From the NCBI GenBank assembly GCA_947445225.1, contig CANFCX010000011.1, forward strand, positions 1-40,303: a stretch of DNA of 40,303 bases, given 5' to 3'. Below the pieces are notes generated by a model that saw nothing but the letters and a program-made list of their open reading frames with translations, searched no databases and was not told where the DNA came from. The stretch comes from Rhodospirillales bacterium. GTDB taxonomy: Bacteria > Pseudomonadota > Alphaproteobacteria > CACIAM-22H2. Position 1 is the first letter of the stretch. Each line of letters begins with the position of its first letter. Below, piece after piece: positions 1 through 40,303 of the stretch. Position numbers and translations under genes: made by a program.

Positions 1-212
1 CGAAGGCGGATTGGGTCAAGCTGTTCAAAAAGACCTTAGTCTTCACCGGCGGCGAGGTGGTTGGCGAATTCTTGATGAGCATCGGATACCTCCCCGGCGC
101 GCACCGCGAGGAATGTCCCGTTTTTCCACGAATTTTGGGGTTGAAACCAGCCTGGGCCCGGGCCTTGAAAACGGCAAAGCCTGGATCAAGTTCCCCTCGA
201 TCCAGGCTTTGA
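1..212 (+). CDS. tag: DNA-3-methyladenine glycosylase I, C-terminal end (partial)
   Basis: Only the last 69 codons are present; the gene enters from the left edge in the frame that begins at base 3 and stops with TGA at 210-212. The segment FTGGEVVGEFLMSIGYLPGA followed by H-R-E-E-C fits the end of Tag, where a glycine-rich turn and an F-M-x-x-G helix are followed by a zinc-binding His-x3-Cys. Tag removes 3-methyladenine from alkylated DNA by base excision. The last codons overlap a long inverted repeat at 175-211, so the final residues (KPGSSSPRSRL) are probably not conserved. The match is by motif memory, without alignment; another HhH-type glycosylase would be the alternative. Confidence 0.65.
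   Translation, partial: KADWVKLFKKTLVFTGGEVVGEFLMSIGYLPGAHREECPVFPRILGLKPAWARALKTAKPGSSSPRSRL
175..211. terminator. Perfect 13-bp inverted repeat at the end of tag
   Basis: Bases 175-187 and 199-211 are exact reverse complements (arm CAAAGCCTGGATC) around an 11-base loop. The hairpin covers the last codons of the glycosylase gene and its stop. No run of T follows it, so an intrinsic terminator is only one reading; a 3'-end-stabilising hairpin or an extragenic palindromic element are others. Confidence 0.5.
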
Positions 213-397
213 CGACCCTCCCCAAACTTGGTCCGCGCGACGTACATCGCGTCATCGTTTGGTGGGCGGACTATAGTAGAGGGCATTTTTGGAGTCATCA
301 TGTTTCTAACCACCGCGCCAGCTAGAAAGGAAATTAGGCGAGCGCCTCGCATCGGGTTATTATTATTGCCTTAACCTGACTTGGGTAGGCTTGACCC

Positions 398-808
398 ATG
401 CGCGGATTGGCTTCCATCATCGTGGTGCTGTCCCTGGCAACGCAGGCGGCGGCGCAAACCGTCAAGATAACGTCCGCGGATTGCTCGCGATTGGTGACCA
501 AACATGTGCCGACGCCAGACGTGGCCTACACGCCCGGGGTGGACGTGCGAGGCCGCGCGGTGGCGCCGGCCGACCTCGGCGGCGCTCCACAGATCAGGAT
601 TCCCGACCAAATCAACATTCCGATCACCGTCGATTTGCAGAAGCGCCTCGGTATTCCGGCCAATCCCAATCTGTTCAAGCCCGAGGCTCAGCTTGGGGTC
701 GTGTCGTTCAAAGACGGCAAAGTCTTCTATGACGGCCAGCCGATTGGCGATTCGGCTCAGGCCGCCATCGCCGCGGAGTGCCAAAAAATATTGGCTCGGC
801 CGCGCTGA
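398..808 (+). CDS. Small exported protein of unknown function
   Basis: This encodes 136 residues. The first 19 (MRGLASIIVVLSLATQAAA) form a typical Sec signal peptide with an A-x-A cleavage site before QTVKI, so the mature protein should be periplasmic and about 117 residues long. It has two cysteines, one near the mature N-terminus (SADCSR) and one near the end (AAECQK), which could form a disulfide. The middle is rich in proline, valine and isoleucine (PQIRIPDQINIPITVDLQ), suggesting beta structure. I do not recognise a named family. It lies between tag and proS with its own gap on each side, so it is probably transcribed alone. Codon choice looks like that of its neighbours. Confidence 0.7.
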   Translation: MRGLASIIVVLSLATQAAAQTVKITSADCSRLVTKHVPTPDVAYTPGVDVRGRAVAPADLGGAPQIRIPDQINIPITVDLQKRLGIPANPNLFKPEAQLGVVSFKDGKVFYDGQPIGDSAQAAIAAECQKILARPR

Positions 809-910
809 GGGTCGCCCCAGTCCGGCCTTGGCATTACGTTGCCATGGCTGAGGGCTTTCCCTAAAGTCGAGTCCCGGTCGCCCGACCAATCTCAACGCGA
901 ATTTCCCTCC

Positions 911-2233
911 ATGCGCCTATCCGCCTATTTCCTGCCCACTCTCCGGGAGACACCGAGCGAGGCGCAGATTGTCTCCCACCGCCTGATGTTGCGGGCGGGG
1001 CTGATACGTCAGTCGAGCGCAGGCATCTATAGCTGGCTGCCGCTGGGCCTGCGTGTGCTGAGGCGCATCGAACGGATCGTGCGCGAAGAGCAAGACGCAG
1101 CGGGCGGCCAGGAACTGCTCATGCCGACCATCCAGCCCGCCGAGCTGTGGCGGGAGTCGGGCCGGTACGAGGATTATGGCAAGGAGATGCTGCGCATCAA
1201 GGACCGGCACGAGCGCGAGATGCTCTACGGTCCGACGAACGAGGAGCAGATCACCGATATCGTCCGCCAGGCGATCAAGACATATCGCGATTTGCCGAAG
1301 CTGCTCTATCACATCCAGTGGAAATTCCGCGACGAGGTCCGCCCGCGATTCGGCGTGATGCGCGGGCGCGAATTCCTGATGAAGGACAGCTATTCCTTCG
1401 ATCTCGATTATGACGGTGCCGTCCGCGCCTATAACCGCATGTTCGTGGCCTATTTGCGGACGTTCGCCCGGATGGGACTGAAAGCCATTCCGATGCGCGC
1501 CGCTGCCGGCCCAATCGGCGGTGATCTCAGCCATGAGTTCATCATTCTGGCGGAGACCGGCGAAAGCCAGGTGTTCTGCGACAAGAGCCTCGTGGAGTTT
1601 GAAATTCTGGATACGCCAATAAATTATGACGCCGATCTGCGGCCGGTGGTGGAGCGCTGGACCGCGCCCTATGCCGCCACGGACGAAAAACACGATCCCG
1701 CCGTCTTCGATCGGCTTCCCGCGGATCGCCGGCTGCAAGCCCGCGGCATCGAAGTCGGCCATATCTTCTATTTCGGCACGAAATATTCAAAGGCCATGGG
1801 CGCCGTCGTCACCGGCGCCAAGGGCGAAAGCGTGACCATGGAAATGGGGTCATACGGCATCGGTGTGTCGCGTTTGGTTGGCGCGATCATCGAGGCGAGC
1901 CACGACGAAGCCGGCATCATCTGGCCCGACAGCGTGGCGCCCTTCGCCGTCGGTTTGATCAATCTTCGTCCGGGCGATGCGGGTTGCGATCGCGCCTGTG
2001 AGGATCTCTATGCCAAGCTCCAGGGCGCGGGAATCGATGTGCTCTATGACGACCGTTCAGAAAGCCCGGGCGCGAAATTCGCGACGTTCGATCTAATCGG
2101 TCTGCCGACCCAGCTCGTCGTTGGGCCGCGCGGGATCAAATCCGGGACGGTGGAGGTCAAGCACCGCCGTACGGGGCAGCGCGAAGAGCTGTCGGCCGAC
2201 GCCGCGCTGACGATGCTGACGGCCCAAAGGTAG
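911..2233 (+). CDS. proS: Proline--tRNA ligase, short alphaproteobacterial form
   Basis: This class II synthetase of 440 residues charges tRNA-Pro in the cytoplasm. The three class II motifs are visible: motif 1 around [16 protein letters not shown], motif 2 around [17 protein letters not shown], and motif 3 in [14 protein letters not shown], followed by a C-terminal anticodon-binding domain starting near [12 protein letters not shown]. The region between motifs 2 and 3 is only about 150 residues, so the large INS editing domain of E. coli ProRS (about 570 residues) is absent. The frame is open further upstream, but ATG 911 is preferred because [19 protein letters not shown] is the conserved beginning. 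The next gene, lolC, starts three bases after the stop, which suggests one transcript. Confidence 0.95.
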
Positions 2234-2236
2234 CCG

Positions 2237-3473
2237 ATGTTTTCAGCCTTCGAACGCATGATGGCCGCCCGTTATCTGCGAGCGCGCCGCCAGGAAGGCT
2301 TCATTTCCGTCATCGCCGGGTTTTCGCTGCTTGGCATCGCTCTGGGCGTGGCGACGTTGATCATCGTGATGGCGGTGATGAACGGCTTCCGTCAGGAACT
2401 TCTCGGCCGGATTCTGGGGCTTAACGGCCATTTGACGTTGCAGTCCACGCGTGGCGCCTTGACCGATTTCGACGCGCTCGCGGGGCGTGTGCGGTTGGTG
2501 CCGGGCGTCGTGGCGGTGCGGCCGATTATCGACGGCCAGGTCATGGCGACGGCGAACAACGTCGCCTCGGGTGCTCTCGTCCGCGGGATGCGTCCGGCCG
2601 ACCTCGCCGCCCACTCCGTCATCGCGGCCAACATCGTGCAGGGCAGTCTCGACGACAATTCCGGCGACGACGCGGTCGTGATCGGTCATCGCCTGGCGCA
2701 AAAACTGGGGCTAGGTGTCGGCGATTCGATCACCCTCATTTCCCCCCAGGGCACGGTAACCGCCTTTGGCTCATTGCCGCGACTGCGCGCCTATCGCGTG
2801 GTCGCCGCGTTCGACATCGGCATGTTCGAATATGACAGCAGCTTCGTTTTCATGCCGCTTCCGGCGGCGCAGATCTTCTTCCGGTTCGATGGCGCGGTGA
2901 GCGGGCTGGAAGCCATCGTCGACGATCCCGACCGCGTCGGACAATTGCGCCGGCCCATCACCGAGGCCGCCGGCGATTCGGTCCGCATGGTCGACTGGCA
3001 GCAGGTGAATTCGAGTTTCTTCAACGCGATCCAGGTCGAGCGGAACGTCATGTTCCTGATCCTGACCCTGATTATCCTGGTCGCCGCCTTTAACATCATC
3101 TCCAGCCTGATCATGCTGGTGAAAGACAAGTCGCGGGATATCGCCATTCTGCGGACCATGGGCGCAACCCGTGGAATGATCATGCGCATCTTTTTCCTAA
3201 GCGGCGCCAGCATCGGGTTCATCGGGACGGCCGCGGGGTTCGTGCTTGGCCTCACCTTCTGCGCCAATATCGAGTCGATCCGCCAGGCCATCGAAAGCCT
3301 ATCGGGTGCGAAGCTTTTCGCGGCCGAGATCTATTTCTTGTCGCGCCTGCCGGCGCGGGTGGAGCCATCGGAAGTAGCCACCGTGGTCATCATGGCCTTG
3401 GGACTGTCGGTGTTGGCCACGATCTACCCATCTTGGCGCGCGGCCCGCCTCGACCCGGTGGAGGCGCTTCGTT

Positions 3474-3481
<8 letters not shown>
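2237..3481 (+). CDS. lolC: Lipoprotein-releasing ABC transporter permease LolC/LolE
   Basis: This inner-membrane permease has 414 residues. With LolD it extracts outer-membrane lipoproteins from the inner membrane and passes them to LolA. The topology is typical: one membrane segment near residues 22-45 ([20 protein letters not shown]), a large periplasmic domain of about 220 residues, then three C-terminal segments beginning at [15 protein letters not shown]. The coupling motif [20 protein letters not shown] and the C-terminal end [10 protein letters not shown] are characteristic of the family. Alphaproteobacteria generally carry a single LolC/E-type (LolF-like) subunit, and no second permease gene is present here. 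The 3' end overlaps lolD by eight bases, implying translational coupling. Confidence 0.93.
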
Positions 3482-5712
<2,231 letters not shown>

Positions 5713-5757
5713 GACGGCGCCGCCGGCCTCCGCCCGTGGACCAATGAAGCGTCGCCC

Positions 5758-7434
5758 ATGACTCCAGGCGCGCGCGTCCAGGCCGCGATCGACATGCTCG
5801 ACACTCTCGACGCCAGCCGCATCCCCGCCGATGTCGCGGCCGGGGACTATTTTCGCAGCCGGCGTTACATCGGATCGAAGGATCGCGCGGCCCTCGCGCA
5901 GCTTTTCTACGGCGTTCTTCGGCTGCGGGCACAACTCGATTGGTGGATCGAGCGGCTTGGCGGCGGACGGTTGAATTCCCGGAGCCGCGCGATCGCCTAT
6001 CTGGCCGTGGGACAGGGCTGGAAAGCCGAGGACATCCTCGAGGCCTTCGACGGCGGTCAACATCGTCCGGCGCGGCTCGACGATTCCGAATTAAATCTGG
6101 TTCGCCGCGCGGTGGGTCATAAGGCCGAACATCGCGACCAGCCGGATTGGGTAAGGTTCAACTATCCGCAATGGCTTCATCCGGCGCTTTCGGAATTTTA
6201 CGGCCGCGATTTGGCCAAAGTGCTCGCCGGGCTGGCCGTGCCGGCGCCGCTCGATCTGCGCGTGAACCGGCTCCGCACTACCCGGCCGGACGCTCGCCGC
6301 ATGTTGAAAGACGAGGGGGTCGACGCGCGCAGCACGCGTTGGTCGCCGTTCGCGCTGCGCGTCGACGGCAGGCCGCCGCTGGCCTCGCTGGAGGTGTTTC
6401 GCGGCGGCTTCGTCGAGGTCCAGGACGAAGGTTCACAACTGGCTTCGATGCTGGTCGGCGCCCGGCCGGGAATGCGGGTCGTGGATTTCTGCGCGGGTGC
6501 CGCCGGCAAGACGCTCGCCATGGCGGCGGAGATGGAGAATCGCGGTCACATCGTCGCTTGCGATATCTCATCCTCGCGCTTAAAGGGCGCCACGCCGCGC
6601 TTGCGGCGGGCGGGCGCCTTCAATGTGGAGTTGAGGACGTTATCGTCCGAGCGCGACAAGTGGGTGAAGCGACATCAGGGCGAATTCGATCGTGTATTGG
6701 TGGATGCGCCATGCACCGGATCCGGGACCTGGCGGCGCAATCCGGACGCGAAATGGACAATGCGGCGGGACGATATTGTCGAGCTGAAGGCCCTTCAACT
6801 GCGCATCCTGGACAGTGCCGCGCGGTTGGTGAAACCGGGGGGCCGGCTGATTTATGTTACCTGCTCTCTATTGCGCGCCGAGAATGAGGAGCAGGTGGAC
6901 TCGTTTCTCGCCTCCCACGAAGGTTTTACGGTGCTGCCGTTGCCCGAGGTCTGGGCGGCTACGATTGGTGGAGCGCCGCCGCCAGATTCCGGTGGTCGCT
7001 ATCTTCGCCTCGACCCGGCACGGCATGAAACGGACGGTTTCTTTGTCGCCGTGCTGCAACGCGCTGGGCAGGCCACGGATTCAGCCGGGCTTCGGCACAC
7101 ACCGGAGGCGCGGCCGGTAGAGGTTCAGGAGACCGACGGGCATCACCCCCGACCGGCGAAGCGCGTAAAGACTCAGGAGTCCGGCGGGCATCGCCCCCCA
7201 CCGGCGAAGCGGGTAAAGACTCAGGAGTCTGGCGGGCATCGCACCCAGCCGGCGAAGCGGGTAAAGACTCAGGAATCCGGCGGGCATCGCCCCCTACCGG
7301 CGAAGCCGGTAAGGACTCCGGAGTCTGGCGGGCATCGCCCGCTACCGGCGAAGCCGGTAAGGACTCCGGAGTCCGGCGGGCATCGCCCGCAGGGCAAACG
7401 ACCGCATACTCGCAGGCCGCGAGGGACGGCATGA
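5758..7434 (+). CDS. RsmB/NOP-family RNA (cytosine-C5) methyltransferase with repeat tail
   Basis: This encodes 558 residues. Residues up to about 440 are a NOL1/NOP2/Sun-type SAM-dependent methyltransferase: SAM-binding VVDFCAGAAGK near residue 240, motif IV DAPCTGSGTWRRNPDAKW with cysteine 319, and motif VI YVTCSLL with cysteine 369. These are the two cysteines used for 5-methylcytosine formation and release. The substrate is probably rRNA, but the family also includes tRNA enzymes. From residue 450 the protein turns into a repeated basic 16-residue unit (PAKRVKTQESGGHRP type, about six copies) encoded by a 48-bp tandem array, ending in a short Arg-rich tail. I know of no such tail in the family. 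The last four bases overlap the next gene (ATGA). Confidence 0.88.
   Translation: MTPGARVQAAIDMLDTLDASRIPADVAAGDYFRSRRYIGSKDRAALAQLFYGVLRLRAQLDWWIERLGGGRLNSRSRAIAYLAVGQGWKAEDILEAFDGGQHRPARLDDSELNLVRRAVGHKAEHRDQPDWVRFNYPQWLHPALSEFYGRDLAKVLAGLAVPAPLDLRVNRLRTTRPDARRMLKDEGVDARSTRWSPFALRVDGRPPLASLEVFRGGFVEVQDEGSQLASMLVGARPGMRVVDFCAGAAGKTLAMAAEMENRGHIVACDISSSRLKGATPRLRRAGAFNVELRTLSSERDKWVKRHQGEFDRVLVDAPCTGSGTWRRNPDAKWTMRRDDIVELKALQLRILDSAARLVKPGGRLIYVTCSLLRAENEEQVDSFLASHEGFTVLPLPEVWAATIGGAPPPDSGGRYLRLDPARHETDGFFVAVLQRAGQATDSAGLRHTPEARPVEVQETDGHHPRPAKRVKTQESGGHRPPPAKRVKTQESGGHRTQPAKRVKTQESGGHRPLPAKPVRTPESGGHRPLPAKPVRTPESGGHRPQGKRPHTRRPRGTA
7105..7392 (+). repeat. Tandem array of 48-bp palindromic units inside a coding region
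   Basis: Five clear units start at 7153, 7201, 7249, 7297 and 7345, each exactly 48 bp, preceded by a decayed unit at 7105-7152. The last two units contain three palindromes each: CCGGC-GAA-GCCGG, (G)GACTCCGGAGTC(C), and GCGGGC-ATC-GCCCGC. Units 1-3 are more alike to each other and partly decayed, while units 4 and 5 differ at only three positions, which suggests recent duplication. In unit 2 the middle palindrome is kept by paired changes (AGACTC-AG-GAGTCT). The 48-bp period equals 16 codons, so the frame is preserved. Confidence 0.95.
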
Positions 7435-7979
7435 CGATTGTCCGCCACGCGACCGTAGACGACGCCCCATCCATTGCCCGCGTCCATGTCGAGACTTGGC
7501 GGGCGTCTTATGCCGGCATCCTTCCGGATTCGGTGCTCGTGAAGATGTCGGCCGACCGCCAGCGTTCCTCCTGGGCGAGGGTGCTGAACCGGCTGGAGGG
7601 CCATCAGACGGTCCTTGTCGCCGAAGCGGCGAGCGGCGTCATTGGGTTCGGCAGTTGCGGCTCGATGCGCGCCGGTGCCGGACTGGCCTATCGAGGCGAG
7701 GTATTCACTCTCTACGTCGATACCGATCACCAGGGACAAGGGGCGGGAAAGCGGCTGCTGGCGGCCTTGTTCCGATCCTTGATCGAACAGGAGATGAACT
7801 CCGCCCTGCTTTGGGTTTTGGCCGCCAACCCGGCGCAATTTTTCTACCAGGCGATGGGTGGAAATCGCGTGGCCGAGCGGCAGGAACTGCTTTGGGGCGC
7901 GACTCTCCCGGAAATCGGCTATGGCTGGGCGGATCTTTCGCGCACGGTCGGCGCCGGCGGCCCCTGTTCGGTTTCATGA
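7431..7979 (+). CDS. GNAT-family N-acetyltransferase
   Basis: This encodes 182 residues with the GNAT fold: N-terminal strand-helix [20 protein letters not shown], a central strand with [20 protein letters not shown] holding the acetyl-CoA pyrophosphate loop (Q/R-x-x-G-x-G/A is read as HQGQGAGK), and a C-terminal [20 protein letters not shown] segment. The substrate cannot be told from sequence; relatives acetylate small amines or protein N-termini. Its start overlaps the stop of the methyltransferase gene (ATGA at 7431), so the two are translationally coupled, and guaA follows after 22 bases. The linkage with guanine nucleotide genes is positional only. Confidence 0.85.
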
Positions 7980-8001
7980 AAGGCGAAAGGTACGGACACA
8001 A

Positions 8002-9549
8002 GTGACGGATCGCGTTCTCGTTCTCGATTTCGGCGCGCAATACACGCAGCTGATCGCCCGGCGGGTCAGGGAAAGCGGCGTGTACTGCGAAATCCGCCCT
8101 TACAATGTGTCGTCGCAGGCCATCGTGGAGTTCGCGCCGAAAGCGATCATTCTGTCGGGCGGGCCCGCCTCGGTGGCCGCCACCGGAACGCCGCGCGCGC
8201 CCGACATCGTGTTTAAGCTCGGCGTGCCGTTGCTCGGCATCTGTTACGGCGAGCAGACGATGTGCGCGCAGCTTGGCGGCGTGGTCGAGCCTTCGGACCA
8301 TCGCGAATTCGGGCGCGCCTTCATCGATGTAACCGGTGATTGCCGGCTGTTCGAGGGCATCTGGAAGAAGGGCAACCGCGAGCAGGTGTGGATGAGCCAT
8401 GGCGACCGCGTCGTTGCCTTGCCCGCGGGATTTGCGACCGTCGCCGTCAGCGACGGCGCCCCCTTCGCCGCCATCGCCGATGACAGCCGCCGATTCTATG
8501 GTGTCCAATTCCACCCGGAGGTCGTCCATACCCCGAGCGGCGCGGCCTTGCTCCGCAATTTCACAAAAGGGGTCGCCGGTTGCGCTGGGGATTGGACCAT
8601 GTCGGCCTTCCGCCGCCTTGCCGTCGATCGCGTGCGCGCGCAGGTGGGGAAGGGGCGTGTCATCTGCGGTCTGTCCGGCGGCGTCGATTCGGCGGTGGCC
8701 GCCGTCCTGATCCACGAGGCCATCGGCGAACAGCTCACTTGCGTGTTCATCGATCACGGTCTTCTGCGGACGAACGAGGCGGAGGAAGTCGTCTCCCTGT
8801 TTCGCAACCACTACAACATTCCGCTGATCCACCGGGATGCGAGCGAGACTTTCATCACCCGTCTCGCCGGAATCGCCGACCCGGAAAAGAAACGCAAGAT
8901 CATCGGCTCGTCGTTCATCGATCTGTTCGAGGAAGAGGCGCACAAGGTCGGCGGCGCGGATTTTCTGGCCCAAGGCACGCTTTATCCCGACGTCATCGAA
9001 TCGGTTTCCTTCACCGGCGGGCCCAGCGTCACCATCAAATCGCACCACAATGTCGGCGGATTGCCCGAACGAATGCGGATGAAGCTGGTCGAGCCCCTGC
9101 GCGAGCTGTTCAAGGACGAGGTGCGGGTGCTCGGCCGCGAACTCGGCCTGCCCGAAGCCTTCATCCGCCGCCATCCCTTCCCCGGCCCCGGCCTTGCCAT
9201 CCGTATCCCCGGCGAGGTGTCGGCGGAGAAGCTCGCGATCCTGCGCCGCGCGGATTGGATCTTCATCGACGAAATCCGAAAGGCCGGCCTCTACGACGCG
9301 ATCTGGCAGGCCTTCGCCGTGCTTCTGCCGGTGCGAACGGTCGGCGTCATGGGCGACGCCCGTTCATACGATCAGGTTTGCGCCCTGCGGGCCGTCACCT
9401 CGACCGACGGCATGACCGCGGAATCCTTCGCCTTCTCGCATGAATTCCTAACCGGCTGCGCCACACGCATCGTCAACGAAGTGCGCGGCATCAACCGCGT
9501 GGTCTACGACGTGACCTCGAAACCGCCGGGGACGATCGAGTGGGAATAG
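8002..9549 (+). CDS. guaA: GMP synthase (glutamine-hydrolysing)
   Basis: This enzyme of 515 residues converts XMP to GMP using ATP and glutamine. The N-terminal class I amidotransferase domain has the nucleophile in LLGICYGEQ (cysteine 81) and the HPEV motif (histidine 171). The central ATP-pyrophosphatase domain has the P-loop [13 protein letters not shown] near residue 223. The C-terminal dimerisation domain contains [12 protein letters not shown] and ends with KPPGTIEWE, the usual GuaA end. The start is taken as GTG 8002 ([20 protein letters not shown]) because conservation begins there; a weak AAAGG lies at 7986-7990. The frame is open upstream, but that part overlaps the acetyltransferase. 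Confidence 0.95.
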
Positions 9550-9599
9550 GGGAAGGGACGTTGCGGAGTTATTATTGACTTATCACATTGCAATCCCGG

Positions 9600-9647
9600 T
9601 GCGAGGACGCCCGGTTCCACGAAGATGGCAGCTTTCATGCGTTTCAT
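9600..9647 (-). pseudogene. Possible 5' remnant of a zinc alcohol dehydrogenase
   Basis: On the minus strand a good ribosome-binding site (TAAGGAG, 9660-9654) precedes ATG 9647, and the reading begins MKRMKAAIFVEPG. M-K-A-A-x-F-V-E-P-G is a typical beginning of MDR-family zinc alcohol dehydrogenases. After about 13 residues the resemblance stops and the frame runs into the 3' end of guaA on the opposite strand. It lies just beyond the 3' end of the P-type ATPase gene on the same strand, as if a two-gene segment had been cut off after its first codons. The piece is very short, so chance similarity cannot be excluded. Confidence 0.3.
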
Positions 9648-9740
9648 CGGACGCTCCTTAGTTGAGCAGAGGACCCTTCGCCAACAGTCCAAGACATTCG
9701 ATCGGCATTGACATCGCTCAACACGATCCTCATTCGCAGG

Positions 9741-12455
9741 TCACAGATGTGCAAGCTGTCTCAGAATGCGAAGGAAGAGCTTGCGCGCCTCTTCGAAAAG
9801 CAGGACGGAACAGGCGACCCCGACGGCGAGCCACCAATCGCGCAGGCTTAGGCTTGTGACGTTGAACAAAGACTGACCCGGCGGCCAATAGACCACCAAG
9901 ACCTGTAGCGCGAGCACGCCTGACAGCGAAAGCCACAACATCCGATTTTCGAAGAAGTGGCTGTTGAAGGCGGAACCCTCCTCGACGCGAGCGTTGAAAA
10001 CGTTGAAGAACTGGAACAACACGAATGTCGTGAAGGCGATGGACAACGCTCTGTCTTGAGACCCCGTAAGCATTCCGTAATGCAGGATGGCCAACGTCCC
10101 GACCATCATGGTGAGCCCAAAGGCGGCAATCTTAACCAGGCGGGGAAAAGGAAGCAGGGGCACATCGCGCGGGCGCGGAGGCTCGCGCATCAATCCCGGC
10201 CGCGCCGCATCGAGCGCGAGAGAAACCGCCGGCGGCCCATCCATGATCATCGCCACCCAAAGAATCTGCAACGGCGTGAAGGGATCTGGCAGTCCCGCCA
10301 GCGGAGCGAAGAATACGGTCAAAATGGCGCCGATCGTTGTCGACAGCTGAAAGCGAATGAACTTAATGATGTTGTCATAGAGCGCGCGGCCCTGCCGGAT
10401 GGCGACCACGATGGTGGCGAAGTTGTCGTCGGTAAGAATCATGCTCGCCGCCTCTTTGCTGACCGCGGTCCCGCTGATCCCCATCGCAACGCCGATGTCG
10501 GCGAACTTTAGTGCCGGCGCGTCGTTGACGCCGTCGCCTGTCATGCACACGATGTGGCCCTTCGCCTGCAGGGCGCGAACGATCTTGACCTTGTTCTCGG
10601 GCGCAACCCGAGCGAACACGGCAATGTCGTCAATTCGATCGGCGAGATCCAATGCGTCCATTGCGGCCAGCTCGCTTCCCGTCAGACCGGCACCCTCTAT
10701 GCCGAGCTCCTTGGCGATCGCGAGCGCGGTATCCTTGTGATCTCCCGTAATCATCTTGACGCGGATGCCGGCCGTCTTTGCCTGCGCTATCGCGTCCTTG
10801 ACCTCCGGCCGGGGAGGGTCCATCAGCCCGACCAAGCCCACGAAGGTGAGATCCTTGACGATGGCATGCAGGTCCGGCGCCGCCGCTATCTGTGCGGCAG
10901 GAACGCTGCGACGCGCGATGAGAAGGCCGCGCAACCCTCGCCCGGCCAAGTCGCTGTAGGCCTGTTCAATGGCGCTCTTGCCGGCGCTGGTGAGGTCGGT
11001 GTCGCCTTCTGCCGCAAGCAGGCGTGTGCAGTGCGCAAGGAGCACGTCCGGTGCACCTTTCACGTAGACGTCGACTTGCGCTCCGTCGCGATGAAAGGTC
11101 GCCATGAATTTGTGTTCGGCGTCGAACGGGATTTCCGCCATCCGGGGCGACCGGTTGTTCAAGCGAGCGCCATCGAAGCCCCCCTTGGCGGCGAGAACCA
11201 GAAGCGCGCCCTCCATCGGGTCGCCGGTTACCTCCCCGTCGTTCAGCTGGCTGTCGTTGCACAGAACGAGCGCGGCGAACAAGGGCTCCAAGCCGCCGTC
11301 ATCGCCTTCGCCGTTCTCGGGGCGGATCGTCCCTTTTGTACGATAACCCTCGCCCGACACGGTGAAACGCCGGCTTCCAAAGAGAAACGTGCGAACGGTC
11401 ATCTGGTTCAGCGTGAGTGTTCCAGTCTTGTCCGAGCAGATGACGGTCGTGGAGCCCAGGGTCTCAACGCTGGACAGTTTCTTGACGATGGCGTGGTGTT
11501 GCGCCATCCGGCGCATACCGAGCGCGAGCGTCACCGTGACAACGACCGGCAACCCTTCCGGCACGGCAGCGACGGCAAGAGCAACTGCATCCAGCAAAGC
11601 GTGAACGACATCGACGCTGCGCAGGTACTCTAGAAAGCCGAGCAGTCCAACGAGCGTCAACGCGATGCCTCCAAGCCGCTTTCCGAGTACGTCGAGCTGC
11701 TCTTGCAGTGGGCTCCGGACGTCGGCGGTTGTCGCAAGCTCGCTCGAGATTCGCCCCATCGCGGTCTCGGGGCCGATCATAGTGACGACCAATTCGCCGC
11801 GACCTCGAGTCACCAGCGTATTCATGAACGCGAAATTCCGGCGCTCGGCGAGCGCGGCGTCGAGATTCACGACGGCCGAAGCCTCTTTGGCAACGGGCTG
11901 CGATTCCCCTGTCAGGGAGGACTCGTCAATTGAAAGCGCCGACGAGAAGATAAGCCGTCCGTCGGCAGGAACGCGGTCGCCGGCGTCCAGGAGCACGACA
12001 TCGCCAGGCACGAGTTGGTCGGCCTCGACAGTGGCGACCTCTGCGTCGCGCCGCACGCGTGCCTTGACCGGCAGCATGCCGCGCAACGCCGCCAAACTCC
12101 GCTCTGCGCGATGCTCCTGATAGAATCCCAAGATTGCGTTCAACAGGACGACCGCCATGATGACGCCCGCATCCTTGAGATTGCCGACGGCCGCAGCGAG
12201 CGTCGCCGCGGCAATCAACGCGATAATCAGGACGCTCCTGAATTGATCGAAAAACTTGAGCCAGGTTGGGCGCGGCGCCGGCTCCCGCAGCGCATTGCGT
12301 CCAAAGGCCCGCCGACGCTCATCGACGTCATGCTTTCCGAGACCGCGATCTGACCGCACAGCCAGGCGTTCCAACACTTCGCCGGCAGCCATGCCATGGG
12401 CGGCAATTTGTTGTCGCGAGGAAGCAGCGTTCAGATCTGGTTCGATTTCAGACAT
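9741..12455 (-). CDS. Cation-transporting P-type ATPase (P2, SERCA/PMCA-like)
   Basis: This membrane pump of 904 residues has a cation-ATPase N-terminal domain, actuator motif LTGESQPV, M4 motif AVPEGLP, phosphorylation motif [13 protein letters not shown] (aspartate 342), hinge [10 protein letters not shown] and a C-terminal six-helix bundle. By eye against SERCA, M4 Glu309 and M6 Asp800 are kept, but Asn768 reads Thr, Glu771 Ala, Asn796 Ala, Thr799 Met and Glu908 Gln. Calcium transport is therefore not assured and the ion is unknown. The gene faces the opposite way from guaA and from the toxin-antitoxin genes, and shares an 80-bp divergent control region with the latter. Related pumps often sit in low-oxygen or stress gene islands. 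An accessory origin is likely but not proven. Confidence 0.9.
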
Positions 12456-12501
12456 CCTTCATAAAATATCATTCATAGAGTGTGTTAACCTTCATGGCGT
12501 T

Positions 12502-12528
12502 GATTTGGACTATATAATAGTCTAAATC
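12502..12528 (+). promoter_or_regulatory. Inverted repeat with central TATAAT; likely toxin-antitoxin operator and promoter
   Basis: Arms 12502-12513 and 12517-12528 (GATTTGGACTAT and its reverse complement with one mismatch) surround a 3-base centre. A consensus -10 box TATAAT lies at 12513-12518 on the plus strand, across the axis of symmetry; no good -35 box is seen. A start near 12525 would leave only about ten bases before the antitoxin ATG, and no Shine-Dalgarno sequence is visible. Phd/YefM antitoxins commonly repress their own operon by binding such palindromes. The site also lies about 50-75 bp upstream of the divergent ATPase gene. Confidence 0.6.
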
Positions 12529-12535
12529 ACCCCTT

Positions 12536-12793
12536 ATGCAGGTATCCGTCACCGACGCCAAAGGACAACTCACCGAACTGGTGCGCCGCGCCGAGGCTGG
12601 CGATGAGATCGTTCTGACCCGTCATGGCCACGCGGCTGTACGCTTGGTTCCGGTCAAGGCGGCGACGGACAGAAAATCCCGCCGCGCGCTACTCGAAGCG
12701 GCGCGCAGCGCCAGCGCCGCGAAAGCGGAAGCGGGGCCAAGCGCCGCACGCAGCCAGGATTTTCTTTATGGCGATGAGGGTTTGCCGGGTTGA
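12536..12793 (+). CDS. Type II antitoxin, Phd/YefM family
   Basis: This encodes 85 residues. The N-terminal half (VSVTDAKGQLTELVRRAEAG, then DEIVLTRHGHAAVRLVPV) is the Phd/YefM fold, which binds DNA as a dimer. The C-terminal half is alanine- and lysine-rich and ends DFLYGDEGLPG, the flexible part that would wrap around the toxin. It should neutralise the PIN-domain toxin encoded next and repress the operon through the inverted repeat just upstream. The toxin gene starts with a TTG that overlaps the TGA stop by three bases, giving tight translational coupling. There is no clear ribosome-binding site before ATG 12536. Confidence 0.88.
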   Translation: MQVSVTDAKGQLTELVRRAEAGDEIVLTRHGHAAVRLVPVKAATDRKSRRALLEAARSASAAKAEAGPSAARSQDFLYGDEGLPG

Positions 12794-13173
12794 TCGCGGT
12801 CGATACTTCGGCCTTGATGGCGATCGTTCTCGATGACCCGGCGGCCGAGGCTTGTATTGGCACTCTGGAAGCCGAGGACGACATCCTGATTTCGGCCGGC
12901 ACCGTGGCCGAAGCCCTTATCGTCGCGGCGCGACGAAATGTCGGCGCGGAAATGGCCAGCATCATCGACGGCCTTGGTTTTGAAATCGTCACCGTCACGC
13001 CGGCGGCGGCGCGGCGCATCGCCCTGGCTTATGAGCGATGGGGAAAGGGCATGGACCCGGCCACCCTCAATTTCGGCGATTGTTTCGCCTATGAGGTGGC
13101 AAAGGAACATGCCTGCCGCCTGCTTTTCGTGGGCGACGATTTCTCGAAAACCGATATCGATAGCGTTCTGTAG
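12790..13173 (+). CDS. vapC: PIN-domain ribonuclease toxin, VapC type
   Basis: This encodes 127 residues and begins at TTG 12790 (MIAVDTSALMAIVL). The acidic residues of a PIN nuclease are present: Asp in AVDTSAL, Glu in AEALIVAA, Asp in NFGDCFAYEVAK and the terminal FVGDDF. VapC toxins cut tRNA or rRNA with Mg2+ when released from their antitoxin; the target here is unknown. The length and the NFGDCFAY motif match the group that pairs with Phd/YefM-like antitoxins. No in-frame ATG or GTG exists near the start. A cupin gene begins one base after the stop, so it may share the transcript. Confidence 0.9.
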   Translation: MIAVDTSALMAIVLDDPAAEACIGTLEAEDDILISAGTVAEALIVAARRNVGAEMASIIDGLGFEIVTVTPAAARRIALAYERWGKGMDPATLNFGDCFAYEVAKEHACRLLFVGDDFSKTDIDSVL

Positions 13174-13174
13174 A

Positions 13175-13495
13175 ATGACGGGCAATTTGCTGGCCCATGT
13201 TCCGGCGCGGCTGACCGAGGAACTCTTCACCACAGTCCTGAAAACTGCCGATCTGCGCATCGAGCGGATCGTCTCCACGGGGCACGCGACGCCGCCGGGC
13301 GAATGGCTGGCGCAGGATCGGGGGGAGTGGGTGATGGTTCTGGCGGGTTCCGCCGGGCTTCGCTTTGAAGACGAAGCGGCGGAGCGCCGACTCGGCCCCG
13401 GCGACTACATCGACATCGCGGCCGGCAGGCGGCATCGCGTGGAATGGACCGATGGTGCGGTGCCGACGGTGTGGCTCGCCGTACATTACCGTTGA
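13175..13495 (+). CDS. Small cupin-domain protein
   Basis: This encodes 106 residues with one cupin barrel. The stretch GHATPPGEWLAQDRGEWVMV and LGPGDYIDIAAGRRHRVEWT match cupin motifs 1 and 2, including the G-D-Y/W-x-x-I turn and an H-R-V strand that could supply one metal-ligand histidine. No substrate or reaction can be assigned. The gene starts one base after the vapC stop (ATG 13175), which makes co-transcription with the toxin-antitoxin pair likely. The frame is open upstream across vapC, but MTGNLLAHVPARL is a plausible N-terminus of normal length. Confidence 0.8.
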   Translation: MTGNLLAHVPARLTEELFTTVLKTADLRIERIVSTGHATPPGEWLAQDRGEWVMVLAGSAGLRFEDEAAERRLGPGDYIDIAAGRRHRVEWTDGAVPTVWLAVHYR

Positions 13496-13602
13496 GCCGC
13501 CGGAACGGGCATCCTCGCCGTACCTGGTTCGCGTCATCCTCATCTAGGGTAGATTCCCGGACGCGCCAAGGCTGGGAGCCGAAGGCGCGCGGGAGGGATG
13601 CG

Positions 13603-13932
13603 ATGTCGTTTTGCTCGGTCTATGTCACCTGCGCCACTCTCGACGAGGCCCGGAAAATCGGGCGCGCATTAGTCGAATCCCGGCTCGCCGCCTGCGCCAA
13701 TATCCTGCCGGGAATCGAATCGATCTACTGGTGGGAGGGCAGGGTTCAGGCCGACAACGAAGTGGCGCTGATCGTCAAGACGCAGGCGGAACTGCTCGAT
13801 GCGGTTATCGCGAAAGTCCGGTCGCTGCACAGCTATACCTGTCCCTGCGTCGTCGCCTGGCCGATTGCTGCTGGGCATCCCGCTTATCTCGATTGGGTGG
13901 CTCGGGAGACCATCGAACCGAGGGCGATTTGA
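13603..13932 (+). CDS. cutA: CutA-type divalent cation tolerance protein
   Basis: This encodes 109 residues of the CutA1 family, a small trimeric protein with a ferredoxin-like fold linked to copper tolerance in E. coli and of uncertain role elsewhere. Family landmarks are YVTCATLDEARKIGRALVES near the start, RLAACANILPGIESIYWWEG in the middle and HSYTCPCVVAWPIAAGHPAY near the end. ATG 13603 is chosen because GGAGG at 13592-13596 lies six bases upstream and the protein then begins MSFCSVYVTC as expected. The next gene, an MFS transporter, starts 86 bases after the stop. Confidence 0.92.
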   Translation: MSFCSVYVTCATLDEARKIGRALVESRLAACANILPGIESIYWWEGRVQADNEVALIVKTQAELLDAVIAKVRSLHSYTCPCVVAWPIAAGHPAYLDWVARETIEPRAI

Positions 13933-14018
13933 TCGTCATGAGTGGCTGCCCGACGCCGCGGGCGGTATCATAAGTGCCACGTTTCTAGGCCCCGTCCCAC
14001 TCCCGGAAAGACCCATTG

Positions 14019-15236
14019 ATGCGACCGCATTCGCCGGTGTTGAGCCAAGCCTTTTCGAATATCGGGCATAGCTTTTCGCATGTCCTGACTCTCCTGTATC
14101 CAACCGTGGTCTTGTCGCTGGAGGCGAGCTGGGGTCTGTCCTACGGCGATCTCATCATCTTGATGCTCGGCGGCCAGGTGCTGTTCGGCCTGGCGGCCCT
14201 GCCGGCCGGCTGGCTCGGCGACCGGTGGAGCGGGTTGGGGATGATGGTGGTTTTCTTCCTCGGCACCGGTGGCGCCGCCATCGTCACCGGATTGGCGCGC
14301 ACGCCCTTGGAAATCGGCCTGGGTCTGGCACTCATTGGATTGTTTGCGTCGATCTACCATCCCGTGGGGCTGGCGTGGCTGGTCCGCAGCGCGGTGAACC
14401 GCGGTCGCGCCCTTGGTTTCAACGGCGTGTTTGGCGCCCTGGGCGTCGCCGCCGGACCGGCGATAGCCGGGTTCTTGACCGATTTCGTTGGATGGCGGGC
14501 CGCCTTCATTGTCCCCGGCATGGCGGCGATGGCCACGGGCGCCGGGCTTGCGCTGTGTTGGCGGCTCGGGCTGGTGGGAGAGACCGCCGCCGCGGCCCGG
14601 CCGATGCCAACCCCGACACGCGATGCCGTCATGCGGGCTTTCGTTGTCTTGTCGATCACCATGACTTGCGCCGGCCTGATCAACCAAGCCTTCCCGGTGC
14701 TGTTGCCGAAGCTGTTCGCCGACCGTGCGGGCGCCTTGGCCGGGGGCGGCGCCTTCGGGATCGGCGGATTGGTGACCCTGGTCTATTTGTTCGCGGCGTT
14801 GGCGCAGTTTGTCGGCGGCTATCTCGCCGATCGGTTTGCGTTAAAGACCCTGTATGTCGGCATTTACGCGGCGCTGGTTCCGTTGATCGCGACCGCGTCG
14901 TTGCTTGGCGACACGCCGCTGGTCGCGGCAATGATCGCCATCGTGTTTCTCAATTCGGGGTCGCTGCCCACGGAAAACAGTCTTCTTGCCCTGTACACAC
15001 CGGGAAAGTGGCGGGCAACGGCGTATGGCGCGAAATTCGTGCTTTCCCTTGGGGTCAGCGCCCTGTCGGTGCCCTTGATCGCGACCGTCTACGATGCGAC
15101 CGGAGGATTTTTCTGGATTTTCGTGGTGCTCGCCGGCTTGGCGATCATTGCCGCCGTGGCGGCCGCGATGCTGCCCGCCGATGAAACGCGACGCCACGCC
15201 ATGGCGCCGCAACCGGTGCCCAATCCGGCCGAATAG
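14019..15236 (+). CDS. Major facilitator superfamily transporter
   Basis: This encodes 405 residues with about twelve hydrophobic segments and the usual two six-helix halves. The cytoplasmic loop between helices 2 and 3 reads GWLGDRWSGLGMM, a version of the MFS G-x-L-x-D-R motif, and a similar GYLADRFALKTLY lies in the second half. The order of segments recalls the fosmidomycin-resistance and YnfM-like exporters, but the substrate cannot be named. ATG 14019 is preceded by GGAAAG at 14005-14010; a TTG three bases earlier is also possible. It is followed after 89 bases by aspS. Confidence 0.85.
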   Translation: MRPHSPVLSQAFSNIGHSFSHVLTLLYPTVVLSLEASWGLSYGDLIILMLGGQVLFGLAALPAGWLGDRWSGLGMMVVFFLGTGGAAIVTGLARTPLEIGLGLALIGLFASIYHPVGLAWLVRSAVNRGRALGFNGVFGALGVAAGPAIAGFLTDFVGWRAAFIVPGMAAMATGAGLALCWRLGLVGETAAAARPMPTPTRDAVMRAFVVLSITMTCAGLINQAFPVLLPKLFADRAGALAGGGAFGIGGLVTLVYLFAALAQFVGGYLADRFALKTLYVGIYAALVPLIATASLLGDTPLVAAMIAIVFLNSGSLPTENSLLALYTPGKWRATAYGAKFVLSLGVSALSVPLIATVYDATGGFFWIFVVLAGLAIIAAVAAAMLPADETRRHAMAPQPVPNPAE

Positions 15237-15325
15237 CGAAGTCGAATCCCCGCGCCGCGCCTTGACAAGGCTGGGGTTTCCATGTGCTCCTCCCGCCCGC
15301 GTCATTCTGCCCCGGAGTCTCCGTT

Positions 15326-17134
15326 ATGCACCTCTATCGGACCCACAATTGCGGTCAACTGCGCCCCGAACAGGTCGGCCGCGTCGTGCGCCTATCCGGC
15401 TGGGTCCATCGCAAGCGCGACCATGGCAACCTGCTGTTCATCGATTTGCGCGACCATCATGGCTTGACGCAATGTGTCGTCGACGTGACCAGCCCGATTT
15501 TTCCGCAAGTCGAGCCGCTGCGCCTGGAGAGTGTGATTACGGTGACCGGTAAGGTTGTCGCCCGATCCGCGGAAACCGTGAACACAAAACTCGCCACCGG
15601 TTCGGTGGAAGTGCAAATCGGCGAGATCGCGGTGCAATCCGCGGCCGAGCCGCTGCCCTTGCAAATTAATGCCGAGGGTGAGTTACCGGAGGATTTGCGC
15701 CTCCGTTACCGCTACCTCGATCTGCGCCGCGAAAAGGTGCATCGCAACATCATGCTGCGCAGCGATGTCATCGCCAGCATCAGGCGGCGGATGATCGCAT
15801 CGGGATTCACGGAATTTCAGACGCCGATTCTGACGTCAAGTTCGCCCGAAGGCGCGCGCGACTACCTCGTGCCGAGCCGCATTCATCCCGGCATGTTCTA
15901 CGCGTTGCCCCAGGCGCCGCAGCAATTCAAACAATTGCTGATGGTCGCGGGATTCGACCGTTATTTTCAAATCGCGCCCTGTTTCAGGGACGAAGACGCC
16001 CGCGCCGATCGCTCACCCGGCGAGTTCTACCAGCTTGATTTCGAGATGTCCTTTGTCACCCAGGACGACGTGTTCGCGGCAATTGAACCCGTATTGCACG
16101 GCGTTTTCGAGGAATTTGGCCGTGGTCGGAAGCTGACACCGGCACCGTTTCCGCGCATCGCCTACGACGACGCGCAGCTCAAATACGGGACGGATAAGCC
16201 GGATCTCCGCAACCCGATCGTCATCGCCGACGTCACCGAGGCTTTCCGGGGATCGGGTTTCGGCCTGTTTGCCAAGGCGATCGACAAGGGCGCAGTCGTT
16301 CGTGGCATCCCCGCGCCCGGAGCCGCCGCGCAGCCGCGCAGCTTTTTCGACAAGCTGAACGATTGGGCGCGGACGGAGGGCGCAGGTGGGCTCGGTTACA
16401 TCGTCTTCGCCGCCGATGGTGCGAAGGGACCCATCGCCAAATTCCTCGATGAAGCGCGGCTGGATGCGCTGCGTAAAGCTTCGGGCGCCGGCATTGGCGA
16501 CGCATTGTTCTTTGCTTGCGACAAGGTCGCGGCGGCATCGAAATTCTCGGGCGTCGTGCGGCGCCGGCTGGGCGATGAATTGCGATTGGTCGAGGCCGAT
16601 GCCTTCCGATTCTGCTGGATCGTCGACTTTCCGATGTATGAGCGTAACGAGGACACCGGGGCGATCGAATTCAGTCACAACCCGTTTTCGATGCCGCAGG
16701 GCGGGCTCGAAGCGATCGAGACCCAGGACCCCTTGACCATCAAGGCTTACCAATACGACATCGTGTGCAACGGCGTCGAGCGGTCCTCGGGCGCGATTCG
16801 CAATCACCGTCCCGACATCATGTAAAAGGCCTTCGCCATCGCCGGTTATAACAGAGACGATGTCGAGGCCCGGTTCGGCGGCCTGCTCAACGCCTTCAAA
16901 CACGGTGCGCCGCCCCACGGCGGTTCGGCCCCGGGCATCGATCGGATCGTCATGCTGCTGGCCGACGAGCCGAATATTCGCGAGATCGTGGCTTTCCCGA
17001 TGAATCAGCAAGCCCAGGACCTGCTGATGCAGGCGCCGGCGCCGGTGCCCCCGGCGCGGCTGCGGGATCTACACATTCGCCTGGATCTGCCCGTCAAAGC
17101 GAAGCCCGCGGAGAAAGCCGGAGAAATACGTTGA
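15326..17134 (+). pseudogene. aspS: Aspartate--tRNA ligase with an internal TAA stop
   Basis: The whole frame is 603 codons, a normal bacterial AspRS length, but codon 500 (16823-16825) is TAA. The surrounding family sequence is ...NHRPDIM-Y-KAF..., so a tyrosine codon has become a stop by one base change. Before it are the N-terminal OB-fold anticodon domain ([20 protein letters not shown]), class II motif 1 and motif 2 ([20 protein letters not shown]). After it, in the same frame, are [18 protein letters not shown] and motif 3 ([19 protein letters not shown]). The truncated 499-residue product would lack motif 3 and could not bind ATP correctly. AspRS is essential, so a sequencing error, strain variation or readthrough are more likely than true loss. 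Start ATG 15326 gives [14 protein letters not shown]. Confidence 0.93.
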
Positions 17135-17207
17135 TTTTTCCTTTCCGCCGATTCAGGATGAATCCAAGATATAAGCAATAAAAACAAACAAAAATCTTCG
17201 GGGTACG

Positions 17208-17996
17208 ATGAGGTTTTATTGGGTCGCGTCGATGCCGATCCTTTTCCTCGCCGGATGTGTCAACATCCCGCCGATGCTGGCGGTTGCTTCCTACGCCGCC
17301 GATGGCATCAGTTTCATCGACAGCGGCAAGAGCGTCAGCGATCACGGTATTTCCTACGTCACCGGTCAGGATTGTGCGGTTTGGCGGGTCGTGAAGGGCG
17401 AGTCGGTTTGCCATGACCCCGGAATCGTGGCCAGCGCAACCGTCCCCCGCGGCACCGAAGAAGGCCGTTCTGCGCCGGTTGTGGTCGTGGCCTCGGCGGA
17501 AATCCGGGAAACCGACGCCGCCCTGGGCCCAAGCCTGTCGCGGGAGCCTTTAAAGACCCTCCAGGCGACGCCCAAACCCTCGGCGACCGCCGGGATCGAC
17601 GGGCGCTATCTCGTCTTGGGCTCCTTCTTCACGGAGGTCGGCGCGCGTAATTTGGCGCTTCGCCATACGGGCGGTCGTGAATTCGTGGCCCAGGCGACGG
17701 TTGGCGGGCGCAACTATTATCGCCTTCTCGCTGGCCCCTTCAGGGGCGACGAGATAAAGGAAGCGCGCTCGCGCGCCCTCTCCGCGGGAATACGCGATGC
17801 CTGGGTGGTCGATCTTTGCCAGGACAACCTCCGCCCGCCACCCTGCCGTCCGGTTCCGCCCGCGTCCGTCATCGAACGCAACCCTAGTTTTGGCCGCGTC
17901 GCCGCGGAGCTTCCGCCCGGCAAGGATCACCTCCCGCCGACCGGGACGGGAAATGGGCGTGGCGCTGCGCGCCTCGTGGCCGGCACTTCCCGCTAA
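17208..17996 (+). CDS. SPOR-domain lipoprotein
   Basis: This encodes 262 residues. The N-terminus MRFYWVASMPILFLAGC is a lipoprotein signal with a lipobox ending at cysteine 17. Residues 120-205 contain a SPOR-like domain (GRYLVLGSFFTEVGARNLAL, then NYYRLLAGPFRGDEIKEARS and GIRDAWVVDLC). SPOR domains bind denuded peptidoglycan, often at the division septum. The segment before it (ISFIDSGKSVSDHGISYVTG, DCAVWRVVKGESVC) recalls small envelope proteins with a paired-cysteine region and is not assigned. The AT-rich 70 bp upstream (17135-17207) may hold its promoter. Membrane placement is inferred; the residue after the cysteine is Val, which does not point to inner-membrane retention. Confidence 0.8.
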   Translation: MRFYWVASMPILFLAGCVNIPPMLAVASYAADGISFIDSGKSVSDHGISYVTGQDCAVWRVVKGESVCHDPGIVASATVPRGTEEGRSAPVVVVASAEIRETDAALGPSLSREPLKTLQATPKPSATAGIDGRYLVLGSFFTEVGARNLALRHTGGREFVAQATVGGRNYYRLLAGPFRGDEIKEARSRALSAGIRDAWVVDLCQDNLRPPPCRPVPPASVIERNPSFGRVAAELPPGKDHLPPTGTGNGRGAARLVAGTSR

Positions 17997-18110
17997 GAAG
18001 TTTTGCGCGGGTCCGCGGGCATCATCGAGCCGAGTATCAAGACGCGGCAAGGGGTGCCATAATGCGATGACATTGCCGGACAACACCCCAACCTGACAGG
18101 AGCGACAGCG

Positions 18111-18911
18111 ATGCTTCCCATGAAGCGCGTGTTGCCCGTGATCTTTGTTCTATTTGGCCTGACTCTCGCCGCTTCGGCCGCGGAGATAACGCCCCACCGC
18201 GCCCTTTACACACTGAGCCTGGGATCGACGCGGACGGCCACCGGGATCAGCGATCTGACCGGTGGCATGTCCATTGAATGGAACCGCAGTTGCGACGGCT
18301 GGATTCTCAACCAGCGCATGGTTTTCCGGGTTTACGCCGAGGGCTTGAACGCGACGCAGAGCGACGTCAATTTCACGAGTTGGGAAGCATTCGACGGGTT
18401 GAGCTACCGCTTTGCCATGCGTTCGATGCGCAATGGCGAAATCGATGAAGACCTCCGCGGCAGCGCCAATCTCGAAGCCGGAGGAGGCGGTGGGCGGGCG
18501 GTCTTCGCACGCCCGGCCGATACCGAAATCGAGCTTCCGAAAGGCACGATTTTCCCGACCGAACATTCGTTGATCTTGATCGAGCGGGCAAAGGCCGGCG
18601 ACCGCAACGTCGCCAGGATCGTTTTCGACGGCGCCAGCGTTGACGGCCCCCAAATGGTGACCGCGATCATGGGCGCGGTCGCGGCTGCGTCCGATGAGGA
18701 TTCGCGGAAATCACCGCTGCTCGCCCGACCCTCTTGGCGGGCAAGGCTGGCCTTCTTCCCGACGGAGGGCAGCGGCTCCGAGCCGCTTTACGAAACCGGC
18801 ATCCGGGTGCTCGACAATGGCGTCAGCGACGATCTTCAGTTCGACTACACTGAATTTTCGATCAAGGCCCGTCTTGATCGAATCGAGGCCATTGCGGCGC
18901 CACAATGCTGA
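18111..18911 (+). CDS. eipB: EipB-like periplasmic envelope integrity protein (DUF1849)
   Basis: This encodes 266 residues. An N-terminal signal peptide (VLPVIFVLFGLTLAASAAE) is followed by HRALYTLSLGSTRTATGIS, the usual beginning of EipB/DUF1849. The family forms a beta-spiral dimer in the periplasm and supports cell envelope integrity in Brucella. Two cysteines are expected to form its disulfide: cysteine 61 in the CDGW motif and the last residue, cysteine 266; both are present. The start is ATG 18111, eight bases after AGGAG (18098-18102); ATG 18120 is the alternative. The gene stands alone, converging on the minus-strand sugar kinase 27 bases downstream. Confidence 0.88.
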   Translation: MLPMKRVLPVIFVLFGLTLAASAAEITPHRALYTLSLGSTRTATGISDLTGGMSIEWNRSCDGWILNQRMVFRVYAEGLNATQSDVNFTSWEAFDGLSYRFAMRSMRNGEIDEDLRGSANLEAGGGGGRAVFARPADTEIELPKGTIFPTEHSLILIERAKAGDRNVARIVFDGASVDGPQMVTAIMGAVAAASDEDSRKSPLLARPSWRARLAFFPTEGSGSEPLYETGIRVLDNGVSDDLQFDYTEFSIKARLDRIEAIAAPQC

Positions 18912-18938
18912 GACGGCCCCGCGATTCCGCGGACGGGG

Positions 18939-19847
18939 TCATGGACGGTTCCACAACCAAGCGGCGCCCCTGACGCCGCTTGCGTCGCCGTGGCGCGGCG
19001 GCACCAGGCGGGTGACGACGGTGTCCGAAAATACATAAGCGGACCACCTCGCCGGGACGTTCCGGTAGAGACGTTTGATATTGGAAAGTCCGCCGCCCAA
19101 CACGATCACGTTCGGATCCAGGACATTGATGATCGTTGCGAACGCTCGCGCCAGGCGGTCTTCATAGCGGAGGAGGGCGGCGGCGGCGGCGGCCTCTCCC
19201 GACTCCGCTTGGGCAGCAATGTCCTCCGCCGACCGGGTGTTTCCCGCCGAACGGGCATAGTCCGCGACGAGCCCGGGACCGGAAAGAAAGGTCTCGATGC
19301 ACCCCCTGCGGCCGCAATAACAGAGCGAACCCGGTCTTTCGTCGTCGGCCGGCCAGGGCAAGGGGTTGTGTCCCCATTCGCCGGCGATCGCGTTCGCGCC
19401 GCGGACCAGGTCTCCGGCAATGACGATGCCGCCGCCGACTCCGGTTCCCAGGATCGTGCCGAATACGGTGCGGAAACCAGCCCCGGCGCCGTCGGTCGCC
19501 TCGGACAGCGCAAAACAATCGGCGTCATTGGCCAGGCGCACCTGCCTGCCTAGTGCCTTGGCGAGGTCGCGGTCAAAGGCCTTGCCGATCAGGCAGACGG
19601 AATTCGCATTCTTGATCAATCCGGTGGCGGGTGAAATCGTGCCCGGGATGCCGATGCCCACGCTTCCCGCCAAGCCCAAGTCGCGGTCGAGGGAAAGGAC
19701 GAGCCCGACGATCGCGCGCACGGTTCCTTCATAGTCGCCTTGCGGTGTCGCCACCCGCCGGCGAAGTCGTATGACACCGGCTGGATCAAGCGCCGCGACC
19801 TCGATCTTGGTGCCGCCCAAATCAACTCCGACGCGAATCTCCTGCAT
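18939..19847 (-). CDS. mak: ROK-family sugar kinase, Mak (fructokinase)-like
   Basis: This encodes 302 residues, the same length as E. coli Mak. The ROK landmarks are present: phosphate loop [12 protein letters not shown] at the N-terminus, [20 protein letters not shown], the catalytic aspartate in [23 protein letters not shown], and the zinc site made of the histidine in [10 protein letters not shown] and the cysteines of [15 protein letters not shown]. The end VRGAAWLW also matches Mak. It should phosphorylate fructose or a related hexose with ATP; the exact sugar is uncertain. ATG 19847 is preferred; an in-frame TTG at 19877 would add ten residues. It is transcribed away from divK. Confidence 0.88.
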
Positions 19848-19953
19848 TGTGGCGAGGGTCCGTCCTTCCTTGATCAATGCCGCCCCCGACGGATACTATG
19901 ACCTAAGGTGGTGGAGTTGCATCATCCGCCGCCGGCCAGGGGAGCGAAAACGT

Positions 19954-20319
19954 ATGCCGAAGACCGTCCTGATCGTTGAGGACAACGACCTAAATATGAA
20001 GCTCTTCAACGATTTATTGGAGGCCCAAGGTTACGGCATCCTGAAGGCCAGAGATGGCAAGGATGCGATGGCGATCGCCCGCGAACGCCATCCCGATCTT
20101 ATCCTGATGGACATTCAACTTCCGGAGGTATCGGGCCTAGAAGTTACCAAATGGCTTAAGGCGGATCCCGATTTGAAATCGATCCCGGTGATCGCGGTAA
20201 CCGCCTTCGCCATGAAGGGCGACGAAGAAAAAATACGCCAGGGAGGGTGCGAGGCATACATAGCCAAGCCGATTTCCGTGACCAATTTCCTGGAAACCGT
20301 TCGGCGTTTCCTGGAGTAG
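19954..20319 (+). CDS. divK: DivK single-domain response regulator
   Basis: This encodes 121 residues, a lone receiver domain. Phosphoacceptor aspartate 53 lies in [15 protein letters not shown], the acidic pair in [11 protein letters not shown] and the conserved lysine in AYIAKPIS. DivK controls polarity and cell-cycle progression in alphaproteobacteria by binding DivJ, PleC and DivL, and its usual partner gene pleD follows after six bases. Start ATG 19954 ([12 protein letters not shown]) follows GGGGAG at 19939-19944. The frame is open further upstream but without similarity. Confidence 0.94.
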
Positions 20320-20325
20320 GCGCCG

Positions 20326-21726
20326 ATGCCGGCACGCATTCTCGTCGTCGACGATGTGCCTGCGAATGTGAGGGTGCTCGAGGCCAAGCTTTTGTCGGAA
20401 TATTTCGACGTCAGCACGGCCGCCGACGGCCCGAGCGCGCTCGTGCAAATCCGCCAGAGTCCGCCCGACCTTGTTCTGCTGGACGTGATGATGCCGGGAA
20501 TGGACGGATTCGAGGTCTGCCGGCGCATTCGCGCGGACATCGCGACTCAACATCTTCCAGTCGTGATGGTGACCGCGCTTTCGGATATCGAAGATCGCGT
20601 TAAGGGCCTGGAGGCCGGCGCGGATGATTTCCTGACCAAACCCGTCGACGATACGGCTTTGTTCGCGCGCATTCGCTCGCTCGTGCGGATGAAGATGACG
20701 ATGGACGAATGGCGGCTGCGCGAGGCCACCCGTCAACAAATCGGCGCCGTCGTCGATGCTCGGCCGCCATCCCTCGCCGATGCGCAGGGAGCGCGCATCC
20801 TTTTGGTCGAAGATGTCGAAGTGACGGCTCGCCGCATCAAAGACGTATTGGCGAGCGATCGCCATAGAGTGGAGGTTGTGGCCTCCGCGCGCGATGCCTT
20901 GGCGTTAACCGAGGGCAAGGATTTCGATCTCATCCTGTTGAGCTTGACGCTGGGCTCCGACGATGGCCTTCGCCTTTGCTCCCAACTTCGTTAGCAGGAG
21001 CGCACGCGGCAGGTTCCTATTCTGCTCATCATCGAACCGGCGGATGTGCAGAAACTGGCGAAGGGCCTCGATCTCGGCGCCGCCGACTACCTCGGACGGC
21101 CGCTTGATCGCAATGAAATATTGGCGCGCGTCCGCACGCAGATTCGCCGCAAGCGGTATCAGGATCGCCTGCGGACGAACTACGAAAACAACCTGTCGCT
21201 GGCCTTCATAGATGCGTTGACCGGCCTACACAACCGCCGCTATCTCGATGTGCATTTCCGAACATTGGCGGAACGAATGCCGGTCCATCGCAAGATCATC
21301 GCCGTACAGATGATCGACATCGATCGGTTCAAGCCGATCAATGATTCTTACGGCCACGCGGCGGGCGACGAGGTGCTGCGCGCCGTCGCCCAACGCATCG
21401 CGCGCAATCTGCGGGGCTTCGATACGGTTATCCGGTGGGGCGGCGAGGAGTTCGTCGTGATCATGCCTGAAACCACGATGAAACAGGCCATGATGGTGGC
21501 GGAACGGCTACGCCGGCGAATGGCGGATTCGCCGATAACCCTGCCGCCGCCGATTGGGAATGTTCAAGTCACGATCAGCATCGGGGTTGCCGTCACTCTG
21601 CCCGGTGGGGTGCCGAACGACGCGCTGCTGCACGAGGCCGACATCGCGCTGTATCGTGCAAAGAACGAAGGCCGCAACCGCGTCTGTGCGAGCGAGAAGT
21701 CGCCGTCGGGAGTCGCGGCTCCCTAA
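20326..21726 (+). pseudogene. pleD: PleD-type diguanylate cyclase with an internal TAG stop
   Basis: The full frame is 467 codons, close to Caulobacter PleD, but codon 223 (20992-20994) is TAG. Caulobacter PleD reads ...LRSEERTRQ... here and this sequence reads LR-stop-QERTRQ, so a serine codon (TCG) has probably changed by one base. The order is REC1 with aspartate 53 (PDLVLLDVMMPGMDG), a REC2 adaptor without a phosphoacceptor, and a GGDEF domain with active GGEEF at residues 372-376 and the RGFD inhibitory site five residues before. The stop cuts REC2 in half, so neither piece would be a natural domain unit. GTG 21046 could start the second piece. It would make cyclic di-GMP at the cell pole. 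Confidence 0.92.
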
Positions 21727-21744
21727 AACCCGACGAACGAAAAC

Positions 21745-21912
21745 CTATTTGATCTTTGCTTCCTTGAACGTCACGTGTTTGCGCGCGATCGGATCGTATT
21801 TGCGAAATTCAAGCTTTTCCGTGGTCTTTTTCGGGTTCTTCTTGGTCACGTAGAAAAAACCCGTATCGGCCGTACTGGCCAGCTTGATGATCAACGGTTT
21901 GGACTTCGCCAT
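21745..21912 (-). CDS. rpmG: 50S ribosomal protein L33
   Basis: This encodes 55 residues, the usual size of bacterial L33. The sequence starts [20 protein letters not shown] and contains [20 protein letters not shown] and the end [10 protein letters not shown], typical of the cysteine-free alphaproteobacterial form. ATG 21912 is preferred over an in-frame ATG at 21927 because MAKS is the conserved beginning. A good promoter lies 46 bases upstream on the minus strand. It closes the minus-strand cluster that holds rnr and topA, an order common in Rhodospirillales and relatives. Confidence 0.95.
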
Positions 21913-21957
21913 GGCACGACCCCGCAAAACTCTCGACGATTTGTCTGTAGGCCGCGC

Positions 21958-21985
21958 AAGATAGCCGTATCACCGCTCCTGTCAA
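21958..21985 (-). promoter_or_regulatory. Sigma-70-type promoter for rpmG
   Basis: On the minus strand a perfect -35 box TTGACA (21985-21980) and a -10 box TATCTT (21963-21958) are separated by 16 bases. Transcription would begin near 21951, leaving a leader of about 39 bases before the rpmG ATG at 21912. Confidence 0.7.
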
Positions 21986-22030
21986 GCAAACCGGCGGCCG
22001 GGCTTTTGGGAGCGGCCCGAATCCGACGGA

Positions 22031-23584
22031 TCAGCGCAATGTGGCTTCTTGCGCCGATTGAATGAGCAGGTTGCCGAAAAGTGTTCGATCCGCAAGGACA
22101 CGCCGCGCGATGTCCAGATCGAGGTCGCGGTCGCCGGTCATTGGCGGGCATTGGCCGCGCAACTCGCTGAAGCGGCCCTTATCGCCGGTGTCCAGTCCCG
22201 CCATGCGCCAGCGGTTGAATGCCACGGCATTGGTGAACCGGCCGTGCCGGGCTTCCTCAACCGCATTCGCCGGATCGCCGGCGATTCCGCTCGTGCAAAT
22301 CGCGGGCATCACGCCTAGGTCTTGCAGCGCGTAACCCGACGGAGCGTGAAACCGGGCCCAGCTGAGGATCAGTTCGCCCTCGTTGGGTAGGTCGATGACG
22401 GTTTGCACCGAGCCTTTGCCGAAAGACACCGATCCAACAACCACGGCGCGGCGATTGTCCTGCAGCGCGGCGGCGACGATTTCGGAGGCGGAGGCGGAAC
22501 GTCCGTCGATCAATATGACAACAGGAAGGCTCTCACCCGAGCCACCGGGGGTCGCGCGCGCGGTTGCGCTGGAATCGCGATGCCGCCCGCGCATCGACAC
22601 GATGCGACCGTCCGCGACGAAGACCTCGGACAGCGCGATCGCCTGATCGAGCAGGCCGCCGAGATTGCCACGTAGGTCGAGAATGACGGCGCGCACGGGG
22701 GAAGCGCCGGCCTTGGCTCGGCGCAGCGCCTCGTCCACGGCGTCGGCGGTGCCCTGGCTGAATCCGGTGACACGGATATGAGCCACGTCGTCGATCTGCG
22801 TGATGCTCACCGTCGGCGGAACGATGTGGCTGCGCCGAAGCGTCAGGCGAATGGGCGCGGGCCGGTTGGCACCCTCGATGGTCAAGATGACCGAACTGCC
22901 GATGCGACCGCGCAACTTTTGAACCGCGTCGCGTTGGGCGAGACCTTGAGCGGGCGCGTCATCGATCTTCGTGATCACGTCCTCGGGGCGGAGGTTGGCT
23001 CTGGACGCGGGTGAATCGGGTATCACCGAAACGACGCGAACGCCGCTCGCGGAAACATCGACGGTGATGCCGATGCCGCCGAATCCTTCGCGCGAGGCGC
23101 GCCCTTCGCGGGCCGCTTCGGCCGTGGTGTAGCGCGAGAACCGATCGAGTTTGGTAACCGCGCCGTCGAACACGGCTTGATAGATCACCTCGGGCGCCGC
23201 GGCGCGCAAGGTTGGGGACGCCGTCCGTCCGGCATCGATGATCGCGGATGCGAGGCTAGCCCATCGACCGGGTTCGTCCTTGGCCGGCAACGCCCAGTCC
23301 GTGACCAAGTGATCGTCCTCGAAAAGCTCGATGCGCCGATCTTCCATCTTGATCGATAGATGGGGGTCGACTCGGCTCAAATTGGACAGTGCCGCGGTCG
23401 CGACGCTGCCGATGTTGATAGGCTCCAAATATTTATCGGCGATTTGGTCGAAGACCATGGTGAACATGCGATCGTCGGCGGTCGTGCCGCTGGGGCGGCG
23501 ACCCTCATCGGCTGTTGCGCAGCCGCCGAGCAGAACAAGCGCGGCAATCGCCATCGGCCGCGGGCGCATCCAAGCGATCGTCAC
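22031..23584 (-). CDS. S41-family C-terminal processing peptidase, lipoprotein
   Basis: This encodes 517 residues. A lipoprotein signal (MAIAALVLLGGC) opens it. A PDZ domain follows (GFGGIGITVDVSASGVRVVS, PASRANLRPEDVITKIDDAP), then the S41 protease core with VILDLRGNLGGLLDQAI, the catalytic serine in DGRSASASEIVAAAL and the catalytic lysine in GSVSFGKGSVQ. Such proteases trim periplasmic or outer-membrane proteins from the C-terminus. The start is GTG 23584 or ATG 23569; both leave a workable signal, and neither has a strong ribosome-binding site. The long N-terminal part (DRMFTMVFDQIADKYLEPIN) is family-typical. It lies between rnr and rpmG on the same strand. Confidence 0.88.
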   Translation of the reverse strand: MTIAWMRPRPMAIAALVLLGGCATADEGRRPSGTTADDRMFTMVFDQIADKYLEPINIGSVATAALSNLSRVDPHLSIKMEDRRIELFEDDHLVTDWALPAKDEPGRWASLASAIIDAGRTASPTLRAAAPEVIYQAVFDGAVTKLDRFSRYTTAEAAREGRASREGFGGIGITVDVSASGVRVVSVIPDSPASRANLRPEDVITKIDDAPAQGLAQRDAVQKLRGRIGSSVILTIEGANRPAPIRLTLRRSHIVPPTVSITQIDDVAHIRVTGFSQGTADAVDEALRRAKAGASPVRAVILDLRGNLGGLLDQAIALSEVFVADGRIVSMRGRHRDSSATARATPGGSGESLPVVILIDGRSASASEIVAAALQDNRRAVVVGSVSFGKGSVQTVIDLPNEGELILSWARFHAPSGYALQDLGVMPAICTSGIAGDPANAVEEARHGRFTNAVAFNRWRMAGLDTGDKGRFSELRGQCPPMTGDRDLDLDIARRVLADRTLFGNLLIQSAQEATLR

Positions 23585-23699
23585 TGTTCGTACGAGCCTT
23601 TCACTTTCACGGTGGCGCGATCATAGCCGCGGCTGGGTAAATAAAACCTTGCCGAGGAATTTGCGAAGCGGGCGAACGCGGGCGCCGAAGCATCTTTCA

Positions 23700-25895
23700 T
23701 CAACGGCGCCGCCTGCGGACCGGCGCGCGCGCCGGTCGGCTCGCGCTGCGTCCCGCCGTTTCCGAGATGAGATGCAAAATTAGGCTCCCGGTCACGGGGT
23801 CGGCCTCGTCCAGTCGAACTTCGACAACATCGCCAAGGGAATAGTATCTGCTGCTTCTCTGGGCTTCAAGCCGATGCCGGGCGGCATCGTGGCGATAGGA
23901 ATCCGCGGGCAGAGAACGAATCGGGACCAAACCGTCGGCGCCCAGGCCGTCCAGGGCAACAAACAGGCCGAAACGCGAAACTCCACTGATCCGCGCCGGA
24001 AAGGTCGCGCCGATGCGTTGGGCGAGGAAGGCGGTGACATAACGGTTGACCGCGTCGCGCTCCGCGGCGGCGGCGCGTCTCTCCGTCCCGGAGATGTGAT
24101 CGGCGACCGCCTCCATGTCGATGGGACCTTCCGCGAATAACCCGCCTTCACCCAAATCCAGCCCGGTGATGAGCGCGCGGTGGACCAAGATATCGGAATA
24201 CCGGCGGATGGGAGACGTGAAATGGGCATAGCGGAGAAGCGCCAGCCCGAAATGTCCCTTGTTGTCTGGGCTGTAGACCGCCTGGGCTTGGCTGCGGAGC
24301 ACGAGGTCATTCACAAGACGGAGATGGGGCGTGTTGTTGGCCCAGGCGAGGGCGCCGTTGAAATGGGATGGCCGCATGACCTGCCCTTTGGCCAGGCGAA
24401 AACCGAGCCCATTGAGGACTTCGCGAAGGTTGTCCACTTTCTCCGGGTCCGGCCGCTCGTGGACGCGGTACATACACGGCAGGCGCCGCTCCTCGATCGC
24501 TTCGGCCGCGGCGACATTGGCCGCGATCATGAATTCCTCGATGAGGCGGTGGCTGTCGAAATGCGGTCGCGGCTCGATGCGTTCGACTTGGCCGTCTTCA
24601 CGCAAAATTACACGGCGTTCCTCGATTTCGAGGTCCAGCGTGCCCCGGCGATCACGGGCCCGGCGCAACGCGGCGAAGGCGGCGTAGAGCGGCTCCACGA
24701 TCCCGGCCGGAATATCCGAACGGCCACCCTGGCGTGTCTCTTCGACCGCGGCGTAGGTCAGCCGCGCGGCCGAGCGCATCAGCGCGCGTTCGAAACGATG
24801 CCGCAGCTTGCGGCCTTCGCCGTCGATCCACATATGGGCCACGAGGCAGGCCCTGTCTTCACCCGGGCGCAGCGAACACAAGTCGTTGGACAGGCCTTCG
24901 GGCAGCATCGGCACGACGCGGTCGGGCAGATAAACCGAATTGCCGCGTTCGCGGGCGGCGCGGTCAAGAGCATCTCCGGGCCGGACGTAGTGGCCGACGT
25001 CGGCGATCGCCACGGCCAGGCGAAACCCGCCGCGGTTGTTGGGGTCGGAATCGGGCTCTGCCCACACCGCATCGTCGAAGTCGCGGGCGTCCTGGTCGTC
25101 GATGGTGACCAACGGCATGTCGCGAAGGTCCACGCGCCCGGCGAGCGAAGGCGGGTGTGCGGTGCGGCTCTGGCGAATGGCGTCCGCGGAGAATTCGATG
25201 GGGATGCCGCGCGTGTGAAGGGCAATGACGCTGGCCGACCGGGCATCGCCGGCGTCGCCGATCTTTTCTAGGATTCTGGCGCAAGGCAGCCCTGATCTGC
25301 GCGCGGGCAGGATTTCGGCGGAAACGATGTCGCCGTTGCGCGCGGTGCCGGCATGTTCCGCGGAAACCACGAATTCGGTGCGCATGCGCCGGTCGGTGGG
25401 TCGCAGCCGGCCGCCGCTCGGTCCGACAAAATAGACGCCCAACAGACGTTCCGAGTCCGGATCAAGCCGCTTGAGGACCTTGCCTTCATACAAGGTCGGA
25501 CCGATGCGGCGGACCCGCGCCACCGCCCGCTCGCCGATGCCGGGCGCGTTTTTTTCGCCTGGGTTGATCGACAGTTTAATGCGCGGCGGCGGCTGTGTGC
25601 CGGACCAGGCCACGGGCCGCGCTTCCGGTTCGCCGTCGCGATCCAGCCCAGTGATTTCTACCGTGACGATTTCCGGCAGGGCGCCGGGCAAGGCCAGGCG
25701 GCGGCCGCGACTGCGTTCGACAGCCCCGTCTTTCTCCAGGTCCTTCAAGAGCGATTTGAGAATCTCGCGATCGGGGCCGGCGATGCCGAAGGCGCGCGCG
25801 ATGTCGCGCTTGCCGATCCGGCCCGTGCTTGTCCGCAGGAATTCGAGGATCGCGTCGCGGCTCGGAAAGGGGGGATTTTTTGTTTGCCGCGCCAA
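23700..25895 (-). CDS. rnr: Ribonuclease R
   Basis: This 3'-to-5' exoribonuclease of 731 residues degrades structured RNA. It begins with a winged-helix domain (RDAILEFLRTSTGRIGKRDI), then cold-shock-type domains, the RNB catalytic domain with the metal-binding aspartates in TIDDQDARDFDDAVWAEPD, and a C-terminal S1 domain (ATFPARISGVSRFGLFVALD). The extreme C-terminus is basic (RAPVRRRRR), as in many RNase R proteins. It starts 13 bases after the topA stop, so the two are almost surely co-transcribed. The length is within the usual range. Confidence 0.95.
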   Translation of the reverse strand: MARQTKNPPFPSRDAILEFLRTSTGRIGKRDIARAFGIAGPDREILKSLLKDLEKDGAVERSRGRRLALPGALPEIVTVEITGLDRDGEPEARPVAWSGTQPPPRIKLSINPGEKNAPGIGERAVARVRRIGPTLYEGKVLKRLDPDSERLLGVYFVGPSGGRLRPTDRRMRTEFVVSAEHAGTARNGDIVSAEILPARRSGLPCARILEKIGDAGDARSASVIALHTRGIPIEFSADAIRQSRTAHPPSLAGRVDLRDMPLVTIDDQDARDFDDAVWAEPDSDPNNRGGFRLAVAIADVGHYVRPGDALDRAARERGNSVYLPDRVVPMLPEGLSNDLCSLRPGEDRACLVAHMWIDGEGRKLRHRFERALMRSAARLTYAAVEETRQGGRSDIPAGIVEPLYAAFAALRRARDRRGTLDLEIEERRVILREDGQVERIEPRPHFDSHRLIEEFMIAANVAAAEAIEERRLPCMYRVHERPDPEKVDNLREVLNGLGFRLAKGQVMRPSHFNGALAWANNTPHLRLVNDLVLRSQAQAVYSPDNKGHFGLALLRYAHFTSPIRRYSDILVHRALITGLDLGEGGLFAEGPIDMEAVADHISGTERRAAAAERDAVNRYVTAFLAQRIGATFPARISGVSRFGLFVALDGLGADGLVPIRSLPADSYRHDAARHRLEAQRSSRYYSLGDVVEVRLDEADPVTGSLILHLISETAGRSASRPARAPVRRRRR

Positions 25896-25908
25896 AAGAA
25901 AATCGACC

Positions 25909-28602
25909 TCAGCCCGACTCTTTCCGGCGCGGCTTGGCCGCGGCGCCGGGGGCCTTCTTCACTTTTGCTGTCGCGCCGCTCGTGGCGGGCGTCTTGCGGG
26001 CGGCCGGTTTCTTGCCGCCATTCGTGCGGGCCTTGGGCGGAGCGTCCGCCTTTGCGGCACCTTTGCGTACGGCGCCTTTACGCTTGCTCCCGGTGCCGGA
26101 CTTTGCCTTTCGTTCGGCCAGCAGCTTCACTGCCTCGTCGAGAGTAATGGCGTCGATCTCGGCGCCGCGAGGCAGGTTCGCGTAGACGCCGTCATGTTTC
26201 ACATATGGTCCAAAACGGCCTTTGTGGAGAGTGACCGCGCGGCCATCCGTCGGGTGTGCACCAAGCTCCCGCAGCGGCGCCGCGACACGGCGCCCCTTGG
26301 CCGGTTCGGCGAGGAGCGACACCGCACGGTTGATGCCCATGGTCAGAAGCTCGGATGTCGATTCGGCGCTACGGAAGGCCCCGTCATGTTTGAGGTACGG
26401 TCCGAAGCGTCCGATGCCAGCGGAAATCATCTTTCCGGATTCGGGATGAATGCCGATATCGCGCGGCAGAGCGAGAAGCTTGATCGCCATATCGAGATTC
26501 AACTGGGTAAGGTCGACATCCTTTGGCACCGATGCCCGCTTCGGCTTCACGCCCTCGGCCGCCTCGCCGAGCTGTACGTAACGTCCATAAGGCCCTTGGC
26601 GCAGGCTAACCGGCTGGCTGCTGGCGGGATCGGTTCCGAGCTGCCGCGTGCCGTCCCCCTCGACGGCCTGGCCGTCCTCGCTTTCGACGGCGAGGCGGCG
26701 GGTGTAGCGGCATTCCGGATAACGCGAACAGCCGATGAACGCTCCGAAACGCCCGAGCTTGAGGCCAATACGCCCCTGCGTGCAGGCGGGACACAGGCGG
26801 GGGTCGTGACCGGCTTCGCCGGTTGGAAAGAAATGCGGTCCAAGGTCGGCATCCAGCGCGTCGATCACCATCTTGATGCTCAAATCGCGCGTGCCTTCCA
26901 CGGCGGTGGAAAATTCCTTCCAGAATTCCTGGAGCACGGTCTTCCAATCCAATCTGCCACCGGAGATGTCGTCGAGCTGGTTTTCCAGCTCCGCCGTGAA
27001 ATTGTACTGGACGTAGCGCTCGAAGAAGCTGGAGAGGAAAGCGGTCACCAGCCGTCCCCGGTCCTCGGGAATGAACCGCTTCTTTTCCAGGCGCACGTAA
27101 CCGCGGTCCTGCAACACCTGCAGGATGCTGGCATAGGTCGACGGTCGGCCGATCCCCAGCTCCTCCAGCCGCTTGACCAGGCTGGCTTCCGAATATCGAG
27201 GGGGGGGCTGGGTGAAATGCTGATCTGGGCGCAAGGCGGTGTGTTCGAGCGCCTGGCCTTCCTTCAGCGGCGGCAGGATACGGCTTTCATCTTCGTCTTC
27301 GGTTGGGTCGTCGCGATCCTCGCGATAGACGCGCAGGAACCCGTCGAAGGCGATGACCGAACCGGTCGCCCGCAACACCACCTGGTTGTCGGGGGAAGCG
27401 ATGTCGACGGCGACCTGATCGAGCGCCGCGCTTTCCATTTCGCAGGCCACGGTCCGCCGCCAGATCAGGTCATAGAGCCGTCTTTCCTCTTCGTCGAGGT
27501 GGCCGGCAACGTCTTCCGGGCGGCGGAAAAGATCGGTGGGCCGTATCGCCTCATGCGCTTCCTGCGCGTTCTTGGCTTGGGTGCGGTAGACGCGCGGGCT
27601 CTCCGGCACGTAATTGGGACCGTATTGTTTGCCGATCAGGTCACGCGCCGCGGTGATGGCTTCGCGCGAAAGCTGGACGCTATCGGTTCGCATATACGTG
27701 ATCAGGCCGACCGTCTCGCCGCCGATGTCGATACCTTCATAAAGGCGCTGGGCGACCCGCATCGTCCGGCTGGCGCCGAGACCGAGCTTGCGCGAGGCTT
27801 CCTGCTGAAGAGTCGATGTCGTGAAGGGCGGTTGGGGGTTGCGCCGAACGCGTTTGCGTTCGACCGTGGCGACGGCAAACTTGCGCGCCTGAATGGCGGC
27901 GACGGCCTTGGCCGCGGCTTCCTGATTGGGCAGGTCGAATTTGTCGAGCTTGGCGCCTTCGAGATGGGTCAGCCGAGCGGTCAGAATTTCGCCGCCCGAC
28001 CCGCGCAGATCGGCTTCCACCGACCAGTATTCGCGTGGCTTGAACTTCTCGACCTCGGTCTCGCGTTCGCACACCAGGCGAAGTGCCACCGATTGCACCC
28101 GCCCCGCGGATTTGGCTCCGGGCAGTTTTCGCCACAACACCGGCGATAACGTGAAGCCGACGAGGTAGTCCAAGGCACGGCGGGCCAGATACGCATGAAC
28201 CAGGTCGCGATCCAGCTCCCGGGGATTCTTCATCGCTTCCAGCACGGCGTTGCGCGTGACCTCGTTGAAGACCACGCGCTTCACGTCGATCCTGTCGAGG
28301 GCCTTGCGCTCGCGCAGCACGTTCTCGACATGCCAGGAAATGGCCTCGCCCTCGCGATCGGGGTCGGTCGCCAGGAAAAGCCGTTTGGCGCCTTTCAGGG
28401 CATGGGCGATGGCTTTGATGTGTTTTTCGGCCCTTTCGTCGACTTCCCAGCTCATGGCGAAGTCCTCGGCCGGGCGGACGGAGCCGTCCTTGGAGGGCAG
28501 GTCGCGGACATGGCCATAACTGGCCAGCACCGTGAAATCGCTGCCGAGATATTTGTTAATGGTCTTCGCCTTGGCCGGCGATTCCACGACAACAACGTTC
28601 AT
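25909..28602 (-). CDS. topA: DNA topoisomerase I
   Basis: This type IA topoisomerase of 897 residues relaxes negative supercoils. The Toprim domain is at the N-terminus (VVESPAKAKTINKYLGSDF, then DPDREGEAISWH). The catalytic tyrosine is residue 303 in LITYMRTDSVQLS. After about residue 590 come a four-cysteine zinc-ribbon motif (CPACTQGRIG ... CSRYPECRYTRRL) and two or three topoisomerase C-terminal repeats of the type RFGPYVKHDGVYANLPRGAE. The last 70 residues are rich in Lys, Ala and Pro (GSKRKGAVRKGAAKADAPP), a flexible nucleic-acid-binding tail usual in this group. The gene lies between dprA (46 bp upstream) and rnr. Confidence 0.96.
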   Translation of the reverse strand: MNVVVVESPAKAKTINKYLGSDFTVLASYGHVRDLPSKDGSVRPAEDFAMSWEVDERAEKHIKAIAHALKGAKRLFLATDPDREGEAISWHVENVLRERKALDRIDVKRVVFNEVTRNAVLEAMKNPRELDRDLVHAYLARRALDYLVGFTLSPVLWRKLPGAKSAGRVQSVALRLVCERETEVEKFKPREYWSVEADLRGSGGEILTARLTHLEGAKLDKFDLPNQEAAAKAVAAIQARKFAVATVERKRVRRNPQPPFTTSTLQQEASRKLGLGASRTMRVAQRLYEGIDIGGETVGLITYMRTDSVQLSREAITAARDLIGKQYGPNYVPESPRVYRTQAKNAQEAHEAIRPTDLFRRPEDVAGHLDEEERRLYDLIWRRTVACEMESAALDQVAVDIASPDNQVVLRATGSVIAFDGFLRVYREDRDDPTEDEDESRILPPLKEGQALEHTALRPDQHFTQPPPRYSEASLVKRLEELGIGRPSTYASILQVLQDRGYVRLEKKRFIPEDRGRLVTAFLSSFFERYVQYNFTAELENQLDDISGGRLDWKTVLQEFWKEFSTAVEGTRDLSIKMVIDALDADLGPHFFPTGEAGHDPRLCPACTQGRIGLKLGRFGAFIGCSRYPECRYTRRLAVESEDGQAVEGDGTRQLGTDPASSQPVSLRQGPYGRYVQLGEAAEGVKPKRASVPKDVDLTQLNLDMAIKLLALPRDIGIHPESGKMISAGIGRFGPYLKHDGAFRSAESTSELLTMGINRAVSLLAEPAKGRRVAAPLRELGAHPTDGRAVTLHKGRFGPYVKHDGVYANLPRGAEIDAITLDEAVKLLAERKAKSGTGSKRKGAVRKGAAKADAPPKARTNGGKKPAARKTPATSGATAKVKKAPGAAAKPRRKESG

Positions 28603-28648
28603 CGGCCCGGCGACCTATCTGACGTGATCTGTTGAGTTCTTGATGTAA

Positions 28649-29707
28649 TCAATTGATTTCAATAAGAGATACTTGACTTCCATGATGCCGCGCCAACCGC
28701 CCGGCCAACTCGAGTTCCAGGAAAACCCCGGAAACAACGGTGGGGGACAATTGGCACTGGCGAATGATTTCGTCAACCGGCGTCGGCGTCGGACTCAGTT
28801 TCGACAGGACCAATTGGCGTGCTGCCGCCATCGAATCTTCACCGGGCGCCAGAGTAGCCGGACTCGGGTCCGGCCTGGCTTCCGGGACGATCCGGGGCGG
28901 CACCGCAATTGCTCCCAATGCATTCATCACATCTTCGGCAGATTCTACGAGAGTGGCGCCTTTGCGGATGAGATCGTTGCCGCCGCGACAGCGCGGATCG
29001 AGCGGCGAGCCGGGAACGGCGAGAACCTCGCGGCCCTGTTCCAAGGCAAAGCGGGCGGTGATCAAGGAACCTGAGTGCAAGGACGCCTCGACCACCACGA
29101 CACCCGCCGCCAAGCCGGAAATGATGCGGTTGCGGCGCGGGAAGTGTCGGGCGACCGGTGTCGTGCCCAAGGGAATCTCGGAAAGGGCGGCGCCCGAGGC
29201 GGCGATCCGGGCGAGCAGCGGCGCATTTTCCGGGGGGTAGGGGACATCCACGCCGCCGGCCATGACCGCTACGGTGCCGGTGGCGAAGGCGCCTTCATGG
29301 GCCCCAGTATCGATGCCGCGGGCCAATCCGGAGACGACGATCAGCCCGGCGCGTCCAAGATCGGCCGCCATCTGGCGTGCGAACCGGACGCCGTTGGCAG
29401 ACGCGTTGCGGGCGCCCACGATGGCGACGATGGGCCGCGACAGCAGGGCGGCGGCGCCACGAACCAAGACCAGCGGCGGCGCGTCCTCGATGGCCGCGAG
29501 CGGCGCGGGATAGTCCGGTTCGGCCCAGGCGATAAGGGTCACGCCTTGTTTCCGGCAGGCCTCGATTTCCGCTTCGGCATCCTGAGTAGGGTACAGCGTG
29601 ATCGGCGCGCGCCTGCCGCCGCGCTTGGCCAGATCGGGCAATGCCGCCAGAGCCGCCCCGGCGCTCCCGAACCGCCGCACAAGTTGGAAAAAGGTGATGG
29701 GCCCCAC
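28649..29707 (-). CDS. dprA: DNA-processing protein DprA, start uncertain
   Basis: DprA loads RecA on incoming single-stranded DNA during transformation. The Rossmann-like core is clear (IVAIVGARNASANGVRFARQ, VVSGLARGIDTGAHEGAF, FPRRNRIISGLAAGVVVVEA, GREVLAVPGSPLDPRCRGGN) and a winged-helix domain ends the protein. GTG 29707 is the first standard start in frame, giving 352 residues that begin GPITFFQLVRRFG. The same frame stays open to a TGA at 29785-29783 and encodes family-like LTLDARERLDWLRLIRTEYV with no start codon. An ATG at 29802 begins a different frame (MSLARVDARRP), so one base may be missing between them. The gene follows plsY. Confidence 0.88.
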   Translation of the reverse strand: MGPITFFQLVRRFGSAGAALAALPDLAKRGGRRAPITLYPTQDAEAEIEACRKQGVTLIAWAEPDYPAPLAAIEDAPPLVLVRGAAALLSRPIVAIVGARNASANGVRFARQMAADLGRAGLIVVSGLARGIDTGAHEGAFATGTVAVMAGGVDVPYPPENAPLLARIAASGAALSEIPLGTTPVARHFPRRNRIISGLAAGVVVVEASLHSGSLITARFALEQGREVLAVPGSPLDPRCRGGNDLIRKGATLVESAEDVMNALGAIAVPPRIVPEARPDPSPATLAPGEDSMAAARQLVLSKLSPTPTPVDEIIRQCQLSPTVVSGVFLELELAGRLARHHGSQVSLIEIN

Positions 29708-29836
29708 ATATTCGGTGCGGATCAGCCGCAGCCAATCGAGGCGTTCGCGGGCATCGAGGGTGAGCGGCCGGGGCGGCGGGCGTCAACCCTGGCCAAGGAC
29801 ATGGGCTGAAACTCGACGGGACCCCAGCTCGGGACC

Positions 29837-30484
29837 TTAGCTAGAGACTTCCTTGGCCTTGTTCCGAGCGCCGCCGAAACTGATTTTCGACTCCGCCCCG
29901 GTCACCAGACGGCGAATATTGCCGATGTGTTTCAGCCAGACAACGATCGCAATAAATGACGTAAATTCAAGTCTCTGAATGTCATTTGTCCACCACCACG
30001 CGAATGCGGGGGCAAGTGCCATCGCGATAAGAGCGGCGAGCGAGGAATAACGAAAAGCCAAGGCCACGATCAGCCAAGTCAACGCGGAAAGCGCGCCTAC
30101 CGGCCAGTCCAGCGCCAGCAGCACACCAAGGGCGGTGGCGACGCCTTTGCCGCCCTTGAATCGCAGCCACACCGGCAGGAGGTGGCCGATGAAGGCGCCG
30201 CCTCCGGCCATGATCGCCATGTCCGGCCCCCATTGATCGGCGATCGCGACGGCCAGTGCTCCCTTGCCCCCATCAAGAATTAATGTAAGCAATGCCAGAT
30301 ATTTATTGCCAGTTCTTAGAACATTAGTTGCGCCAATGTTGCCGGAGCCGATCCGGCGCAGATCACCCAGGCCGGCAAGCCGCGTCAGGATCAGGCCGAA
30401 GGGGATGGCGCCCACCAAATAGCCGATCAGCGCCGCCGCATAGAACGGCCAAGTGAAGCTAAGTCCGCCCATGAGATGCGGCAT
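29837..30484 (-). CDS. plsY: Glycerol-3-phosphate acyltransferase PlsY
   Basis: This inner-membrane enzyme of 215 residues transfers the acyl group from acyl-phosphate to glycerol-3-phosphate, the first step of phospholipid synthesis. The conserved motifs are all present: LIGYLVGAIPFGLIL, GSGNIGATNVLR, DGGKGALAVAIAD and FKGGKGVATALG, with about five or six hydrophobic segments between. ATG 30484 begins one base after the pyrC' stop; ATG 30472 (MGGLSFTW) is the alternative. The minus-strand order pyrB-pyrC'-plsY-dprA-topA is typical of alphaproteobacteria. Confidence 0.94.
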   Translation of the reverse strand: MPHLMGGLSFTWPFYAAALIGYLVGAIPFGLILTRLAGLGDLRRIGSGNIGATNVLRTGNKYLALLTLILDGGKGALAVAIADQWGPDMAIMAGGGAFIGHLLPVWLRFKGGKGVATALGVLLALDWPVGALSALTWLIVALAFRYSSLAALIAMALAPAFAWWWTNDIQRLEFTSFIAIVVWLKHIGNIRRLVTGAESKISFGGARNKAKEVSS

Positions 30485-30485
30485 A

Positions 30486-31808
30486 TCAGGCCCCTAGGGT
30501 GAAGATCGTGCGGCCGCCGACCACGGTGCGCAGGACCCGTCCTTGGGCCGGCCGGCCGTCGAAGGGTGAGTTTTTCGACTTGCTCAGGAACCGCGCCTCC
30601 TTGATGCGCCAGGCGCGGTCCGGATCGAAGACGATGATGTCGGCCGGTTCGCCCCGTTTCAGGCGGCCACCGGGAAGCGAGAGTATCTCGGCCGGCCGGC
30701 GGGTCAGCTTGCGGAGTACCTCGAGCAGGGAGAGGTGGCCGTTATGAAAAAGCTCCAGCGACACACACAACAGGGTTTCGAGTCCGATCATGCCGAAGGC
30801 GGCCTGGGCGAAGGGCAGGCGCTTGCTGTCCTGGTCGTGGGGGGAATGGTCGCTGGCGATGGCGTCGATGGTGCCGTCTTTCAGGCCGGCGACCACGGCG
30901 CGGCGATCGGTCTCGCTACGCAGCGGTGGCGACAGCTTGGCGAAGGTCCGGTAGTCGCCGACGGCGAGTTCGTTGAGGGCGAAATAGGGTGGCGCCGTGT
31001 CGCAGCTCACCGCCAGGCCGCGGGCCTTTGCCGCGCGCACGACATCGATCGCGGCGGCGGTCGATAGGTGGGCGACGTGATAATGCCCCCCGGTGATCTC
31101 GACGAGCCGCAGGTCGCGTTCGACCATCATTGCTTCGGCCACCGACGAAATGCCCTGCAGGCCGAGACGGGTGGCGATTTCGCCTTCGTTCATGGCTCCG
31201 CCGGCGGCGAGCCCAGGTTCTTCCGGATGCTGCACGATCACCCGGTCGAAGGCGCGGGCATAACTCAAGGCTCGGCGCATGACCCGGGAATCGGCCACGG
31301 CCTGGGTGCCATCGGTGAAACCGACGGCGCCGGCGGCTGCCAACAGGCCGATCTCGGTCATTTCCTTTCCGCCGAGGCCCTTGGTGACCGCCGCGTAGGG
31401 ATGGATATGCACGAGCCCGGTTTCCCGCGCCCGCCGGGCGATGAATTCGACCAAGGCGACATCGTCGATCACCGGCTTGGTATTGGGCAGGCAGACCATG
31501 CGCGTGATGCCGCCGGCGGCGGCGGCGAGGCTCGCGCTTTCCATGGTTTCCTTGTGCTCTTCGCCGGGATCGCGGAGTTGCACGCGCATATCGACGAGGC
31601 CGGGCGCTAGGCACATTCCCCCGCAATCGACGATTTCGGCATCGCCGGGCCTCCCGTCGCGGAACAGGCCGGCGCCAACATCGACGATGGCTCCATCCTC
31701 AACCAACAGGCCGCCGGGAGCGTCCAGCCCGCTGCCAGGATCGAGCAGCCGGGCGTTGAGGTAGGCGACGCGGCCTGGCTTTGCGGTCGAGATTCGCTCG
31801 GCGCTCAT
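30486..31808 (-). CDS. pyrC: Dihydroorotase-like protein lacking the HxH metal motif (PyrC')
   Basis: This encodes 440 residues of the class I dihydroorotase family. The fold landmarks are LAPGLVDMRVQLRDPGEEH, GFTDGTQAV, VIVQHPEEPGL, HYHVAHLST and DAIASDHSPHDQDSK. In active enzymes the first motif reads D-x-H-x-H-L-R; here both histidines are replaced (R and Q), so two zinc ligands are missing, while the later His and Asp positions remain. Pseudomonas PyrC' proteins with the same loss are inactive subunits that hold aspartate carbamoyltransferase together. The pyrB gene directly upstream, three bases away, supports that role. A separate active dihydroorotase would then be expected elsewhere in the genome. 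Confidence 0.9.
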   Translation of the reverse strand: MSAERISTAKPGRVAYLNARLLDPGSGLDAPGGLLVEDGAIVDVGAGLFRDGRPGDAEIVDCGGMCLAPGLVDMRVQLRDPGEEHKETMESASLAAAAGGITRMVCLPNTKPVIDDVALVEFIARRARETGLVHIHPYAAVTKGLGGKEMTEIGLLAAAGAVGFTDGTQAVADSRVMRRALSYARAFDRVIVQHPEEPGLAAGGAMNEGEIATRLGLQGISSVAEAMMVERDLRLVEITGGHYHVAHLSTAAAIDVVRAAKARGLAVSCDTAPPYFALNELAVGDYRTFAKLSPPLRSETDRRAVVAGLKDGTIDAIASDHSPHDQDSKRLPFAQAAFGMIGLETLLCVSLELFHNGHLSLLEVLRKLTRRPAEILSLPGGRLKRGEPADIIVFDPDRAWRIKEARFLSKSKNSPFDGRPAQGRVLRTVVGGRTIFTLGA

Positions 31809-31811
31809 GAT

Positions 31812-32774
31812 TTAGGTCGCGGCTTCGTTTGATTGCAGATTGCGGGTCAGGATATCGAGGCACGCCATGCGCACGGCGACACCCATTTCGACCTGCTCCC
31901 GGATCAGGCTGCGGTCGATGTCGTCGGCGACCTCGCTGTCGATCTCCACGCCGCGGTTCATCGGCCCCGGATGCATGATCAGGGCGTCGGGCTTGGCGAC
32001 TTCGAGCTTCGCGTAATCGAGCCCGTAGAAGCGGAAATATTCGCGGATGGAGGGTACGAAGCTGCCCTGCATACGTTCCGTCTGAAGGCGCAGCATCATG
32101 ACGATATCGCAATCGCGCAGCCCGGCGCGCATGTCGGTGAACACTTCGACACCCATCCGGTCGATACACGCCGGCAACAAAGTGGGCGGAGCCACGACCC
32201 GAACCCGCGCGCCCATCGCCGTCAGCAGATGAATATTCGAGCGCGCGACCCGGCTATGCATGATGTCGCCGCAGATGGCAACGGTCAGCCCCTGCAGGCT
32301 GCCCCGGCGGCGGCGGATGGCGAGCGCATCCAAAAGCGCCTGGGTCGGATGTTCGTGGGTGCCGTCGCCGGCATTGATGACGGCGCAATTGACCTTTTCC
32401 GACAAAAGCTTGACCGCGCCGCTGTCGGGATGGCGCACGACCAGAACGTCGGGATGCATGGCGTTTAGGGTCATCGCCGTGTCGATCAGGGTTTCGCCCT
32501 TTTTCACCGAGCTGACCTCGGCCGACATATTGATGACGTCGCCGCCCAGTCGCTTTCCCGCCAGCTCGAACGATGTGCGAGTCCGCGTCGAGGATTCGAA
32601 GAACAGATTGATGATCGTGCGCCCGCGCAGCAGGGTTGCCTTCTTATCCGCGGCGCGACTTTGCTTGATATAGGATTCCGAAAGATCGAGAAGCAGAGTG
32701 ATCTCGTCGGGAGAGAGCCCCTCTACGCCAAGCAGGTGGCGATGGGCAAAGCGAACGCTCGTTGCGGCAGTCAT
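31812..32774 (-). CDS. pyrB: Aspartate carbamoyltransferase catalytic subunit
   Basis: This enzyme of 320 residues joins carbamoyl phosphate and aspartate, the first committed step of pyrimidine synthesis. The carbamoyl phosphate loop [17 protein letters not shown] and the HPTQALLD motif are intact, as are [17 protein letters not shown] and the C-terminal [12 protein letters not shown]. The open frame extends to 32852, but ATG 32774 ([19 protein letters not shown]) gives the normal length. No pyrI regulatory gene is nearby, which fits the class that assembles with a PyrC-type subunit. It is divergent from anmK, 86 bases away. Confidence 0.95.
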
Positions 32775-32860
32775 CAAAGCGCGACTATAGGGCCGAGCGG
32801 GGAAGCCGGCTAGACTCCGAAATCGGCCGAGCCGTGGCGATGGAGCGGGCAAGGAGCGAT

Positions 32861-33931
32861 ATGCACGCGCTGGGACTTATGAGCGGGACGTCGCTTGATG
32901 GCATCGATGTCGCGGCGATCCGCACCGACGGCGAGACGGTCGAGGGTTTCGGCCCGGCATTGACCGTGCCCTATACCGACGTGCTGCGGCGGCGATTGCG
33001 GTCGATCCTTGGTGGAAACGGCGCGGTGGCCGAAGTCGAACACGACCTGACGCTCGCCCATGCGGAGGCCGTCAAAGCGTTTTGCGTCGCCTTCAAGGTT
33101 GGTGTGAAGGACTTCGGAGTCATCGGGTTCCATGGCCACACCATTCTGCATCGCCCGCAAGACCGGCGGACCTGGCAAATCGGCGACGGCGCATTACTGG
33201 CGCGCCTCACCGGAATCGAGGTTGTCTCCGATTTTCGCAGTGCCGACGTGGCGGCCGGGGGGCAGGGCGCCCCGCTTGTGCCGCTGTATCACCAGGCGTT
33301 AGCGCGGCATTTGCCCCGACCTACGGCCGTGCTCAATATCGGCGGCGTGGCGAACGTGACCTGGATCGGCGCCGGCGAAGCGATCCTGGCCTTCGACACC
33401 GGGCCGGGCAACGCACTGATGGATGATTGGGCGTTGGCCTGGACCGGGCTGCCCTTGGACCGCGATGGCGCGCTGGCTCGCGCCGGCCGCGCCGACGACG
33501 CTGTGCTCGCGCGGCTTTGCCGGCATCCCTTTTTCGATCGAAAACCGCCCAAATCGCTGGACCGCGACGATTTCGCCCGCCATGCGGCGTTGACACTGGC
33601 GGTCTGCGACGGCGCCGCGACGCTCGCCGCCTTCACCGTGCGGGCCGTGGCGATGGCCGAGGGCCACATGCCGGTTCCGCCGCTGCAATGGATCGTCACC
33701 GGTGGGGGCCGTCACAACCCCGTGCTGATGGCGGAGCTGGTGCGTTCGGTGGACGGCGACGTGATGACCGCGGAATCGGTAGGCTGGGATGGCGACGCCT
33801 TGGAGGCGCAGGCTTTCGCCTTTCTCGCCGTCCGCTCGTTGCGTGGATTGCCCATCAGTCTACCCGCGACGACGGGCGTGGTCCGGCCGATGATGGGAGG
33901 GCGGCGCTTCAGCCCTAACGTCGTGGGTTGA
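32861..33931 (+). CDS. anmK: Anhydro-N-acetylmuramic acid kinase
   Basis: This enzyme of 356 residues opens the anhydro ring and phosphorylates anhydro-N-acetylmuramic acid, returning cell-wall fragments to metabolism. The start [20 protein letters not shown] is the family signature, followed by [38 protein letters not shown] and a late [16 protein letters not shown] 32861 follows AAGGAG at 32851-32856; an in-frame ATG at 32840 would add seven residues. The gene faces away from pyrB. It ends five bases before the convergent hydrolase gene. Confidence 0.94.
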
Positions 33932-33935
33932 AGGT

Positions 33936-34598
33936 TTAGGTCGCCGCGCGTTTGACCTTGGGTGCCATCGCCGCCGTCAAATAGCTCTCCACATGGGCCT
34001 CGAGTTTGTCGAGTTTGTCGGTGAAGAAATGGTTGGCGCCCTTGATGACCCGATGATCGATTTCAATGTCGCGCTGATTGGACAGCTTGGCGACAAGTTT
34101 GCTTACGGCTTCTCCCGGCACCAACTCGTCGCGGTCGCCGTGAATGATGAGTCCCGACGCCGGGCATGGCGCTAGAAACGTGAAATCGTAGAAATTGGCG
34201 GGCGGCGCCACCGAGACGAATGACTCGATTTCGGGACGCCGCATCAAAAGCTGCATCCCGATCCAGGCACCGAAGGAAAATCCCGCGATCCAGCAGGTGC
34301 TGGCATTGGGGTTGTAGGTCTGCAGCCAATCCAGCGCCGCGGCGGCGTCGCTCAATTCGCCCTCGCCACGGCCGAAGGAGCCTTGCGAACGGCCGACGCC
34401 GCGGAAATTGAAGCGGAGCGTCGAAAACCCCTGACGGACGAAGGTATGAAACAACGTGTATACGACTTTGTTGTTCATGGTCCCGCCGTGCCGCGGATTC
34501 GGGTGCAGCAGAAGCGCGATTCCCGCGGTCGGCAGCTTGCCGGGCTGATAACGGCCCTCGAGCCGTCCTTCGGGACCGTTGATAATCACATCGGGCAT
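33936..34598 (-). CDS. Alpha/beta hydrolase of unknown substrate
   Basis: This encodes 220 residues. The fold signs are LLLHPNPRHGGTMNNKV at the oxyanion region, FSTLRFNFRGVGRSQG, the nucleophile elbow AGFSFGAWIG (serine in G-F-S-F-G), an acid in IIHGDRDELVP and a late histidine in IKGANHFFTDKLDKLE. These make a complete Ser-Asp-His triad. Proteins of this size and pattern are widespread in alphaproteobacteria as predicted esterases or hydrolases, without known substrate. ATG 34598 (MPDVIINGPEGRLEG) is chosen; the open frame runs further up without similarity. It is divergent from cysE across a 215-bp control region. Confidence 0.85.
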   Translation of the reverse strand: MPDVIINGPEGRLEGRYQPGKLPTAGIALLLHPNPRHGGTMNNKVVYTLFHTFVRQGFSTLRFNFRGVGRSQGSFGRGEGELSDAAAALDWLQTYNPNASTCWIAGFSFGAWIGMQLLMRRPEIESFVSVAPPANFYDFTFLAPCPASGLIIHGDRDELVPGEAVSKLVAKLSNQRDIEIDHRVIKGANHFFTDKLDKLEAHVESYLTAAMAPKVKRAAT

Positions 34599-34696
34599 TT
34601 TTTGCTCACGCGCACAACATTCGGTGAACCGGAAATCTGGTTGATTTTCGGGGGGTTGGAACAGGCAAACTGGGCGGCAATCGTCCCCGCCCAAAC

Positions 34697-34725
34697 TTGA
34701 CTAATTTGGTCTGATAACTTATAAA
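34697..34725 (+). promoter_or_regulatory. Sigma-70-type promoter for the cysE gene group
   Basis: A -35 box TTGACT (34697-34702) and a -10 box TATAAA (34720-34725) are separated by exactly 17 bases in an AT-rich stretch of the region between the hydrolase and cysE. Transcription would start near 34732, leaving a leader of about 80 bases. The leader holds an imperfect inverted repeat (CTTGGT near 34770 and ACCAAG near 34790) of unknown meaning. No strong Shine-Dalgarno sequence precedes the cysE ATG. Confidence 0.65.
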
Positions 34726-34813
34726 GTTCCACAGAGGCCTTGGTTTTCGGCTTATTTCCTTGGTGGTCAAAACCGCCGACCAAGCCGCCATGCCACTATA
34801 GATAGTTACCCTA

Positions 34814-35545
34814 ATGATATTCAAGAATCTTCGCGATGATGTCGATGCGATCATGCACCGCGACCCTGCCGCGCGCTCGCGGCTTGAGGTCATGATCTGT
34901 TATCCGGGACTTCATGCGTTGATTCTGCATCGGTTGGCGCATGCCCTTTGGATGAGGGACTGGCGGCTGCTTGGCCGCATGACCTCGCAATTCGCCCGCT
35001 GGATGACTGGGATCGAGATTCATCCTGGCGCTACCATCGGTCGCCGTTTCTTCGTCGATCACGGCATGGGTGTGGTGATCGGTGAAACCGCGGAGATCGG
35101 CAACGACGTGACCCTGTATCAAGGCGTGACGCTGGGCGGCACATCGTTGAATGTCGGCAAGCGTCATCCCACACTTGAAGACGGCGTTATCGTCGGGGCG
35201 GGCGCCAAGGTTCTGGGGCCGATCGTGTTGCACGAAGGCGCGCGCGTCGGTTCCAATGCCGTCGTTCTCTCGGAGGTTCCGCGCGGCGCTTCGGTGGTCG
35301 GAATTCCCGCGAAAGTGGTCGCGCCAAAGGAAAAAAGCAAAGAGCCGAAGGGTTTCTGCGCTTATGGGACGCCGAGCGAAGGTTTGCCCGATCCGGTGGC
35401 CCGCGCCATCGATGGGTTATGCGCGGAACTGGTGCAATTGCGGGCACGTCTCGAAGAGGTCGAACGCCGGCAGCCGGCGCGCGATGTCGAAGGCGGCCGC
35501 GCCGATTCCAGCGCCGCGGCCGTCCGTTCCCGCAACGGGAGCTAG
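34814..35545 (+). CDS. cysE: Serine O-acetyltransferase
   Basis: This enzyme of 243 residues acetylates serine to O-acetylserine, the precursor for cysteine. It has a short N-terminal helical region ([20 protein letters not shown]) and a left-handed beta-helix of hexapeptide repeats ([40 protein letters not shown]), with the catalytic histidine in FVDHGMG. The compact form resembles EpsC/CysE proteins. The C-terminal 50 residues are a charged extension ([20 protein letters not shown]) that may be a short coiled coil. iscR begins 15 bases after the stop, so cysteine supply and Fe-S control are probably co-transcribed. Confidence 0.94.
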
Positions 35546-35559
35546 GGTCGGAGGTCGGC

Positions 35560-36030
35560 GTGAGACTCAGCGCGAAAGGCCGCTATGCGGTCATGGCCTT
35601 GGTCGATCTGGCCAACCATAACCGCGGCGCGCCCGTGGCCTTAGCCGACATCGCAGAACGTCAGGACATTTCCCTGTCCTATCTAGAGCAGCTTTTCGCG
35701 AAACTGCGCCGCGCCAATCTGGTGAAGAGCGTTCGTGGGCCCGGTGGCGGATATCTGTTGGCCGACACACCCGAGCGGACGCTCATCGCCGACATCGTCC
35801 TTGCCGTGGATGAGCCGATTCCGGCGACCCGATGCACACCCGCGGCGCCCGAAGGTTGCAGCGGCAGTCCCGAACGGTGCCCGACGCACGATCTGTGGGA
35901 GGCCCTGGGAAATCAGATCTTTCACTATCTGCGTTCCGTGTCGGTCGCGGACGTCTGCCTGCGCCGCGTTCCCCTAGGGCAACTAGGTCCCGGAGGCAGC
36001 CCACCGCCGCACACGGCGATGGCGCAATAG
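35560..36030 (+). CDS. iscR: Rrf2-family Fe-S regulator, IscR type
   Basis: This encodes 156 residues. The winged-helix DNA-binding part begins MRLSAKGRYAVMALVDLANH and includes DISLSYLEQLFAKLRRANLV and RGPGGGYLLA. The cluster-binding region has cysteines 92, 100 and 107 and histidine 110 (C-x7-C-x6-C-x2-H), matching the Cys3-His ligation of the [2Fe-2S] cluster in IscR, with slightly wider spacing than in E. coli. It should sense Fe-S status and control cluster-assembly genes. The start is GTG 35560 behind GGAGG (35550-35554). A cysteine desulfurase gene follows after 27 bases. Confidence 0.92.
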   Translation: MRLSAKGRYAVMALVDLANHNRGAPVALADIAERQDISLSYLEQLFAKLRRANLVKSVRGPGGGYLLADTPERTLIADIVLAVDEPIPATRCTPAAPEGCSGSPERCPTHDLWEALGNQIFHYLRSVSVADVCLRRVPLGQLGPGGSPPPHTAMAQ

Positions 36031-36057
36031 ACGCTGTCAACACCAGAATCGGCCGGC

Positions 36058-37212
36058 ATGGTCGAAAACATCGCTTATTTGGACCACAACGCCGGCACAC
36101 CGGTGCGCGCTGGCGTCGTCGCGGCGGTTGCCGAAGCCCTGGCGCGGACGGGCAATCCTTCGTCCGTGCACCGATATGGCCGGCTGGCGCGCCGTGTGAT
36201 CGAGGATTCACGGGAACGAGTCGCGGCGCTGGTGGATGCACCCGCGCACGGCGTGATTTTTACCGGCAGTGGCACCGAGGCGGACAATCTGGCGCTGCGC
36301 GGCGCCGGACGGCCGTGCTTGGCGACCGCGGTCGAACACGATGCCGTGTTGCAGGCGGTTCCCGATTTGGTGCAGCTGGCCGTCGATGGCGACGGGGTTG
36401 TCGATCTTGACGAGTTGCAGGCGAGACTGACCGCTCTGGGCAGACCGGCGGTCGTTTCGGTCATGTTCGCCAACAACGAAACTGGCGTCATTCAGCCGAT
36501 CGCCGAGGTCGTGCGCGTGGCCCATGAACATGGCGCGTGGGTTCATTGCGATGCCATCCAGGCGGCGGGGAAGGTTCCGGTATCGATGCGGCGCTTGGGC
36601 GTTGATTTGTTGTCCCTCTCGGCCCACAAACTCGGCGGTCCGCCCGGCATCGGGGCCTTGGTCATTGCCGACGGCGTTGCCCTCTCGCCCATGATCCGAG
36701 GTGGCGGGCAGGAGAGGGGCCGCCGCGCGGGCACGGAGAATTTGCCGGCGATTGCCGGGTTCGGTGTCGCTGCCGAAATCGCGAAAGCCGCCTTGACGGA
36801 AGCGGAAGGTTTGACCGCTCTGCGGGATGAACTTGAAGCGGGACTAAAGAACGTGTGCCCCGAGATGGCGATATTCGGTAGCCGGGTAGCAAGGTTGCCC
36901 AATACCTCCTGTATCGCGATGCCCGGCGTCAGCAGCGAAACCCAGGTGATGGCTTTCGATCTGGCTGGATTGGCGGTCAGCGCCGGCGCCGCCTGTTCAT
37001 CGGGCAAGGTTCGCGCCTCTCATGTGCTGCGCGCGATGGGTGTGCCAGTGGAGATCGCGGCTACGGCGATACGTGTCAGCCTGGGATGGACAAACCGGGC
37101 AGACGACGTCCGCCGCTTTGTTGCCGCCTGGTCCGCGCTTTATGGCCGGTTGGGCATGGGCGTTGTCAGTGCACCGACGACGAACCATATTGTGGATAGA
37201 CGCAAAGGATGA
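36058..37212 (+). CDS. Cysteine desulfurase (IscS/NifS family)
   Basis: This PLP enzyme of 384 residues takes sulfur from cysteine as a persulfide for Fe-S clusters and tRNA thiolation. The sequence opens IAYLDHNAGTPVR and has the FTGSGTEADNLAL and FANNETGVIQPI motifs. PLP lysine 191 lies in LSAHKLGGPPGIG, and the persulfide cysteine 313 lies in SAGAACSSGKVRASHVL. The short active-site loop with SSG is that of class I (IscS/NifS) desulfurases. The protein is somewhat shorter than E. coli IscS (404). It sits between iscR and a HesB-type carrier, with mnmA nearby, which fits a general sulfur donor. Confidence 0.92.
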   Translation: MVENIAYLDHNAGTPVRAGVVAAVAEALARTGNPSSVHRYGRLARRVIEDSRERVAALVDAPAHGVIFTGSGTEADNLALRGAGRPCLATAVEHDAVLQAVPDLVQLAVDGDGVVDLDELQARLTALGRPAVVSVMFANNETGVIQPIAEVVRVAHEHGAWVHCDAIQAAGKVPVSMRRLGVDLLSLSAHKLGGPPGIGALVIADGVALSPMIRGGGQERGRRAGTENLPAIAGFGVAAEIAKAALTEAEGLTALRDELEAGLKNVCPEMAIFGSRVARLPNTSCIAMPGVSSETQVMAFDLAGLAVSAGAACSSGKVRASHVLRAMGVPVEIAATAIRVSLGWTNRADDVRRFVAAWSALYGRLGMGVVSAPTTNHIVDRRKG

Positions 37213-37219
37213 ACGAACC

Positions 37220-37594
37220 GTGACGACACAATTGAATGTCTCGACCAGGACGCCGCGCAATCGCCCGCCCCCCTTCACTTTGACCGAAGCGGCGGTGGCG
37301 CGGGTCAAGCAATTGCTCGAGGGCCGGGATCGGCCGGCGGTCGGTCTGCGCGTCGGCGTCCGGTCGCGGGGCTGTTCGGGCCTGTCCTATACCATCGAGT
37401 TCGCGGACGCGAAGGATGCCAAGGACGAGGTCGTCGAGGCCGGTGGTGTCACCGTCCTCATCGATCGCAAATCGACGCTTTATGTCCTGGGCACCGAAAT
37501 GGATTTCGTCGAGGACAAGCTCCAATCGCGCTTCGTGTTCCGCAATCCCAATGAGAAGGGCCGCTGCGGCTGCGGGGAATCCTTCCACGTCTGA
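37220..37594 (+). CDS. A-type Fe-S carrier protein (HesB/IscA/SufA)
   Basis: This encodes 124 residues. After a short N-terminal extension the domain reads [19 protein letters not shown], with [18 protein letters not shown] and the C-terminal CGCGESFHV. The three conserved cysteines are at 52, 116 and 118, the ligands used to carry a [2Fe-2S] or [4Fe-4S] cluster to target proteins. GTG 37220 is taken as the start ([15 protein letters not shown]); no ATG fits in frame nearby. The gene begins seven bases after the desulfurase stop. Whether it acts as IscA, SufA or ErpA cannot be told from sequence. Confidence 0.92.
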
Positions 37595-37689
37595 GCCGCC
37601 CTCTCGATCGGGCAAACCCATCGCCAGCATTGCGGCCGACCGCGGCAACGGCTAAACCGTGTTCCTTTCATTGGACAATGCGGGTTGCG

Positions 37690-38028
37690 ATGCCGCGAAT
37701 GACGTTTGTCGACACCGAAGGAAAGCGTCATGAAGTGGACGCTCCGATCGGGCTATCGGTGCTTGAGATTGCTCATCGGAACGGGATCGATCTCGAAGGC
37801 GCTTGTGAAGGCTCGCTGGCGTGCTCGACCTGCCACATCATCGTCCTTCCCGAGGATTTCGAACGCCTGGCCGAGCCCACAGAGGACGAGGAGGATATGC
37901 TCGACCTCGCCTTCGGGCTTACGCAGACCTCCCGCCTCGGGTGCCAAATCATCATCACCGAGGAGCTTGACGGCTTGACCGTTACGCTGCCCGCGGGCAC
38001 TCGCAACCAGATGGCCGACAAAGACTAA
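37690..38028 (+). CDS. Adrenodoxin-type [2Fe-2S] ferredoxin
   Basis: This encodes 112 residues. The cluster cysteines are 39, 45, 48 and 85 (C-x5-C-x2-C-x36-C) in [16 protein letters not shown] and [10 protein letters not shown], the pattern of vertebrate-type and Isc ferredoxins. The acidic stretch [20 protein letters not shown] is the usual partner-docking region. Its neighbours suggest that it supplies electrons for Fe-S cluster assembly. ATG 37690 is taken as the start; ATG 37699 (MTFVDTEG) would also do. It follows the HesB gene after 95 bases. Confidence 0.93.
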
Positions 38029-38040
38029 GGGGCCAGCGAC

Positions 38041-38298
38041 CTAACCGGTCGGAGGCCGCTTCTCGACCATCGCCTCGTAGATGGCGCGGATCACGCTGCC
38101 CTGTTTCACCGTACCGTATTCCAGCGATTCGACGCCGGCCTGCATCATGGCCGCCGTCGCCTCCTTGGGGACCAAAATCAGCCCCGCGCGCTCGAGCGCG
38201 GCGATCACGGCATCGGCCTGCCCGCCATAGTCTTCGTAGAAATATCGGGTGTCGGCTTCTTTGATGGTCTTGGCGATGTAGTCGCGGATGGTCATCAT
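38041..38298 (-). CDS. Small protein of unknown function
   Basis: This encodes 85 residues (or 84 from the next ATG) beginning [20 protein letters not shown]. It is mixed helical, contains no cysteine, no signal peptide and no membrane segment, and carries a patterned middle part ([20 protein letters not shown], then [15 protein letters not shown]). I do not recognise the family; the composition and codon use are those of a real gene. It converges on the ferredoxin gene with 12 bases between stops and diverges from mnmA. The open frame extends to 38367, but an A/G-rich site (GGGAGATG) just before ATG 38298 supports the shorter version. Confidence 0.65.
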
Positions 38299-38393
38299 CG
38301 CGGTGCATCTCCCTCCGCCTTGAACCCGGCCGAAACGAACGCGGGCGCGGCCTGCCGATTGATCCACGCCGGCAAGCGGTTATAGTCGCCGCC

Positions 38394-39560
38394 ATGAATT
38401 CCTTGGGAATAGCCAAAACACCGGCCGACACCCGCATCGTGGTGGCGATGTCCGGCGGTGTCGATAGTTCCGTCGTGGCGGCCATGCTGACCGCCGAGGG
38501 TTACGAAGTCGTCGGCATCACCCTTCAGCTCTACGATCAGGGTGCGGCGACAGGACGCAAAGGCGCTTGCTGCGCCGGGCAGGATATCCATGACGCTCGA
38601 CGCATTGCGGAAAAACTCGGGATTGCGCATTACGTTCTCGACTATGAGGAGAGGTTTCGAAAGGCGGTGATCGGACCTTTCGCCGATGCCTATGCACGCG
38701 GCGAGACACCCGTTCCTTGCATCGATTGCAACCGCACCGTCAAGTTCCGCGACTTGATCGCGACCGCGCGCGACCTAGGCGCCGATGCCCTGGCCACCGG
38801 CCACTATGCCCAACGCATTGTCGGCCGGGACGGGCCGGAGCTTCATCGCGCCGCCGACGCGGCCCGCGACCAAAGCTACTTCTTGTTCGCCACGACCCGC
38901 GAGCAGCTCGATTTCTTGAGGCTGCCGCTGGGCGGGCTTGGCAAGGCCGAGACCCGAACGCTCGCACGGCGCTTTGGATTGGCCGTGGCGGACAAAGCCG
39001 ATAGCCAGGACATTTGCTTCGTTCCCAGCGGCCATTATGCGCGCATCGTCAACGCAATTCGGCCCGATTCGGCCGCGCCCGGAGAAATCGTTCATCTCGA
39101 TGGCCGAATCTTAGGTCGCCACGAAGGGATCGCTCATTTCACCATCGGCCAACGCCGCGGTCTCGGCGTCGGAGCCGAGGGCAGCAGTGGCGAGCCGCTT
39201 TTCGTGAACCGGCTCGATCCTGCGTCGCGTCGGGTCGTGGTTGGCCCGAAGGCAGCCCTGGGACGCGAGCGGGTTCACTTGCGCGACGTTAACTGGCTCG
39301 GTGCGGCCGGGCCGTTCGAACCCCACATGAACGTCCAAGTAAAATGTCGTTCGAGCCAGGCCCCGGTTTCGGCATCGATCCTGTCCTATTCCGGAGATGA
39401 GGCCGAGGTGGTGTTTGCCCAGGCGCAGCCTGCCGTTGCGCCGGGGCAGGCCTGCGTCTTCTATGCACAGGACCGTGTCCTTGGCGGCGGCTGGATCAAG
39501 CGTGAGACGATCGCCACGGCCGATGCCCGGCTTGACATGGCTCTCCGCGCGGACGTATAG
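38394..39560 (+). CDS. mnmA: tRNA-specific 2-thiouridylase MnmA
   Basis: This enzyme of 388 residues puts sulfur on uridine 34 of tRNA for Lys, Glu and Gln. The ATP-pyrophosphatase loop [15 protein letters not shown] lies near the N-terminus. The two catalytic cysteines are 109 in [13 protein letters not shown] and 208 in [10 protein letters not shown], and ALATGHYAQ and [12 protein letters not shown] are also typical. The C-terminal beta-barrel ends normally. Its sulfur must come from a cysteine desulfurase such as the one encoded 1.2 kb upstream, directly or through relay proteins. tRNA-Met follows 20 bases after the stop. Confidence 0.96.
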
Positions 39561-39580
39561 GGCGCGGACCCAATGGCTGA

Positions 39581-39655
39581 GGCGGCGTAGCTCAGCGGTA
39601 GAGCAGGGGAATCATAATCCCTTGGTCGGGGGTTCAAATCCCTCCGCCGCTACCA
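39581..39655 (+). tRNA. tRNA-Met (anticodon CAT), elongator type
   Basis: A full cloverleaf can be drawn. The acceptor arm GGCGGCG pairs with CGCCGCT, with a G-U closing pair. The D arm is GCTC/GAGC, the anticodon arm is GGGGA/TCCCT around loop ATCATAA (anticodon CAT), and the T arm is GGGGG/CCCTC around TTCAAAT. The CCA end is encoded at 39653-39655. Initiator tRNA is unlikely because the three G-C pairs expected at the base of the anticodon stem are absent. A CAT anticodon could also be the lysidine-modified Ile tRNA, but the overall sequence resembles elongator tRNA-Met. Confidence 0.93.
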
Positions 39656-39960
39656 CGCCCCCGCTCACGTGAGCAACTCGCGATTGAGCGATTGCCGGCC
39701 TTTGTGACGCCGCTTTTCGCGTGGATACTCTTAATTGACCCAAGAGCGGTCGAGTGAGTATCATTTGATCGTAATGAAGCTGGGGGCGGGAAATCCAACC
39801 AGTCGGCCGCGCTAGGATCGACTGGTTGGCGGCGCGGGTAATTATTCCTATAGTCACAACGGGCGCCTCGGTTGCGAGACCACCTGGCCGGGAAAATCGG
39901 ACGCCGGGCGCGGGGGATCGGCGAGGATTGTCGTTGCGGCGGGCGAAAGTGTAACGGCGA
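39656..39960 (+). promoter_or_regulatory. 305-bp intergenic region with inverted repeats and two candidate promoters
   Basis: No gene is seen here. It holds a 12-bp palindrome GCTCACGTGAGC at 39663-39674 just after the tRNA. It also holds a candidate promoter TTGACC (39735-39740) with TATCAT (39759-39764) at 18-base spacing, overlapped by the repeat GATACTC (39724-39730)/GAGTATC (39756-39762). A perfect 11-bp inverted repeat lies at 39795-39829, and a second candidate promoter TTGGCG (39826-39831) with TATAGT (39849-39854) at 17-base spacing. These probably control the gene at 39961. Confidence 0.45.
39795..39829. repeat. Perfect 11-bp inverted repeat before the last gene
   Basis: CCAACCAGTCG (39795-39805) and CGACTGGTTGG (39819-39829) are exact reverse complements around a 13-base loop. 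No T run follows. The right arm overlaps the -35 box of a candidate promoter, so it could be an operator for a dimeric regulator; a terminator for the tRNA transcript is the other reading. Confidence 0.6.
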
Positions 39961-40303
39961 ATGCCGATCCTGAAATCAGTCTTCGACTTTATTTTTGGCG
40001 GCGAGGAAAAGGGTCCCTCGGTCGGGGGCGGTCCGCTGGGCGTGATGACGCCTTTTGTCGTCCTCGTGGCGAATTTGAAGGGTGATGCCGAAGGCGCTGT
40101 CGGGCGGCGGGTGGTGGCCGCGCTTTCGGGTCGCGGCGGCCTGAGTGTCTTCGCCGTTCCCCAGAATTTGGAACCCGACGGCAACGGCGCGCCCTATGAG
40201 CAAATGGCGCGTGCCGCGGAAAAAGGCCGTTCCTGGCTCGAGGCAAGCTCGGCGAATCTGCTTATTTGGGGCAAGGTCACCGAGGATGGAAAGGCAGTTT
40301 CCC
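39961..40303 (+). CDS. Unknown protein, N-terminal 114 residues (partial)
   Basis: The gene starts at ATG 39961 (MPILKSVFDFIFGGEEKGPS) and runs off the right edge still open. The visible part contains MTPFVVLVANLKGDAEGAVG, then VVAALSGRGGLSVFAVPQNL, ARAAEKGRSWLEASSANLL and LIWGKVTEDGK. The pattern of a small alpha/beta domain ending in a strand with L-L-I-W-G-x-V resembles N-terminal regions of alphaproteobacterial TPR-containing proteins, but I cannot name it with confidence. There is no signal peptide. The ribosome-binding site is weak. Confidence 0.7.
   Translation, partial: MPILKSVFDFIFGGEEKGPSVGGGPLGVMTPFVVLVANLKGDAEGAVGRRVVAALSGRGGLSVFAVPQNLEPDGNGAPYEQMARAAEKGRSWLEASSANLLIWGKVTEDGKAVS

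Follow-up and report, generated by a model that had tools for sequence, protein, structure and literature searches.

A dispersed, genus-specific palindromic DNA element of 48 bp as the probable source of the tandem-repeat tail of an RsmB-type rRNA methyltransferase

Palindromic DNA that invades genes was at first known as a special trait of Rickettsia, before a few other organisms were found to share it. Rickettsial palindromic elements (RPEs) reside in frame within unrelated genes, and the product of a gmk gene carrying an RPE has proved to be an active enzyme (PMC2229807, PMC10969869). Other palindromic repeats known as coding insertions are the WPE of Wolbachia and the coding palindromes of Methanocaldococcus jannaschii (cited in PMC2229807). 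Similarly, intragenic REPs have been reported, including clusters that encode 43-82 aa (PMC3733652); REPs of the CGTC type follow defined rules, with a terminal CGTC tag, a stem of 8-9 bp starting with A/T pairs, a loop of 4-5 and an unpaired CCA tail. ERIC, RU-1 and other bacterial MITEs are non-autonomous dispersed repeats for which fusion to genes in frame is possible (PMC2229807, PMC10969869).

We analysed a window of 40,303 nucleotides from a Rhodospirillales bacterium (contig CANFCX010000011.1), in which the gene for an RsmB-type 16S rRNA (cytosine-C5) methyltransferase ends in an array of 48-bp palindromic units. The tail of this protein is very probably built from a palindromic DNA element that is specific to the genus and dispersed in its genomes, and whose copies are here arranged in tandem; the element would act as non-autonomous selfish DNA. 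Like the RPE, the element is short, hairpin-forming DNA of an alphaproteobacterial host, is dispersed between and inside genes, and is found in frame in unrelated conserved proteins whose orthologues include filled and empty sites (PMC2229807, PMC10969869). Unlike the RPE, which measures about 105-150 bp, it is GC-rich and has a fixed length of 48 bp, or 16 codons; it is read in several frames and both orientations, is amplified in tandem as a whole unit, and occurs outside the Rickettsiales in a genus with a member from Lake Baikal. We do not file it as an RPE, the distinction being one of length. We regard it as a variant of the coding-palindrome kind whose working principle matches that of the RPE. 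It resembles the WPE and the Methanocaldococcus elements by description and differs from them in its host organisms. With ERIC and RU-1 it shares the character of a non-autonomous dispersed repeat; however, the RU classes span 103-168 bp and several of them have TA ends or target duplications, none of which was seen here. The element offers a compact case outside the Rickettsiales with empty sites, clear polarity in one gene, a length of exactly 16 codons and differing tandem copy numbers, and the question of how selfish DNA gives rise to a protein tail becomes directly testable.

The rsmB-type open reading frame occupies positions 5758-7434 of the forward strand, encodes 558 aa (Pfam PF01189, E 1e-43; PF22458) and is flanked by guaB on one side and by a GNAT gene followed by guaA on the other. 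Since the RsmB domain covers residues ~37-436 (Pfam/NCBIfam; the NCBIfam RsmB models stop at residue 435-436), residues 437-558 constitute a tail. The first-pass annotation of this DNA had described an in-frame 48-bp tandem array encoding a basic tail, and this description holds: Tandem Repeats Finder (TRF) reports a repeat at 7125-7388 (period 48, 90% matches, no indels, score 395), and six copies in register, starting at 7105/7107 and spaced by exactly 48, fill 7105-7392 in frame with 16 codons each. The 122 tail residues have a pI of 11.75 and include 9 K, 17 R and 9 H vs 10 acidic residues; the first-pass annotation had suggested that such a tail may help to bind RNA. All units lie on the forward strand. 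Unit 1 (7105-7152, EARPVEVQETDGHHPR) is the most diverged, with 33-35/48 identity to the others; the stems are decayed in unit 2 (7153-7200, PAKRVKTQESGGHRPP), unit 3 (7201-7248, PAKRVKTQESGGHRTQ) and unit 4 (7249-7296, PAKRVKTQESGGHRPL), and near-perfect palindromes are present in unit 5 (7297-7344, PAKPVRTPESGGHRPL) and unit 6 (7345-7392, PAKPVRTPESGGHRPQ). In unit 6, hairpin A spans 7343-7359 (TACCGGC GAA GCCGGTA), palindrome B 7361-7374 (GGACTCCGGAGTCC) and hairpin C 7376-7390 (GCGGGC ATC GCCCGC). The gene ends after the array with 13 protein letters and a stop codon (7393-7434, forward strand), a conserved end common to the Baikal relative.

The unit has the same architecture at all sites read. 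The full element of 48 bp comprises hairpin A (consensus GCCGGC-GAA-GCCGGC), the central palindrome B (GACTCCGGAGTC) and hairpin C (consensus GTCGGGC-TTC-GCCCGAC); as read at genomic copies, A is CCGGCGAAGCCGG, B again GACTCCGGAGTC and C GTCGGGCTTCGCCCGAC. Dispersed copies were surveyed by model and pattern searches and by reading individual stretches in the three genomes of the genus, namely G000 (the window's genome, 2.6 Mb in 157 contigs), G001 (contig CAMDDQ01) and G002 (SHVT01, Lake Baikal), all of them fragmented drafts and at least two of them metagenome-assembled. Comparing the array with its own genome by blastn revealed single copies elsewhere (78-82% over 48 bp, E 1.7e-4 and 3.3e-4), and the hairpin core CCGGCTTCGCCGG occurs exactly 20 times in 2.6 Mb vs an estimate of roughly 0.5 expected from base composition. 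A first covariance model that included the rsmB units (R1) matched strongly in all three genomes of the genus, whereas 58 others yielded background only (E 2e-4 or weaker). To avoid circularity, a second model (R2) was built from 17 copies outside rsmB; it detects the array in the window with E-values of 4e-12 for unit 6 and 1.2e-7 for unit 5 (2.5e-10 for the genome-wide search). At E < 1e-3, R2 identifies about 13 loci in G000, 10 in G001 and 12 in G002, about 35 in all, with the two strands merged and the 17 model-building copies included, and these sites lie both between and inside genes. Among 23 genomes of the family, a match at E <= 1e-4 was obtained in no genus but that of the window, represented by its three genomes. 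Similar DNA was not found in the phage and plasmid collections, no Rfam family matched the element up to an E of 1, and a literature search yielded no report of this 48-bp element.

Aligning orthologous sites of the three genomes yielded five exact 48-bp cases, few sites in total. In rlmN, a net 48 bp is present in G001 and G002 and absent from G000; a tfoX-like gene (TfoX_N) contains the element in G000 but not in G001; an HpaB-like gene is filled at its 3' end in G002 only, with an additional 1-nt difference past the stop codon; and the gene of a ChrR-type anti-sigma factor is likewise filled in G002 only. The fifth site is intergenic: G000 has a small hairpin there, 3 nt of which give way to 51 nt in G001 (counted by hand), again a net 48. 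The spacing between the CxxxCxxC and MGMGEP motifs of RlmN amounts to 60 residues in G001 and G002 and to 44-47 in G000 and 17 outgroup genomes; as judged from the sequences, the rlmN difference is an insertion, not a deletion, with clear polarity. The insert falls into a stretch that is variable in length in the alignment with E. coli RlmN (PDB 3rf9). A DUF484 gene has 39 extra nt, a net difference of 36. The first-pass annotation had proposed that palindromic DNA enters genes in frame, and had held that a unit unique to this locus, together with orthologues showing the same tail with synonymous changes that ignore the palindromes, would point to a protein repeat; the exact filled and empty orthologues, the polarity in RlmN and the copies in unrelated genes bear out the former, and the unit is not unique to rsmB. 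Many copies have inverted ends (CCC...GGG), and the flanks are too diverged for a target duplication to be visible. Since neither a target-site duplication nor a transposase was identified, mobility is deduced from filled and empty sites only. The length differences at atpG and mrdA were small or mixed, and these genes were not counted as insertion sites. A hairpin in a topA-like gene of the window (26804-26824, ACCGGCTTCGCCGGT) was rejected as an insertion, there being no change in length vs the two relatives; this hairpin is perfect in the window's genome only. In a Methyltransf_24 gene (L171:3221-3321), a sub-unit of 27 bp (A and half of B, 9 codons) is arranged in tandem in frame, and the relatives are 69 nt shorter; the same sub-unit forms an in-frame tandem in another ORF (L179:200-310). 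In intergenic DNA before an exonuclease-like gene (L175:1506-1554, L272, L273), the window's genome carries the element where the two relatives have unrelated DNA of about the same size, which may point to a replacement.

The array itself differs between relatives. The comparison of copy numbers suggested in the first-pass annotation gave six units in G000 and three in G002, exactly 144 nt apart, and the genes are otherwise collinear including the last codons. In G001, rsmB is split, one contig ending at codon 438 and another starting directly after the array (C65, C90), as expected if the assembler was unable to cross the array. In other genera of the family, RsmB proteins with a readable C-terminus contain no units and end within a few tens of residues past the domain. 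Units 2-6 have an ATC loop in hairpin C instead of TTC, which suggests that the array arose as a copy already in rsmB was duplicated, and not through a series of new insertions; the shared variant loop also indicates that the rsmB lineage of the element is old, its founding insertion having no empty site within the genus. The RsmB body is under purifying selection between G000 and G002 (75 synonymous and 20 nonsynonymous codon differences), whereas the differences among the units display no synonymous excess. Probably, a single copy of the element entered rsmB close to its 3' end in the common ancestor of the three species, at a point that tolerated extra residues, and duplication of whole units then led to three copies in one species and six in another, while near-neutral drift would have cost the older units their stems. 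The element itself would behave as MITE-like, RPE-like selfish DNA that is moved in trans.

The element is translated in at least 4/6 frames and in both orientations. In forward orientation it gives PAK(R/P)V... in rsmB and PPAKRAG... in the HpaB-like gene, and rlmN (PAGPAGWNPESVGRRPA) and the DUF484 gene use another forward frame; the TfoX-like gene (PSGKARPNPESAGFAG) contains it in reverse, as does the ChrR-type gene, in yet another frame (AVGRSPTDSGVPPAAPE). As 48 bp correspond to 16 codons and stops are rare in such GC-rich DNA, an insertion adds a peptide of 16 residues without destroying the gene. Stop-free frames were rejected as a special property of the element: since 5.0 of 6 frames are open vs 4.7 in shuffles, the open frames result mostly from base composition. 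It is possible, if rather doubtful, that the fixed length is an adaptation, so that a selfish palindrome with a length of a multiple of three, nearly free of stops in all frames, lives in essential genes, and that amplification in rsmB has created a basic tail that varies between species and is perhaps functional. If so, rsmB would be an example of a cassette amplified into a new protein tail.

Alternatively, the element might be of the REP/REPIN type, in which a spacer is enclosed by two inverted hairpins and movement depends on a RAYT (REP-associated tyrosine transposase). A and C are indeed inverted versions of one hairpin type (GAA vs TTC loop) around a spacer, reminiscent of head-head REP dimers, and CGTC/GTAG REPs are likewise small hairpin repeats, often inverted dimers, some of which occur in genes and some in clusters (PMC3733652). 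However, the element has three palindromes per 48-bp unit and no terminal tag, that of the GTAG type being absent from the aligned copies, and it departs from the CGTC rules, with loops of 3 bases, stems of 6-7 bp with GC pairs and CGTC inside the stem. Furthermore, no Y1_Tnp domain (PF01797) was detected in the window's genome (97.5% completeness), the control genomes being positive; the search for a transposase of the RAYT/IS200 type thus found none. We regard a REP-type origin as unlikely.

The repeat might instead be a functional structure, with selection preserving the stems in the 3'-terminal part of the rsmB mRNA or DNA for RNA stability, termination or attenuation. Folded as RNA, the whole array has a z-score of -4.65, and among the 17 dispersed copies 95.4% of cells are paired, with double changes at 5 pairs vs 0.5 in shuffles. 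These compensatory changes may reflect selection, and they may equally stem from different source copies or from templated repair of imperfect palindromes. Within rsmB, the older units lose their stems, and there is thus no sign of structural selection in the array: paired bases number 7/8 in A, 6-7/7 in B and 6/7 in C for units 5 and 6, but only 4-5/8, 4-6/7 and 4-5/7 for units 2-4, in which the frame stayed open, and unit 1 is decayed further. As single-stranded DNA, unit 6 forms three hairpins (z -4.0), while unit 4 lacks such a fold and does no better than shuffles (z +0.6). The first-pass annotation had read paired changes in one unit as a hint at selection on structure; in unit 1 (GGTTCAGGAGACC vs GACTCAGGAGTCC) the pairing needs a register shift of one base and the stem has just 3 bp, which lends weak support to selection. 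Of its further proposal that the freshest copies lie at the 3' end, the better preservation of units 5 and 6, which are 3 nt apart, stands, but not their freshness, as they may be just nearest to the ancestral sequence. Taken together, a functional structure with stems kept by selection is very improbable. In G002, unit 1 of rsmB (L033) has another perfect 7-bp hairpin, GCAAGGG-TCGC-CCCTTGC, where hairpin C would be.

Palindromes might also arise locally, each extended by template switching from a short hairpin already present, so that nothing would move from site to site. In line with this, an empty intergenic site consists of a hairpin (GGGGCCGCGCGGCCCC), and both empty alleles of the chrR site contain one. 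Inverted repeats created in the flanks by insertion appeared striking at hpaB and rlmN, yet in a permutation test the flanks resembled inverted repeats no more than shuffled pairs did (p 0.2-0.4). Since unrelated sites share one 48-bp consensus, beyond what local growth would give, growth in place is hardly credible. Tandem repeats are common in protein tails, and an ordinary protein repeat, with palindromes as a by-product of GC-rich codons, would fit a tail that is in frame, GC-rich, basic and of low complexity; this reading is refuted by the dispersed copies and can virtually be dismissed, as the same DNA occurs outside genes and, within other genes, in other frames and orientations, and as R2, built without rsmB copies, still matches the array.

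Two observations concern intergenic DNA. At 32796-32840 of the window, where a pyrB-like and an anmK-like gene diverge, a weak match to the element (E 5e-4) may be a degenerate copy. A second dispersed repeat, the hairpin GTGGGGGCC...GGCCCCCACnCCCCC, is intergenic (L003, L004, L085, L269; G000 contigs 1 and 43); its loop encloses several of the intergenic copies of the 48-bp element, and one empty hairpin is located at G000 C1:22457-22754.
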